A DNA stretch of 64,000 bases, taken from positions 112,633 to 176,632 of the forward strand of contig JAGHVB010000020.1 in assembly GCA_018064525.1 (NCBI GenBank), given 5' to 3'. Positions 1 to 64,000 of this stretch are shown here, piece by piece (position 1 is the first letter of the stretch; each line of letters begins with the position of its first letter). The position numbers were made by a program, and so were the translations under genes. Source of the stretch: Candidatus Treponema merdequi (GTDB lineage: Bacteria; Spirochaetota; Spirochaetia; Treponematales; Treponemataceae). A model generated the notes under the pieces. It did not search any database and was not told the DNA's origin. It saw only the letters and a program-made list of their open reading frames with translations.

Positions 1-1655
1 TGTCTGGTTATTTAAAGGGAATTGAAAATAAAAAGATTGTGTCACTTTCGATTCCGCTTAAACTTAATAATACTGTCAGAACAAGAGTAAGCTGCAAAAA
101 TGCTTATTCTGAATTTGTAAAACATATAATCTCTAAGCATGGTTCAAGAAAATTTGCATTTATGTCTGGAGAAGTTGATAAGTCAATTGAAGCCCGCGAC
201 AGGCTTGATGCATTTAAGTCAGCATTGAAAGAAAATAACATTAAACTTGATGAGTCTCAGATTTATTACGGCTGCTTCGTTGTCGACAGTGCTTACAATG
301 CTTTGAAAGAAAAAATTAAAGATAAAAGTGATGTAAAATTTGATACGATTTTTGCAGCTAATGATGCGATGGCTTTTGGCTGTATTTCGTTTTTATCTGA
401 ACTTGGTTTTAGAATTCCACAGGATATAAAAGTAGTCGGATTTGATGATATTGATTCGGCAAAAGATTCTGAGATTCCGCTTGCGACGATCAATCAGCAG
501 ATTGAAGAACAGGGAAGAGAAGTGGCTCGCCTTGCAGATGAGTTTGTGAACGGAATAAGAGTTCCGTCTGAGACAACAATTGAAGTAAAAGGAATTTGCC
601 GTGAAAGCTGCGGCTGTAAGACTCTGGGCAAAAAAAGAATTTCATATCTTGATGGAACTGAATATGCTTTGGGAAATGGTTCTGTTTTAAGACCGGATGT
701 TTTAAGTTATGAACTTCAGTTTAATAAGATATTCTCTTTGCTTGATTCAACAAGAAGTGAAGAAACTTTGAAAGATCTGTATGATAAACTTTCTGTAATT
801 CTTAAATGGCTTGATATATCTTTCTTTGTTGTCGTTTTATATGATGAACCGATAATTACAAAAAAAGATGAAATAATTAAACTTCCTGAAACTGCAAAAA
901 TGGTTTTCTGTATTGATAAAAACAGAAATCTTGAACTTATTGATGTTGACTATAAATTCAGCCTAAGGGAAAGTTATTTACCGAAAGAACTTTTTGGAAA
1001 TGTTGCCAACAGGTATTCTTATCAGCCGATTTTTTATGGAAATGTTCAGTATGGATATCTGATTGGTGTCGTAGAAGAGCAGACAATTTCCCTTTCTTCG
1101 ACATTCCTTAAAATTATCTGTAATGAAATATCTCAATCGTATAAGTATACAAAGATTCTTGAAGAGAATACTGCGCTTCAGAAAAAGAATTCAACTTTTC
1201 TGAATGAAAGTACAAAGGATGAATTGACTGGATTGATGAATCTTCCAGGTCTTTTAAAATATGGTACTGATTCCATAAGGCTTTCGCTTCAGATGCAGAA
1301 TGAAGGTCTTGTTATTGTCGTTGATATTGATAATTTAAAAAAGATAAATTCGTCTTACGGACATGTTCTTGGAGATAAAGCGATTCTTGCTCAGGCAGAA
1401 ATTTTACAGAGAACTTTCAGGGACAATGATATGATTGCCCGGCTTGAAGGAGATAAATTTGCTGTTGTTGCTGCGGGTGTTTCGCTAAAGGAACTTGATG
1501 AAATTAAGAGCCGTTATATAAAAATGAGTCTTGAAGTTCAGAATGATTTTCATCTGCCTTTTACTGTTACAAGTACTTTTGGTGCTTCATCTTTTTCAAA
1601 AGAAAAATATAATCTTGGTGAGCTTATAAAAGAAGCTGACGAAGACAGAAATTAA
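1..1655 (+). CDS. LacI/PBP-like ligand-binding domain + degenerate GGDEF domain protein (5' truncated by window edge)
   Basis: Frame stays open to window start (codons before GTG at 39 read SGYLKGIENKKIV). Periplasmic-binding-like motifs (FAANDAMAFGCISFLSELGFRIPQDIKVVGFDDID) then GGDEF-like region with RLEGDKF; paralogous to ORF 15850-17832. Confidence 0.85.
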   Translation, partial: SGYLKGIENKKIVSLSIPLKLNNTVRTRVSCKNAYSEFVKHIISKHGSRKFAFMSGEVDKSIEARDRLDAFKSALKENNIKLDESQIYYGCFVVDSAYNALKEKIKDKSDVKFDTIFAANDAMAFGCISFLSELGFRIPQDIKVVGFDDIDSAKDSEIPLATINQQIEEQGREVARLADEFVNGIRVPSETTIEVKGICRESCGCKTLGKKRISYLDGTEYALGNGSVLRPDVLSYELQFNKIFSLLDSTRSEETLKDLYDKLSVILKWLDISFFVVVLYDEPIITKKDEIIKLPETAKMVFCIDKNRNLELIDVDYKFSLRESYLPKELFGNVANRYSYQPIFYGNVQYGYLIGVVEEQTISLSSTFLKIICNEISQSYKYTKILEENTALQKKNSTFLNESTKDELTGLMNLPGLLKYGTDSIRLSLQMQNEGLVIVVDIDNLKKINSSYGHVLGDKAILAQAEILQRTFRDNDMIARLEGDKFAVVAAGVSLKELDEIKSRYIKMSLEVQNDFHLPFTVTSTFGASSFSKEKYNLGELIKEADEDRN

Positions 1656-1698
1656 TTATTTGTAATGCAGAAATCTTCATAAGATAATTTGAAAGGAA

Positions 1699-1977
1699 TT
1701 ACCACGATTTGATTCTGAAATATTTTTCGCTTGTATCAACCGGAAGTTCAGTTCTTTCAACGGAATCGATTTCGATAAAAGTTCCATTCTGAAGCTGCGA
1801 AATTAAATCATCAATTTCAAATTTTGTTCCCTGTGCTTCCATCAAAACGCTTCCGTCAAAATCGTTGTAAACCCAGCCGGTAAGTCCAAGACTTTGAGCA
1901 ACGGAGTTTGCGGTATACCGAAATCCAACGCCCTGGACTCTTCCTGTAAAGCGAATCTGTTCTCTGATTTTTTTCAT
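1699..1977 (-). CDS. acyP: Acylphosphatase
   Basis: 92 aa with RVQGVGFRY...GWVYNDFDGSVLMEAQG signature; start abuts glpK stop (TAAATG). Confidence 0.9.
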   Translation of the reverse strand: MKKIREQIRFTGRVQGVGFRYTANSVAQSLGLTGWVYNDFDGSVLMEAQGTKFEIDDLISQLQNGTFIEIDSVERTELPVDTSEKYFRIKSW

Positions 1978-3465
1978 TTATTTGTCCCAGCCGAGAGCGC
2001 ATTGAACAGCTTTGTGCCACAGTTTGATTTTCTTTTCTCGTGTTTTTGCGTCCATCTGAGATTTGTATTTTTTTTCAACTTTCCAGTTAGATCTGATTTC
2101 TTTTGTATCTTTGTAGTATCCGACAGCGAGTCCTGCAAGATATGCAGCACCCATTGCTGTTGTTTCAACGCATGTCGGTTTTAAAAGTTCTTTGTCGAGA
2201 AGGTCAGCCTGAATCTGCATGAGAATGTCAGAACGCGATGCCCCGCCGTCAACTTTAAGCGAAGTGATTTTTGTTCCGAGATCTTTCTGCATCTGGAACG
2301 CAAGATCATAAGTGGAATATGCGATTGATTCAAGTGTTGCACGCACGAAGTGATATTTGTTTACGCCGCGGGTAAGACCGACAACTGTTCCTCGTGCGTA
2401 CTGATCCCAGTAAGGAGCTGCAAGACCTGTAAATGCCGGTACAACATAACATCCGTTTGTATCAGGAACTCTTGAAGCCATATAATCTGCTTCTGGTGCA
2501 TTGTCGATGATGTGCATTTCATCCCGTAACCACTGGATTGCAGCACCTGCAACATAAACGCTTCCTTCAAGCGCGTAGTTTACTTTTCCATTTAAACCCC
2601 ATGCGATTGTCGTAAGAAGTCCGTTTTTAGAAAATACTGGTTTTGTTCCTGTGTTCATGAGCATAAAGCATCCTGTGCCGTATGTGTTTTTTGCATCTCC
2701 CTTGTCAAAGCACGTCTGACCAAAGAGTGCACACTGCTGGTCGCCGCCAGCTCCTGCGATTTTAATTTTTCCGGAGAAAAAATCTGCGTCAGTTTCACCG
2801 TAAACTTTGCTTGATGGAACTGGAGTCGGAAGCATGCATTCCGGAATGTTGAGTTCTTTTAAAATATCTTTATCCCATTTTAATGTATTGATGTTAAAGA
2901 GCATTGTTCGTGAGGCATTTGAATAATCTGTAACATGAACTCTTCCTTTTGTAAATTTCCAGATGAGCCATGTTTCGACAGTTCCAAATAAAAGCTCTCC
3001 GTTTTCTGCACGCTGTCTTGCACCTTTTACATTATCGAGAATCCATTTTAATTTTGTTGCCGAAAAATATGCGTCGATTATAAGTCCTGTTTTTTTACGG
3101 AATTTATTTTCAAGTCCTTTTGCTTTTAATGAGTCAGAATATTTTGAAGTTCGTCTGCACTGCCATACGATTGCGTTGTAAACTGGTTCTCCTGTTTCTT
3201 TGTCCCAGACGATTGTTGTTTCGCGCTGGTTTGTGATTCCGATTGCGGCAATGTCATTGGCTTTTGCTCCGATTTTCTGCATTGCTTCGAGTGCAACTGA
3301 ATATTGTGTTGAAAAGATTTCGTTTGCGTCATGTTCAACCCAGCCAGGCTGCGGGTAAATCTGTTTGAATTCTTTTTGTGCTACAGAGCAGATTTCTCCT
3401 GCTTTATTAAAAAGAATGCAGCGGTTAGATGTTGTTCCGGCGTCGAGTGCCATAATGTATTTCAT
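1978..3465 (-). CDS. glpK: Glycerol kinase
   Basis: [47 protein letters not shown] motifs. Confidence 0.97.
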
Positions 3466-3514
3466 ATTTTTCTCCAGTTGTGTAATGTGTGCAGATTTAA
3501 AATCTGATTGTCTG

Positions 3515-3862
3515 TCAGTTTATGTTTTGTGTTGCGATTATATCTGAGCCTGTTTCACAGACATTTTTTATTATTATATCACCGATTTTGACTGGTGTGG
3601 AAATTTGAATTTTGTTGAGTGCATCAATGATGTCAAAGATTTTTTCTTTTGGAACCGGTATATTTGTTTTTACTGAAAGACGAGGATGTTCTTTTGATGT
3701 CGTTTTGACTGTGTGAGTTACGACTCTGACTGGATGTGTCTCTTCTGATTTTCCGTATTCGGCTCCTCGCGGACATGAGTTTCCGGTTACTGAAAAATTA
3801 TTTTTTTCATCGACAGAAAGATGACATCCTTTTGGACAGCAGATGCAGATTAAGTCTGTCAT
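3515..3862 (-). CDS. DUF1667-type Cys-containing protein of glycerol-3-phosphate oxidation operon
   Basis: 115 aa, [12 protein letters not shown]...[16 protein letters not shown]; located between glpK and a FAD oxidoreductase. Confidence 0.8.
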
Positions 3863-5175
3863 TTTGCGCCTCCGTTTTCTGTTTCAATTGCGATTTGAAT
3901 TTCTGATGCATCATTTTGTGTGAGCATTGATGGAACTAAATTTATCCGTTCCATTTCGCCTGGAGCCATGTGTTCCCGTTTGAATGATGCAAGTTTTGTT
4001 TTTGCGCCGTTTTCAATTTTGTAAACTGTGATGCTGCAGCTTTCTTTGTAAACTTTTCTGACTCTGAAAAAGATTCCGATGAGTTTTTCACTGCAGTTTT
4101 TGTGAATATACTGAGGAACGGTGTAAGAAATATTCTGGTCAGTTGAAACAGAGATGAAAGAAGATTTCGGATCCTGGTTTTGATTAAGAAAAAGTGCAGC
4201 ACCTTTTCCGCATATTTCTGATTCTTCAGTTACATAATCTACAAGATCGTGAACATGTACGACATTTCCGCATGCAAAAATACCAGAAGTGAGAGTTTCG
4301 CGGTTTTCAAAAACGAACGGGCCTTTTGTGCGCGGATCGGTTTTGATTCCTGCATTTTTTGTAAGTTCGTTTTCCGGTAAAAGTCCGACTGAAAGTAAAA
4401 CTGTATCACAGTCAAATTCTATTTCTGTTCCGGCAATCGGATTTTTGTTTTCATCGACTTTTGAAACGATAACTTTTTCAACACGGTTTTTCCCGATGAT
4501 GTCTGTAATTGTGTGTGAAAGATAGAGAGGAATGTTGTAATCTTCAAGACACTGAACGATGTTTCGTGTAAGCCCGCCTGAATACGGCATTAATTCTACG
4601 CAGGCTAAAACTTTTGCTCCTGATAAAGTCATTCGTCGTGCCATGATTAAACCGATGTCACCGCTTCCGAGAATGACGACGCGTTTTCCGACCATAAGAC
4701 CTTCGCAGTTGATGAGGCGCTGTGCAGTTCCAGCTGTAAAAATTCCTGCCGGGCGTGTTCCGGGTATTCCGATTGCACCGCGGCTTCGTTCACGGCATCC
4801 CATTGAAAGTATTACTGCGCGGGTTTTTATTTCGCGATAACCTGTTGTCGGGCTTACGGCAGAAATCGTTTTGATTTCGCGGGCATTTGAATTGTCCGCG
4901 TGAATGTCTAGGACCATTGCATCTAATAGAAGTTCGATGTCTGTTGATTTTACCATCTGGATAAATCGTGCGGCGTATTCAGGACCTGTAAGTTCTTCTT
5001 TAAAATGATGAAGCCCAAATCCATTGTGAATGCATTGATTTAAAATTCCACCTGCAACTTTATCGCGTTCGATGATTAAAATTTTTTTGATTCCGTTTCT
5101 GTGTGCTTCGTATGCGGCGGCAAGACCTGCAGGACCTGCTCCGATGACTGTCAGATCATAAACTTCGTTTGTCAT
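3859..5175 (-). CDS. NAD(P)/FAD-dependent oxidoreductase (GlpB-like partner)
   Basis: VIGAGPAGLAAAYEAHRNG N-terminus; second dinucleotide fold VVILGSGDIGLIMARRM; ATGA-type overlaps with neighbours. Confidence 0.85.
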   Translation of the reverse strand: MTNEVYDLTVIGAGPAGLAAAYEAHRNGIKKILIIERDKVAGGILNQCIHNGFGLHHFKEELTGPEYAARFIQMVKSTDIELLLDAMVLDIHADNSNAREIKTISAVSPTTGYREIKTRAVILSMGCRERSRGAIGIPGTRPAGIFTAGTAQRLINCEGLMVGKRVVILGSGDIGLIMARRMTLSGAKVLACVELMPYSGGLTRNIVQCLEDYNIPLYLSHTITDIIGKNRVEKVIVSKVDENKNPIAGTEIEFDCDTVLLSVGLLPENELTKNAGIKTDPRTKGPFVFENRETLTSGIFACGNVVHVHDLVDYVTEESEICGKGAALFLNQNQDPKSSFISVSTDQNISYTVPQYIHKNCSEKLIGIFFRVRKVYKESCSITVYKIENGAKTKLASFKREHMAPGEMERINLVPSMLTQNDASEIQIAIETENGGAK

Positions 5176-6623
5176 AGTGCCTCCATGATGATGTAAGATC
5201 CGTTTTTGTCCTGTGTTATCTGTTCAGGTGGAATTCCGGATTTGATGAGAAGGTCGATGACGCGAGGCGAGCAGAAGCCGCCCTGACAGCGCCCCATGCC
5301 TGCGTTTGTCCGGCGTTTTATTCCGTCGACTGAAACTGGTTTTATCGGAGAGTTTAAGGCGGCGATGATTTCGCCTTCGGTTATTGTTTCACAGCGGCAG
5401 ATTACTCGGCCGTATGCTGGATTTTCTTTTGTGAGTTTTTCTTTTTCTTCCGGTGTCAGTTCTGCAAAGCGGATATGGTGACGTTCATCGATAAAAGTTT
5501 TTTTGCTTTCGATGTGGAGTCCTGCCTTTTCGAGAAGTGAAAGTGCTTCGCTTCCCATTGCGCAGGCAGCAGAAAGACCCGGAGATTTGATTCCGGCAAA
5601 GTCAATGAAACCTTTCGCTTCTGGAACTTCTTCGATGATAAAGTCGTCGATGTTTGAGTTTGCTCTGACGCCTGAAAAGTTTCTGATTGAAAGTCCAAGG
5701 TTAATCGATGGAACTGATTTTTTTGCAAGTGCTGCAACTTGCGAAAGACCTTCTTTTGTAACTGAAAGATCATCTTTTTCTGTTGAAACAGCATCTGGGC
5801 CGACAATAATATTTCCGTGGCAGGTCGGTGAAACAAGTATTCCTTTTGTACCGTTTGAAGGACATTGAAATATTACATGAGACACAAGATCTTTTGCTTC
5901 GTGGTCGAGAAGATAATACTGTCCGCGGCTAGGTTTTATTTCGTACTGTGGTTTTGCAACAAGTGAATGAATGTCGTCTGCGTAAACTCCGGCTGCATTT
6001 ATTACAAAGCTTGCATTTACAGTTTCTCCGTTTTTACTTGTGATTGAATAAGCGGAATTGTATTGCGGATTGCATTTTTCTTTTTCGATTTTAGAAATTT
6101 TTGAAACAAAGAAATTTCTTTTAAGTTCTACCTGATTTAAAACTGCGACTTCTGCAAATGCAAGTGCAAGTTCCCATGGAGAAACAACGCCTGCAGTCTT
6201 TGCATAAAGCGCGCTTGTAACTTTTTCAGAAAGATTTTTTTCGAGTGAATGAACAGCATCTGCGTTTAATATTTCAAGTTCGGGAATCTGATTTTCAAGT
6301 CCGCGCTCGTAAAGTTTGCGGACTGTCTTATCATCGTTTTCATCAAAGGCACATACAAAAGAACCGCACCACGAAACTTTGACATCAAGTTTTTTACAGA
6401 TTTCGTGCGCTTCGTGATTTCCGGTTCTGTTAAGACGCGCCATCAGTGTTCCGGGTTTTGGATCGTAACCGGCGTGAATGATTCCACTGTTTGCTTTTGT
6501 AGTTCCACTTGCAACATCATTTTCTGCTTCGAGAACAACAGTACGCAGATTATATTTTGAAAGTTCGTAAGCAATTGCAGCGCCAGTAACACCGCAGCCG
6601 ATTATCGCAACGTCGTAATTCAT
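5172..6623 (-). CDS. glpA: FAD-dependent glycerol-3-phosphate dehydrogenase (GlpA-like) with BFD-type [2Fe-2S] domain
   Basis: DVAIIGCGVTGAAIAYELSKY; C-terminal VICRCETITEGEI...GMGRCQGGFC. Confidence 0.85.
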   Translation of the reverse strand: MNYDVAIIGCGVTGAAIAYELSKYNLRTVVLEAENDVASGTTKANSGIIHAGYDPKPGTLMARLNRTGNHEAHEICKKLDVKVSWCGSFVCAFDENDDKTVRKLYERGLENQIPELEILNADAVHSLEKNLSEKVTSALYAKTAGVVSPWELALAFAEVAVLNQVELKRNFFVSKISKIEKEKCNPQYNSAYSITSKNGETVNASFVINAAGVYADDIHSLVAKPQYEIKPSRGQYYLLDHEAKDLVSHVIFQCPSNGTKGILVSPTCHGNIIVGPDAVSTEKDDLSVTKEGLSQVAALAKKSVPSINLGLSIRNFSGVRANSNIDDFIIEEVPEAKGFIDFAGIKSPGLSAACAMGSEALSLLEKAGLHIESKKTFIDERHHIRFAELTPEEKEKLTKENPAYGRVICRCETITEGEIIAALNSPIKPVSVDGIKRRTNAGMGRCQGGFCSPRVIDLLIKSGIPPEQITQDKNGSYIIMEAL

Positions 6624-6765
6624 CCCGCCTCCGTATTTATATGGAATGTGAAATTTTTGTTTAAGAGATAATTTAATTATAACGCGGTTTAGTGGAATTT
6701 TGGGAAAGATTTTGAGATAAATGAGATTTGGTTAAGAACAGAAAAGTTAAAGTTTGTAGTCGAAG

Positions 6766-7578
6766 TTAGATAAGAAATTTCTGGATTTTGTTTTGAACTT
6801 TTGAAGTGCTGATTGTTTGTGATTTTGTTTCAAATGTAACTATTAAGTTTTCGTTGATAAAATATTTATTGTTTTCATATAAATCAATTTTTTTCAAAGT
6901 TTTTGAAACGTAGTTCATGTCATCCATCATTCCGAAATGTTCCCAGATATATATTTTATGAGTGCGAAGATTGAGGCATGTGAAATCTGGAAATATTTTT
7001 CGATTGTTGATAATTAATGGAAGTTCATAGTGATATGGAATATTGTTTTGATAAAGCGTGTTTGCAATGATAAGTTCTGATTTTGATCTTACTCTTTCAC
7101 CTTTTATTGTGTAATATTCGGAAACATTGTTATCAAAACTTTTTTTTGTATATTCAATGGAATTAAAATTTTGTTTTAATTGTTCTTCAGATTGTGTGAC
7201 AGGATTGATAAATTGTTTTCTTGGATTTTTGATTGAATTGAAAATTTCAGAAAGAGAATCAGGTGAGTAATTTTGAACAGTTTTGTCTAATTCAAAAATC
7301 TGTCTTTCAATTTCATATGCTGCATTTTGGTTGTAATCTCTTTGTGCAATTTTTCTTGCAAGTTCCATATTGTTTTTACGTATATATTTTCCATGTGTAT
7401 CACATTTTTCGGTGATATGAAAACATTGATACGAGTTCCCATGTTTTTGAAATCGAATATTTCCTTTTTGCCTGACATGAGATAATTCTGATTTAAGAAT
7501 TGCCAGTGCTTTGGAAAGTTCTTTACGTCGGTTTTTGATTTGTTCAATCAATGTGTCAGGTTTTAAAATTTCAGTCAT
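6766..7578 (-). CDS. Hypothetical protein with PD-(D/E)XK-like nuclease core
   Basis: RSKSELIIANTLYQNNIPYHYELPL...FPDFTCLNLRTHKIYIWEHFGMMDDMNY resembles E...PDF...WEH restriction-endonuclease-like fold. Confidence 0.6.
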   Translation of the reverse strand: MTEILKPDTLIEQIKNRRKELSKALAILKSELSHVRQKGNIRFQKHGNSYQCFHITEKCDTHGKYIRKNNMELARKIAQRDYNQNAAYEIERQIFELDKTVQNYSPDSLSEIFNSIKNPRKQFINPVTQSEEQLKQNFNSIEYTKKSFDNNVSEYYTIKGERVRSKSELIIANTLYQNNIPYHYELPLIINNRKIFPDFTCLNLRTHKIYIWEHFGMMDDMNYVSKTLKKIDLYENNKYFINENLIVTFETKSQTISTSKVQNKIQKFLI

Positions 7579-7646
7579 TTTTTGAAGATACTAAAAAAAC
7601 AGTGAGTAAGGCAAATTTTTTGATGTGTAATTTGCTGAAAAAGAAA

Positions 7647-7752
7647 ATCAATTCTGGAAATGACATCTGTTCTAAATGGGAAGTCAATTCTGAAAAGGTC
7701 ATCTGTTCTAAATGGGAAATCAATTCTGAAAAGGTCTTTTGTACGAAAAGAT
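7647..7752. repeat. 36-bp tandem repeat, about 2.9 copies
   Basis: Unit AGTCAATTCTGAAAAGGTCATCTGTTCTAAATGGGA repeated head to tail with few changes. Confidence 0.9.
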
Positions 7753-7769
7753 CGATTTTTTCAGATTGA

Positions 7770-7939
7770 CTGGTAAAAGTGATGGCAAATAAGTGATTTA
7801 CTAGCTATTTTTCGGAAATGACTGTTTTTTTATATAAAAAATTATAAAAACAACTTCAAATTCATAATTATTGGATATAAAAAGCTATGAAATCTGTATA
7901 TTAGCTAGTAAATGATAAACATATTATCTGATTTACCAG
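7770..7939. repeat. MITE-like element with structured terminal inverted repeats
   Basis: Ends CTGGTAAA (7770-7777) / TTTACCAG (7932-7939) and ATTTACTAGCTA (7796-7807) / TAGCTAGTAAAT (7902-7913); each end also folds into its own hairpin. Confidence 0.55.
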
Positions 7940-8017
7940 CCAATTTGCAAAAAATGATCTTTTTTGAAAGTTAATACAAAGTTTCCGGATATCAGAAGTG
8001 GTGAAAAATTAACAAAT

Positions 8018-8117
8018 GATGCCTGCACCAGAAGTGATGCTGGCATCAGAATAGATACAGGCACCAGAAGTGATGCCTGCACCAGAAGTGATGCTGGCAT
8101 CAGAAATGATGCAAATA
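8018..8117. repeat. 18-bp tandem repeat (about 5.5 copies)
   Basis: GATGCCTGCACCAGAAGT / GATGCTGGCATCAGAATA / GATACAGGCACCAGAAGT / GATGCCTGCACCAGAAGT / GATGCTGGCATCAGAAAT. Confidence 0.92.
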
Positions 8118-9029
8118 TCAGTGAGCGTTTCTTATTTTTTCGATTTCGTTGTGCTGTTCTTCGAGGATTTCCATTACACGGTCGATTGTGTGCTGTTTTG
8201 GATCCGGGTCGTCTTCTGCAACTTTTGCAAGAATTTCATTTCTGAAAGGTTTGCATTCGATTACAGGACTTGCTGCGAGAATTATTTCATCTTTGCATAC
8301 GAGGTCTCTCATCATGTTTTCTGTGTCGGCAGGATTGATGCGGAGACAGTTTCCGTTGTTTGAAACGAGAATCATTACATCAAAGAGACGAAGGTAGCTG
8401 TCGATTTCGCGAAGACCTCGTTTTGTTTCTGGAACTCCAGGACGGTAGCGTGTACCTGCAGGAAAAACAAGAATTACTTCGCCGCGTTTTTTACATGCAT
8501 CCATTGCACGCATTGCAGCAAAGTTGATCTTTTTTGCTTTTAATTCTTCTGCTTTTTTATCTTCTTCTGAGATGTCAGAGTTCTGAACATTCTGAAGTGA
8601 ACGGCTCGGATAAACAACTACGCGTGTAAAACCTTCTGTCCAGGCGCGGACGAGAGGATGAGCTTCATTTAATTTCATTCCGGCGATGGCAACGATTCTT
8701 GAAGCGAGATCTTTTGCCCATTCGTCGCCTTCCTGTTCAAGGCGGTAGATGATTGCAGGAAGGTCGAGGTTTGAATAATGTTCCATCAAAATCAAACCGC
8801 GTTTTCCGGCTTTTACAGCATCGTAGAATGCCTTGAAGTTTTCTTTATTTTCAATTCGGCTTCCAGGAAGGTGATTTTCTGCAAGCATTTCATAAAGAAT
8901 CTTGCGTGGAACCGGATTTGCTTTTTCGTATACATTGGTTTCGTCGATTTTTGCAGGTGCTTTAGAGTTTGACAAAAGCTGGTCAAAATAGTTTTTGTAT
9001 TTTACGATTAATTCTACCTGTTCTTCCAT
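8118..9029 (-). CDS. 1-acyl-sn-glycerol-3-phosphate acyltransferase-like protein
   Basis: LILMEHYSNLDLPAII (HxxxxD-like) and VFPAGTRYRPG motifs. Confidence 0.75.
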   Translation of the reverse strand: MEEQVELIVKYKNYFDQLLSNSKAPAKIDETNVYEKANPVPRKILYEMLAENHLPGSRIENKENFKAFYDAVKAGKRGLILMEHYSNLDLPAIIYRLEQEGDEWAKDLASRIVAIAGMKLNEAHPLVRAWTEGFTRVVVYPSRSLQNVQNSDISEEDKKAEELKAKKINFAAMRAMDACKKRGEVILVFPAGTRYRPGVPETKRGLREIDSYLRLFDVMILVSNNGNCLRINPADTENMMRDLVCKDEIILAASPVIECKPFRNEILAKVAEDDPDPKQHTIDRVMEILEEQHNEIEKIRNAH

Positions 9030-9047
9030 ATTATTAACTCCTGAAAT

Positions 9048-9866
9048 TTATTTTATCTTTTTATCGATTTCTTTTCTATGCATTATATAATAAAAATAAT
9101 GATATCCAAGCTGATTTACTTTTTTCATTTTATCAACGAGAAAACTTTCAGGACTGACATTTTCTGCTTTCTGCAGAAGTTCTGCTGCTGCTGATTTATT
9201 TCCATCGTCAAATCGTGACTGAGATAAAAATGCATTTGAGTAAAAGATTTCGGCAGGTGTTTTTGCACTTCGGACAGCTCTTTCGAAGTATTCCCTCGCT
9301 TTTGTTTTTGAACCGCCGCCGATTGCCGGAGCCTGAAAAAACCACTGGCCTGCATTCATCAGTGCATAAGAAAATGAAGAATCCTGTTCAATGGCTTTTA
9401 AATAATAAGTTTTAATTACAAGACCTCGTTTCATTGCTTCTGCGACCGGCATAAAACCCATGCTGCAGGAAATTGTGTCTCCTGCGATTGTGTAGAGCCA
9501 TTTATTTATTCCACTTGATTCATTTGATTCTATAAAAGCATCGAGTTTTTTAACCTGCGGCAGAATTAAATCTTTAAGTCTTTCGTCTTTCTGGTCTGCT
9601 TCGTAAATATAATTGAACTGTTCGAGAATTAAAAATGTCTCGATTGTGAGATATGCCTGTTCTGAAAGTTCTGTGTCAGAAAGTGCAGTCTTTTTATATG
9701 TTTCAATTTTTGAGCATGCAGTGGAACTGTCCAGGCTGAGAAGTGTCAGACGAAACTGCATGACATCGTTTACAGCTTTTTCGTCATGTGCATTTAAAGT
9801 GGAATCTGCCAGTGCAGAAAATTCCACCAAAAAAAATATAAAGATGACTGAAAATATTTTTCTCAT
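9048..9866 (-). CDS. Secreted TPR-like / TatT-like protein
   Basis: Signal peptide MRKIFSVIFIFFLVEFSALADS (preferred start at 9866 rather than 9902); Ala-rich helical repeats. Confidence 0.55.
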   Translation of the reverse strand: MRKIFSVIFIFFLVEFSALADSTLNAHDEKAVNDVMQFRLTLLSLDSSTACSKIETYKKTALSDTELSEQAYLTIETFLILEQFNYIYEADQKDERLKDLILPQVKKLDAFIESNESSGINKWLYTIAGDTISCSMGFMPVAEAMKRGLVIKTYYLKAIEQDSSFSYALMNAGQWFFQAPAIGGGSKTKAREYFERAVRSAKTPAEIFYSNAFLSQSRFDDGNKSAAAELLQKAENVSPESFLVDKMKKVNQLGYHYFYYIMHRKEIDKKIK

Positions 9867-10054
9867 GTGAATTACAATAATGTAAATTTTGTCAAAATGC
9901 AACTGACTGATACAATACAGCTGTTGAGTTAAGAAAAATGACTATGATTGACCACATTCTGACGGAAAAGTAAAATCAATAGAAAATTATTTTTTTACTT
10001 TCTGACTGTTTGCGGAAAATGCAACTTTCAATTTTTAATGGTGTCTAATTAGTA

Positions 10055-10837
10055 ATGGAAAAAGTTTATTATTACAGTGATGAATTGAATGATGAGTTTT
10101 CTGGTGTTACGCGAAAGACTGTGACGGTTGATCAGAATTATGTTTACCGTCCGAAAAGTTTTTTGTGGAATTTTTTTGCCTTCATTATGTACCGCATTGT
10201 TATGACTCCGGTTGCTTACTTTTACTGCAAGTTAAAATTTCATTTGAAAATCGTAAATAAAAATGTTTTAAAGCTTGCCCGTGATGAAAAAGGAAAAAAG
10301 CAGAGTTTCTTTTTTTATGGAAATCATACACAGATTCCGGGAGACGGATATATTCCGAATGTAATTTCTTTTCCGACTGACTGCGGTATTATTGTCAACG
10401 CAGACAATATATCCCTTCCTGGAACTCAGAATTTTATGAAAATGATTGGAGCCGTTCCGATTCCAAATCAGCTTGCAGGAATGAGAAATTTTACAGCTTA
10501 TCTCAATAAGCTTGCGTCATCAAAAAAAGCTGTCGTAATATATCCAGAAGCTCATATCTGGCCTTATTACACAAAGATAAGACCGTTTAAATCAGATTCA
10601 TTCAGATTTCCTGTCAGTTACGGATTAAAGACATTCTGTTTTACAGTTACATATCAGCGCCGTAAAAATTCCATTAAACCTGATATCACTGTTTATGTTG
10701 ACGGTCCGTTTGAAGCAGACAAGGCACTTTCAAAAAAACAGGCTATAGAAGACTTACGAAATAAAGTATATAATTGTATGGTTGAACGAAGTGCAAATTC
10801 TACTTATGAATTTGTAAAATACGTGGAGAAAAAATAA
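10055..10837 (+). CDS. Lysophospholipid acyltransferase family protein
   Basis: FFFYGNHTQIPGDGY (NHxxxxxD-like) and VIYPEAHIWPYYTKIRPF. Confidence 0.8.
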   Translation: MEKVYYYSDELNDEFSGVTRKTVTVDQNYVYRPKSFLWNFFAFIMYRIVMTPVAYFYCKLKFHLKIVNKNVLKLARDEKGKKQSFFFYGNHTQIPGDGYIPNVISFPTDCGIIVNADNISLPGTQNFMKMIGAVPIPNQLAGMRNFTAYLNKLASSKKAVVIYPEAHIWPYYTKIRPFKSDSFRFPVSYGLKTFCFTVTYQRRKNSIKPDITVYVDGPFEADKALSKKQAIEDLRNKVYNCMVERSANSTYEFVKYVEKK

Positions 10838-11659
10838 ATGATACCGGTAATGTATTGCGGAAATGATAAAGTATTTGACGGAATGTTGATTTCTCTCCTT
10901 TCTGCAACAAAATATTGCAAAGAACCTCTTGATGTCTTCATTTTGACAATGGACCTTCAGGAATTAAATAAAAATTATACTCCTGTCAGAGAAGAGTATC
11001 GCGCTTTTCTTGAAGAGACAATTAAAAAGGTAAATCCAGAAAGCCGCGTGCGTCTTTATGATCTCAGCAAACCATTTATGGATGAGATGAAAGACTGTCC
11101 GAGTCTTCAGACAAATTATGGTCCATATACTTTTGCAAGACTGTTTGCGGATTACATTGAAGAAATCCCAAGCCTGATTTTGTACATGGACACAGATACA
11201 ATCTGTCACGGAAACATTGCAGAAGCTTTTCAGACTGATATGTCAAATTATGAATTTGCTGCGGCAATTGATTATCTTGGAAAATTCTTTCTTCATTATG
11301 ATTATCAGAATGCAGGTGTTCTGCTTTTGAATATGGCTCTCATTAAGCAGAATAAATTTTTTGACCGTGTCAGAGAATACTGCAGGACACATGAGATGTT
11401 CTTTCCGGATCAGACAGCGTTAAACAGAGTTGTAAAGAATAAGAAATTCCTTTCGACCCGTTTTAATGAACAGAGAACGCTTCATAAAAATACAGTCATT
11501 CAGCATTTTTCAAAATCAATCAGATTGTGGCCGTTTTACCACACGGTAAACATCAAGCCATGGCAGATTGATAAGATGCACAGCGTGTATAAAATTCATG
11601 CTTATGATGATGTTCTTGAAGAGTATGTCAGTTTGAAAAAAAAGTTTGAGGAAAAATAA
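10838..11659 (+). CDS. Glycosyltransferase family 8 protein
   Basis: ILYMDTDTICHGNIAEAF DxD motif; QNAGVLLLNMALIKQ; starts directly after the preceding stop. Confidence 0.85.
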   Translation: MIPVMYCGNDKVFDGMLISLLSATKYCKEPLDVFILTMDLQELNKNYTPVREEYRAFLEETIKKVNPESRVRLYDLSKPFMDEMKDCPSLQTNYGPYTFARLFADYIEEIPSLILYMDTDTICHGNIAEAFQTDMSNYEFAAAIDYLGKFFLHYDYQNAGVLLLNMALIKQNKFFDRVREYCRTHEMFFPDQTALNRVVKNKKFLSTRFNEQRTLHKNTVIQHFSKSIRLWPFYHTVNIKPWQIDKMHSVYKIHAYDDVLEEYVSLKKKFEEK

Positions 11660-11662
11660 AAA

Positions 11663-12964
11663 ATGCCTGGTATTGATAATTTTAGTTTTGCAGATCTTTT
11701 TAAGAATTTAAATTTTGTGGAATTTGTATCGCTTATTTTCTTTGCATTGTACCTGCCGCGAATAATAGGATATGTTTTTGCTTTTATTCCGCAGAAAAAA
11801 CTTAAGAATGATAAGAAAAATAAATTTGCACTTGTGATTCCTGCCCGCAATGAAGGAAAGACAATCCTTCCGCTTCTTGAATCAATTAATAAGCAGACTT
11901 ATGACAGAGATTATTTTGATGTTTATGTCATTGTAAAAGAAAAGAATGATCCTGTAATCAATTATGCAAAACTTGTAAAAGCAACTGCTTATGTTGATGA
12001 GACTCAGACTTGTAAAGGTGACTGTCTTAATTATGGTCTTAAAAAAATTCTTAGCGACCATCCGGGTGTTTATGATGCATTTTCAATCGTAGATGCAGAT
12101 TGTATTCTTGATGCAGATTATTTTACAGAAATGAATAATGCACTTTCTTCCGGTGCTGATGTAATCAACAGCAAAAAATATATTAAAAATTTTTATTTTG
12201 GCAGCAAATCAGATGTTACACTGGCAGTTCGTTTCAACAGCCTTATCTGGTATTTTATGGATTCCCTCGGAAATAAATTTAAATCTCAGTTTGGAATTAC
12301 AACAATGACAATCACGACTGGTATCGTGATTAAAAGTCATATCATTGAAAAATATAACGGATGGATTCATCGTAATACATTGACAGAAGATATGGAATTT
12401 CAGAGAGACTGCGCTCTCAATGATTATAAAACAATGTATTATACTCCTGCAGTAATTTATGTCGAAGAAAGTCCGACTCTTTCAGAAACAAATAAACGCC
12501 GTTCAAGATGGATGGACGGATTGACTCATGCAGACTTTTTATTTGCTTCAAGACTTTTTAAAAAACGCGGACCTAAAGCAATTGTAAATAATTACTTTAT
12601 GTTCTCTCTCTGGATTTTATATCTTTATGTAGCCATCATGATTGGTTCATTCTGTTTTTATGGAATTTGCTCGTTACTTTCTTTCAAATCAGATGGACCG
12701 ATGTCTTTTGAAATGGCAAAGCTTTCATTGATGTCTCTTTGCGCAATTTATACTGCGTTTTTTATTCCTACATTTTTTGCAGTTGTCTCTCATGCAAAAG
12801 AAATGAAACTTAATTTCTTTACGGCACTCATAGTTTTGTTCGGACATCCTTTCTTCTATATGGGATATATTCCGATTGAACTTAAAGCAATTTTCGGAAG
12901 AAAAAATGCTGCGGGCTGGGATGAAGTTGCCCGAGTTTCAACACAGATAGAAGAAGTAAAGTAA
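11663..12964 (+). CDS. Membrane glycosyltransferase family 2
   Basis: FALVIPARNEGKTILPLLESINKQTY; SIVDADCILDADYF; ED...RRSRWMDG; C-terminal TM segments. Confidence 0.85.
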   Translation: MPGIDNFSFADLFKNLNFVEFVSLIFFALYLPRIIGYVFAFIPQKKLKNDKKNKFALVIPARNEGKTILPLLESINKQTYDRDYFDVYVIVKEKNDPVINYAKLVKATAYVDETQTCKGDCLNYGLKKILSDHPGVYDAFSIVDADCILDADYFTEMNNALSSGADVINSKKYIKNFYFGSKSDVTLAVRFNSLIWYFMDSLGNKFKSQFGITTMTITTGIVIKSHIIEKYNGWIHRNTLTEDMEFQRDCALNDYKTMYYTPAVIYVEESPTLSETNKRRSRWMDGLTHADFLFASRLFKKRGPKAIVNNYFMFSLWILYLYVAIMIGSFCFYGICSLLSFKSDGPMSFEMAKLSLMSLCAIYTAFFIPTFFAVVSHAKEMKLNFFTALIVLFGHPFFYMGYIPIELKAIFGRKNAAGWDEVARVSTQIEEVK

Positions 12965-12976
12965 GCAGGAAGTTTT

Positions 12977-13768
12977 ATGAATTTTTTTGATCTTGCAAGT
13001 ACATCGCCTGATGTTTTTGAAAAAATTGCACAGGCAGAAAAAGAAGGAAGATTTTCAGACCATCTTGATCCGTTAAGCTATGTCGGATGTCTTCCTGTTG
13101 ATGAAAATTTTCCTTACATTCCAGACTGGTGGACATCTGTAAAATACTGGTGGCGCCGTACATGGTTTTTGAAAATCTTTACTTCACTTTTAAACAGAAA
13201 AATTTTTAAAACAAAAGTTTTCGGAAAAGAAAATCTCAAAGGAATAAAAGGCGCTGTTTATACCTGCAATCATATCAATAAATATGACGGACTTGTAATG
13301 GTATGGTCACTGCAGCCGAAAAAAATCAAAATCATGACAGCCGATTTCAATAACCGCGAAGGAATGCTCGGCGACCTTATGCGCGCACAGGGAATTTTGC
13401 CGTTTAAAAATACTCCGCGCGTTGCACATAAATTTAATGAAGCTGTAAAATATTATCTTAAAAAAGGAACTGGCGTTCTGTTCTTTCCGGAAGGTTCTGA
13501 ATGGTTCTGCTATGAAAAACCGCGGCCTTTGATGGATGGAGCTTATCACTACGCAGTAGCAAACAATGTTCCTGTTGTGCCGGCATTCATCTGTTTTAAA
13601 AAGACCGGCAAGTTTGATAAAAATGGAATTGAACTCCGTCAGTTTAATGTTTTCTTTCTTAAGCCGATTTATCCTGATCCGTCGCTTGATAAAAAAGCAA
13701 ATATCAAAATGATGCACGACGAAAACGAACGCGAATGGAAAGAATGTTACAATCAGTTCTATAACTGA
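12977..13768 (+). CDS. 1-acyl-sn-glycerol-3-phosphate acyltransferase (PlsC-like)
   Basis: VYTCNHINKYDGLVMVW and FFPEGSEW motifs. Confidence 0.85.
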   Translation: MNFFDLASTSPDVFEKIAQAEKEGRFSDHLDPLSYVGCLPVDENFPYIPDWWTSVKYWWRRTWFLKIFTSLLNRKIFKTKVFGKENLKGIKGAVYTCNHINKYDGLVMVWSLQPKKIKIMTADFNNREGMLGDLMRAQGILPFKNTPRVAHKFNEAVKYYLKKGTGVLFFPEGSEWFCYEKPRPLMDGAYHYAVANNVPVVPAFICFKKTGKFDKNGIELRQFNVFFLKPIYPDPSLDKKANIKMMHDENEREWKECYNQFYN

Positions 13769-13864
13769 TGCTTAATAAAGCACTGGTGTTAAACTAATAC
13801 TTTAGAAATTAATTATACTTAAAGTCTTGAATATATTTAAAAAATTAATTATTATCTACTCAAA

Positions 13865-13896
13865 TCGAAAAACCTCGTAAAGACTGCGGTTTTCGA
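13865..13896 (+). other. Hairpin in ilvB leader
   Basis: TCGAAAAACC-tcgtaaagactgc-GGTTTTCGA, one bulge; about 30 nt upstream of ilvB start. Confidence 0.5.
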
Positions 13897-13929
13897 AAAT
13901 TCCACTTAAATTTAAAAGGGAAGTTTTTT

Positions 13930-15651
13930 ATGAAAATTACTGGCGCACAGATTGTTATTGAATGTCTTGTTGAACAGGGCGTTAAAACTATTTTTGGTTA
14001 TCCGGGTGGAGCTATCCTTAATATTTACGATGAACTTTATAAAAACTCTGACAGAATTACTCATATTTTGACTGCACATGAACAGGCTGCATGCCACGCG
14101 GCAGACGGTTACGCACGTTCTACTGGAAAAGTCGGTGTCTGCATGGCGACAAGCGGTCCGGGTGCTACAAATCTTGTAACTGGAATTGCAAATGCGTATA
14201 TGGATTCTGTTCCGATTGTTGCAATTACTTGTAACGTAATAAAACCTCTTCTCGGAAAAGATTCTTTTCAGGAAATTGATATCACTGGTGTTACGATGCC
14301 TATTACAAAACACAATGTAATTGTAATGGATGTAAAAGATCTTGCGTCGACAATCCGTGAAGCTTTTTTAATTGCAAAGTCTGGTCGTCCGGGACCTGTT
14401 CTTATTGATATTCCAAAAGATGTAACAGCAGCTCTCTGTGATTTTGAACCTATGAAAAATCCTGATGAAGCTGTAACAAAAAATGCTGCAGATCATGCAA
14501 ACATCAAGCGCGCAATTTCGATTAAAAAGCCTGATGCCGCTCAGTTAAAGCTTGCTGCGGAATTAATCAATAAAGCTGAACGCCCTGTAATCTATGCAGG
14601 CGGCGGTGTAAAAATCTCTGGTGCTGAAAAAGAACTTTTAGCATTTGCAGAAAAATGTGATATTCCTGTAAGCGAAAGTCTTATGGGACGCGATGTATTT
14701 CCTGCAACTCATCCGCTTTGTACATGGATGGTTGGTATGCATGGAACTAAAGCATCGAACCTTGCAATTACAAACAGCGATTTAGTTATCGCAATCGGTT
14801 CACGCTTTTCTGACCGCGTTCTCGGCGACCCTTCAAAGTTTGCAGCCAATTCTAAAATTTTACATATCGATGTTGACCCTGCAGAAATCAACAAGAATGT
14901 AACTACGACAGAAAGTGTTGTAGGCGATGTTAAAGAAGTTCTTTCTGCATTGATTCCACTTGTGACAAAAGCAAAACACACAGAGTGGGTAAACATGATT
15001 CATGACTGGATGAAAGAAGTTCCATCTAATTATTTCAAACAGCCGGTTGATTCAATCAATCCGAAATTTATCTGCGAGTACATCAACAAAGCTGCAGGTG
15101 AAGATACATTCATCACGACAGAAGTCGGTCAGCATCAGATGTGGACTGCACAGTTTTATCCGTTTACAAAACCGAGAACTTTCAACACATCAGGCGGACT
15201 TGGAACTATGGGATTTGGAACTGGAGCTGCAATCGGCATTCAGTGTGCAAATCCAAAGGCACGCGTTGTTCACATTGCAGGTGACGGCTCGTTCCGCATG
15301 AACTGCAACGAACTTGCAACTATCAGCCACTATCAGCTTCCGATTATCATCGTAATCGAAAACAACGGCACACTCGGAAACGTCCGTATGTGGCAGAAAC
15401 TTTTCTACGAGAATCGTTTCAGTCAGACAACTTTAGACTTTGGCCCTGACTGGCTTAAGCTTGCTGATGCGTATGGAATTGACGCGTTCCGTGCGGGTAA
15501 TGCAGAAGAGTTTAAGGTGGCGTTTGATAAGGCGCTTGCACTTGGAAAACCTTGTTTAATTGATGCAAAAGTTGATATCGACGAAATGGTATTACCGATG
15601 GTTCCGGGTGGAAAGCCGATTGATGCTCCTATTATGGAATGGGGGAATTAA
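13930..15651 (+). CDS. ilvB: Acetolactate synthase large subunit
   Basis: VKTIFGYPGGAILNIYDELY, GPGATNLVTGIANAYMDSVP, IVIENNGTLGNVRMWQ, ThDP-binding GDGSFRMNCNEL. Confidence 0.96.
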   Translation: MKITGAQIVIECLVEQGVKTIFGYPGGAILNIYDELYKNSDRITHILTAHEQAACHAADGYARSTGKVGVCMATSGPGATNLVTGIANAYMDSVPIVAITCNVIKPLLGKDSFQEIDITGVTMPITKHNVIVMDVKDLASTIREAFLIAKSGRPGPVLIDIPKDVTAALCDFEPMKNPDEAVTKNAADHANIKRAISIKKPDAAQLKLAAELINKAERPVIYAGGGVKISGAEKELLAFAEKCDIPVSESLMGRDVFPATHPLCTWMVGMHGTKASNLAITNSDLVIAIGSRFSDRVLGDPSKFAANSKILHIDVDPAEINKNVTTTESVVGDVKEVLSALIPLVTKAKHTEWVNMIHDWMKEVPSNYFKQPVDSINPKFICEYINKAAGEDTFITTEVGQHQMWTAQFYPFTKPRTFNTSGGLGTMGFGTGAAIGIQCANPKARVVHIAGDGSFRMNCNELATISHYQLPIIIVIENNGTLGNVRMWQKLFYENRFSQTTLDFGPDWLKLADAYGIDAFRAGNAEEFKVAFDKALALGKPCLIDAKVDIDEMVLPMVPGGKPIDAPIMEWGN

Positions 15652-15684
15652 TTAGGAATTAGGAATTAGGAATTAGGAATTAGG
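15650..15684. repeat. 7-bp tandem repeat (AATTAGG)x5
   Basis: Direct reading across the ilvB stop codon. Confidence 0.95.
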
Positions 15685-15722
15685 GCCGGGGGCACGTTGA
15701 GGTGCTTTCCGGTCTTTTTTTT
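15684..15722 (+). terminator. Intrinsic terminator after ilvB
   Basis: GGCCGG...GCACgttgagGTGC...CCGGTC followed by a T-run. Confidence 0.75.
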
Positions 15723-15879
15723 GGGTGGTGGCGGTTTAGGTGAGAATTTGGGGTGGATGTTTTTTGAGGGGGGGTGAGGTTTTTTTTTTAAGGTTTTTTT
15801 GAGGGGGTTTTTGCTTGCGGGTTGGGGGATTAGGTTGTAAAATTAAATATTGTCTGATGGGAGAGAAAACGGCGGGGCG

Positions 15880-17832
15880 ATGCAGAAGATTAGAATTGGC
15901 GTTTTGCTTAATACTATGTACTCTGAATACAGTTCATGCGTAATTGATGGAATTGAACAATTCTGTCAGGAACATGGATGTGTGCAGATAATATTTCCGC
16001 TTCTCCGTGGCATAACTCCCACTAAATATGATTTCCAGTTTAATTCCATAAGTTCATTTATTGATTCAAATAATATTGATGTTCTTATTGTAAGTACGCC
16101 GACTATTGCAAACGGCGGAAGTCTTGAACTTGTATGTGAAGAGATTAAAAATCTTCCTGATATGGTCAAGGTTTCTCTCGGCTGTGATATTCCGGGGCTC
16201 CCGTCAGTTGTCGTTTCTCCGTCAAAGGCAATCATCGATTCTGTCAAACATCTTTATAAAAAACATAACAGAAGAAATTTTCTCCTCATTCGTGCAAACC
16301 AGAGTTTCTTTGAATCAAATGAACGCGAACAGGCCTTCCGCCGCGGTTTAAAAGAATGTGGTCTTGAATTAAAAGATGAAAATGTCATCGATGGAAATTT
16401 TATTTTTGAGCATGCTTATGAAGCTCTTTCAAAAAGAATAAAAAAATCAAAGAAAATTGATTTTGATGCAGTTTTCTGCGTAAATGATAATATGGCTTTA
16501 GCGAGCATCGCATGTCTTGAAGATAATGGAATCAGAGTTCCGCGCGATGTTTCTTTAATCGGATTTGATAATATTGATAATTCGCGTGAAGACCGTTTTA
16601 ATTTTTCTACGATTGACCAGCGGATTTCAATGCAGTCTTATGAAGCTGCAAAAATTGCATGCAGGCTGTTTGAACAGAAAAAACGTTCTGCAATCAGAAA
16701 GTGCATAAACGCTGTTCCTGTTTTCAGAGCGAGTTGTGGCTGTGACAATAACGGTGATGTCCGTAAAAAACTTTTTATGAATACTGATAAAAAGATTTAC
16801 AGCAAAAAAATAAATTCGAGAAGTTCATATCAGCTTTATCTTTTGCATGCATTCCTCGTTGAAAATCAGAATCCTGTTCCGCTTGAAGGTCTCTATAACA
16901 GACTTGCTTACAGTTTCGGCCTGTTTGAAATTGAAAATGCGATGCTTGTTCTGTATGAGCATCCTGTTCATTACGAAAAAGGAGATGTTTTTAATTATCC
17001 GGAAAATGCTGTTTTGAAAATGATTTACAATGCCGGTTCCGGACTTGAAGTAAAAGATGCAAAATTCAATCCGCATCATGTAATGATTCCGTTTGAGTTT
17101 GAAAATATTTTGACATCGACTCATGTAGTGTTTCCTGTTTTTTCAGATGATTATCAGTACGGTTATTTTGTGTTCAAGATGGGAACTTATGAAAAAATGT
17201 TCTATCAGTCAATGTTTGAACTCATCACAAAAGAAATCGTAGCATCAATTAAAATCTCACAGGCAGAAATCGACAAGTCAGATCTTGAATCGAGAAACAT
17301 TTCTCTTTCTGAATATTCAGAAGAACTTCATACTCTAAGTCTTACAGATGAAATGACAAAACTTTTGAACCGCCGCGGTTTTTATGAAACAGCAGAACAT
17401 ACGATTTTAAGTTATACATCATTTGCAAAACACGGCCTTGTAATTTACGGTGATATGGATGGCCTAAAGAGAATTAATGACACTTTTGGTCACGAAGCCG
17501 GAGACCGCGCAATTAAGAAAGAAGCTGAAATCTTAAAAAATCTTTTCAGGTCTTCTGATGTAATCGGTCGACTTGGCGGAGATGAATTTGCAATTGTCGC
17601 ACCGGATATGACAATAAACGATTTTGCACGGATTAAAAAATCTCTCGAAGAAAAATGTGCAGAGTACAATGCGCTTGAAGAAGATCCTTTTGTTCTTTCG
17701 ATAAGTATCGGCTGTGCGGAATTTTCTGAAAAACAGATCAGTCTTGATGCACTTTTAAACGAAGCCGATATGAAGCTTTATGAAGAAAAACGCATGAAAA
17801 AACAGAATGGCATTGTACGAAGTTCCTCTTAA
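15880..17832 (+). CDS. LacI/PBP-like sensor domain + GGDEF diguanylate cyclase
   Basis: MQKIRIGVLLNTMYSEYSS... PBP-like region; FRSSDVIGRLGGDEFAIVAP intact GGDEF with RxxD I-site. ORF track start 15850; ATG 15880 preferred. Confidence 0.9.
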   Translation: MQKIRIGVLLNTMYSEYSSCVIDGIEQFCQEHGCVQIIFPLLRGITPTKYDFQFNSISSFIDSNNIDVLIVSTPTIANGGSLELVCEEIKNLPDMVKVSLGCDIPGLPSVVVSPSKAIIDSVKHLYKKHNRRNFLLIRANQSFFESNEREQAFRRGLKECGLELKDENVIDGNFIFEHAYEALSKRIKKSKKIDFDAVFCVNDNMALASIACLEDNGIRVPRDVSLIGFDNIDNSREDRFNFSTIDQRISMQSYEAAKIACRLFEQKKRSAIRKCINAVPVFRASCGCDNNGDVRKKLFMNTDKKIYSKKINSRSSYQLYLLHAFLVENQNPVPLEGLYNRLAYSFGLFEIENAMLVLYEHPVHYEKGDVFNYPENAVLKMIYNAGSGLEVKDAKFNPHHVMIPFEFENILTSTHVVFPVFSDDYQYGYFVFKMGTYEKMFYQSMFELITKEIVASIKISQAEIDKSDLESRNISLSEYSEELHTLSLTDEMTKLLNRRGFYETAEHTILSYTSFAKHGLVIYGDMDGLKRINDTFGHEAGDRAIKKEAEILKNLFRSSDVIGRLGGDEFAIVAPDMTINDFARIKKSLEEKCAEYNALEEDPFVLSISIGCAEFSEKQISLDALLNEADMKLYEEKRMKKQNGIVRSSS

Positions 17833-17861
17833 TTGTCAAATTCCACTTATTTCTATATAAT
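17833..17861 (+). promoter_or_regulatory. Sigma-70-like promoter for argH (TTGTCA-17-TATAAT)
   Basis: TTGTCA 17833-17838, TATAAT 17856-17861, 8 nt before ATG. Confidence 0.75.
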
Positions 17862-17869
17862 TACCCAAT

Positions 17870-19327
17870 ATGAAACACGGAACTTTAACTACCGATAATC
17901 ACGCAGCGCTTTGGCACGGACGCTTTAAAGAAGGTCCTGATGCTGCGGCTGTAGAATTTGAAACTTCAATTTATGTTGATGAACGAATGGCTTTTGATGA
18001 CATAAAGGGAAGTAAGGCTCATGCAAAAATGCTTGGTGAAACAGGCATCATTTCAAAAGCAGAAAGTGCAAAAATCATAAAAGGGCTTGAGTCAATTGAA
18101 AAGGATCTTGAATCCGGAAAACTTGCAATCGATTACAGTGCAGAAGATATTCACTCATTTATTGAAGCAACTCTGACAGACAGAATCGGCGAACCTGGAA
18201 AAAAAGTTCACACAGGAAGAAGCCGCAATGACCAGATTGCCCTTGATGAAAGACTTTATCTTAAGCGCGTGATTCCGGACCTGCAGGCAAAAATCGTTAA
18301 ATTAATCGATGTTCTTACAGACATCGCTCAGGATAATACAAAAACTTTGATTCCGGGTTTTACTCATATGCAGCATGCTCAGCCTGTAACACTTGCTCAC
18401 CATATGTGTGCGTGGGCGTGGAGCCTTGAGCGTGATTATGAAAGACTTTCTGACGCGTTAAAGAGAATTGATTACAGTCCTCTTGGAAGCGGTGCTCTTG
18501 CCGGAAGCGGACTTCCGTTAAATCGTGAGATGGTTGCAAAGGAACTTGGTTTTAAAGGTGTCACTCCGAACAGTCTTGATTCTGTTTCTGACCGTGATTA
18601 CTGCATTGAGTTTGCATCTTGTTTCTCAATGCTTCAGATGCATCTTTCCCGTTTTTCAGAAGAAATCGTTTTGTGGGCAACTACAGAATTTAATTTTGTT
18701 AACCTTAGTGAAAAGTGGTCGACTGGAAGCAGCATCATGCCGCAGAAAAAAAATCCTGACTTTGCAGAATTGATCCGCGGAAGAACAGGAAAAGTTTACG
18801 GACAGCTTGCTTCACTTTTGACAATGATGAAAGGTCTTCCGCTTTCGTATGACCGCGACATGCAGGAAGATAAAGAGCCGCTTTTCAATGCGCTTGATTG
18901 TGTTTCATCTTGTCTTACTGTTTTTACTTATATGATTGAAACTGCAAAGTGGAATAAAGATGTGATGGCAGCCGGATGTGAAGGCGGTTATCTTAATGCA
19001 ACTGATGTTGCTGATTATCTTGTAAGAAAGGGAATGCCTTTCAGAACTGCTCATGGAGTTTCTGCAAAAGCTGTTCGGATTGCAATTGATAATAATGTTA
19101 AGCTTGAAGATCTGTGCATCGAAGAATTCAAATCCTGCTCAGAACTTATCGATGAAGATATTTACGATCTGATTACTCCAAAGGCTTGCGTAGAAGCAAG
19201 AAAGACAACTGGAGGTCCCGCTTCTGAAAAAGTTAAGAGTCAGATTTCTGCTCTTAAAAAATTTGTAAAAAGCTGTGCTCCTGAAAAGAGTTCAGTAAAA
19301 AAAATAAATAAAGGAAAAATGTTATGA
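17870..19327 (+). CDS. argH: Argininosuccinate lyase
   Basis: LWHGRFKEGPD, HTGRSRNDQIALDERLY, GSSIMPQKKNPDFAELIRGR. Confidence 0.97.
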   Translation: MKHGTLTTDNHAALWHGRFKEGPDAAAVEFETSIYVDERMAFDDIKGSKAHAKMLGETGIISKAESAKIIKGLESIEKDLESGKLAIDYSAEDIHSFIEATLTDRIGEPGKKVHTGRSRNDQIALDERLYLKRVIPDLQAKIVKLIDVLTDIAQDNTKTLIPGFTHMQHAQPVTLAHHMCAWAWSLERDYERLSDALKRIDYSPLGSGALAGSGLPLNREMVAKELGFKGVTPNSLDSVSDRDYCIEFASCFSMLQMHLSRFSEEIVLWATTEFNFVNLSEKWSTGSSIMPQKKNPDFAELIRGRTGKVYGQLASLLTMMKGLPLSYDRDMQEDKEPLFNALDCVSSCLTVFTYMIETAKWNKDVMAAGCEGGYLNATDVADYLVRKGMPFRTAHGVSAKAVRIAIDNNVKLEDLCIEEFKSCSELIDEDIYDLITPKACVEARKTTGGPASEKVKSQISALKKFVKSCAPEKSSVKKINKGKML

Positions 19328-20133
19328 AAAAAATTGTAACAATTCTGGTTGCAGCTCTTGCAGTAAGTTCATTGTTTTTAAGCTGCGGCAACAAATCAAA
19401 CGGAAAAGATAATTCTTTTGCCGATTTAAAAAAACGTGGCGTATTTGTACTTGGTCTTGATGATTCTTTCCCACCACTTGGATTCCGTGACGAAGCAAAT
19501 GAAATTGTAGGATACGATATCGATCTTGCAAGAGAAGTTGCAAGACGCCTTGGTGTAGAATTTAAGGCTCAGCCAATCAACTGGGATGCAAAAGAACAGG
19601 AACTTTCTACAGGAAACATTGACTGTATCTGGAACGGTTTGACAATTACAGAAGACAGAAAAGCTGTTTTAAGTTTTACAAAACCATATCTTAACAATGC
19701 ACAGGTTGTAATTGTAAGAAATGATTCTGGCTATAACACACTTGCTGATCTTGCAGGAAAGAAAATCGGTCTTCAGGCAGGAAGTTCTGCAGAAGATGCA
19801 GTTTATTCAAATGAAAAATTCTGTAAATCAATTGCTGCAATTGTTCCATTTGAACAGAATCTTATTGCTTTGACAGATCTTAATGCAAAAGGTGTTGATG
19901 CTGTTGTAATGGATGTTGTAGTTGCCGAATATTCAATCAAGCAGTCTGGTTTTCCAATGCATGCTTTATCTGAATCTCTTGCTGATGAAGAATACGGAGT
20001 TGCATTCAGAAAGAATGATGTTGCTTTGACAGACGAAGTTCAGAAGACACTTGAAGAAATGGCAAAAGACGGAACTGTTGCAGCAATCTGCGAAAAATGG
20101 TTCGGAACTGACATTTCTACAATCGGAAAATAA
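19324..20133 (+). CDS. Amino-acid ABC transporter substrate-binding lipoprotein (family 3)
   Basis: Lipobox SSLFLSCGN; GVFVLGLDDSFPPLGFRDEANEIVGYDIDLAREVARRLGV; ATGA overlap with argH. Confidence 0.9.
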   Translation: MKKIVTILVAALAVSSLFLSCGNKSNGKDNSFADLKKRGVFVLGLDDSFPPLGFRDEANEIVGYDIDLAREVARRLGVEFKAQPINWDAKEQELSTGNIDCIWNGLTITEDRKAVLSFTKPYLNNAQVVIVRNDSGYNTLADLAGKKIGLQAGSSAEDAVYSNEKFCKSIAAIVPFEQNLIALTDLNAKGVDAVVMDVVVAEYSIKQSGFPMHALSESLADEEYGVAFRKNDVALTDEVQKTLEEMAKDGTVAAICEKWFGTDISTIGK

Positions 20134-20159
20134 TTTATTTTTTTCAAAGGATTGCAGAT

Positions 20160-20810
20160 ATGAGTACAGAAAAATTATTAATAATGCTTCAGTCAATGCT
20201 GAGTGGAACAGTTGTTTCACTTGAAGTTTTTTTTCTGACACTTGTATTTGCAATTCCACTTGCGGCCTTAATCTGTTCTGGCCGCATGTCAAAAATCAAA
20301 CTCATACAAGAAATAATCAAATGGCTTCTGCTTATTGTCCGCGGAACTCCATTGATGCTTCAGATTATCTGCGTTTATTTTATGCCGCCGAATTTATTTG
20401 GCGTAAACTTTGGAAGATTTCCTGCCGCAATCATTGCACTTTCAGTGAACTATGCATGTTATTTTGCAGAAATCTATCGCGGTGGAATCGAAGCAATTGA
20501 GGTTGGACAATACGAAGCAAGTTTTTCCCTCGGACTTACAAAGGTTCAGACTTTTTTTAATGTAATTGTTCCTCAGGTGATTAAAAGAATCGTTCCACCG
20601 ATGGGAAGTGAAGTTATGACACTTGTAAAAGATACCGCACTTGTTCAGGTAATCGGTGTTGTCGAACTTCTTCAGATTTCAAAAACAACTTCGAGCAGAC
20701 TTTTTTCTACAATGCCGCTTTTTGTAGCAGGTATTTTTTATTTTGCAATGAATGGAATTGTCGCGCTCGTCTTTAATAAAATCGAAAAAAAATTGTCTTA
20801 TTATAAATAA
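20160..20810 (+). CDS. Amino-acid ABC transporter permease
   Basis: LIVRGTPLMLQI, AYFAEIYRGGIEAIEVGQYEAS-type permease motif, VTLVKDTALVQVIG-like. Confidence 0.92.
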   Translation: MSTEKLLIMLQSMLSGTVVSLEVFFLTLVFAIPLAALICSGRMSKIKLIQEIIKWLLLIVRGTPLMLQIICVYFMPPNLFGVNFGRFPAAIIALSVNYACYFAEIYRGGIEAIEVGQYEASFSLGLTKVQTFFNVIVPQVIKRIVPPMGSEVMTLVKDTALVQVIGVVELLQISKTTSSRLFSTMPLFVAGIFYFAMNGIVALVFNKIEKKLSYYK

Positions 20811-20865
20811 GTGGAACTGAAAAACAGTTTTTCAATTTCACTAAAAATCATTATGGAGAAAAATT

Positions 20866-21576
20866 ATGGCAAAGACTAAAGTACTTTCAGTTGGCGGATC
20901 AATTGTTGTTCCGGAAACTCCTGACACAGACTTTTTGAAAAAATTTGTTTCAATGACAAGTGAATGGCTTTCACAGGATAAAAGCCGTCGTTTGATTTTA
21001 GTAGTTGGCGGCGGCGGACCTGCTCGTATTTATCAGGGTGCATACCGCGAAATCTGCTCTTCACTTGCACAGGCTCAGACTGCTGATTCATCAGAACAGG
21101 ACTGGATTGGAATCATGGCAACAAGATTGAATGCACAGCTTTTAAAAGCAAGTTTTGGAAATCTCTGCCAGAATGCAGTTGTTTATAATCCGACAGAAGA
21201 TATCGATTTTAAAGGTCAGGTTCTTGTTGCTGCAGGATGGAAACCGGGATTTTCAACAGATAATGATGCAGTTTTACTTGCAGAAAAATTCAATGCAGAT
21301 ACAGTTGTAAATCTTTCAAACATCGAAAAAGTTTACACAGACGATCCAAGAAAAAATCCAGATGCAACTCCGATTGATAACATCACATGGAAAGACTTCA
21401 GAAAGATGGTAGGAGATGAATGGGTTCCTGGAAAGAACTGTCCGTTTGATCCGATTGCTTCAAAAAAATCTGACGAACTCAACCTTACAGTAATCTGTGC
21501 CGCCGGCAAAAATATCGACAACATCAAAGCCATCCTTGACGACAAAGATTATATCGGTACAACAATCAGAAATTAA
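20866..21576 (+). CDS. pyrH: UMP kinase (archaeal-like PyrH type)
   Basis: VLSVGGSIVVP, LVVGGGGPARIYQGA, NLSNIEKVYTDDPRKNPDA, DPIASKKSDELNLTVICAAG. Confidence 0.85.
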   Translation: MAKTKVLSVGGSIVVPETPDTDFLKKFVSMTSEWLSQDKSRRLILVVGGGGPARIYQGAYREICSSLAQAQTADSSEQDWIGIMATRLNAQLLKASFGNLCQNAVVYNPTEDIDFKGQVLVAAGWKPGFSTDNDAVLLAEKFNADTVVNLSNIEKVYTDDPRKNPDATPIDNITWKDFRKMVGDEWVPGKNCPFDPIASKKSDELNLTVICAAGKNIDNIKAILDDKDYIGTTIRN

Positions 21577-21628
21577 AATAAAAAAAACAGACATTGGTCA
21601 AATAGATTTATAGATATTAATAAAGATG

Positions 21629-21753
21629 TTTTTTATGTGCGTAGTCGATTTTGCGATACAAAAAAAATTCTGCGCCGCAGTAATGCTTCTCTGGCACGCC
21701 CGCGAGCACAGCCTTTTTTTGTATCACAAAACCGACGAAAGCACATAAAAAAA
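21629..21753 (-). repeat. Imperfect long palindrome A (shared-loop IR family)
   Basis: Outer stem TTTTTTATGTGC/GCACATAAAAAA, 3/4-nt internal loop, inner stem GTCGATTTTGCGATACAAAAAAA / TTTTTTTGTATCACAAAACCGAC; minus-strand RNA pairs fully with G.U wobbles. Confidence 0.8.
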
Positions 21754-21794
21754 TATTTAGTAGTATTAAATTTATTTAATCAGTGTCTGTTTTT

Positions 21795-22496
21795 TTATTT
21801 TAATTCTTTCAGATATTTGATAATTTTTTCGGCATAAAGCTTGTCGGCGGCCCAGGTTCCGGAGAGGCCTTCTACTGTGGTGGCTTTGGCTCGCGGACGG
21901 ACGTATTTGTAGCGTGGGTCGATGCATTCATTTTTTAATACGATGTCTTCTGTTGTGGCGTATGCGTGAAGATGCTGAATGTGTGCTCTGACACCGAGCC
22001 GCATTGTCTTGAATCTGAGGCCCGGCTGATTTTCGTCAATTGCTCCGAGACCGCAGAAATTATTCCATTCTTTTTTTACAAGATTTCCAAAACGCAAAAA
22101 ATTTGTTTCGTGACACATCTGTATAAATGCGACATCTGAATTGATTCCTTCGGTGGCGCATTCTTCGATGTAAAGTTTTGCAATTTTTTTTGCACGTGAT
22201 CTGTTTTGTTTTGAATGTGTGCAGAAAAAAGCATAAAGTTCTTTTTCGGTGTGTGTGCCGGCTGAATAGATGAGAGGTGAAGTGAAAATTTCTTCTTCCG
22301 GAAGAAGTTCGTTTTCCGGCAAGAGCTGATTTTCCGGTAAATCAAAATTGATTAAATCTTCTGGATTAATTTTTTCTTCCTGAGAAATCTGTTCCGGTAT
22401 TGATTCTGTGATGGCGGTTTGAGAAGTTCCATCTGAAAAATCAGAGCTTATGCAGCCTGCAAAAAAAAGACTTAAAAAAATACATAAAACTGGCAT
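21795..22496 (-). CDS. Glucosaminidase-domain lipoprotein
   Basis: Signal/lipobox FLSLFFAGC; AFIQMCHETNFLRFGNLVKKEWNNFCGLGAIDENQPGLRFKTMRLGVRAHIQHLHAYA. Confidence 0.85.
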   Translation of the reverse strand: MPVLCIFLSLFFAGCISSDFSDGTSQTAITESIPEQISQEEKINPEDLINFDLPENQLLPENELLPEEEIFTSPLIYSAGTHTEKELYAFFCTHSKQNRSRAKKIAKLYIEECATEGINSDVAFIQMCHETNFLRFGNLVKKEWNNFCGLGAIDENQPGLRFKTMRLGVRAHIQHLHAYATTEDIVLKNECIDPRYKYVRPRAKATTVEGLSGTWAADKLYAEKIIKYLKELK

Positions 22497-22561
22497 TGTA
22501 AAATTCCATTAAAAATTAATTCTATATTTAATATCGGAGTTTTTGAAAAAATTTGTACTAC

Positions 22562-22590
22562 TTGAATAAAAGCAGCTTAAAATAGATAAT
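22562..22590 (+). promoter_or_regulatory. Candidate promoter TTGAAT-17-GATAAT, 6 nt before ATG
   Basis: Direct reading upstream of 22597. Confidence 0.55.
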
Positions 22591-22596
22591 ATTATT

Positions 22597-23820
22597 ATGA
22601 CTATCGCATTATTTTCTGACAGTTATCTTCCTACAAAATCGGGGATTGTTACTGTTGTAATTCAATTAAGAGACCAGCTTATTAAACAGGGACATAAAGT
22701 TCTTCTTGTTACTCCAGAGACTACTCCTGAATTTTCGACAGACGGTGATCCGTCTATATTCAGAGTTCCGTCGAGACCACTTGGACTTGGAACTGATCAG
22801 TATATTACTTTGCCTCGTTTTAAACCGATTCTGGAATTTATCAAAAAGAATAACGTTGATTTAATTCATTCACATACAGAATTCGGAGTTGCAAAAGCAG
22901 GTCTTAAATGTGCAAAAAAACTTCACATTCCATGTATCTGCACAACTCATACAATGTGGACAGATTTTTATAAATATTACATTCCATGCGGAAATCTGAT
23001 TTCTCCAAAATTGATTCAGATGTATATGAATGGCTTTTATGGAAAATTTGATTCTCTTATCGGAGTTTCTACAAAAGCAAGAAATTATTTTAAACAGAAA
23101 AATATGATTCCAAAGACACCGTCTGTAATTGTTCCAAATGCAATTGATGAGTCTAAATTTCAGCAGAAACATCTGACTCCTGCAGAAAAGAAAAAGTTCA
23201 GGGCTCAGTATGGAATTAGTGATAAAGATGTCGTGCTTTTGTTCCTTGGACGGGTTGCAGAAGAAAAGCGTGTTTTTGAATTGATTCAAATGTGTCAGAA
23301 GCTTGTTGCAGAAAAAGATAATTGTAAAGTTATGTTTGTAGGAAGCGGCCCTGCTTACAGTGATTGTCTTAAACTTGCAGAAAAAGAAATTGAAGAAAAG
23401 AAAATTATTTTTACCGGCTTTATTGAATGGACTCAGGTTCATAATTTTTATGAAAGTTCGGATATTTTCATAACTGCGTCACTTTCAGAAATGCACTCTA
23501 TGACAATTCTTGAAGCTGAACTTTCTTCAATGCCTATTGTTGTTCGTCGTGATGAAAGTTATCTTGATTCTGTATTTGATGGGGAAAATGGTTTTGTCTG
23601 CGATACAGATGAAGAAATGAAAGATAAACTCATTGAATTAATTGATGACAGCAAAAAGCGAAAAGCTTTTGCAAAAAAGAGTCTTGAAATTACTTCTAAT
23701 TTTTCTATTTCAAATCATATTAAGAGAACTCTTTTTGTTTACGATGAAGTCATGAAAGCTTATCCTGAGAAAATTGACGATGTCGATGTAATGAAAAGAA
23801 TGGCAGAAAAAATTAAATAA
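22597..23820 (+). CDS. Glycosyltransferase family 4 protein
   Basis: MTIALFSDSYLPTKSGIVTVV; FLGRVAEEKRVFELIQ; ASLSEMHSMTILEAELSSMPIV. Confidence 0.9.
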   Translation: MTIALFSDSYLPTKSGIVTVVIQLRDQLIKQGHKVLLVTPETTPEFSTDGDPSIFRVPSRPLGLGTDQYITLPRFKPILEFIKKNNVDLIHSHTEFGVAKAGLKCAKKLHIPCICTTHTMWTDFYKYYIPCGNLISPKLIQMYMNGFYGKFDSLIGVSTKARNYFKQKNMIPKTPSVIVPNAIDESKFQQKHLTPAEKKKFRAQYGISDKDVVLLFLGRVAEEKRVFELIQMCQKLVAEKDNCKVMFVGSGPAYSDCLKLAEKEIEEKKIIFTGFIEWTQVHNFYESSDIFITASLSEMHSMTILEAELSSMPIVVRRDESYLDSVFDGENGFVCDTDEEMKDKLIELIDDSKKRKAFAKKSLEITSNFSISNHIKRTLFVYDEVMKAYPEKIDDVDVMKRMAEKIK

Positions 23821-23871
23821 TTTTTTTCAAAAAAGCGATTAAAATTTCATAAACGTTCGTATTATTAAGGT

Positions 23872-24537
23872 ATGGATACAAATCTAAAACCTGATTTACG
23901 CGAACGTGTACTTTCCAGGGGCTTTACCTATCCGACAGATGAAGAACTCGTGATGATGATTATCGGTTCTGGAAACAGAAATCTTCCGGTTGAAGTGCTG
24001 TCTCAAAAAATAGTAAATGTCATAGACAGAACAGACAGGGACAAGCTTATTCCGGAGCTTTTAAAAATTAACGGGGTTGGGGTTTCAAAAGCACTTGCAG
24101 TTGCTTCTGCTGTAGAATTTGGAAGGCGCCGTACCTGTCATCTTGAAGCAAAAGTCAGATGTGCAAAAGATGTTCTGCCGTTTGTTCAAAGTTATGCAAT
24201 GAAAATGCAGGAACATTTTCTGACTGTGTGTCTCAGCGGTGCTCATGAAATCATAAGTATAACTGTTACTTCTGTAGGTACAGTCAATAATGCAATGATT
24301 CATCCCCGCGAAGTTTTTACAGAAGCAATAAAACAAAAAGCTTCTGCAATTATTGTCTGCCACAATCATCCGTCAGGTAATATCAATCCAAGCCGTGATG
24401 ATATCGAAACAACAAAGCGTCTGCTGGAAGCATCAGAAATTCTTGGAATTACTTTTTTAGATCATCTGATAATCAACAAAACCGGTTTTTTCAGCTTTCG
24501 GGAACATAAATTTCTGGAAGAAAAATCAGCCGTATAA
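23872..24537 (+). CDS. radC: DNA repair protein RadC (JAMM/MPN+ domain)
   Basis: LKINGVGVSKALAVASAVEFGRR; CHNHPSGNINPSRDDIETTKRL. Confidence 0.93.
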   Translation: MDTNLKPDLRERVLSRGFTYPTDEELVMMIIGSGNRNLPVEVLSQKIVNVIDRTDRDKLIPELLKINGVGVSKALAVASAVEFGRRRTCHLEAKVRCAKDVLPFVQSYAMKMQEHFLTVCLSGAHEIISITVTSVGTVNNAMIHPREVFTEAIKQKASAIIVCHNHPSGNINPSRDDIETTKRLLEASEILGITFLDHLIINKTGFFSFREHKFLEEKSAV

Positions 24538-24682
24538 TCAGAAAAATGTGAATGTTCATCCTGTCTGTAATTTTTTGATGACAAAAATTTACAGATAAAA
24601 ACATGTAAAAACAGCAAAAAAATACCCGATTTCTCCCAAATTCACCAAAAAAATCAAGAAAATGAGTGAAATTTGCGCTTTG

Positions 24683-24737
24683 TTTGATTTTATACTTACG
24701 TTGTACAGAAGGAAATGACTGTACTAATAAAATCAAA
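24683..24737 (+). promoter_or_regulatory. Nested inverted repeat in sugar-SBP mRNA leader
   Basis: TTTGATTTTAT (24683-24693)/ATAAAATCAAA (24727-24737), enclosing GTACAG (24703-24708)/CTGTAC (24719-24724); SD GGAGG follows at once. Confidence 0.75.
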
Positions 24738-24752
24738 TGGAGGATTTTTATA

Positions 24753-25826
24753 ATGAAAAAAATCATTTCGCTTGTATTAGCTGCTTTGATGGTAACTAGC
24801 GCTTTTGCTGCACCAAAGAAAAAGGCTGGTAATGTAAAAGTAGGTGTATCTATGCCTACAAAAGACTTGCAGCGCTGGAACCAGGATGGTTCTAACATGA
24901 AAAAATCTCTTGAAAAACAGGGATATGTAGTTGACTTGCAGTATGCTAACAACGATATTGCAACTCAGGTTTCACAGGTAGAAAACATGATTTCTACTGG
25001 ATGCAAAGTACTCGTAATTGCATCTATCGATGGATCTGCTCTTAAGAGTGTTTTGGCTCAGGCTAAAACAAAAAAGATTCCTGTAATTGCTTACGACCGT
25101 CTTATCATGAACTCAGATGCTGTTTCTTACTATGCAACATTTGATAACTACAAAGTAGGTGTATTCCAGGGACAGTTCCTTGTTGACAAACTCGGATTGG
25201 ACAAGAGAACAAAAGCTAATCCAGCTTACATGGAACTTTTCACAGGTGACTCTGGTGATAACAACGTTAACTTCTTCTTCGGTGGTGCTATGGATATCCT
25301 TACTCCATACATCAACAAAGGTGTAATCGTAATCAAATCTGGACAGAAGACAAAAGCTCAGTGTGCTACACTCAACTGGTCAACAGAAGAAGCACAGAAG
25401 AGAATGGAAAACCTTATTTCTTCACAGGGATATGGTCCTACAAAACAGAAACTTGATGCAGTTTATTCATCAAATGACTCTTGTGCAAACGGAATCACAA
25501 ACGCTCTCGTAGCTGCTGGATACACAGCTGACAACTTCCCACTCGTAACAGGACAGGACTGTGATATCACTTCTACAAAGAACATGATCAAAGGAATCCA
25601 GGCTATGTCTGTATTCAAAGATACACGTACTCTTGCTTCAAAAGTTGTAGAAATGGTAGACGCTCTCTGCAAAGGAACTCAGCCACCTATCAACGACAAC
25701 AAGACATACAACAACGGAACAGGAATCATTCCTTCATTCCTTTGTGAACCAGTATTTGCTACAAAAGAAAACTACAAAACACTTCTTATCGATTCAGGAT
25801 ACTACACAGCTAAACAGTTGCAGTAG
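24753..25826 (+). CDS. chvE: Multiple monosaccharide-type sugar ABC transporter substrate-binding protein (ChvE-like)
   Basis: Signal peptide MKKIISLVLAALMVTSAFA; VGVSMPTKDLQRWNQDGSNMKKSLEKQGYVVDLQYANND. SD-linked ATG 24753 (ORF track start 24666). Confidence 0.92.
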   Translation: MKKIISLVLAALMVTSAFAAPKKKAGNVKVGVSMPTKDLQRWNQDGSNMKKSLEKQGYVVDLQYANNDIATQVSQVENMISTGCKVLVIASIDGSALKSVLAQAKTKKIPVIAYDRLIMNSDAVSYYATFDNYKVGVFQGQFLVDKLGLDKRTKANPAYMELFTGDSGDNNVNFFFGGAMDILTPYINKGVIVIKSGQKTKAQCATLNWSTEEAQKRMENLISSQGYGPTKQKLDAVYSSNDSCANGITNALVAAGYTADNFPLVTGQDCDITSTKNMIKGIQAMSVFKDTRTLASKVVEMVDALCKGTQPPINDNKTYNNGTGIIPSFLCEPVFATKENYKTLLIDSGYYTAKQLQ

Positions 25827-25846
25827 TACTAAAGCGTAAGACTTTA

Positions 25847-25880
25847 TAAAGGGCTGTTTAAGAAATTAGACAGCCCTTTA
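25847..25880 (+). terminator. Intra-operon terminator/hairpin between SBP and ATPase genes
   Basis: TAAAGGGCTGT...ACAGCCCTTTA. Confidence 0.8.
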
Positions 25881-25915
25881 TTAAAACTGTAAGGCTAAGG
25901 AAAAGGAGGTTCCAA

Positions 25916-27448
25916 TTGGCGCGAATGTTATTGGAAATGAAAAACATAACTAAGACTTTTGGAAGTGTAAGAGCTCTTGGTGATGTTAATTTACAAGTGC
26001 AGGAAGGCGAAATTCACGCGCTTGTTGGAGAGAACGGAGCTGGTAAATCTACTTTGATGAATGTTTTAAGTGGAATTTATCAGTATGGAACTTATGAAGG
26101 AGACATTCTTTATAATGGAGAAATCTGTAAGTTTCAGACAATTAAAGACAGTGAAAAAAAAGGAATCGTAATCATCCATCAGGAACTTGCACTTGTTCCG
26201 CTTCTTTCAATTGCTGAGAACATGTTCTTGGGAAATGAAAAAGGATCAAAAGCAAAGATCAACTGGGATGAAACACATCATAAGGCAAGAGAACTTCTTG
26301 ACCTCGTAGGATTGAAAGAATCTACACATACATTAATTAAAGACATTGGTGTTGGTAAACAGCAGCTTGTTGAAATTGCTAAGGCTCTCGGAAAGAATGT
26401 AAAACTTCTTATTCTTGATGAACCTACAGCTTCATTAAACGACAGAGAATCAAAAGCACTTTTGGATCTTCTGTTGCAGTTAAAAAAAGAAAAGGGAGTT
26501 ACTTCAATTATCATCTCCCACAAACTTAACGAAGTATCTTATGTTGCAGATACAATCACAGTAATTCGTGACGGTACTGTAATTAAATCATTATATAAAG
26601 GAAAAGATGCCTTTGATGAAGGTACAATCATTCAGGCAATGGTTGGACGCGAAATCACAGACCGCTTTCCAAAAAGACAGCCGAACATCGGCGATGTTTG
26701 TTTCGAAGTTAAAAACTGGAATGTTGATCATCCGGTATTTGAAGGAATTAAAGTCTGCGACAATGTAAACTTTAATATCAGAAAAGGTGAAGTAGTTGGA
26801 ATTTCTGGTCTTATGGGTGCTGGACGAACAGAACTTGCAATGAGTATTTTTGGTCGTTCGTATGGTTCTAATATTTCTGGAGAGATTTATCTCAATGGAA
26901 AAAAAGTTGAGTTCCCTAATGTTAAGAGTGCAATTGAACATGGTATTGCATATGTAACAGAAGACAGAAAAGGAAACGGACTTATCCTTACTGAAAGTAT
27001 TGCAAAGAACACAACTTTTGCAAAACTTGACAGAGTTTCAAAACATTCAATTCTTGACTTTGGTCTTGAAAATAAATATGCAGAAGAAATGCGAAAAGAA
27101 ATGCACACAAAATGTGCAAGCATTTTTGAAAACGTAGGAAATCTTTCTGGTGGAAACCAGCAGAAAGTTCTCGTTGGAAAATGGCTTTTTGCAGAACCGG
27201 ATATTCTTATTCTTGATGAACCGACTCGTGGTATCGACGTTGGTGCAAAATATGAAATCTACTGTATTATCAATGAAATGATTGCGCACGGCAAATCAGT
27301 TCTCTTTATTTCTTCAGAAATGCCAGAAATCCTTGGAATGTGTGACCGTATTTACATCATGAACGAAGGAAAAATGGTTGGCGAAATGCAGGGAAAAGAT
27401 GCTACCCAGGAAAAAATCATGGCAGCAATCTTAAAAACGGATAACTAG
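25916..27448 (+). CDS. mmsA: Sugar ABC transporter ATP-binding protein (MmsA/GguA-like), TTG start
   Basis: Two ABC cassettes (GENGAGKSTLMNVLSG; LSGGNQQKVLVGKWL); TTG preceded by AAGGAGG. Confidence 0.92.
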   Translation: MARMLLEMKNITKTFGSVRALGDVNLQVQEGEIHALVGENGAGKSTLMNVLSGIYQYGTYEGDILYNGEICKFQTIKDSEKKGIVIIHQELALVPLLSIAENMFLGNEKGSKAKINWDETHHKARELLDLVGLKESTHTLIKDIGVGKQQLVEIAKALGKNVKLLILDEPTASLNDRESKALLDLLLQLKKEKGVTSIIISHKLNEVSYVADTITVIRDGTVIKSLYKGKDAFDEGTIIQAMVGREITDRFPKRQPNIGDVCFEVKNWNVDHPVFEGIKVCDNVNFNIRKGEVVGISGLMGAGRTELAMSIFGRSYGSNISGEIYLNGKKVEFPNVKSAIEHGIAYVTEDRKGNGLILTESIAKNTTFAKLDRVSKHSILDFGLENKYAEEMRKEMHTKCASIFENVGNLSGGNQQKVLVGKWLFAEPDILILDEPTRGIDVGAKYEIYCIINEMIAHGKSVLFISSEMPEILGMCDRIYIMNEGKMVGEMQGKDATQEKIMAAILKTDN

Positions 27449-27464
27449 GAAAAAGGAGTAAAAT

Positions 27465-28808
27465 ATGGCTGACGTAGTTGCAGAAAAGAAATCACCATTT
27501 AAGGGATTTTTGAATTTCCTGAAAAAAAATACAATGCTTATTGCACTTGTTGCAGTAATGATCATGTTTGAAATTATGATGGGTGTAAGAACTGGAGAAG
27601 GTTTTAACCTTTTTGGTATGTCTCTTTTTAACCCAAGTAATATTACAAACATTATTAATCAGAACGCTTATGTTGTAATTCTTGCAGCAGGTATGCTTTT
27701 GTGTATCCTGACTGGCGGTAACATCGACTTGAGTGTTGGTTCTATCGTTTGTCTTGTTGGTGCTGTAGCCGGATCAATGATTGTAAATCACGGATGCAAC
27801 ATTTACTTTACAATTTTGGTTTGTCTTTTTGTTGGTACTTTAATCGGTGCATGGCATGCATTCTGGATTGCTTATGTACATATTCCACCATTTATCTGTA
27901 CTTTGTCAGGTATGCTCTTGTGGCGTGGTGTTTCATTGATCATTCTCGATGGACTTACAATTTCTCCATTCCCTGATAACTACCTTAACCTGTTCTCAAG
28001 TTACATCGGACAGGCTGAAAAAACAAAAAATATCATGGGCACAATGTATGACCTTGCAGGTGAACCATATACAGATGTTGTATGGCAGTATGCTTCATCA
28101 ACACTTACACTTACATTGATCATCGGTGCAATCTGTTGTGCAATTATGATTATTGCCCAGTTCTTCTCAAGAATTAACAAACAGCGCAAAGGATATACAG
28201 TTGAACCATTCGTTCCATTTGTAATCAGAATGGTAGTAGTAAGCATCGTTGTAATGGCAGTTTCTGCATTACTCGGACTTCATAACGGTCTTCCTGTAAT
28301 TCTTATTCTTCTTGCAGTTGTAATTGCCGGATATTCTTATTACACACAGAATACAGTTCCTGGTCGTTACCTGTATGCAATTGGTGGAAACGCAAAGGCA
28401 GCAAAACTTTCTGGTGTAAATACAGATAACGTAATGTTCTTTGCTTACACAAATATGGGATTCCTTTCTGCAGTTGCTGCTCTCGTTTGTGTTGCACGAT
28501 TTAACTCAGCAGCACCTACAGCTGGTACAAACTACGAAATGGATGCTATCGGTTCATGTTTCATCGGTGGTGCTTCTGCATATGGTGGAACAGGTACAGT
28601 AGGTGGAGCCGTAATCGGTGCTATCTTCATGGGCGTATTGAATAACGGTATGTCAATCCTTGGTGTAGACTCTAACTGGCAGAAAGCAGTTAAAGGTCTC
28701 GTTCTTCTCCTGGCAGTAATCTTCGACGTAGTATCAAAAGGTCAGGCTAAAGTTAACCATAAGTTTAGCTTGAAATCACTTTTGAAACTTCTTAGATTAG
28801 CAAAATAA
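27465..28808 (+). CDS. mmsB: Sugar ABC transporter permease (MmsB/GguB-like)
   Basis: GGNIDLSVGSIVCLVGAVAG; YAIGGNAKAAKLSGVNTDNVMF; multiple TM segments. Confidence 0.92.
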   Translation: MADVVAEKKSPFKGFLNFLKKNTMLIALVAVMIMFEIMMGVRTGEGFNLFGMSLFNPSNITNIINQNAYVVILAAGMLLCILTGGNIDLSVGSIVCLVGAVAGSMIVNHGCNIYFTILVCLFVGTLIGAWHAFWIAYVHIPPFICTLSGMLLWRGVSLIILDGLTISPFPDNYLNLFSSYIGQAEKTKNIMGTMYDLAGEPYTDVVWQYASSTLTLTLIIGAICCAIMIIAQFFSRINKQRKGYTVEPFVPFVIRMVVVSIVVMAVSALLGLHNGLPVILILLAVVIAGYSYYTQNTVPGRYLYAIGGNAKAAKLSGVNTDNVMFFAYTNMGFLSAVAALVCVARFNSAAPTAGTNYEMDAIGSCFIGGASAYGGTGTVGGAVIGAIFMGVLNNGMSILGVDSNWQKAVKGLVLLLAVIFDVVSKGQAKVNHKFSLKSLLKLLRLAK

Positions 28809-28831
28809 ATCCGATTTTTTCATTCAATCTA

Positions 28832-28908
28832 CCGTGGCCTGGAGCCACGGAAACCTCCAGGTTAGTATTTAGAACCTCCGGTCGTTGGCTGGAGGTTCTT
28901 TTTTTTTA
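28832..28908 (+). terminator. Hairpin (CCGTGGC/GCCACGG) followed by intrinsic terminator (AGAACCTCC/GGAGGTTCT + T8)
   Basis: Direct reading; first hairpin 28832-28850, terminator 28871-28908. Confidence 0.9.
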
Positions 28909-28970
28909 TCAGGGCCTCTTTCGAAAAAAAATAATTACACAAGAAGAATTAACATGTAATCAAAGTGAGG

Positions 28971-29126
28971 CGTTCTGTAAAAAAATACTGGCGGAGCAAA
29001 AATCATGTAACCGGAGACTCGCGAGTCCGGGTGAGGGGTGTTATGAAATGACTGACAGTGCTGTACGGCGAGGGCGTCGGAGGATTACATGAGTTTTTGC
29101 GGGAGACAGTATTTTTTTACAGAACG
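28971..29126 (+). repeat. Imperfect long palindrome B (shared-loop IR family)
   Basis: Perfect 20-bp outer arms CGTTCTGTAAAAAAATACTG/CAGTATTTTTTTACAGAACG, internal loop, inner stem CAAAAATCATGTAA/TTACATGAGTTTTTG, GC-rich apical region. Confidence 0.92.
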
Positions 29127-29180
29127 AGTATTGAGATGGAATAATGATGTTTTGTGTGATATATTTTTTTGAGGAAAAAT

Positions 29181-30281
29181 ATGAAAAAGTTATCTTTGAT
29201 TGTGGGAATTGTTTTTTTTAGTCTGACATCTGTTTTTGGTGTGGATTATCGTCAGATTTTGTTTGGGAATAATTATAAAAATATTATTCGAATTGAAGAT
29301 CAGAATAAAGTTAAAATGCATGTTGCTCAGGTGAAATCGGTTATTGAAAATTCCATTTATACCTGGGAATATGAGTTTTATGCATTTGAAGAAACATATA
29401 GCAATGGAACTGTAATCAGGATTGTCGGGCTGAGGGCGTTTGATAAGTTTGGAGATAGAATTACTGATTCAAAAATCGAAGAAATTGTAAATCTTGAAGC
29501 GCTCTATCCGCGTGAATTGATTCAGGTTGTTTATGTAAATGCTGCTGGCGGACCTTGTGTTATTTTTAATCATGATTTTACAGAAAAAATTATGGCTGAT
29601 GGAACTGTGAGAAGTTCAATTGGGTTTATATACAGAGGACTTGAAGTTGTTTCAAGAAACGGAAAGATAATTGGATTTTGTTCACACGAAACTAAAGATA
29701 GAACTACATATTATACTCCGATGGATGATGAAACAATGGAAAGTGTTCGTGAAACTGAATATGAAAAAAACAGTATTGCTTATTTTTCAAGCTGTGAATC
29801 TGTCTATAAATGTAATCAGAAACAATTGGATTTAGAATGTAAGTACGACTTTTTTATTGAGGCACCATTTGCATTAATTGATAGTGAGCGTCCTTTCAGA
29901 TATACGATTCAGAATATGTTTGATAATAATCATGGGACATGCTTTGTAGAAAAAATTGGTGATAAAGAACATGATTCATATAGACTGTATTGCGGCGGAT
30001 CAGACAAAAAACTTAAGCAGATTAAAATGATTAATGGTCTTGCCTATGACAAAAAAAATTATTCAGAAAACAACAGGGTAAAAACAATTAAAGAAGTTGA
30101 AAACTCAAATAATTCAATTTCGTTAAAAGATAATATACTTGCACCACAGGTTTTTGACTGGAAAGATTTTAGTTTTAAAATTGATGATAAATACAAAGGT
30201 TCTAAATATGATGACACTTGTATTGCTGAGCTTGATTTTTTAATTAATGATGGAAAGGACCGCTGGCTGTTTGGAAATTAA
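29181..30281 (+). CDS. Hypothetical secreted protein
   Basis: Signal peptide MKKLSLIVGIVFFSLTSVFG; no family recognised. Confidence 0.75.
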   Translation: MKKLSLIVGIVFFSLTSVFGVDYRQILFGNNYKNIIRIEDQNKVKMHVAQVKSVIENSIYTWEYEFYAFEETYSNGTVIRIVGLRAFDKFGDRITDSKIEEIVNLEALYPRELIQVVYVNAAGGPCVIFNHDFTEKIMADGTVRSSIGFIYRGLEVVSRNGKIIGFCSHETKDRTTYYTPMDDETMESVRETEYEKNSIAYFSSCESVYKCNQKQLDLECKYDFFIEAPFALIDSERPFRYTIQNMFDNNHGTCFVEKIGDKEHDSYRLYCGGSDKKLKQIKMINGLAYDKKNYSENNRVKTIKEVENSNNSISLKDNILAPQVFDWKDFSFKIDDKYKGSKYDDTCIAELDFLINDGKDRWLFGN

Positions 30282-32398
30282 TCAATTCCGTGTTCGGCAC
30301 GGAATTTTTCTGCACAGTAGAGAAGACCTTCGATGTAATTGTCCTGAACAAGAATCTTTACAGGAAGGTTGAGCCCTGTTTCTGCAATGGTTCCTTTTAC
30401 ATTCTTGAGTTTGTCGCTTGGAAGTTCAATTCCTGCAGCATCGAGAAGTTCTTTCTGGTCATCAGATATTTTTTCAGGACATTGTTTATTGCATGCGTAA
30501 AGAATATTTTTTGCATTTCCGAATGATTTAAGTCCGTACATAAATTCCGGGTTATCAAGTGGAAGATCTTCAAAGAAGTAAATTTTCGTAAAGCCGTATT
30601 TCTTTGCGACATCTTTTGAAAATTTTACGAGGTGGCTTGAAAAGTCATCTGTACTTGGAGCAACACCGTCTGCAAATACAATCAGCTCTTTCATTTCTCC
30701 GTAAACAGATTCTTTTTCATTTTCTTTTTCTTCAAGAACCATCTGATGATGTGCTACACTTTTCATTGCGCGCAGGAATCTTGGTTCGTTTGAATCATCA
30801 GAGTTGTTCGCATTCTGGGCCGATGCTGTCTGTTTTACAGAAGCAGTGGCAAGAAGCGATGATTTTTTTTCTGAGAGATTTAAATCTTTTTCGTCAGCTT
30901 CTGTGTACGTAAAGTCTGTTTCTATAGTATCTAAGCTGTCAGGATTTTCTGTATTTTCAGAAATTGTATTTTCTGAATTTAAGTTTTCTTCTGAAACAGA
31001 ATTTTTTCTTGGTCTTCCACGTCCGCGTTTTGGTTTGTTTTCAGAAGTGATTTCTTCTTCAGTTTTTTCTTTTCTTGGTCTTCCGCGTCCGCGTTTTGGT
31101 TTATTTTTAGAGGCTGTCTCTTCTTCAGTTTTTTCTTTTCTTGGTCTTCCACGACCGCGCTTTGGTTTATCTTCTGAAGTTTCTTCAGTCTGAATGTTTT
31201 CTGTGATTTCCGTCTGTTCGTCTGCAGTTTCTGATGTTTTTTTTATCTGTTCTGAAGTCTGTCCGTTTTCATTTTTCTGAATCTGTGTTAATGGATCAAC
31301 AGGTTCTGTATTCATGAGAGCTTCAAGCTCGTCCATTGAAATTGGTCTGAAACCTTCTGCATGGTCGTCATTGTGAATGCATTGACTGTTGATGATTTCG
31401 CTGATGTCGATGTCCATCTGTTCGTCAGATTTTTTTTCCTGAGAAGCGTCTTCTTCTGCACCTGTGTTTTGAGAAAGAATGTCGTTAACATCAACAACAG
31501 GTTTTGATTCTGCAAGTTTGAGGTCATCAAGTGAAATTGAAACCGGACATTCTTCTTCGGAAGTCTGAGACTCATCGTAACTGTTGATGTCAATCTGTGG
31601 AATAAGTTCCATCAAACGGTTGATAAGAGATTCCGGAGCATCAGTTGATGCGTAAACTTCTGCAAGTGAGGTGCAGCCTTCAAAGGCATCGATGTGACAG
31701 TCACATGTGTTTTCGATAAGATAAACTGTTTCCTGGTTTACAGGACATTTAATCAATACAGATCCGTTGTCTGTCATCTCATAAAGACAGCCTGAATCTT
31801 CATCGATAAAGAATATTTCTGAGTCACCTGATAAAGACATTGATGTGAGTGATGAAAGACGGGCAAGACTTCTGTCTTCAATTTTTTCAAGTGATCCCGG
31901 AAAAGAAATGTATTCAAGTTTTGAACAGCCTACAAGAGCACCGTTTTTAATTTCTTTTACGCCTTCCGGAATTTTTACAGATTTTAAATTTTCACATTCA
32001 CGGAAAACATCGACTTCAAGTGAATTGATTGATGATGTAAATGGAATTGATTCGAGTGATGAACATCCAAAGAAAAGTCCTGCCGGGAATGAAGTGATTT
32101 TGTCTGACATTGTGACAGATTTTAATGATGTACAGCCGGCAAAAGTAAATGGTTTTAATTCTGTAAGGTTTGTAGAAAGTTTTACAGTCTGTAATGTGTC
32201 ACATGAAGAAAAAAGATTTTCACCTATTTTTGTAACAGTGTCCGGGAGAGTGACAGAAATAACCGGAGCTTCTGCAAAAACTTTATCTGCAATTTCAGTA
32301 CATCCGTCAGGTACAATTATGTTAGTTCCAAGTTGAGAAAAATTACATTTTAATAAAGTCTTTCCGTCAGCGGAAAAAGAAAAGCCCTCTGTCGACAT
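30278..32398 (-). CDS. BspA-like leucine-rich repeat protein with triple AT-hook segment
   Basis: LRR_5 repeats (VTLPDTVTKIGENLFSSCDTLQTVKLS...) then KPKRGRGRPRK x3; no signal peptide; likely start MSTEGF (ORF track start 32416). Confidence 0.85.
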   Translation of the reverse strand: MSTEGFSFSADGKTLLKCNFSQLGTNIIVPDGCTEIADKVFAEAPVISVTLPDTVTKIGENLFSSCDTLQTVKLSTNLTELKPFTFAGCTSLKSVTMSDKITSFPAGLFFGCSSLESIPFTSSINSLEVDVFRECENLKSVKIPEGVKEIKNGALVGCSKLEYISFPGSLEKIEDRSLARLSSLTSMSLSGDSEIFFIDEDSGCLYEMTDNGSVLIKCPVNQETVYLIENTCDCHIDAFEGCTSLAEVYASTDAPESLINRLMELIPQIDINSYDESQTSEEECPVSISLDDLKLAESKPVVDVNDILSQNTGAEEDASQEKKSDEQMDIDISEIINSQCIHNDDHAEGFRPISMDELEALMNTEPVDPLTQIQKNENGQTSEQIKKTSETADEQTEITENIQTEETSEDKPKRGRGRPRKEKTEEETASKNKPKRGRGRPRKEKTEEEITSENKPKRGRGRPRKNSVSEENLNSENTISENTENPDSLDTIETDFTYTEADEKDLNLSEKKSSLLATASVKQTASAQNANNSDDSNEPRFLRAMKSVAHHQMVLEEKENEKESVYGEMKELIVFADGVAPSTDDFSSHLVKFSKDVAKKYGFTKIYFFEDLPLDNPEFMYGLKSFGNAKNILYACNKQCPEKISDDQKELLDAAGIELPSDKLKNVKGTIAETGLNLPVKILVQDNYIEGLLYCAEKFRAEHGID
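31005..31165 (-). repeat. 66-bp in-frame tandem repeat encoding AT-hooks (3 copies)
   Basis: CTTGGTCTTCC(A/G)CG(T/A)CCGCG(T/C)TTTGGTTT anchors at about 31011, 31077 and 31143. Confidence 0.93.
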
Positions 32399-32460
32399 AT
32401 TTCTATTATATTGCAAATTTCAGGAATTTACAATATTTCATTATATTCAGATTTAACGGA

Positions 32461-33360
32461 TTATTTTGATAAGTCTGTTTTGCTGTTTTTTTTGTTCCAC
32501 AGAAAGTTTAAAAGCGCCATCGAAATGATAATCATATAACCGATGAGACTTAAAATATCTGGAAGCTGACCAAAGAAAATAAGCCCTAATAGTGTCGAGA
32601 AAATTATCTGGGAATAATCGTAAATTGAGATGTCTCTTGCAGGTGCATGATAATAAGCTGCAGTAATCGTAAACTGACCGCCTGCTGCAGAAATTCCTGC
32701 TCCGCACAAATATAAAAACTGAGTCAGAGTCATCGGATTAAAATTTGTAATCATATACGGAACGCTCAACATCATTGAAAAACATGAAAAAAACAGAACG
32801 ATAATTTTTGAATTGCATTTGAGTGTAGAAAGTTTTCTGACGCAAGCGTATGCAAATCCTGCTCCCATTCCACCGATAAAGCCTGCGATGGTCGGGAGTG
32901 TTTTTGTAAAATTAAAGCTTGGTTTTACGATAAGCATTGCGCCGAAGAATGCAACTGTAATTGCGATAAGTGGAACTGGTTTAATTCGTTCCTTCATTAA
33001 AATAAAACTGAAAAGAATTGCAAAAAATGGAGCCATCTTATTTAAGATTGCAGCATCAGACAAAACAATTCTGTCGATTGCATAAAAATTTCCAAACACA
33101 CCGAGAGAACCTGTCGCCGCACGAAGAAAAAGAAAAATGAAAGCTCTATGAGGAATCTGGATAGATTTAATTCCATTTATTTTCGCATCACGAAGAAGCA
33201 GAACGAGTGCAATCAAAAATGCAACTGCATTCCTGAAAAATGCTTTCTGCACAAAATGAATGTTTCCTGCAAGGTGTACAAAAACTGCCATCATTGCAAA
33301 ACAGAAAGCAGAAGTGATGATGAGAATAATTCCTTTTGTTGTAGAATTCAGTTTTGTCAT
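32461..33360 (-). CDS. EamA/DMT-family transporter
   Basis: Ten hydrophobic segments; LSDAAILNKMAPFFAILFSFILMKERIKPV motif. Confidence 0.88.
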   Translation of the reverse strand: MTKLNSTTKGIILIITSAFCFAMMAVFVHLAGNIHFVQKAFFRNAVAFLIALVLLLRDAKINGIKSIQIPHRAFIFLFLRAATGSLGVFGNFYAIDRIVLSDAAILNKMAPFFAILFSFILMKERIKPVPLIAITVAFFGAMLIVKPSFNFTKTLPTIAGFIGGMGAGFAYACVRKLSTLKCNSKIIVLFFSCFSMMLSVPYMITNFNPMTLTQFLYLCGAGISAAGGQFTITAAYYHAPARDISIYDYSQIIFSTLLGLIFFGQLPDILSLIGYMIIISMALLNFLWNKKNSKTDLSK

Positions 33361-33607
33361 GAAATCAGTTTAGTACTTTTTTTCTGGAATGGGAATTGGT
33401 ATCAGATTTTGTGTGTTAAAAAAAAGATGAAATTTAATTAAATTTTTTTTGTACTTTTTTTTGAGCTTGTCGTATAAATCAGTGTAAGTACAAAGGAGAT
33501 AGTGTACTGAAGAGAGTTTATTTTTTTTGGAGAGATTTATCAGGAGAGAATGTTTATCTTTTCTGAAGGAGGCACCTATGTGGTGGGAATAATATTTAAT
33601 TATGATG

Positions 33608-33638
33608 AACGGTCTGGTTTTATTATCAGACCGTTTTT
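33608..33638 (+). terminator. Intrinsic terminator upstream of ABC exporter gene
   Basis: AACGGTCTG-gttttattat-CAGACCGTT + T-run; lies in the artefactual N-terminal extension of ORF 33602. Confidence 0.85.
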
Positions 33639-33730
33639 ATTTCGTTTTTGGTAAATGTTTTAAATATGATAACTTTGTGTTTGATTACAAACAATTAACT
33701 AACCTGCATCTATTCTGTTATAATGACTTT

Positions 33731-35464
33731 ATGAATTATAACGACAAACCTCTTAAAATATTTCTTCACTATTACAAACCACATCTCGGACTTTTTCTTG
33801 CTGATATTTTTTGTGCAGTCATAATTTCTGCAATTGATGTTGCATTTCCGATGCTGACAAAGTATGTACTTGATTCTCTGATTCCAGAAAAAAATGTCAG
33901 AATGTTTGTAATTTTTATGTCGTGCCTTCTTGCGGGATATCTTTTGAGAAGTCTCTGCAACTGGTTTGTTGCGTACTGGGGACATATTTTTGGAAATTAC
34001 GTGGAACAGGATATGAGGCGTGATGTTTTTGAGCATCTTGAAAAACAGTCGTTTTCTTTTTTTGATTCAAACCGTACCGGAAAAATCATGTCGCGCGCAA
34101 CAACAGATCTTTTTGAGATTACAGAACTTGCACATCATTGTCCCGAAGATTTTCTTACAGCTGTTTTAACTCTTGGCGGTTCATTCGTGATGCTTTTGAG
34201 CATCCGCTTTGAACTTGCAATTGCAGTCATAATTTCTTTGCCGATACTTCTTGTCATTACTTTGTTTTCACGAAAAAAACTTTCTGATACTTCCATCAAA
34301 GTAAAAGAGACAACATCAGAAATTAATGCAGATCTTGAATCAAGCATTTCCGGGATCAGAGTGACAAAAGGTTTTACAAATGAAGATTATGAAATCAGAA
34401 AATTTGCAAAGGCAAATGTCAATTACAGCGACGCAAAGAAAAAGCGTTACTGGTACATGGCAACTTTTCACACAAACATCGAACTTACAACTTCGCTTTT
34501 ATCTTTAATCGTAATTGTTGCCGGTGGCTGGCTCATTATGAACGACAAGATGGCAATTTCTGATTTAGTTGCAGCAAATCTTTTTATCGTTTCATTTATT
34601 GCACCTGTTCATAAGATTTCTTTTTTCGTGGAACAGTTTTCTACCGGCATGGCTGGTTTTGAACGATTTCTTGAACTTATGCGCACTGACACTTCTGTTA
34701 AAGATGCTCCTGATGCAGTTGATCTTTTGAGCGCGCGTGGAAACATCACTTTTGAAAATGTTAACTTTTCTTATAACAAAGATTTTCCCATTCTCGAAAA
34801 TATTAATTTAAATGTTCATGCAGGAGAAAAGTTTGCACTCGTCGGATCTTCTGGCGGTGGAAAGACAACAATCTGTTCGTTAATTCCACGCTTTTATGAA
34901 ATCTCTTCTGGCCGCATAATGCTTGACGGAATTGATCTTAAAAAAATCAAGCTCAGTTCATTGAGAAAGCAGATTGGAATCGTACAGCAGGATGTTTTTC
35001 TTTTCGCAGGAACAGTAAAAGAAAATATCGCTTACGGAAAAATTGATGCCACTGATGACGAAATAATCGAAGCGGCAAAGAGAGCAGAGATTCACGATGA
35101 CATCATGAAAATGCCGAACGGCTATGACACGATTGTCGGCGAAAGGGGAATAAAACTTTCCGGCGGTCAAAAACAGAGAGTAAGCATTGCTCGTTGTTTT
35201 TTGAAAAATCCACCAATCCTTATTTTAGACGAAGCAACTTCTGCACTCGATACAGCAACAGAAATTAAAATTCAGCATTCATTCGACGAACTTTCAAAAG
35301 GCCGCACGACACTCGTCATCGCCCACAGACTTTCGACAATTAAAAACGCAGACACAATTGCAGTAGTCAACGAAAAAGGAATCGTCGAAACTGGTAATCA
35401 TGATGAACTGTATGAAAAGAAAGGGGAATATTATTCTTTGTATACTGCGCAGAAACATGTTTGA
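33731..35464 (+). CDS. ABC exporter (permease-ATPase fusion)
   Basis: MNYNDKPLKIFLHYYKPHLGLFLADIF start; GSSGGGKTTICSL, LSGGQKQRVSIARC, ILDEATSALD. Confidence 0.92.
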   Translation: MNYNDKPLKIFLHYYKPHLGLFLADIFCAVIISAIDVAFPMLTKYVLDSLIPEKNVRMFVIFMSCLLAGYLLRSLCNWFVAYWGHIFGNYVEQDMRRDVFEHLEKQSFSFFDSNRTGKIMSRATTDLFEITELAHHCPEDFLTAVLTLGGSFVMLLSIRFELAIAVIISLPILLVITLFSRKKLSDTSIKVKETTSEINADLESSISGIRVTKGFTNEDYEIRKFAKANVNYSDAKKKRYWYMATFHTNIELTTSLLSLIVIVAGGWLIMNDKMAISDLVAANLFIVSFIAPVHKISFFVEQFSTGMAGFERFLELMRTDTSVKDAPDAVDLLSARGNITFENVNFSYNKDFPILENINLNVHAGEKFALVGSSGGGKTTICSLIPRFYEISSGRIMLDGIDLKKIKLSSLRKQIGIVQQDVFLFAGTVKENIAYGKIDATDDEIIEAAKRAEIHDDIMKMPNGYDTIVGERGIKLSGGQKQRVSIARCFLKNPPILILDEATSALDTATEIKIQHSFDELSKGRTTLVIAHRLSTIKNADTIAVVNEKGIVETGNHDELYEKKGEYYSLYTAQKHV

Positions 35465-35621
35465 TTTGTAAAATGTTTTGACTTGGTCTGGATACAGTAA
35501 TGTGCTATCACAATATACAGATTCTTATATCCGCATATCGTGCAATCTTGATTCCAAAGCCTGGAAAGTATCCGGAATTCATGCTTCTTCGATATAAGAT
35601 TAACGCAGATGTGAAGCAGGT

Positions 35622-36527
35622 TTATTTTAATCTTGATTCTAATTCTTCGATTGGAACATTAAAATCGGCTGCAACAATTTCTATCGGTTGATGATAATTT
35701 TTTACAGCGATTACCGCAGCTTCGAGTTTTGCATCTGCACGACCTTCCGCACGACCTTCTGCCAGTCCTTCTGCACGACCCTCCGCACGACCCTCCGCAC
35801 GACCCTCCGCACGACCTTCTGCCAGTCCTTTTGCATGACCTTTCGTCAGTCCTTCTGCTAAACCTTCTTTTATAGCCTGTTCCTTTGCTTCTTCAATCCA
35901 AAGTCCAACCGTCATGTACTGTTTTCTCCATGATGAATTAGTTTTTGCAGCATAAACTGCTGAATCGACTCTTGAGGTAAAGTCATCACACGGTTTTTTT
36001 GTTGAAAGATATTCAAGAAAATTTTGTAAACGTGGACTTGCTTTCGTGCGGTCAACTGCCTTTATATTGTAAAATACTTTGTTTGTTTTGTCATTATATG
36101 GAAGAGCTGGGTTATCATTCATCATCTGACAGACTTGATATTTCAGTTCACCTTTCTTGAAAGGATCGAAAGTGCATAGAAATATTATGTAAGTTTCTTT
36201 GAGTTTTTTGTAATCCATCTCATGTTCGAGCTGGTCGATATCAATCAGTCCCTGATAGTATCTGCATCTTTTTTCAAGATTGAATCTGTCCGTTGTCTGC
36301 ATTTCCAGATCAAAGATTTTATCAGAATCTTTTACATAAACATCGAGTCTGATTGAATGCTTTTCATAATCAGGATAAATAGGAAACTGTGATGTAATCA
36401 TTTCGATATGGTCGACTTGAATATCGAGAAGTATCTCAATTAATTCAGTGCAAAGTTTTTCATCTGACATAACTTTGCAGAAAAGAAAGTCGTCAGTGAT
36501 TGTAAGCTGGTCAAAAGACTTATACAT
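35622..36527 (-). CDS. Rpn-family recombination-promoting nuclease / PD-(D/E)XK nuclease family transposase-like protein
   Basis: DDFLFCKVMSDEKLCTELIEILLDI; RLDVYVKDSDKIFDLEMQT; C-terminal (AEGR)n repeats. Confidence 0.9.
   Translation of the reverse strand: MYKSFDQLTITDDFLFCKVMSDEKLCTELIEILLDIQVDHIEMITSQFPIYPDYEKHSIRLDVYVKDSDKIFDLEMQTTDRFNLEKRCRYYQGLIDIDQLEHEMDYKKLKETYIIFLCTFDPFKKGELKYQVCQMMNDNPALPYNDKTNKVFYNIKAVDRTKASPRLQNFLEYLSTKKPCDDFTSRVDSAVYAAKTNSSWRKQYMTVGLWIEEAKEQAIKEGLAEGLTKGHAKGLAEGRAEGRAEGRAEGRAEGLAEGRAEGRADAKLEAAVIAVKNYHQPIEIVAADFNVPIEELESRLK
35735..35860. repeat. 12-bp tandem repeat encoding (EGRA)n
   Basis: Units GCACGACC(T/C)TC(C/T) repeated in frame near rpn 3' end. Confidence 0.9.
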
Positions 36528-36620
36528 GGAATCCTCCGAAGGCTGTTTTATAAATTTCCCTCATAGATATAATCTTTTTGTTTATGATTTTTTCACACAA
36601 AAAAGAAAAAGTTTCCCTAC

Positions 36621-36649
36621 TTGCACAAAATTAACAAATGCTTTATAAC
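36621..36649 (+). promoter_or_regulatory. leuB promoter TTGCAC-17-TATAAC
   Basis: Direct reading; about 55 nt upstream of leuB ATG. Confidence 0.6.
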
Positions 36650-36704
36650 TTTAGTAATACTTAAACATTAAATTATGCGCTAAAAACGCATCAAAGAGGT
36701 TAAT

Positions 36705-37796
36705 ATGAATAAGACTATCGCGTTGATTCCTGGTGATGGAATCGGTCCAGATGTGATTGCAGAAGCAGTCAATGTTTTGAATGCAGTTGGAAAGAAATTC
36801 GGCCACTCATTTGAGTATAAAAATGTAATTGCCGGCGGTTGTGCTATCGATAAGTTTGGTGAACCGCTTCCTAAAGACCAGCTTCAGATTGCGCTTGATG
36901 CAGATTCTGCTTTGCTCGGTGCTGTTGGTGGACCAAAATGGGATGATGTTGCTCCAGAACTCAGACCAGAAAAAGCACTTTTAGGTCTTCGCGGTGGAAT
37001 GAAGGTATACGCAAATCTACGTCCTGCTTTGATGTTCAAACAGCTTAAAGCAGCCTGTCCTCTTAAAGACGAAGTTGTAGGTGACGGTCTTGATATTTTA
37101 ATCGTACGCGAATTGACTGGCGGTATTTATTTTGGTGATCGTGGAACTGCTCCAGACGGAAAATCAGCCTGGGATACAGAACGCTATTCTTGGGAAGAAA
37201 TCGAACGCATCGTTCGTCTCGGCTTTGAATCTGCAATGAACCGCAGAAAGATTTTGACAGTTGTAGACAAGGCTAACATTTTGACATCAAGCCGTCTCTG
37301 GAGAAAAGTAGCAGAAACAGTTCACGCTGAATATCCTGAAGTTACTTTGAACTTCCTTTATGTAGACAATGCAGCAATGCAGCTTGTAAGAAACCCTAAA
37401 CAGTTTGACGTTATCGCAACTTCAAACATGTTCGGTGATATCCTTTCTGACGAAGCTTCTCAGATTACAGGTTCCATCGGAATGCTCGCATCAGCTTCCC
37501 TCGGTGACGGAAAAGGACCTGGCCTTTATGAACCAATCCACGGTTCAGCACCTGACATCGCCGGAAAAGACCTTGCAAACCCATTGGCAACAATTCTTTC
37601 TGCTGCAATGCTCCTTCGCTTTGATTTCAAACTTGAAGCAGAAGCAAAAGCAATCGAAGCCGCTGTAGAAAAAGTACTCGACGACGGCTGGAGAACTGGT
37701 GATATCGCCGGTGATGTGGCAGCAGTTAAAGCAGCAGGCAAGCTCGTAGGAACAAAGAAAATGGGCCAGCTTGTAGTGGAATATTTGAATAAATAA
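36705..37796 (+). CDS. leuB: 3-isopropylmalate dehydrogenase
   Basis: [52 protein letters not shown]. Confidence 0.97.
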
Positions 37797-37848
37797 CTGT
37801 TAAAATTTTTATATACTTACTGTCCTGATATACTGAATAGATAGAAGT

Positions 37849-37975
37849 AACACCTGCGTAGCAAAAAATTATAAAAACGTAGCTTCGTGAGTCCCGCGGA
37901 ATTTTTAACCCTGGTTGAGGGAAAATGGCGGCGAACGCGGCGGAGTTTTTATAATTTTTTGTGAGAGCAGGTGTT
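37849..37975 (+). repeat. Imperfect long palindrome C (shared-loop IR family)
   Basis: Outer stem AACACCTGC/GCAGGTGTT, 4/5-nt internal loop, perfect 17-bp inner stem CAAAAAATTATAAAAAC/GTTTTTATAATTTTTTG, GC-rich apical region. Confidence 0.92.
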
Positions 37976-38020
37976 TTTTTGGATATTAGTATTACAAAGT
38001 AGTAAATAAAAATATCCGTA

Positions 38021-38060
38021 ACGGAGTTTTTATAATTTCCCGCGAGAGCAGGTGTTTTTT
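38021..38060 (+). repeat. Partial duplicate of right arm of palindrome C
   Basis: CGGAGTTTTTATAATTTCCCGCGAGAGCAGGTGTTTTTTTT versus CGGAGTTTTTATAATTTTTTGTGAGAGCAGGTGTTTTTTT. Confidence 0.85.
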
Positions 38061-38147
38061 TTGATGTCAATTTGTACTTTCAGTATTTTATGTTTTTTTG
38101 TATTATAATGCTTCTTATGTTATAATATTCTTCTTAAGGGAGTGTTT

Positions 38148-38645
38148 ATGCCAAAAACCACTGACGAACTGCTTGCGCTCAAGGATCGGGTTTACCGCGA
38201 TTATGCTGACAAGGTCAAATATTATATTCTCGGAAAAGTTACGAACGAAGCGGATGCGGAAGATTTACATTCCATTATATTCCAGAAAATTTTTGACAAG
38301 ATTGATACTTATGATGAGAAAAAGGCATCGGTGTCGACTTGGGTTTATACGATTACTCACAATACGGTCTGCGATTATTTTAAAACGAAAAAAAATATTG
38401 TAAGTCTTGAAGATGATGTTCTGGCTGCAGATGAAAATCTTGATAATATTTGTAAAAAAGAAACTCTCGATGAACTTGCAGATGCACTTCTCAAATTAAA
38501 AGAAAATGAAAGACAGATTATAGTTCTTGTTTTTTATCAAGATATGACAATTAAAGAAGCTGCGGCTAAAATTGGAATGTCGTACAGCAATGCAAAAATT
38601 GTACATGCTTCTGCATTGGCAAAGTTAAAGGATTTCTTATCATGA
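38148..38645 (+). CDS. ECF-type RNA polymerase sigma factor
   Basis: Sigma region 2 (EADAEDLHSIIFQKIFDKIDTYDEKKASVSTWVYTITHNTVCDYFKTKK) and region 4 (LKENERQIIVLVFYQDMTIKEAAAKIGMSYSNAKIVHASALAKL). Confidence 0.9.
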   Translation: MPKTTDELLALKDRVYRDYADKVKYYILGKVTNEADAEDLHSIIFQKIFDKIDTYDEKKASVSTWVYTITHNTVCDYFKTKKNIVSLEDDVLAADENLDNICKKETLDELADALLKLKENERQIIVLVFYQDMTIKEAAAKIGMSYSNAKIVHASALAKLKDFLS

Positions 38646-39928
38646 GTGAACAAAAAAGACAGATTTTTCGTCAGGCTGCGCTCGACAAAATTTCTTCGCC
38701 TGATCAGCTTGATATTGCGGTTACAGTAATCAAACCTTATACATGGGTTATTTTATTTGCAACTGCATTTGTTGTAATCGGTTGCCTTATCTGGAGTTTG
38801 ATTGGTACTGTTCCGACCAAAGTAAATGGAATTGGTGTGCTTGTTAATTCCGGAAAGATGGTAAGTATCTGTTATCCTGCAAATGGAATTGTAAAAGATG
38901 TTTTTGTCAAACGCGGAGCCAGAGTTGAAAAAGGTCAGATTATTGCCCGCATTGAAAGACTTGATCTTCTTGAACAGATTCAGCTTGTGACAAACAAACT
39001 TGCAAATGCGCAGAATCTTTATGAAACGACTTCAAATTATTCTGAGACAAGTACGGGGCTTACAACAAAGATGCTTTCTAAATCTCAGAAAGATGTTTAC
39101 GAACAGATTGAAGCGGTACAAAAAAATATTGCAGAATTTGAAATTAAAGAAGCTCAGATGAAACAGCTTTTTGATGAAGGTCTCATTACAGAGCTACAGT
39201 ATTTTGATACAAGAAATACTCTTTTGAATTTCAGAAAAGAAAAACAGGACCTTGAGAGTAAAGTTTTAGATTTGGGTGTCAGCAAAGTAAGAACAACCGG
39301 CGAGTCAAAACAGACTCTCATGAATCTTGAACATCAGATTAATGAACTTAAAATGCAGTTAAAAACAATGCGTGATGAGTATCAGATTGCATCCCGCATT
39401 GTTTCTGATCATGCAGGTATTCTTCTTGAAGTGGCAGTTTCTGACGGATGTTTTGTTGCCGGTGGTTCTACTATTGCTGTTGTTGCTGCTGATGCTTCTG
39501 ATGGAACAACACTTCATACCAGATTTTATTTTTCTGCTGATGACGGAAAAACAATTAAGCCTGGAATGGAAATTTCAATTTGTCCTTCGACTGTAAAACA
39601 GGAAGAGTTTGGCTGCATTCAGGGAATCATCACGGATGTTTCTTCGTTTCCTGTAAGTCAGGATTATCTTCTGAGTACTCTTCAGAATAAAAATTTTGTT
39701 TCGATGTTTCTTCAAAAGTCGCCGGTTCCGATTGAAGTTGTTGCAAGTTTGATTCCAAATCCAAATAATTATTCCGGATTAAAATGGACTTCTTCCCGCG
39801 GACCTTCTCAGAAAATGGAAGCAGGAATTATATGTACTGGATTTGTTATTACAAATAAGCAGCATCCGATTGAACTTGTAATTCCAGCATTAAAGAAAAA
39901 GCTTTTAGGAATTGGTGATGAGCAGTAA
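38642..39928 (+). CDS. HlyD-like / NHLM-type bacteriocin system secretion (adaptor) protein
   Basis: Single TM near N-terminus, then NGIGVLVNSGKMVSICYPANGIVKDVFVKRGARVEKGQIIARIERLDLLEQIQ; coiled coil; ATGA overlap with sigma gene. Confidence 0.85.
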   Translation: MSEQKRQIFRQAALDKISSPDQLDIAVTVIKPYTWVILFATAFVVIGCLIWSLIGTVPTKVNGIGVLVNSGKMVSICYPANGIVKDVFVKRGARVEKGQIIARIERLDLLEQIQLVTNKLANAQNLYETTSNYSETSTGLTTKMLSKSQKDVYEQIEAVQKNIAEFEIKEAQMKQLFDEGLITELQYFDTRNTLLNFRKEKQDLESKVLDLGVSKVRTTGESKQTLMNLEHQINELKMQLKTMRDEYQIASRIVSDHAGILLEVAVSDGCFVAGGSTIAVVAADASDGTTLHTRFYFSADDGKTIKPGMEISICPSTVKQEEFGCIQGIITDVSSFPVSQDYLLSTLQNKNFVSMFLQKSPVPIEVVASLIPNPNNYSGLKWTSSRGPSQKMEAGIICTGFVITNKQHPIELVIPALKKKLLGIGDEQ

Positions 39929-42119
39929 GTTCCTTTCAATATTTAAAAGAAAAAAAACAAAGACTCCGACAGTTTTGCAGCTTGAGGCAGTTGAATGTGG
40001 TGCTGCAAGTCTTGCGATGATTTTGTCGTATTACGGTGTTTTTGTTCCGCTTGAAAAGCTTAGAATTGAATGCGGTGTTTCCCGTGATGGTACAAAGGCT
40101 TCAAATATTGTAAAAGCTGCACGCCGTTATGGTCTTGAAGCTGCCGGATATAAATGCGAAATTGAAAACCTCAAAGAGATAAATCTTCCTGCAATCATCT
40201 TCTGGGAATTCAATCATTTTGTTGTTCTCGAAAAAGTTTTGAAGAACAAAGCGATTATAAATGATCCTGCAATGGGACGCAGAACTATTCCGATGGAAGA
40301 TTTTAATACTTCTTTTACGGGTGTTGTTTTAACATTTAGTCCGACAGCAGAATTTAAAAAGACTGGAAAGAAGCCTTCGATATTCAGCTCGATAAAAAAA
40401 CGGATGAAGAATACGTATAAAGAAATTCTTTATATTGCACTTACAGGTATCCTTCTTTTAATTCCGGGAATTGCACTTCCGGCATATTCCAGAATATTTA
40501 TTGATAAAATTTTAGTCGGCGGAATGAATGGATTTTTAAAACCGCTTTTGATTGCAATGTTCTGTACTGGTGTTATTCAGACTATTCTGTCTTATAATCA
40601 GGATGTAATTTTGATGCGCTTTGAACAGAAACTTTCGATTGCCGCGTATTCAAAATTTTTAACACATCTTTTTAAATTACCTCCTGTCTTTTTTACACAG
40701 CGAATGCCGGGCGAAATCTGTGACCGTATAGAATCGAATGACAGTATTGCAAGTTTCTTTTCTACAAAGTTTGCATCTTTGTGTATAAGCCTTGTCGCTG
40801 CGGTTTTCTATCTTGCGATGATGTTCAGTTATGACTGGATTTTAACATGCGTTGTTCTTGCAGCTAACCTTTTTAATTTTCTATATTTTAAGATTATTGC
40901 AGAACGGCTTGAAACAGGTATGTTTAAGAATCAGGTTGAATCTGCAAAGTTAAGCGGAATTACGATGAATGGTTTTCAGCTTATTGAAACGATAAAAGCT
41001 AACGGTTCTGAAAATGATTTTTTTAAGAAGTGGTCCGGACAGCAGGCAAAGGTTTTGCAGTGCAGTCAGAAAATGCAGCGTCTTTCAATTGAAACGGGAG
41101 TTGCACCTGGACTTGTAAGTCAGATAATTTCAATATTGATTCTTCTTCTTGGAGTTCTCCGCGTAATTGACGGCCATCTTACAATCGGTATGCTGATTGC
41201 TTTTCAAAGTCTGCAGGGCGGAGTTTCTGGTCCGATAAGTGAATTTGTCGGACTTGCGTCAGAGCTTCAGACATGTAAGGCAGAATTAAAACGTCTTGAT
41301 GATGTAATGGAATATCCGGAAGAAAAAAAATTCAAAGATGAAATCAATGAAACTGTTGAAGTAAATTCCACACAAAAAAAATATCAGCCTGCAGTAAAAT
41401 TACAGGGTGAACTTGAAATAAAAAATCTTCAGTTTGGTTACAGTATTCTTGAAAAACCTTTCATCGATGGATTAAACATTAAATTAAAACCCGGAATGCG
41501 TGTTGCACTTGTCGGCTCAAGTGGAAGCGGTAAATCAACGATTGCAAAAATAATAAGTTCCCTTTATAAACAGTGGGACGGAGAAGTTCTGTATGATGGT
41601 AAAGCAATTACAGAAATTAACAGAATAGATTTCTGTAATTCGGTTTCAATTGTTGATCAGGATATTTTTCTGTTTGAAGGAAACGTAAAAGATAATATTA
41701 CAATGTGGAATACTGCAATTTCTGAAAATGATTATATCAGGGCTGCAAAAGATGCCTGTATTCATGATGTAATTGCTGCGCGTCCTGAAGGATATTTCAG
41801 CAAAGTTGAAGAAGGCGGTGCTAATTTTTCCGGTGGACAGAGACAGCGTCTTGAAATTGCAAGAGCACTTGCAACTAATCCTGCAATATTGATTATGGAT
41901 GAAGCGACAAGTGCTCTTGATGCTGTAACAGAATATCAGGTTGATCAGAACATAAGAAAAAGAAACTGTACTTGCGTAATTGTTGCACACAGATTAAGTA
42001 CTATTCGTGATGCGGATGTAATTATTGTTCTGGATCATGGTCGTGTTGTACAGTCTGGAACTCATAAACAGCTTATCAAACAGAACGGTTTGTACAAAGA
42101 TTTGATAAAGACGATGTAA
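39912..42119 (+). CDS. NHLP-family peptide export ABC transporter with N-terminal C39 peptidase
   Basis: TPTVLQLEAVECGAASLAMILSYYG (catalytic Cys), FNHFVVLE (His), INDPAMGRRTI (Asp); GSSGSGKST; FSGGQRQRLEIARAL. Confidence 0.92.
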   Translation: MVMSSKFLSIFKRKKTKTPTVLQLEAVECGAASLAMILSYYGVFVPLEKLRIECGVSRDGTKASNIVKAARRYGLEAAGYKCEIENLKEINLPAIIFWEFNHFVVLEKVLKNKAIINDPAMGRRTIPMEDFNTSFTGVVLTFSPTAEFKKTGKKPSIFSSIKKRMKNTYKEILYIALTGILLLIPGIALPAYSRIFIDKILVGGMNGFLKPLLIAMFCTGVIQTILSYNQDVILMRFEQKLSIAAYSKFLTHLFKLPPVFFTQRMPGEICDRIESNDSIASFFSTKFASLCISLVAAVFYLAMMFSYDWILTCVVLAANLFNFLYFKIIAERLETGMFKNQVESAKLSGITMNGFQLIETIKANGSENDFFKKWSGQQAKVLQCSQKMQRLSIETGVAPGLVSQIISILILLLGVLRVIDGHLTIGMLIAFQSLQGGVSGPISEFVGLASELQTCKAELKRLDDVMEYPEEKKFKDEINETVEVNSTQKKYQPAVKLQGELEIKNLQFGYSILEKPFIDGLNIKLKPGMRVALVGSSGSGKSTIAKIISSLYKQWDGEVLYDGKAITEINRIDFCNSVSIVDQDIFLFEGNVKDNITMWNTAISENDYIRAAKDACIHDVIAARPEGYFSKVEEGGANFSGGQRQRLEIARALATNPAILIMDEATSALDAVTEYQVDQNIRKRNCTCVIVAHRLSTIRDADVIIVLDHGRVVQSGTHKQLIKQNGLYKDLIKTM

Positions 42120-42139
42120 TTTATTGAGCGGGTAGTAAA

Positions 42140-44392
42140 ATGAAAAAACAGAAAGAAGACAAAGAAAAAATACTCGAACAGAATGAACGCTCTGTAAAAA
42201 TGCAGATGGAGCTTGATCAGGTTTATGAAAACGCACTTGAAAGTCTTTTGTCGGTTATAGAAAATAAAAAAGAGTATACGAATTTTTCTACAGAAAACAA
42301 TCTGGTTATCAGAGTTTCAAAAATTGTTGCAGAACATGCAGGCGTTTCAATTAATCCGATTGTAAATAAATCATATGATTCAATGGAATCAATTATTGAA
42401 CTTGCAAAGGACAGTAATGTCCGTATCCGTGATGTAAAGTTAAAAGATAAATGGTATAAAGAAGATAACGGACCTCTTATCGGTTTTATGTATATGAGCA
42501 TTAATCAGCAGAATACACTTGTTCCTGTTGCTCTTATTCCAAAAAGTGCTTCAAAATATGTCTGCATAAATCCATATTGTTCAGAAGAATTTGCGGTAAC
42601 AAAAAAGAATGTAATGTTTTTTGATACAAATGCATTTATGTATTACAAATCATTTTCTGAAGAGAAAATTACAATACGTTCACTTTTAAAATTTGCACTT
42701 GTAAATATCAAGGCGGATTTTATTACATATGTTCTTCTTGGAATTATCTGTACTCTCGTCGGACTTCTTATTCCTGAAATGACACGCATTTTTACAGATT
42801 CCATCATACCGCAGGCTGCTTCAAACCAGGCATTCCAGATGGCGATGATTGTTCTTTCGTGTACACTTGCTTCAAGTGCTTTTTCGATGATCCGCGATAT
42901 TGCGATGCTCAGAATTCAAATCAGAACAACAACAAGGCTTCAGGCTGCAGTTGTAAATAGAGTAATAAATCTTCCGGTACGTTTTTTCAGAAATTATTCA
43001 ACAGGTGAACTTGCAAGCCGAGCGATGTCAATTACGCAGATTGAACAGGCTGTTTTTGGAACTTTGATTTCAAGTGTAATGTCAGTTCTTTTTGGAGTTA
43101 TGTATTTTGTTCAGCTGCAGCGATACTCTCAGAATTTAACAAAGTGGGCAATACTTTTCTGTTTGATTCCACTTTTAATTTCATCTGTCTTTACTTACAT
43201 TAATTATCTTGAAGATAAAAAAATAATTGATATTAATGGAAAAATTACAGGTAAACTTTTACAGTTTGTAAACGGAATTAATAAATTAAATACTACCTTT
43301 TCAGAAAAGCGTGCGTTTGTTGAATGGTCAAAACTTTTTGTAAAGAGAAAAAAATCTGATATTAAGATTTTAAAAGCTTCGAATGTCAACAGCGCGATAA
43401 TGACAATTGTTCCTGTCTGTATTTCAATTGCATTTTATTTGATCTATATGAATTCATTGAAAACCAGTATGCAGAATGGACAGCCTCCGCAGATGACAAC
43501 AGGTGTGTTTCTTGCATTTATGTCTGCATTTGGTGCATTTCAGAGTTCGATAATGAGCCTCGGAAGTACAGCAATCAGTACGATAAATATTATTCCTTTG
43601 TATCAGTATGTAAAACCAATCATGGATGCAATTCCTGAAGTTAATGAATCAAAACCATCAGTTAAAAAACTTGAAGGAAATATCGAAGTAAATCATATTG
43701 ATTATAAATATGAAGGCAGTCAGGAACTTGCTTTATCTGATGTTTCATTAAGTGTTCATCCGGGAGAGTTTGTTGCTATTGTAGGAAATTCCGGTTCTGG
43801 AAAATCAACTTTGCTTCGTGTTCTTTTAGGATTTGAAAAGCCGGAACGTGGAACTGTTTATTATGATAATCAGGATCTCAATTCAATTGATGTTGGTTCT
43901 GTCAGAAGAAGAATAGGTGTTGTACTTCAGAACAGTTCTGTCATGCAGGGTTCTATTTATGAAAATATATGCGGTTCTGCAAATCTTTCTCAGGAAGATG
44001 CATGGAATGCTGCGCGCCTTGCTGGCCTTGATAAAGACATTGAAGAGATGCCGATGGGAATGTTTACATTGATTCCTGCCGGTGGAAGTATTTTATCTGG
44101 CGGTCAGAGGCAAAGGCTTATTATTGCACAGGCACTTGCTAAAAAACCTGATATAATTTTCTTTGATGAAGCTACAAGTGCTCTTGATAATAAAACTCAA
44201 AGCATAGTCTGTGAAAGTCTTGAAAATTTAAAAATTACCCGCGTTGTTGTTGCGCACCGTCTCAGCACTATCATAAATGCAGATACAATTTATGTTTTGC
44301 AGGATGGAAAAATTGTTGAATCCGGAAATTATAAAACTCTTATGAAAAATAAGAAATTTTTTTATCAGCTTGCAGTTCGTCAGCAGGTATAG
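42140..44392 (+). CDS. Second NHLP-type export ABC transporter (permease-ATPase with N-terminal extension)
   Basis: About 170-aa N-terminal region then TM domain; GNSGSGKSTLLRVLLGF; LSGGQRQRLIIAQAL; IIFFDEATSALD. Confidence 0.9.
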   Translation: MKKQKEDKEKILEQNERSVKMQMELDQVYENALESLLSVIENKKEYTNFSTENNLVIRVSKIVAEHAGVSINPIVNKSYDSMESIIELAKDSNVRIRDVKLKDKWYKEDNGPLIGFMYMSINQQNTLVPVALIPKSASKYVCINPYCSEEFAVTKKNVMFFDTNAFMYYKSFSEEKITIRSLLKFALVNIKADFITYVLLGIICTLVGLLIPEMTRIFTDSIIPQAASNQAFQMAMIVLSCTLASSAFSMIRDIAMLRIQIRTTTRLQAAVVNRVINLPVRFFRNYSTGELASRAMSITQIEQAVFGTLISSVMSVLFGVMYFVQLQRYSQNLTKWAILFCLIPLLISSVFTYINYLEDKKIIDINGKITGKLLQFVNGINKLNTTFSEKRAFVEWSKLFVKRKKSDIKILKASNVNSAIMTIVPVCISIAFYLIYMNSLKTSMQNGQPPQMTTGVFLAFMSAFGAFQSSIMSLGSTAISTINIIPLYQYVKPIMDAIPEVNESKPSVKKLEGNIEVNHIDYKYEGSQELALSDVSLSVHPGEFVAIVGNSGSGKSTLLRVLLGFEKPERGTVYYDNQDLNSIDVGSVRRRIGVVLQNSSVMQGSIYENICGSANLSQEDAWNAARLAGLDKDIEEMPMGMFTLIPAGGSILSGGQRQRLIIAQALAKKPDIIFFDEATSALDNKTQSIVCESLENLKITRVVVAHRLSTIINADTIYVLQDGKIVESGNYKTLMKNKKFFYQLAVRQQV

Positions 44393-44404
44393 GAAAGGTG
44401 AAGT

Positions 44405-45607
44405 ATGAAAAAAAATATTAACAAAATAAATTATTTGTCTGCAAATGCAAAAATATTTTCAATACTTTGCATTCTGTTTTCGATATTCTGCTTTTCGTGC
44501 AGACGATTTGATAATCCTGCAGAGGAACGCGAATACAGAACAGAGAAACTTTATAAAAATAAAAAGATAATTAAAATTGCAGCTGCAGGTCCCTGGGCTC
44601 AGAAGCGCGACGGGCTTTTACAGGGAATTCTGTATGCCCGTGATGTAATTAATGATAATGGCGGAATCAATGGCGCAATGATAAATCTTCTTGTCTATGA
44701 TGATAATTACAATATTGAATCAGGACAGAAAATTGCATACGATATTTCAAACGATCCGGAAATCTGTGCAGTTATCGGTCACCAGTCTTCTTCAATTACC
44801 GTTTCCAATTCTTTGATATATCACTTTTACGGATTGCTTCAGTTCTCTCCAAAATCAACTTCAGTTCAATATACAAGACAGGGACTGAATAAAGTGTTCA
44901 GAAATATTCCCGGAGATTATGAACTTGGAAAAGCTGCTTCAGATTTCTGTAAATCTCAAAACTGGAAGAACATGATTATTTATCAGCTTAACAGTGAATA
45001 TGGTCTTGATTTTTCAAATGGTTTTGAACTTCGCTGCAATCAGAATGATATTTATATTTCTGCAAGAACTCATTATGAAGCTTATGATAATATTCAGAAT
45101 TATCTTGAAGATATCAAGCAGTGGAATAGTGTTTATAATTATGATGCGATTTTTCTGGCAGGTACAATGCCGCAGATTGCGGAAATCTGTTCTGTACTTC
45201 GTGATTCCGGTGTTAAAGTTCCAATCATAAGCGGAGACACAATGGACTATAATTCATTTTTCAAAATTGCAGATAACAGTAAAATTGATGATGTGTATGT
45301 AGTTTCATGTTTTGATCCTGATTGCGAAAAATCTGATTTTGTTTTATTTAAGAATGGATTTGAACAGAAATATTCACGCAATATCGACCAGAGTGCAGTA
45401 TTGGGTTATGATGCACTTATGGCAGTCGCTTATGGAATTGAAAAAGGGAATTCTGTAAAACCATCTGTAATTGCAAAAACTTTAAAGACAGACAGAAACA
45501 TGAATACGATTTTAGGGCCTTATTATTTTTCTTCAGAAGGCGATAGTCGTGGAATAAAAATAGTTGTAAAAAAATCAGCAGATGGAAAATTTGAAAAGGT
45601 AAACTGA
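44405..45607 (+). CDS. Branched-chain amino-acid-type periplasmic-binding (Peripla_BP_6) lipoprotein
   Basis: Signal/lipobox ILFSIFCFSC; AAAGPWAQKRDGLLQGILYARDVINDNGGINGAMINLLVYDDN; AVIGHQSSSITVSNSLIYHF. Confidence 0.85.
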   Translation: MKKNINKINYLSANAKIFSILCILFSIFCFSCRRFDNPAEEREYRTEKLYKNKKIIKIAAAGPWAQKRDGLLQGILYARDVINDNGGINGAMINLLVYDDNYNIESGQKIAYDISNDPEICAVIGHQSSSITVSNSLIYHFYGLLQFSPKSTSVQYTRQGLNKVFRNIPGDYELGKAASDFCKSQNWKNMIIYQLNSEYGLDFSNGFELRCNQNDIYISARTHYEAYDNIQNYLEDIKQWNSVYNYDAIFLAGTMPQIAEICSVLRDSGVKVPIISGDTMDYNSFFKIADNSKIDDVYVVSCFDPDCEKSDFVLFKNGFEQKYSRNIDQSAVLGYDALMAVAYGIEKGNSVKPSVIAKTLKTDRNMNTILGPYYFSSEGDSRGIKIVVKKSADGKFEKVN

Positions 45608-45636
45608 TTAAATTTTAATCAGCAGGAAAAGAGAAA

Positions 45637-47136
45637 ATGAAAAGAAGATTGATGTTTTGTACAGTCTTATTTTTAGCTGTATCATTTTGTTTTGCACAGA
45701 CTGAAGTTAATAATGAAGAAAAAGATATTTATGTAAAACTTCTGTCAGGTGCCATACAGAATAGTTATGATATGCAGATGAAGGTAATCGCATTTTTAAC
45801 TGCAAATGGCGAATATCATCAGGCAAAAGGATTAGCCGGATTAAATCTTGGGGCAGATACAAATTTTGAATATAAAGATCCGCAGAAAATGAATGCTACG
45901 AGTTTATCTGCAGAAATATATCTTCAAAAAGATTTTTCTTTTGGATTGAATACGGCATTATCTTATTCAATGAGTATCTGTAAAGATATGTATTCAACCG
46001 CATCAAATACAGGAACAATTGCGCTCGAATTTCAGCTTCCATTATTTAAATCATTTAACAATGCAATTGCAAAAAATGAAATTGAAAAAGCCGGTTATTA
46101 TCTTGATGCAATTAAGAATGATTTCATAGCAGAAGTTTCGGCTGTGATATTAAAAACTTCAGAACTTTTTTTTAATTTTCTTATTCAGGATACAACTCTC
46201 GAACAGGTTAAAAAAAATAAAAAGAATCTTGAGGAACAGATTAATGACATGCCTGCCTTAATTGAAGCAGGTGTCCGTTCAAAAAATGATTTACTTGAAA
46301 TGACAGTTAATCTTGAAGATTACAAATCAATGATTTTATCCCGTGAAGCAGAACTATCGCAGACTCTTACAGAACTTTTTCTTTTGACAGGAGTAAGTTT
46401 TGAAGAAATTTTAAATGGAGTTCCAGAATTTTCTGAAATTCGTGATACCGCATATTTAAGTCTTTCAAAAGAAGATATTGTATTTTCAGATGAAGAAATA
46501 AAAAAAGTTGTCAGCCAGAGTCCTGATATTATTGCATTAAAGAATCAGGTTTCCGCAGCCAAGACTTCTCAGAAAATTGCAAAAATCAAAGCACTCCCTG
46601 ATTTGAATCTCAGCTTTGCACTTAACACAACAGGCAGTCTGGACTCAAATGATTTCGGAGCATTTTTTGCATCCCCGTACAATAATGTTTCAGGTCCGAA
46701 TATAGGTGGTCAGCTTTCATTTAAAATGGGACTGGACAGATTTAATGCCAAAGGTTTGCTTGAAGTTGCGGACGCACAGGTCATGAAAGCAGAACTTGAC
46801 TATTCTACCAAAGTAAAAGAAAAAACAAAAAATATTGAGACATCAATTGAACTTCTTAATAAGTACCGCAAGTTTTCTCAAAAAGCAAATGATACTCTTA
46901 ATATGAATGAAGAACTTCATGAAAATCAGGTAAAACGTTTTAAAGCAGGTCTCATTACTGTAAATGAACTTTTCAGTCAGGATGAAAAACTTTTGAATGC
47001 AAATTCAAACTTTATTAAACTTTTAACAGCTTATTTCATGCAGGTGTTGAATTATAAGCACTATACAAATAAATTAGTTGCCTTAACAAATGACGATGTA
47101 AATAATTATGGAACAAGACTTTTTACAGAAGAGTAA
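45637..47136 (+). CDS. TolC-like outer membrane efflux protein
   Basis: Signal peptide MKRRLMFCTVLFLAVSFCFAQ; heptad-rich repeats; VSQSPDIIALKNQVSAAKTSQKIAKIKALPDLNLS. Confidence 0.85.
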   Translation: MKRRLMFCTVLFLAVSFCFAQTEVNNEEKDIYVKLLSGAIQNSYDMQMKVIAFLTANGEYHQAKGLAGLNLGADTNFEYKDPQKMNATSLSAEIYLQKDFSFGLNTALSYSMSICKDMYSTASNTGTIALEFQLPLFKSFNNAIAKNEIEKAGYYLDAIKNDFIAEVSAVILKTSELFFNFLIQDTTLEQVKKNKKNLEEQINDMPALIEAGVRSKNDLLEMTVNLEDYKSMILSREAELSQTLTELFLLTGVSFEEILNGVPEFSEIRDTAYLSLSKEDIVFSDEEIKKVVSQSPDIIALKNQVSAAKTSQKIAKIKALPDLNLSFALNTTGSLDSNDFGAFFASPYNNVSGPNIGGQLSFKMGLDRFNAKGLLEVADAQVMKAELDYSTKVKEKTKNIETSIELLNKYRKFSQKANDTLNMNEELHENQVKRFKAGLITVNELFSQDEKLLNANSNFIKLLTAYFMQVLNYKHYTNKLVALTNDDVNNYGTRLFTEE

Positions 47137-47204
47137 AAAACTTTGACCAAATTCCACCAAAAAAATTAGGCGAAATATCTTAAACCGTGTTATAATTTTT
47201 TATT

Positions 47205-49256
47205 ATGACAAAAGGTGAAAATAAAAAGTTGACTGGAACTGTCGTTCCGCTCGGTGCCTTATATACAGAAGAATCTCCCGCAATCGGAGAATACACATCG
47301 CTCAAAAAGTTTGCAGATTTCTGTAAGAAATGCGGACTTTCAATAATTCAGCTTCTCCCAGTTAATGACACAGGTACACAAAGTTCACCTTACTCAGGTC
47401 TTTCGGCATTTGCCCTTCATCCGATTTTCGCCGACATTTCAGCTTTTTCAGAGTTTGGTGGAATTTATAAAACCGCAAAAAAATTTGCAAAGCTGTATGA
47501 CAATTATAAAAAGAATTTCACTTATAAACCACGCTTTGAATATCAGAACATATTAAATGCAAAAACAGATTTAATTCGTGCACTTTATGACACGACTGAC
47601 ATTGCAAAAAATGAAAGTCCTGATCTGGAACTTTCTGCATGGTGTGACAAAAATCCGTGGATAATCGAATATTCAGTTTATAAAAATTTAAAATGGCAGA
47701 ACATGCAGTCGTCATGGAAGTCATGGAATAAAAAAGACCAGCTTCTTTCTCAAAAAGAAATTCTTTCTCGCTGGAATGATTCAAAACTAAAAAAGGAACA
47801 TCTTTTTTATGCATGGACTCAGATGCGTCTTGCAGAACAGTTTAAGGCTTCGTGCGATTATGTTAAGTCTCTCGGAATAATTTTAAAAGGTGACATGCCG
47901 ATTTTAATGAACGAAGATTCATGTGATGCATGGGCTCATCCGGAATTTTTCAATCACGAACTCAGAGCGGGTTCTCCTGTTGACGGAGAAAATCCTTGTG
48001 GACAGAACTGGGGATTTCCGACTTACAACTGGAAGAATCTTAAAAAAGAAAATTATTCATGGTGGAAAAACCGTCTGATTACAGCAGGTGATTATTATTC
48101 AGCTTACCGTCTTGATCATATTCTAGGATTTTTCAGAATCTGGGCAATTCCTGAAAGAAACTCAACTGCAATTCTCGGACATGCAGAACCTTTTGCTGCA
48201 ATTGACCGTTCAGAATTAAACGAACTTGAGTTTGACGATTCAAGAATCAGATGGCTTTCTGAACCTCATGTAAAAACAGCAGACATCGATTATTTTACCT
48301 GGAACACAGAAAAGTCTCATGAACTTTTAAATCTTTTGTGTGACAGACTCGGAGACGAAGAACTCTGGCTTTTCAAAAATGAAATCAAAGGTGACAAAGA
48401 TATTTACGAAAAAGAATTTCCATCATGGTGTGAAAAAGAAACTGCTGATAAGATCCGTCAGAAACTTGTTGAATACTGGAACAACCGCACTTTGATTGAA
48501 ATCGAAAAAGATAAATTCATTCCTGTATGGACTTTCAACCAGTCTTATGCGTGGTCAACTTTATCTGATTCTGAAAAAGAAAAAATTGAAAAACTTTTTG
48601 CAGAAAAAAATGAAGTACAGAATGAAGAATGGAAAACTCAGGCATCAGATATTTTTAAAAATCTTACAAAGGCTGTTGATATGCAGCCTTGCGGAGAAGA
48701 TCTCGGTGTCGGACTTGAATGTGTTCCAGAAGTGATGAAGGCAGAAAATATTTTCGGTCTCAATGTTGTAAGATGGACCCGCGAATGGGGAGAAAAAGGT
48801 CAGCCTTATGTTGACTTTAAAGATTACCGTGAACTTTCTGTTACAACGACATCAGTTCATGATTCATCGACAATAAGGGAATGGTGGGAAACAGAAACTG
48901 AATCTTCTTATCTTTTTGCAAAGACTTATAAAGATGTTTTTGCAGATATCGTAAAACCAGAAGATATCGAAGAAGAAAAATCAATTGAACTTCTTAAAAA
49001 TTTTACTCCAGAGATTGCAGAAAATATTTTGAAAGCATGTTCAAAGAGTGCAAGCCGATGGTGCATTCATCCGCTTCAGGATTTTTTGTACATGGATATT
49101 AATTACTGGCTTCCAGATTCGAAAGATGAAAGAATAAATATTCCGGGCGAGGTAAATGAGTTTAATTGGACTTACAGAATTCCATGTTCTGTAGAAAATC
49201 TTGCCGAAAATAAAAACTTAATAGAAAAAATTAAAAAGATTTCTAAAAGAGTGTAG
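47205..49256 (+). CDS. malQ: 4-alpha-glucanotransferase
   Basis: IIQLLPVNDTGTQSSPYSGLSAFALHPIF; KGDMPILMNEDSCDAWAHPEFF; YRLDHILGFFRIW. Confidence 0.95.
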   Translation: MTKGENKKLTGTVVPLGALYTEESPAIGEYTSLKKFADFCKKCGLSIIQLLPVNDTGTQSSPYSGLSAFALHPIFADISAFSEFGGIYKTAKKFAKLYDNYKKNFTYKPRFEYQNILNAKTDLIRALYDTTDIAKNESPDLELSAWCDKNPWIIEYSVYKNLKWQNMQSSWKSWNKKDQLLSQKEILSRWNDSKLKKEHLFYAWTQMRLAEQFKASCDYVKSLGIILKGDMPILMNEDSCDAWAHPEFFNHELRAGSPVDGENPCGQNWGFPTYNWKNLKKENYSWWKNRLITAGDYYSAYRLDHILGFFRIWAIPERNSTAILGHAEPFAAIDRSELNELEFDDSRIRWLSEPHVKTADIDYFTWNTEKSHELLNLLCDRLGDEELWLFKNEIKGDKDIYEKEFPSWCEKETADKIRQKLVEYWNNRTLIEIEKDKFIPVWTFNQSYAWSTLSDSEKEKIEKLFAEKNEVQNEEWKTQASDIFKNLTKAVDMQPCGEDLGVGLECVPEVMKAENIFGLNVVRWTREWGEKGQPYVDFKDYRELSVTTTSVHDSSTIREWWETETESSYLFAKTYKDVFADIVKPEDIEEEKSIELLKNFTPEIAENILKACSKSASRWCIHPLQDFLYMDINYWLPDSKDERINIPGEVNEFNWTYRIPCSVENLAENKNLIEKIKKISKRV

Positions 49257-49267
49257 AGGAGAGTAGA

Positions 49268-52200
49268 ATGAAAATCTCTTACAATGAGTTTCACGTAAGT
49301 AAAGAGGTGCGAGACAGATGTCAGTTCAGTAACCTTTTGTATTCAATTACAGGTGATGTTGTTATTTCTGACATGAAGGCAGTGCGCGTTTTTACTCAGA
49401 AGTTGAATGCATATTTAGATAAAATCGGATTAAAAGAAAAACGTGTTTCGGCCGGAAGTATCAATGCGATGGGACTTATCGATGAGATTTTCCATTACTG
49501 CTGCATGCTCTACAGAAAATCAAAATGTGGAACTGCATTTTCAGATGCCTTAAAAAATCTTGAAGGCATTTACGGAAAAGAAGCAATCGACGAACTTATC
49601 ATTCAGTTTAATACAGAGTTTCCGCCTGCAGAAGTTTATCGCGGAGAAAAAACTTTAAAAAAATATCTGTCAGAAACTACAATCGATGCCGGAACAGGAA
49701 ATCTTCGCACAAACCGCGAATCATCTTTTGAAGAAATGATACTTCTTCATCTTGAAAATGAAAATCCTGCGTTCCTTCCATTTTCGATTATGTTCAATGA
49801 TCAGAAGCTTGCACGCAATCCGCTTTATCATAAGACATGGGCAGATGTTCAGAAATATTTTGCAACGCTTCCGGTTTTTGGTCCGTTCAATCATGATCTC
49901 ATAAACTTTTTACGCGAACCTGTTGTATTTAGTCCGACAAGTCTTCGCGGTCAGCTTGAGTACATTCAGAAAAACTGGATGATGCTTTTGGGAGACTGGT
50001 TAAAGAGACTTCTTTCAGGTCTTGATGTTTTGAGCGAAGAAGAAAAAGCTATGTGGAATGGAATCGCAGGCGGCGATGTTGAAATACCTGCGATGAGTTT
50101 TGAAAATCTTATGAACGAATATGAACGGTTCAGTGCAGACAGCGAATGGATGCCGAAAGTTGTTCTTATGGCAAAGACAGTTCTCGTATGGCTCGACCAG
50201 CTTTCAAAAAAATACGGCCGTACGATTGATCGTCTTGATCTTATTCCTGATGAAGAACTTGATGCTCTCCGCGATGAAGGATTTACTGGTCTCTGGCTCA
50301 TCGGTCTCTGGCAGCGTTCAAATGCAAGTAAAAGAATCAAACAGATTTGTGGAAATCCTGAAGCAGCAGCGTCTGCTTACAGTTTGATGGAATATAATAT
50401 TGCAGAAAACCTTGGCGGATGGAGTGCTCTCGAAAACTTACGCGCACGTCTTTGGAAGCGCGGAATCAGACTCGCATCTGATATGGTTCCAAATCACACA
50501 GGAATGGACGGACGATGGGTAATTGAAAAACCTGATTTGTTTGTTCAGCGCCGTGACAATCCTTTTCCGCAGTATACATACAACGGCGAAAATCTTTCGC
50601 ACGACAGCCGCGTCGGCGTTTATCTTGAAGACCATTATTATTCAAAAAATGACTGCGCCGTCGTATTCAAACGAGTTGACCATTACACAGGAGACACCCG
50701 TTATATTTACCACGGCAACGACGGCACAGGTCTCCCTTGGAACGACACAGCTCAGATTGACTTCTTAAATCCTGCCGCTCGCGAAGCTGTCATTCAGGAA
50801 ATTTTACATGTTGCAAGAAACTTTCCGATCATCAGATTTGATGCCGCAATGGTACTTGCAAAAAAACATATCCGCAGACTCTGGTATCCGGAACCAGGAC
50901 ACGGAGGTGACATTGCGACAAGATCAGAAACAGGTCTTTCAACACAGCAGTTTAACGACGCAATTCCAAATGAATTCTGGAGAGAAGTTGTTGACCGCGT
51001 TGCAAAAGAATGCCCTGATACACTTTTACTTGCAGAAGCATTCTGGATGATGGAAGGATACTTTGTCCGCACTCTCGGTATGCATCGCGTTTATAATTCA
51101 GCATTCATGAATATGCTCAAAAAAGAAGAAAACCAGAAGTACCGTGATACAGTAAAAAATACAATCAAATTTGATCCTCAGATTTTAAAACGCTACGTAA
51201 ACTTTATGAACAACCCTGACGAAGAAACTGCGGTTGCTCAGTTTGGAAAAGGTGATAAATATTTCGGCGTATGTACTTTGATGATTACAATGCCTGGTCT
51301 TCCGATGTTCGGTCACGGACAGATTGAAGGCTTTGAAGAAAAATACGGAATGGAATATACAAAAGCTTATAAAAACGAAACACCTGATCAGGGACTTTTC
51401 GAAAGACACAAGCACGATATATTCCCGCTCATGAAAAAACGATATCTCTTTTCTCAGAGCGAAGACTTTTTGTTCTATGATGTTTGGGATAACGGTCATG
51501 TAAATGAAAATGTTTTTGCATATTCAAACAGAGCCGGAAACGAAAGAGCAGTTGTTTTTTATAACAACAAATATGATCGCGCTTCCGGATGGATCAAGCA
51601 GTCTTGTGAATATGCAGTTAAAAACGGTGATGGAATTTTGATGCAGACAAGAAGCATCGCAGAAGGCCTTGGTCTTACAGGTGATGCAGATAATTATTTA
51701 ATTTTCAGGGAACAGAGATCTGATCTGTGGTACATCAGAAAATCAAGTGATATCTGTGAAAAAGGTCTGTACTTAAGCCTCAACGGTTTTGAATCACAGG
51801 TAATGATGGATATCATTCAGGTCCGCGACACAGAAGATAAAAAATACAGTACACTCTGTTCTGTATTGAACGGACGCGGAACTTATAATCTTGAAGAAGA
51901 ATGGGATGAAATCAGATACAAAGATCTTTATAAAGCTCTTGAAGATTTTGTAAGCGCAGATTTCTTTAACGGACTTGAACTTGTGTTTGAAAAATCTTCA
52001 GATGCACAGCTGACAAAATTTATTGCAGGTCTTAAAAAGAAAGGTGAATCATTCTACAAGACTGCAAATCTGTTTGTAGAAAAAGAATATAAAGCAAAAG
52101 ATCTTAAAGTAAAACTTCTGACTCCTCAGAAACAGTTTGATTCATTTGCAAAAACTGCAAAAAAACTTTTCAAAGTTTATACATCAGGACTTGCTGCATC

Positions 52201-53224
52201 TTCAAAACAGAAAGAAAAACCAGAATTCTTGAAAGCGCTTAAGACAGCATGCAAAAACGAAAAGCCTGTAGACTTTATTTTTGCCGGAATCGAAAACGAT
52301 ATTCTTTCAAAAGAAATCTTCATGATTTCTGCAGTTGCATTTGCACTTTCTGACATGTCTTTTGCAGCTAAATGGTCTCTTTCAAGAAAAGTAATTCAAA
52401 TTCTTAAAAAGAATAAAATTAAAAATGCAGATTCTTATCGCTGGAATCTCGACAGACTTTTCAGAATACTTGTCGTTTCAAATAAAGTTTATACCGGAAA
52501 AGATAAAAAAACTTCACTCAAAGAAGTTGCTGATTATCTTATGAACAGTTCTTATTCAAATATTCTTGTCGGTGCAAACAGTTTTGACAATACGATGTGG
52601 TTTAATAAAGAAGCATGTGACAGTGCACTTTATATTTTTGTTACATCAAACTTTATTGCAAACCTCGATGCAAAAGCAAAAGATATTTTTGAAGCTTATG
52701 TTGAATTGACAAATGCCCAGACTCTTTCTGAATATAAGTGCCGTCAGTTTAGTGAAGTTTTCGAACAGAAGAAAGCTCCTGCTAAAAAAGCTTCTTCAAA
52801 GAAAACGACAGCTGTAAAAAAGGCTTCATCGTCAAAGAAAACTGCAGTTACAAAAAAATCTGCATCAGTAAAGAAAACTGGAAATTCGAAGAAAGCAGCA
52901 TCTGAAAAAAAGACATCGGCTGCAAAAAAATCTTCAGCAGCTAAAAAAGCAATGGTGCCAAAAAAGACATCAACTGTAAAAAAATCGTCTGCTGCAAAAA
53001 AAACTGCATCTGCAAAGAAAACTTCATCTGTTAAAAATACAACAGCTAAAAAAACAGCAGTCTCTAAAAAAACTTCTGCCGTAAAGAAGCCTGTATCAGC
53101 AAAAACAGCTTCTAAAAAAACAGCTGCAAAAAAATCTACTTCTGTAAAAAAGCCAACCTCAGTAAAAAAGACAGCGGCAGTTAAAAAGACATCGACTGCA
53201 AAAAAGACGTCAAAAAAGAAATAG
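49268..53224 (+). CDS. GH13 alpha-amylase-family glycosidase with Lys/Ala/Ser-rich histone-H1-like C-terminal tail
   Basis: ASDMVPNHTGMDGRW, IIRFDAAMVLAKKHIR, LLLAEAFWMMEGYF; tail KKAPAKKASSKKTTAVKKA...KKTSKKK. Confidence 0.92.
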   Translation: MKISYNEFHVSKEVRDRCQFSNLLYSITGDVVISDMKAVRVFTQKLNAYLDKIGLKEKRVSAGSINAMGLIDEIFHYCCMLYRKSKCGTAFSDALKNLEGIYGKEAIDELIIQFNTEFPPAEVYRGEKTLKKYLSETTIDAGTGNLRTNRESSFEEMILLHLENENPAFLPFSIMFNDQKLARNPLYHKTWADVQKYFATLPVFGPFNHDLINFLREPVVFSPTSLRGQLEYIQKNWMMLLGDWLKRLLSGLDVLSEEEKAMWNGIAGGDVEIPAMSFENLMNEYERFSADSEWMPKVVLMAKTVLVWLDQLSKKYGRTIDRLDLIPDEELDALRDEGFTGLWLIGLWQRSNASKRIKQICGNPEAAASAYSLMEYNIAENLGGWSALENLRARLWKRGIRLASDMVPNHTGMDGRWVIEKPDLFVQRRDNPFPQYTYNGENLSHDSRVGVYLEDHYYSKNDCAVVFKRVDHYTGDTRYIYHGNDGTGLPWNDTAQIDFLNPAAREAVIQEILHVARNFPIIRFDAAMVLAKKHIRRLWYPEPGHGGDIATRSETGLSTQQFNDAIPNEFWREVVDRVAKECPDTLLLAEAFWMMEGYFVRTLGMHRVYNSAFMNMLKKEENQKYRDTVKNTIKFDPQILKRYVNFMNNPDEETAVAQFGKGDKYFGVCTLMITMPGLPMFGHGQIEGFEEKYGMEYTKAYKNETPDQGLFERHKHDIFPLMKKRYLFSQSEDFLFYDVWDNGHVNENVFAYSNRAGNERAVVFYNNKYDRASGWIKQSCEYAVKNGDGILMQTRSIAEGLGLTGDADNYLIFREQRSDLWYIRKSSDICEKGLYLSLNGFESQVMMDIIQVRDTEDKKYSTLCSVLNGRGTYNLEEEWDEIRYKDLYKALEDFVSADFFNGLELVFEKSSDAQLTKFIAGLKKKGESFYKTANLFVEKEYKAKDLKVKLLTPQKQFDSFAKTAKKLFKVYTSGLAASSKQKEKPEFLKALKTACKNEKPVDFIFAGIENDILSKEIFMISAVAFALSDMSFAAKWSLSRKVIQILKKNKIKNADSYRWNLDRLFRILVVSNKVYTGKDKKTSLKEVADYLMNSSYSNILVGANSFDNTMWFNKEACDSALYIFVTSNFIANLDAKAKDIFEAYVELTNAQTLSEYKCRQFSEVFEQKKAPAKKASSKKTTAVKKASSSKKTAVTKKSASVKKTGNSKKAASEKKTSAAKKSSAAKKAMVPKKTSTVKKSSAAKKTASAKKTSSVKNTTAKKTAVSKKTSAVKKPVSAKTASKKTAAKKSTSVKKPTSVKKTAAVKKTSTAKKTSKKK

Positions 53225-53251
53225 CACAAATCAATAAGATTTCTTAAAATC

Positions 53252-53288
53252 AAAAGACCGCTTCATTTTTCTTGAAGCGGTCTTTTTT
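53252..53288. terminator. Bidirectional terminator between convergent genes
   Basis: AAAAGACCGCTTCA ... TGAAGCGGTCTTTT. Confidence 0.95.
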
Positions 53289-53315
53289 ATAAACTGACTG
53301 TAATTTTAAGATGCC

Positions 53316-54626
53316 TTATTTAGCAAGTTCCATCAGAATATTTTTTAACTGTTCTTTTGAAGAAACAGAATCCTTTTTGATTTCAAAAGGCTTTTTAACA
53401 GCTTTGATAAAATCTGGAATTTCAATTGTTTCTCCGATTGTTTCTTTAATAAAATCGGCAGAGTAACCCGGATGAAAGCGGTCAATCAGAACAATTGCTC
53501 CACCTTCTTCATCGATAAGGTCCTGATTTTTAAGAGCGGCAGCGTAGGCTTTTGCAGTGTAATAGTCAGAACATTTTTTGTATTTTGAATAAAGATGTTT
53601 TTCTGCTTCATCAATTTCATTTTCAGAAATCTCTGCTGGAAAGACAAAGCTTTTCATCATTGCGGAGTAGTGTGAAAAGAAATCTTCAAGCCGTTCGAGA
53701 TTTGCAGGGTCTGATGCATCTGCAGTCGATTTTCCTTTTAAAGAAACGCGGCTGTCTGTGATGACAGGATTTCCGAGTTTATCAATTGAAAGCTGGTCTG
53801 TTGCCGGTACGATAAATCCCGAAACTGGAAGTGAAAGTCTCCAGCTGTAAAGTCCTGCTATCAGGTTTCCGTAGTTTTCAGAATCGAGAGCATAGTAAAT
53901 ATCACTTGAGATTTTATTTTTGAGTCTTGTAAATGCGTAAGTAAAAAAGAATGTCTGAGGAATGAGACGGCCGATATTTGCAGTCGTAGAAACCGTGAGA
54001 TTCAGTTTTGAAACAAATTCTTTATCAGAAAAAATTTCTTTTATAAGTTCGTGACATCTGTCTGTGTCACCGTCGACTTCTACAGGATAAATATTTCCGC
54101 CGTTCCAGACTAAATCTTCATCACAAAGTCCGCACACTTTTCCTTTTGGAAAAATGAGAACGCTTTTAATATGCTTTTTCCCTCTAAGAGCTTTTGCAGC
54201 AAGAGCTCCGTGAATGCCTGTCGTAAAGTCCAGAAGAATTGCATTTTTATTTTCGAGGATAAGAGTTGTTTCAAGCATTGCGGTAAGATAAAAAACACCA
54301 AAGTCACGGAAACTTCCAGTCGGACCGTGAAATAATTCCAGTGAAAAAAGTTTATCGTCGAGCTGTTTTAATACAGGTTCAAATGAAAACGCTTTTTCAG
54401 CAATTGTCTCACAGATGATAGGAGAATATTCATTTCCGATAAAAGCACTTGTCAGAGCACCTGCAATCGAATTAAAAGATGTCTTTTCGTTTGTATATAA
54501 AATCCATTTTCGTAAATCTGCAGTTCCATCAGGAACATAAAGCCCGCCGTCCTGCGGCATGCAGTGTGAAATTGCATTTGCAAAGCTTGCGTTTACTGTT
54601 TTGTCTCTCGTACTCGTTAATCTCAT
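53316..54626 (-). CDS. thrC: Threonine synthase
   Basis: GGLYVPDGTADLRKW; LELFHGPTGSFRDFGVFYLTAML. Confidence 0.92.
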   Translation of the reverse strand: MRLTSTRDKTVNASFANAISHCMPQDGGLYVPDGTADLRKWILYTNEKTSFNSIAGALTSAFIGNEYSPIICETIAEKAFSFEPVLKQLDDKLFSLELFHGPTGSFRDFGVFYLTAMLETTLILENKNAILLDFTTGIHGALAAKALRGKKHIKSVLIFPKGKVCGLCDEDLVWNGGNIYPVEVDGDTDRCHELIKEIFSDKEFVSKLNLTVSTTANIGRLIPQTFFFTYAFTRLKNKISSDIYYALDSENYGNLIAGLYSWRLSLPVSGFIVPATDQLSIDKLGNPVITDSRVSLKGKSTADASDPANLERLEDFFSHYSAMMKSFVFPAEISENEIDEAEKHLYSKYKKCSDYYTAKAYAAALKNQDLIDEEGGAIVLIDRFHPGYSADFIKETIGETIEIPDFIKAVKKPFEIKKDSVSSKEQLKNILMELAK

Positions 54627-54686
54627 AACTTCAATTATACCAAAGAGAGTGGATTTTTTCCATAATTTGCCTTATTCTATAACTTA

Positions 54687-55955
54687 ATGAAATACTTAGA
54701 ATTCAATTCAAAAGAATGCGATGAACTTTTAGATCGCTTTGTAAAATATACGAAAATCCATTCAACAAGCAGTTCAGAAAATGCAGATAATGGAATTTGT
54801 CCGTCCACATCTGAACAGTTTGAGTTTGCACGCCAGCTTGAAAAAGAACTTGTAAGTTCAGGTTTTGACAATGTGGAACTTACCGATAAATGCTATCTGT
54901 ATGGAATGATTCCGGCATCTGCTGGATGTGAAAATGTAAAACCATTCTGTCTTCTTGCACACATGGATACGGTCGAAGAAGTTTCCGGTCTTAATGTCAA
55001 GCCGCAGATTGTAAAAAATTATGATGGAAAAATTCTCAGCCTTAAAAATTCCATCACGCTCGATCCTTCAAAAATTCCGGAACTAAAACAGGCAGCAGAT
55101 GAAAACGATACAATCATCACGACAGACGGAACGACACTTTTAGGCGGCGACGACAAAGCAGGAATTGCCGCAATCGTAACTGCACTTTCATATTTAATCT
55201 CACATAAAGAAATCAAGCACGGCCCGATAGAAGTTTTGTTTTCTCCTGACGAAGAAACAGGTCACGGCATGGACAATGTTCCGCTTGAAAAATTAAAAAG
55301 CAAATTTGCATATACAGTTGACGGCGGTCACATCGGCGAACTTGAATCAGAATGTTTCAACGCATTCCGTTCGGACATCACTTTTTTCGGAGTTCCATCA
55401 CACACAAACAATGCGCGCAAAAACAAAATGGTAAACGCAATTTCCGTTGCAGCAAAATTTTTAGAAAGTCTTCCTCACACAGAACGTCCTGAAACAACAG
55501 ACGGCCGCGAAGGTTTTTACTGCCCGCTCAAAATCGACGGCAATATGGAAAAAGCTTCTGTTTCACTTTTCCTCCGCGACTTTGACCGTGATAATATGGA
55601 AAAACGAAAATCACTTGTCGAGCAGCTTGCCTCAGCTGCGGCTGCTTCATCTGGTGCAAAGGTAGAAGTCAGGCACATCCAGCAGTACTTGAACATGAAA
55701 GAAGGCCTTGATAAAGTTCCATCTGTAAAAGAAGTTTTGATAAAAGCATACAGAGAGTGCGGAGTAGAACCTGTAATGACTCCGATCCGCGGAGGAACAG
55801 ACGGTTCCCGTCTTACAGAAATGGGAATCCCGACACCGAACATTTTTACCGGTGCCCACAATTATCACTCGGCTTCAGAATGGGTTTCGTTAAGACAGAT
55901 GCTTAAAGCAGCCGATATAATTGTTAACTTGAGTTTTCTTGTTACAAAAATATAA
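54687..55955 (+). CDS. pepT: Peptidase T
   Basis: LLDRFVKYTKIHSTSS; LLAHMDTVEEVSG; TLLGGDDKAGIAAIVTAL; RGGTDGSRLTEMGIPTPNIFTGAHNYHSASEWV. Confidence 0.95.
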   Translation: MKYLEFNSKECDELLDRFVKYTKIHSTSSSENADNGICPSTSEQFEFARQLEKELVSSGFDNVELTDKCYLYGMIPASAGCENVKPFCLLAHMDTVEEVSGLNVKPQIVKNYDGKILSLKNSITLDPSKIPELKQAADENDTIITTDGTTLLGGDDKAGIAAIVTALSYLISHKEIKHGPIEVLFSPDEETGHGMDNVPLEKLKSKFAYTVDGGHIGELESECFNAFRSDITFFGVPSHTNNARKNKMVNAISVAAKFLESLPHTERPETTDGREGFYCPLKIDGNMEKASVSLFLRDFDRDNMEKRKSLVEQLASAAAASSGAKVEVRHIQQYLNMKEGLDKVPSVKEVLIKAYRECGVEPVMTPIRGGTDGSRLTEMGIPTPNIFTGAHNYHSASEWVSLRQMLKAADIIVNLSFLVTKI

Positions 55956-56001
55956 AAAGTATGTTAGACTTTGTTCAATTACATAAAAAAAGAAGGTTTT
56001 T

Positions 56002-57282
56002 ATGCATGAATATTTAATCGAAGGCGGATTTCCTATTAAGGGAACAATCACAACATGCGGAAATAAAAATTCAGCACTTCCGTGTATTGCCGCAACTTTA
56101 TTAACAGACGAAACAGTTACATTAAAAAATATACCTGCAATCGAAGACTGCGCAGTAATGTTTAAAGTACTCGAAAGTCTCGGTGCAAAAGTAGAAAAAG
56201 TTTCAGACCACACATGGACTGTAAACTGCGGTGACGTAAAGACAGCAGAAATTCCTGCAGAAATGTCAAAGAAAATCAGAGCCTCAATTCTTTTTGCAGG
56301 TCCGCTTGTTGCTCGACTTGGAAAAGCCGTAATGATGCCGCCGGGCGGAGACGTAATCGGCCGCAGAAGACTTGATACACATTTTCTTGCACTGACAGAA
56401 CTCGGAGCCAGAGTTGACATCGATGGAAAATTCATCTTTTCTGCAAATAAACTCGTAGGCGACGACATCTTCTTAGACGAAACATCAGTAACCGCAACAG
56501 AAAACGCACTCATGGCCGCAGTTCTCGCAGAAGGAAAAACAACAATCACAAACGCAGCCTCAGAACCGCACGTTCAGGATCTCTGCAACATGCTCAACGC
56601 CATGGGCGGTAAAATCACCGGAATCGGAAGCAACATCCTTTACATCGAAGGCGTAAAAAAACTTCACGGCTGTGAATTTACAATCGGACCAGACTATATG
56701 GAAATCGGTTCTTTCATCGGACTTGCAGCCGCAACCAGAGGTTCCATCAGAATCGAAAAAATAAATCCTGCCGACATGCGCCCTTTAAGAATCGCCTTTT
56801 CAAAACTCGGCATCCGCTGGGCAATCAACGGAAACACCCTCGAAGTTCCACAGGGCCAGGAACTCAAAGTAAACACAGACCTCGGCGGCCAGACACCAAA
56901 AATCGACGACTCACCGTGGCCGGGATTCCCGCCAGATTTAACATCAATCATGACTGTAGTCGCAACCCAGGTCGAAGGCAATGTCCTCATCTTTGAAAAA
57001 ATGTTCGAGTCCCGGATGTTCTTCGTAGACAAGCTCATAAACATGGGCGCCCGCATCACACTCTGTGACCCGCACCGCGCCTTAGTCTCAGGTCCGAGCG
57101 CTCTTCACGGCGACCACCTCGTTTCCCCTGACGTCCGCGCCGGCATGGCCATGGTCATCGCCGCCCTCGCAGCCCAGGGCGAAAGCCGCATCAGCAACGT
57201 CTATCAGATTGAGCGCGGTTACGAGAATTTGGTTGAACGTCTTCAGTCGCTTGGTGCGCATATCAAGAGAGTAGAAGTTTAA
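56002..57282 (+). CDS. murA: UDP-N-acetylglucosamine 1-carboxyvinyltransferase
   Basis: CGNKNSALPCIAATLLTDE; KIRASILFAGPLVARLGKAVMMPPGGDVIGRR. Confidence 0.96.
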   Translation: MHEYLIEGGFPIKGTITTCGNKNSALPCIAATLLTDETVTLKNIPAIEDCAVMFKVLESLGAKVEKVSDHTWTVNCGDVKTAEIPAEMSKKIRASILFAGPLVARLGKAVMMPPGGDVIGRRRLDTHFLALTELGARVDIDGKFIFSANKLVGDDIFLDETSVTATENALMAAVLAEGKTTITNAASEPHVQDLCNMLNAMGGKITGIGSNILYIEGVKKLHGCEFTIGPDYMEIGSFIGLAAATRGSIRIEKINPADMRPLRIAFSKLGIRWAINGNTLEVPQGQELKVNTDLGGQTPKIDDSPWPGFPPDLTSIMTVVATQVEGNVLIFEKMFESRMFFVDKLINMGARITLCDPHRALVSGPSALHGDHLVSPDVRAGMAMVIAALAAQGESRISNVYQIERGYENLVERLQSLGAHIKRVEV

Positions 57283-57320
57283 AAGGAATTTCTTGATTAC
57301 ACAAAAGAGGGAGAGTTAAA

Positions 57321-58010
57321 ATGAAAACAGTAATCATTCACGGTCAGAGTCACCAGGGTTCAACTTACAATATTGCACACAAACTGGCAGAGAAAATCAG
57401 CGGAGAAATTACAGAATTCTTTTTGCCAAAAGATTTCGGACAATTCTGCTGTGGATGTAATACCTGTTTTACAGTAACCGAAACAAAATGTCCTCACTAT
57501 AAAAAGCTTTCACCTCTTACAAAGGCAATGGATGAAGCTGACGTGATAATTCTTGCAAGTCCGGTTTATGTTTACCATGCAACCGGTGCAATGAAAGCTT
57601 TCCTTGACCATTACGGTTATCGCTGGATGGTTCACAGACCAGAAGTTTCTATGTTTAAGAAACAGGCTGTGTGTATAAGCACTGCAGCCGGCGCCGGAAT
57701 GAATTCCACAAACAAAGATATGGCAGACAACCTTTTCTACTGGGGTGTTGCAAAAATTTACAATTTTGGAATTGCCGTTGCAGCTACCGATTTCGACAGC
57801 ATAAGTGAATGTAAAAAGAAAAAAATCGAAAGTGCAACATCTTCCCTTGCAAAGAAAATCGTAAACCGCGCTCCAAAAGTAAAGCCAGGATTTAAAACCC
57901 GTGCATTTTTTTTCATCATGCATCTCATGCAGAAAAACGGATATAATCCAAAAGATGTGGAGTACTGGAAAGATCACGGCTGGACAGAAAATAAACGTCC
58001 GTGGAAGTAA
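57321..58010 (+). CDS. NAD(P)H-dependent FMN reductase / flavodoxin-like oxidoreductase
   Basis: IIHGQSHQGSTYNIAHKLAEKI; CCGCNTCF; ADVIILASPVYVYHATGAMKAFLDH. Confidence 0.88.
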   Translation: MKTVIIHGQSHQGSTYNIAHKLAEKISGEITEFFLPKDFGQFCCGCNTCFTVTETKCPHYKKLSPLTKAMDEADVIILASPVYVYHATGAMKAFLDHYGYRWMVHRPEVSMFKKQAVCISTAAGAGMNSTNKDMADNLFYWGVAKIYNFGIAVAATDFDSISECKKKKIESATSSLAKKIVNRAPKVKPGFKTRAFFFIMHLMQKNGYNPKDVEYWKDHGWTENKRPWK

Positions 58011-58080
58011 ATTCTGAAAAGAATTTATTTCTTACACCATCCATATTTCTTCTAAATTCCCCATAAAACCTCAGTAAATA

Positions 58081-58110
58081 TTGACAATACAAGCCTTGCA
58101 AAGGTATATT
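58081..58110 (+). promoter_or_regulatory. alaS promoter TTGACA-18-TATATT
   Basis: TTGACA 58081-58086, TATATT 58105-58110, 8 nt before ATG. Confidence 0.75.
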
Positions 58111-58118
58111 TTAGTATT

Positions 58119-59945
58119 ATGACATCAAACGAACTTAGAACAAAATATATTGAATTTTTTAAGTCTAAAGGTCATGCAGAAATCTCTGGACAGTCTTTGA
58201 TTCCAGAAAATGACCCATCAGTATTGTTTACAACAGCCGGAATGCATCCGCTTGTTCCTTATCTTTTAGGTGAAACTCACCCGGCCGGAACCCGTCTTAC
58301 AGATTATCAGAAATGTGTCCGCACAGGTGACATTGACGAAGTAGGCGACCCGTCACATCTTACATGTTTCGAAATGCTCGGAAACTGGTCTCTCGGTGAC
58401 TACTTTAAAAAAGATTCAATCGCATTTTCTTATGAATTTCTGACAAGCCCAAAATGGCTTGCCCTTGATCCTAAAAAAATCTCAGTAACTGTTTTTGCCG
58501 GTGACGAAAACGCTCCTCGTGACGAAGAAGCTGCTCAGATCTGGAAGGACAATGGAATGCCGGAAGACAAAATCGCTTATCTTCCTGCAAGCGACAACTG
58601 GTGGGCTGCAGGTCCGACAGGTCCATGCGGTCCGGATACAGAAATTTTCTACTGGGTTGGCGAAGGACTTCCACCACAGGGTTCAAATAAAGGAACAGAC
58701 AGCGCAAACTGGATGGAAATCTGGAATAACGTTTTCATGCAGTATAACCGCGTTGACGAAAAAACTTTAGTTCCGCTTCCAAAACAGAATGTTGATACTG
58801 GAATGGGACTTGAACGCACAAACTGTATTTTACAGGGAAAAACTTCAGTTTACCTTACAGAAGTATTCCAGCCGATCATTCACACAATCGAAACTCTTTC
58901 AGATTATACATATGGAACAGATGCAGAAAAAGACAAATCTGTCCGCATCATCGCAGACCACAGCCGTTCAGCTGTCTTTATTCTCGGTGACCAGAAAGGC
59001 TGTGTTCCGTCAAATGTCGGAGCAGGCTATGTTCTCCGCCGTCTGATCCGCCGTGCTGTTCGTCATGGAATGAAACTTGGAATCGACAAAGACTTTTTAT
59101 CAGAAATCGCTGCAACAGTTGTAGAAAATTTTAAGGCTCCATATCCGGAACTTGAACAGAACAGAGAAAAGATTTTCAAAGAACTTACAGCCGAAGAAGC
59201 AAAATTCCGCACAACCCTCAAAAAAGGCGAAGCCGAATTCCAGAAACTTCTTCCAAACCTCATGAAAAATCCTAAAAAAATCATCAGTGGAAAAGTTGCC
59301 TACAACCTCTACGAAACATACGGCTATCCTCTCGAACTCACTGAGGAGCTCGGAGCAGAAAACGGCTTTACTGTTGATGTAGAAGGATTTAAAGAAGCAG
59401 AAAAGAAACATCAGGAAGCTTCAAAAACTGTTGATGCAGGAAAAGCAAAAGGCGGACTTGCAGAACAGTCTGATGTTACTACAAAATATCACACAGCAAC
59501 ACACCTTCTTCAGCAGGCTCTCGTCAATGTTCTTGGCGATCAGGTTGCCCAGAAAGGTTCAAATATTACAAATGAACGAATGCGCTTTGACTTTACATTC
59601 GAACGCCCGATGACTCCGGAAGAAGTTAAAAAGGTAGAAGAAATCGTAAACGAAAAGATTAAAGAAGATTTACCTGTTACTATGCAGGTTATGCCTCTTG
59701 ATAAGGCAAAAGCTTCTGGTGCCCGCGCATTGTTCACAAATAAGTATGGTGAAGATGTCAAAGTCTACACAATCGGCCGTGATGTAGAAAACGACTGGTT
59801 CAGCAAAGAAGTCTGCGGTGGACCTCATGTTCAGCATACAGCCCAGATCGGAGACTTTAAGATTCAGAAGGAACAGTCAAGTTCTGCAGGCGTCCGCCGT
59901 ATCAGAGCGGTAATTTCGGGCGGTCTTCCGCTTGATCCGCAGTAA
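58119..59945 (+). CDS. alaS: Alanine--tRNA ligase (short spirochaete-type, no C-Ala domain)
   Basis: 608 aa; FFKSKGHAEISGQSLIPENDPSVLFTTAGM; editing-site HTATH and CGGPH motifs. Confidence 0.97.
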   Translation: MTSNELRTKYIEFFKSKGHAEISGQSLIPENDPSVLFTTAGMHPLVPYLLGETHPAGTRLTDYQKCVRTGDIDEVGDPSHLTCFEMLGNWSLGDYFKKDSIAFSYEFLTSPKWLALDPKKISVTVFAGDENAPRDEEAAQIWKDNGMPEDKIAYLPASDNWWAAGPTGPCGPDTEIFYWVGEGLPPQGSNKGTDSANWMEIWNNVFMQYNRVDEKTLVPLPKQNVDTGMGLERTNCILQGKTSVYLTEVFQPIIHTIETLSDYTYGTDAEKDKSVRIIADHSRSAVFILGDQKGCVPSNVGAGYVLRRLIRRAVRHGMKLGIDKDFLSEIAATVVENFKAPYPELEQNREKIFKELTAEEAKFRTTLKKGEAEFQKLLPNLMKNPKKIISGKVAYNLYETYGYPLELTEELGAENGFTVDVEGFKEAEKKHQEASKTVDAGKAKGGLAEQSDVTTKYHTATHLLQQALVNVLGDQVAQKGSNITNERMRFDFTFERPMTPEEVKKVEEIVNEKIKEDLPVTMQVMPLDKAKASGARALFTNKYGEDVKVYTIGRDVENDWFSKEVCGGPHVQHTAQIGDFKIQKEQSSSAGVRRIRAVISGGLPLDPQ

Positions 59946-60009
59946 AAATACTGGTTCGGTGTAACCAAATAAGACAAAATTGTTTATTACTATTAGGAAG
60001 GTAAAAGAT

Positions 60010-61092
60010 ATGAAACGTTTACTTTGTGCTGCTTTATTTGCTGCTGCAGCTTTTTCAAGTGCTTTTGCACAGGCTAATCTTCAGCCTCTGGTTGTTGTTA
60101 AACTCAATGGTCACGAAACTATTTCTCTTAAAGATTTAAAAGATTCTGTAGAGACTTATCAGTCTCAGGCTGGCAAACAGTTTACAGTTGAAGAAAAAAA
60201 AGAACTTCTTGAATCTCTGATTGACCAGAAACTGATTGTTCAGGCTGCAAAAAAAGAGGGAATCGTTTTCTCTGATTCACAGATTGATCAGTATTACCTT
60301 GCAAATATGTCTCAGATGATCGGTCGTCAGGTTTCTGAAAAGGAATTTGCAGATATCGTTCGTCAGCAGACAGGAAAAACAGTTGATGAGTTCCTTGTTT
60401 CCCAGGTAAGAATGAATGTTGCTCAGTACAAGGCATATCTTAGAAATCAGCTTACAGCACAGCAGTATGTAATGACTAAAAAACAGGCAGAAATCAATGC
60501 TGTTCAGCCTTCTGATAAAGAAATCCGTGATTTTTATGAATTGAATAAATCAAAACTTGTATGGAATGATATGGTTCATATGTTCCTCGTTTCTGTTAAA
60601 AAAGGAACTGATGTTTCGGCCGCAAAAGCCAAAATCGAAAAAATGATCTCTGATTACTCAAGTGGAAAGCTTTCAATAGATTCAATGAGAGATGCTGCAA
60701 GAGATCCAGCTGCTGCCGGATATGTAGCAGGTGATCTTATGGTTGAAAAAACTGAGCAGTATGCAAATTCTCTCGGAGTTACATACGAAAGAGTTCTCCA
60801 GATTTTTGAAGAACCTTTAAATAAAGCTTCTTCCCTCAAAGAAACAGATGCAGATTATCAGTTTTATATTCTTCTCGAAAAATATAACGCAAAAATGCTT
60901 GGAATTTCTGATATCATTCAGCCAGGAACTACACTTACAGTTTATGAATATATCAAGGGAAATCTTGCAAACCAGATGAAGAGTGTTGCTCTTGTAAAAG
61001 CTGTTCAGGATATTTCAAACGAACTCAATGTTCCTGCAAATGTTGAACGCAAAAAAACTGGCGCAGAATTGGATAAACTTCTTAACTGGTAA
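60010..61092 (+). CDS. Secreted SurA-N/PPIase-like chaperone
   Basis: Signal peptide MKRLLCAALFAAAAFSSAFAQ; LLESLIDQKLIVQAAKKEGIVFSDSQIDQYY. Preferred start 60010 (ORF track 59980). Confidence 0.75.
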   Translation: MKRLLCAALFAAAAFSSAFAQANLQPLVVVKLNGHETISLKDLKDSVETYQSQAGKQFTVEEKKELLESLIDQKLIVQAAKKEGIVFSDSQIDQYYLANMSQMIGRQVSEKEFADIVRQQTGKTVDEFLVSQVRMNVAQYKAYLRNQLTAQQYVMTKKQAEINAVQPSDKEIRDFYELNKSKLVWNDMVHMFLVSVKKGTDVSAAKAKIEKMISDYSSGKLSIDSMRDAARDPAAAGYVAGDLMVEKTEQYANSLGVTYERVLQIFEEPLNKASSLKETDADYQFYILLEKYNAKMLGISDIIQPGTTLTVYEYIKGNLANQMKSVALVKAVQDISNELNVPANVERKKTGAELDKLLNW

Positions 61093-61104
61093 TTGGAGTA
61101 ATCT

Positions 61105-61515
61105 GTGTCACGAAGAAAAAGTAGAATTATTGCATTTCAGGCAATTTATTCATGGGATGTTTCAGGTGAATCTTTAGAAGATCTGCTCAAGTTTTCGTGG
61201 GTTGATGCAAAAGAAAATCTTGATGAAAGTGAACTTGCTTTTTCAAGAATTCTTATTGGTGGAACTATCGAGAACAGCGGTTCAGTTGATCAATTGATTA
61301 AATCGCATTTAAGCGCAAACTGGAATTTTGACAGACTTAATAAAGTAACGCTTGCGATTTTAAGAATAAGTGTCTATTCACTTATCTATCAGAAGGATAT
61401 TGCTCCTTCTATTGTTATTGACGAAGCGATTGATCTTGCAAAAGAATTTGGACCGGATGATTCATTCAAGTTTATAAATGCAATGCTCGACAAAATCAGT
61501 AAAGAAAATAAATAG
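61105..61515 (+). CDS. nusB: Transcription antitermination protein NusB (GTG start)
   Basis: SRRKSRIIAFQAIYSWDVSG; VTLAILRISVYSLIY; VIDEAIDLAKEFGPDDSFKFINAMLDKI. Confidence 0.93.
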   Translation: MSRRKSRIIAFQAIYSWDVSGESLEDLLKFSWVDAKENLDESELAFSRILIGGTIENSGSVDQLIKSHLSANWNFDRLNKVTLAILRISVYSLIYQKDIAPSIVIDEAIDLAKEFGPDDSFKFINAMLDKISKENK

Positions 61516-61540
61516 ACAAAAAAAGGAAATCTTAATAGTG

Positions 61541-63424
61541 AAAAGCAGTCAGAAAAATTATGGCCTTTTAAAAAGATTATCGCTGATAATTTTTGCCGTA
61601 ATTTTTTGCGGCTGCTTTTTTTCATGTTCATCAAAGGTAACTGTAAATTCAATTACAAAAACTTTTGATGAAATAGACAGGTATATTCTTCTTGAACAGA
61701 CAGAAGATGCTGTCAGATTACTAAAAAAGACAGATAAAAAAAGTCTTGCTCCGAATATTCGTCTTGGAATTTATAAACGCTATGTTCAGCTTGGAGAAAC
61801 AAAACTTGCTGCAAATCTTTTAAAATCCTGTCTTTCAAAAAATCCAAAGGATCTTTCTGTTACAGCTGTCTATACGAGCGTCCTTTTAAAAAACGGAAAA
61901 ATAAATGAGGCCTTTGAGTTAAGTAAAAAACTTTCGGGCACAGAATATGCTTCTCTTTATGCAGAAGCTCTCTTAAAAAAAGAACTTTCCGGTGGTAAAA
62001 AAATATACTTCAGGGATTACTGCACCGATGATTATTCTTCTGTTTATTACGATGCATATCTCGGTTCAAAAGATAATGCATGGCTCAGAAACTGTGCAGT
62101 AATCAGTCTTATAAATTCAAATCTTTCTCAGGCATATTCTTATCATCCTCAGAATTTTTCAGATGCAGAAGACGCATATTTCTGGGCTCTTGTTTCGTAT
62201 GATAATAAAAAGTTTGTTGAAGCTTCTGAAGATTTGAAAGCTGCGAAAAAAATTCTGCTTTATGATGAATCTGAAAATGAAAAATTAAAACTTAAAATCA
62301 GTGCAATTCTTGCAGATGCTTACATAAATCTGTCAGAAGAAAAACTTGCAGGTGAAGAACGGAATTTAATAATTGGTGGAGTAGAATCTTTCATTGAAAA
62401 AGAAGAAGCAGAAGAGAAAAGCTTTGATTCAGAAATTCCTCAAACAGATATCTTCAGTGTAATTTATCTTAATAATGCACTCTGGTGCCTGGCCAAAAAT
62501 GATCTGCAAGGGGCTTATAATACTCTGAAGTTTGTTGTAAGTAAATATCCTGATTATGTTCCGGGTCTTATTGCCTACGGAAATTTTGCTTACAATTCCA
62601 GTCAGTTAAAACTTGATGATCCACTTACGATGGAACTTCGCAGACTTGGAATCCGTTCATTGGATATGAAAAAATTCGATTCGCTTCCTCGTATTCCTGT
62701 TGAAGATGCACTCGAAAAAATGAATCAGAGTCTTGATAGATTTAAAAATTATGATCTTTATGTTGCAATGCTTGATCTAAAAGATAAAAATACAAAGTGG
62801 TCATCTGTAAAGGCAAGGCTTGCAGAAATATATCATGTTATAGAACTTAATACGCTTTCAACAAATTTTTATCCACCTCAAATTGCAAGATATGCAGTTT
62901 ACTCAATTGTTTTGTGTGAGAGGACTGATGAAGCAGAAGATCTTTTTAACAAGTATATTAAACGTCGTTATGAAATAAATCCATCTGAAAATTTTTATGA
63001 TGAAATTTTTAGAAATATAAATAAGATGCAGACCTGGGAAATTGAATATGCTGCATGGTTTGCAGTACAGAAAAAATCAGCTTCTGTTGCAGCGCGTCTT
63101 TATGAATATATTGTATTTAATGAATACATTCAGGATTCAAAACGTATTCAGGAAATTTCTCCTCGTGCAACGATTTCTTCAATGATGAATCTTGCGATGA
63201 TTTATTCAAGTACAAAAAGAAAAGATGATGCGTTAAAATTGTATGGAAAAATTTCCGGACGTGCAGCAGATAATATTTCAAAAGCAGAAAGTTTGTATCG
63301 TATCGGATTGATTTATTCAGAATTAAAACAGACAGAAGATTCTGAAAAGTATCTCAAGTATGCACTTCAGTTAAATCCTGAACATGCAAAAGCTCGCATT
63401 CTTTTGACAGCACTTTCAAAATAA
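61541..63424 (+). CDS. TPR-repeat lipoprotein
   Basis: Hydrophobic lipoprotein-like N-terminus IIFAVIFCGCFFSCSSK; repeated helical units; GTG at 61541 with SD preferred (ORF track start 61478). Confidence 0.75.
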   Translation, partial: KSSQKNYGLLKRLSLIIFAVIFCGCFFSCSSKVTVNSITKTFDEIDRYILLEQTEDAVRLLKKTDKKSLAPNIRLGIYKRYVQLGETKLAANLLKSCLSKNPKDLSVTAVYTSVLLKNGKINEAFELSKKLSGTEYASLYAEALLKKELSGGKKIYFRDYCTDDYSSVYYDAYLGSKDNAWLRNCAVISLINSNLSQAYSYHPQNFSDAEDAYFWALVSYDNKKFVEASEDLKAAKKILLYDESENEKLKLKISAILADAYINLSEEKLAGEERNLIIGGVESFIEKEEAEEKSFDSEIPQTDIFSVIYLNNALWCLAKNDLQGAYNTLKFVVSKYPDYVPGLIAYGNFAYNSSQLKLDDPLTMELRRLGIRSLDMKKFDSLPRIPVEDALEKMNQSLDRFKNYDLYVAMLDLKDKNTKWSSVKARLAEIYHVIELNTLSTNFYPPQIARYAVYSIVLCERTDEAEDLFNKYIKRRYEINPSENFYDEIFRNINKMQTWEIEYAAWFAVQKKSASVAARLYEYIVFNEYIQDSKRIQEISPRATISSMMNLAMIYSSTKRKDDALKLYGKISGRAADNISKAESLYRIGLIYSELKQTEDSEKYLKYALQLNPEHAKARILLTALSK

Positions 63425-63439
63425 ATTTTTAATAAAAAA

Positions 63440-63485
63440 AAAGTGTACCTTCAAAAATTGTCTTCAACTTTTGGAAGTACACTTT
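63440..63485. terminator. Bidirectional terminator between convergent genes
   Basis: AAAGTGTACCTTCAAAA ... TTTTGGAAGTACACTTT. Confidence 0.9.
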
Positions 63486-63530
63486 ATTGATTTTAAATCA
63501 GTTTAACCAGTCGTTTTTTTAAATAAAAAA

Positions 63531-63806
63531 TTATTTTTCAATTACTGCGATAATATCTGACTGTTTAACGATGAGATATTCTTCACCGTCCATTTTAATC
63601 TGTGTTCCTGAATATTTGTCATACATAATTGTCTGACCAGGTTTTACAGTTACAGGATCTTTTTCTGTTCCAGGTCCTACAGCTTCTACTGTTGCAGTCT
63701 GAGTTTTTTCCTGTGCTGCATCTGGAATGATAATTCCTGATGCTGTTTTAGATTCTGCTTTTGCAGGTTTTAAGAGAACTCTGTCTGCCAATGGAATGAT
63801 TTTCAT
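63531..63806 (-). CDS. groES: Co-chaperonin GroES
   Basis: MKIIPLADRVLLKPAKAESKTASGIIIPDAAQEKTQ...GTQIKMDGEEYLIVKQSDIIAVIEK. Confidence 0.97.
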   Translation of the reverse strand: MKIIPLADRVLLKPAKAESKTASGIIIPDAAQEKTQTATVEAVGPGTEKDPVTVKPGQTIMYDKYSGTQIKMDGEEYLIVKQSDIIAVIEK

Positions 63807-63949
63807 CTATGTGCTCCTTAATTTGAATTACGTTTATATATATAAAATATAGTAATTTAAGGGGAATTTGGTCAAGAAAGTTGCCCAAAATAATGCCTAA
63901 AAAAAATAAAAAAAAATTGCAAAATTTTTAAAAAAAAGATAAAAAGTTG

Positions 63950-63979
63950 TTGACACAAAATAATAAAAAGTGATATATT
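63950..63979 (+). promoter_or_regulatory. Strong sigma-70-like promoter at right edge (TTGACA-18-TATATT)
   Basis: Direct reading; transcribed gene lies outside the window. Confidence 0.65.
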
Positions 63980-64000
63980 CACATCACTCGCGCATGACAC

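Follow-up and report, generated by a model that had tools for sequence, protein, structure and literature searches.

ERIC, NEMIS, BIME and Ype repeats are intergenic repeated palindromes that are reported to be transcribed together with neighbouring genes and to form hairpins in the RNA; preliminary data suggest that some of them enhance transcript stability (PMC1590033). REP repeats consist of a 20-40 bp hairpin with an unpaired GTAG tag at its end, and G-T pairs in their stems have been taken as a hint of RNA function; the phyla with GTAG-REPs exclude Spirochaetes, and those with CGTC repeats include them (PMC3733652). Here we describe three palindromes, A, B and C, in the window, the whole 64-kb stretch of DNA that was analysed, which belongs to contig C43 of the 2.70 Mb genome G000 of Candidatus Treponema merdequi. 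From their sequences, we judge it slightly better than an even bet that all three belong to a superfamily of extragenic palindromic elements that extends across Treponemataceae and acts as folded RNA. The element family is real, family-wide and uncatalogued, and its kind is already known: it is that of the ERIC/NEMIS/REP-like intergenic repeated palindromes.

Three palindromes of the window and their relatives

Copy B is a 156-nt palindrome on the plus strand (28971-29126). Its outer arms, at 28971-28990 and 29107-29126, are the sole pair of 20-nt, 100% inverted repeats within 250 nt in the whole window, and they pair in the RNA fold. Inside them lies a 3x4 internal loop, with GGA (28993-28995) on the 5' side and GGGA (29101-29104) on the 3' side, following the family rule that places GGA opposite GGGA. 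RNA folding then gives an inner stem (28996-29012, GCAAAAATCATGTAACC, and 29082-29100) that encloses, at 29013-29081, a second internal loop (GGA 29013-29015 / GGA 29079-29081) and a GC-rich head with a variable apical part. The folding energy is -65.0 kcal/mol, compared with -37.3 +/- 3.5 for shuffled sequences (z -7.9), and none of 200 shuffles matched it. The perfect 20-bp outer arms, purine loops, inner stem and GC-rich head that a preliminary description had given copy B are confirmed. The element is flanked by an ABC permease gene (BPD_transp_2) on one side and by a gene with a NADase_transloc domain on the other, and a separate ordinary terminator at 28871-28899 precedes it. A promoter-like match (TTTACA, 18 nt, AATAAT, TG before) falls on the right arm at 29116-29145, ahead of the next gene; it may be a chance match, as the promoter scan yields fewer sites overall than shuffles do.

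Copy C (37849-37975, plus strand) has its parts in the same order as B: outer arms at 37850-37857 and 37967-37974, a loop of 5' GTA (37858-37860) and 3' GAGA (37963-37966), an inner stem at 37862-37878 and 37945-37961, and a second loop of GTA (37879-37881) and GGA (37942-37944). B and C can be aligned over their full length, in agreement with the earlier claim that C shares the layout and head motifs of B, and a model built from the family recovers both (4e-30 for B and 4e-29 for C), as it does by construction. Copy C lies between a gene of the isocitrate/isopropylmalate dehydrogenase family and a gene with sigma-70 regions 2 and 4. Beside it, at 38020-38061 on the plus strand, is a truncated right-half copy that repeats 'CGGAGTTTTTATAATTT...GAGAGCAGGTGTTTTTTT' and matches the model weakly (E 0.07-0.08). 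Two nearly identical B/C-type copies lie just beyond the window in direct tandem with an AT-rich spacer (L010:1496-1763, G000:C43:108995-109262).

Copy A (21626-21759) has an outer stem, a loop of GTA (21641-21643) and GAAA (21737-21740), and a 23-bp inner stem that ends in an A8/T7 tract and leads into a GC-rich head. The preliminary description had listed A as a copy of the same family on the minus strand. Its layout of outer stem, 3x4 loop and inner stem does agree with that of the others, but its head differs, and its loop places it on the plus strand, the earlier reading having taken the head from the other strand. The element is also larger than noted, since inverted-repeat search adds a third, outermost pair of arms (21571-21610 and 21767-21805); in this full extent (21571-21805, plus strand) it occupies the whole gap between two convergent genes. 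The strand that carries GTA or GGA is therefore plus in A, B and C alike. B and C are one subfamily and A is a second, with a distinct conserved head. A separate dispersed repeat, a short tandem run of 'TTAGGAATTAGGAATTAGGAATTAG', lies past a stop codon at 15640-15686 of the window, and near-identical 'TTAGGAATTAGGAATTAGGAATTAG'-type runs occur at many sites in the sister genome G007.

Further genomic copies, which the preliminary description proposed to seek, are many. The 2.7 Mb window genome holds about 22 sites of both subfamilies, 12 of the B/C subfamily (model R2) and 10 of subfamily A and its relatives (model R1), and both subfamilies are present in the closely related species Candidatus Treponema scatequi (G007). 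Model R1 detects relatives in 34 of the 118 genomes sampled from the genus. The broader model R3 matched 41 of 393 Spirochaetota genomes, 40 of them in the same family (35 in the genus and 5 in other genera); the single match outside the family is weak and comes from another family of the same order. The genome G091 has at least 40 sites by blastn, a lower bound given that 40 candidates were scored. Among 28 of its cores, each of 88 bp, mean identity is 95%, with diverged adjoining segments. About half of the G091 copies sit within a further inverted repeat some 30 nt beyond the core (TAGGGCGAATGTCGAGTT-like; for example L122:5740-5990), which also shows compensated two-sided variants. Copies often form pairs spaced by 50-120 nt, in either inverted or direct orientation, as REP doublets do (L030:1324-1708, L032:1405-1744 and L031:1461-1780). 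Contig ends fall inside these palindromes (the end of G000:C71, the start of G000:C74 and the end of G007:C246), so assemblies break there and copy numbers are underestimated.

The literature searched contained no account of repeats like these from Treponema. The comparison with Rfam that had been proposed for these loci matched no family: Rfam 15 at gathering thresholds gave 0 matches in the window, and eight element-bearing loci gave sub-threshold matches at chance level only. In blastn searches, B had no match among plasmids and one relative had none among phages, and the subfamily A pattern had 0 matches in viral_contigs. Viral carriage was also considered through two short patterns and rejected, as each had more than 120 matches in viral_contigs, about the chance expectation, and when 121 matches of the second pattern were folded, the few well-paired ones lacked the loops. 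The possibility that the palindromes flank a cargo or transposase gene was dropped as well, because the first such pair (G032:C70) encloses a protein that reads as triose-phosphate isomerase, a chance neighbourhood.

Covariation of the fold and asymmetry between strands

Elements of the family are 110-250 bp long and share an outer stem, the 3x4 internal loop, an inner stem that includes an A/T tract, and a head rich in GC. The loop reads GTA, GGA or GCA on the 5' side opposite GAAA, GAGA or GGGA on the 3' side, and the GCA/GAAA variant was found in another genus. We scored covariation as alignment cells altered on both sides with pairing kept, using shuffles and sliding of the pairing partner as controls. 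Such cells numbered 103 in subfamily A (12 copies; shuffled mean 33.7), 49 in the B/C subfamily (18.1) and 236 in a set of 28 elements from many species (61.8). Covariation was lost in all three alignments when the partner was slid by 1-3 columns. In subfamily A, 28 of 43 pairs show two-sided change with pairing kept; in its outer stem, all 12 pairs changed on both sides and still pair. The covariation that the preliminary description suggested looking for is thus present and far above both controls.

The loop itself also covaries. At its second base, the combination of 5' T and 3' A was counted 33 times, G and G 27 times and T and G 7 times, while G and A never occurred (Fisher p 1.6e-12; p values here and below treat copies as independent, though many share ancestry), and the pattern is similar across 98 copies. 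This alternation of T/A and G/G suggests a non-canonical pair in an RNA-type internal loop. The fold predicted for the elements is strongly supported.

Were the palindrome important solely as duplex or cruciform DNA, G-T and A-C mismatches would be equally frequent, because a G-T site on one strand is an A-C site on its complement. In the GTA/GGA strand, however, G-T wobbles outnumber A-C mismatches by 19:3 in outer stems and by 75:2 in inner stems, the latter ratio being due in part to one recurrent G-T position. The excess has the same direction in three separate genome sets, with both mismatch types scored alike. When orientation is taken from the loop alone, wobbles exceed A-C mismatches by 19:1 in elements that the upstream gene enters in sense, by 13:1 in convergent, 7:4 in antisense and 8:3 in divergent contexts; counted by element in this set, the figures are 45 and 6. 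Between co-directional genes the GTA/GGA strand is sense 32 times and antisense 12 times (p 0.004), gene context for all these counts coming from a crude ORF caller. Non-sense contexts show a weak asymmetry (15:7), so part of the excess could reflect transcription-linked C-to-T mutation, but a C-to-T bias alone should flip the asymmetry in antisense copies, and no flip is seen.

The excess of G-T over A-C on one strand argues for a single folded strand. RNA is the simplest reading of this one-strand signal, with strand-specific ssDNA as the other reading, and the RNA level is well supported. The earlier proposal that arms which change and yet keep pairing reflect selection on a folded single strand gains support from stem covariation, loop covariation and wobble asymmetry together.

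The ssDNA reading would make the elements mobile hairpins of the REP or IS200-IS605 kind, in which a transposase reads one folded strand by a GTAG or GGAG tag and what is selected is transposition instead of an RNA. Recognition of one ssDNA strand would fit the strand asymmetry too; the 5' loop with the next base spells GTAG or GGAG, of which GTAG is the REP tag (PMC3733652), copies occur in inverted or direct pairs, and at least 40 copies have been amplified in one genome. However, the tag lies within a helix with the outer stem instead of terminating a hairpin of 20-40 bp, and the 32:12 sense bias is unexpected for a DNA-only element. Y1_Tnp, present in 29 of 118 genomes (26 above the cut-off), occurs in 6 of the 34 element-bearing genomes, where about 8 would be expected, and is absent from both G007 and G091, the genome with the most copies. 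A REP/RAYT origin was rejected when this search of 118 genomes gave no association between Y1_Tnp and the elements, and we regard mobile ssDNA hairpins more broadly as an unlikely explanation.

Turnover between sister species

Loci turn over fast between G000 and G007, by gain or loss, truncation, inversion and fold-back conversion of arms. Presence and absence at orthologous sites, the behaviour of a MITE, is seen at C15, where a 247-bp palindrome between convergent genes in G000 corresponds to 4 bp in G007. TTAA stands on both sides of this palindrome; it may be a target-site duplication, but the two stop codons explain it equally well. No related autonomous transposon copy was seen among the sampled loci. 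The idea that the outer arms are copied host target sequence was rejected, since the outermost arms at C15 lie inside the DNA that is extra relative to G007; C25 was likewise rejected as an empty site in G007, which keeps a right-end remnant there and thus has a partial deletion. At copy A, the interior is inverted between the species inside conserved outermost arms. The G007 counterpart of B (L096, G007:C144) has had its left half replaced by an inverted copy of its right half, which erased the loops and left a nearly perfect hairpin of -126 kcal/mol. It is possibly a natural fold-back template-switch event or else an assembly artefact, as some rearrangements at such palindromes could be, at least one G007 contig ending at one.

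Across orthologous outer stems, 12 changes are two-sided, none is one-sided and one is broken. At C2a the stems changed, and the adjoining copy C2b is nearly unchanged. Template switching is known to make arms uniform and to invert spacers (PMC8604942, PMC7202029), and we attribute these concerted two-sided changes to fold-back template switching. Fold-back conversion is therefore a real contributor to arm pairing. Because it can keep arms complementary by itself, paired arms alone are no proof of selection, a point absent from the preliminary description.

Carried to its limit, this process would leave the elements as decaying, functionless MITE-like palindromes whose arms are complementary solely through fold-back template switching. 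The event at the G007 B locus, the tally of 12 two-sided and 0 one-sided changes in orthologous outer stems, the inversion of the interior of A between species and the truncated right halves would all follow. Homogenisation alone, however, should wipe out the loops, whereas the 3x4 loop persists and covaries, and a strand-symmetric process predicts equal numbers of G-T and A-C mismatches, which are strongly unequal. The 95% identity of G091 cores beside diverged adjoining segments also speaks against decay. Fold-back template switching cannot account for the persistent covarying loops or for the strand asymmetry, and we give the functionless account only about one chance in five.

Putative role at transcript ends and comparison with known systems

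Outward from the loop, the GC fraction of 98 copies falls through 0.95, 0.92, 0.73, 0.55, 0.27, 0.13 and 0.08, with T reaching 0.85 on the 3' arm and A exceeding 0.8 on the 5' arm. This position profile shows what defines an intrinsic terminator, a stem rich in GC that gives way at once to a U tract, and the GC clamp and U tract are mirrored for the opposite strand. In subfamily A, the head runs directly into a T tract of its own. Many copies lie about 30-60 nt past a stop codon. Only 49 of the 98 copies, however, contain at least 6 T in the 8 nt that were scored beyond the clamp, and B in the window follows an ordinary terminator of its own. With 12 placed elements in divergent gene pairs and another 12 in antisense orientation, not every element can terminate a neighbouring mRNA. 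An early enrichment between convergent genes (17:9) became 15:12 in the fuller set and was dropped.

The GC clamp beside the loop and the T tract that follows favour a terminator-like hairpin at the 3' end, and the likeliest function, a plausible one on present sequence evidence, is that of a putative intrinsic-terminator-like, end-protecting 3' hairpin. The sense transcript of the upstream gene would end in the element or pass through it, and the transcribed element would fold as a rod in which non-canonical purine loops separate two or three stacked helices. Together with its U tract, the GC clamp on the outer side of the loop, and likewise the head with its own U tract, would then form a terminator-like, exonuclease-resistant 3' end, and the purine loops would probably serve as a binding site or RNA motif. 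Two causes would keep the arms complementary, namely selection on the fold and fold-back template switching that copies one arm onto the other.

A bolder proposal, which we consider a long shot, is that the elements are self-spreading RNA parasites or modules. A dedicated protein, either an RNA-binding regulator or a recombinase or reverse transcriptase that works in trans, would recognise the folded transcript by its covarying GNA/GNRA-like loop, and the transcript would be copied into new gene ends, each new copy bringing a ready-made terminator. Least probable of all is a trans-acting or protein-binding small RNA family that sits at gene ends by chance, its purine loops serving, for instance, as the docking site of a regulator. 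This would suit the conserved purine loops with their covarying non-canonical position and the conservation of the head within subfamilies, but not the 40 or more near-identical copies in some genomes and the many genomes with none.

The preliminary description left three options, of which a structured RNA family and a mobile palindrome each hold in part and a folded, attC-like recombination site is not supported. Integron attC sites resemble the treponeme elements in being folded strands with conserved structure and variable stem sequence. The conserved features of the elements, however, are purine internal loops and not R boxes: by inspection, alignments A2-A5 have no conserved columns corresponding to the attC boxes RYYYAAC/GTTRRRY at stem ends. 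Moreover, the elements are dispersed single copies and do not form arrays.

If many gene ends in a host-associated family of bacteria carry a structured element that no catalogue lists, transcript ends, operons and genome plasticity in these bacteria would be read differently. Since the same loci can be compared between species, they also allow selection on the fold to be separated from fold-back copying, two causes of paired arms that are commonly conflated where structured RNAs are called from covariation.

Among known systems, bidirectional intrinsic terminators share with the elements GC-rich pairs followed by a T tract, an A tract on the other arm and, in many cases, a position just past a stop codon, but the treponeme elements are far longer, multi-loop, repeated and turning over, and not all of them lie downstream of a gene. 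REP/RAYT systems resemble them in inverted or direct pairs, a GTAG-like tetranucleotide on one side and wobble pairs. Unlike REPs, the treponeme elements are 110-250 bp long, carry the tag in an internal loop and do not co-occur with an HUH/Y1 transposase. ERIC, NEMIS, Ype and BIME repeats are likewise intergenic repeated palindromes; going by how those repeats are described, the Treponemataceae-restricted elements are set apart by a conserved, covarying 3x4 purine loop between two hypervariable stems, together with a terminator-like clamp and U tract.
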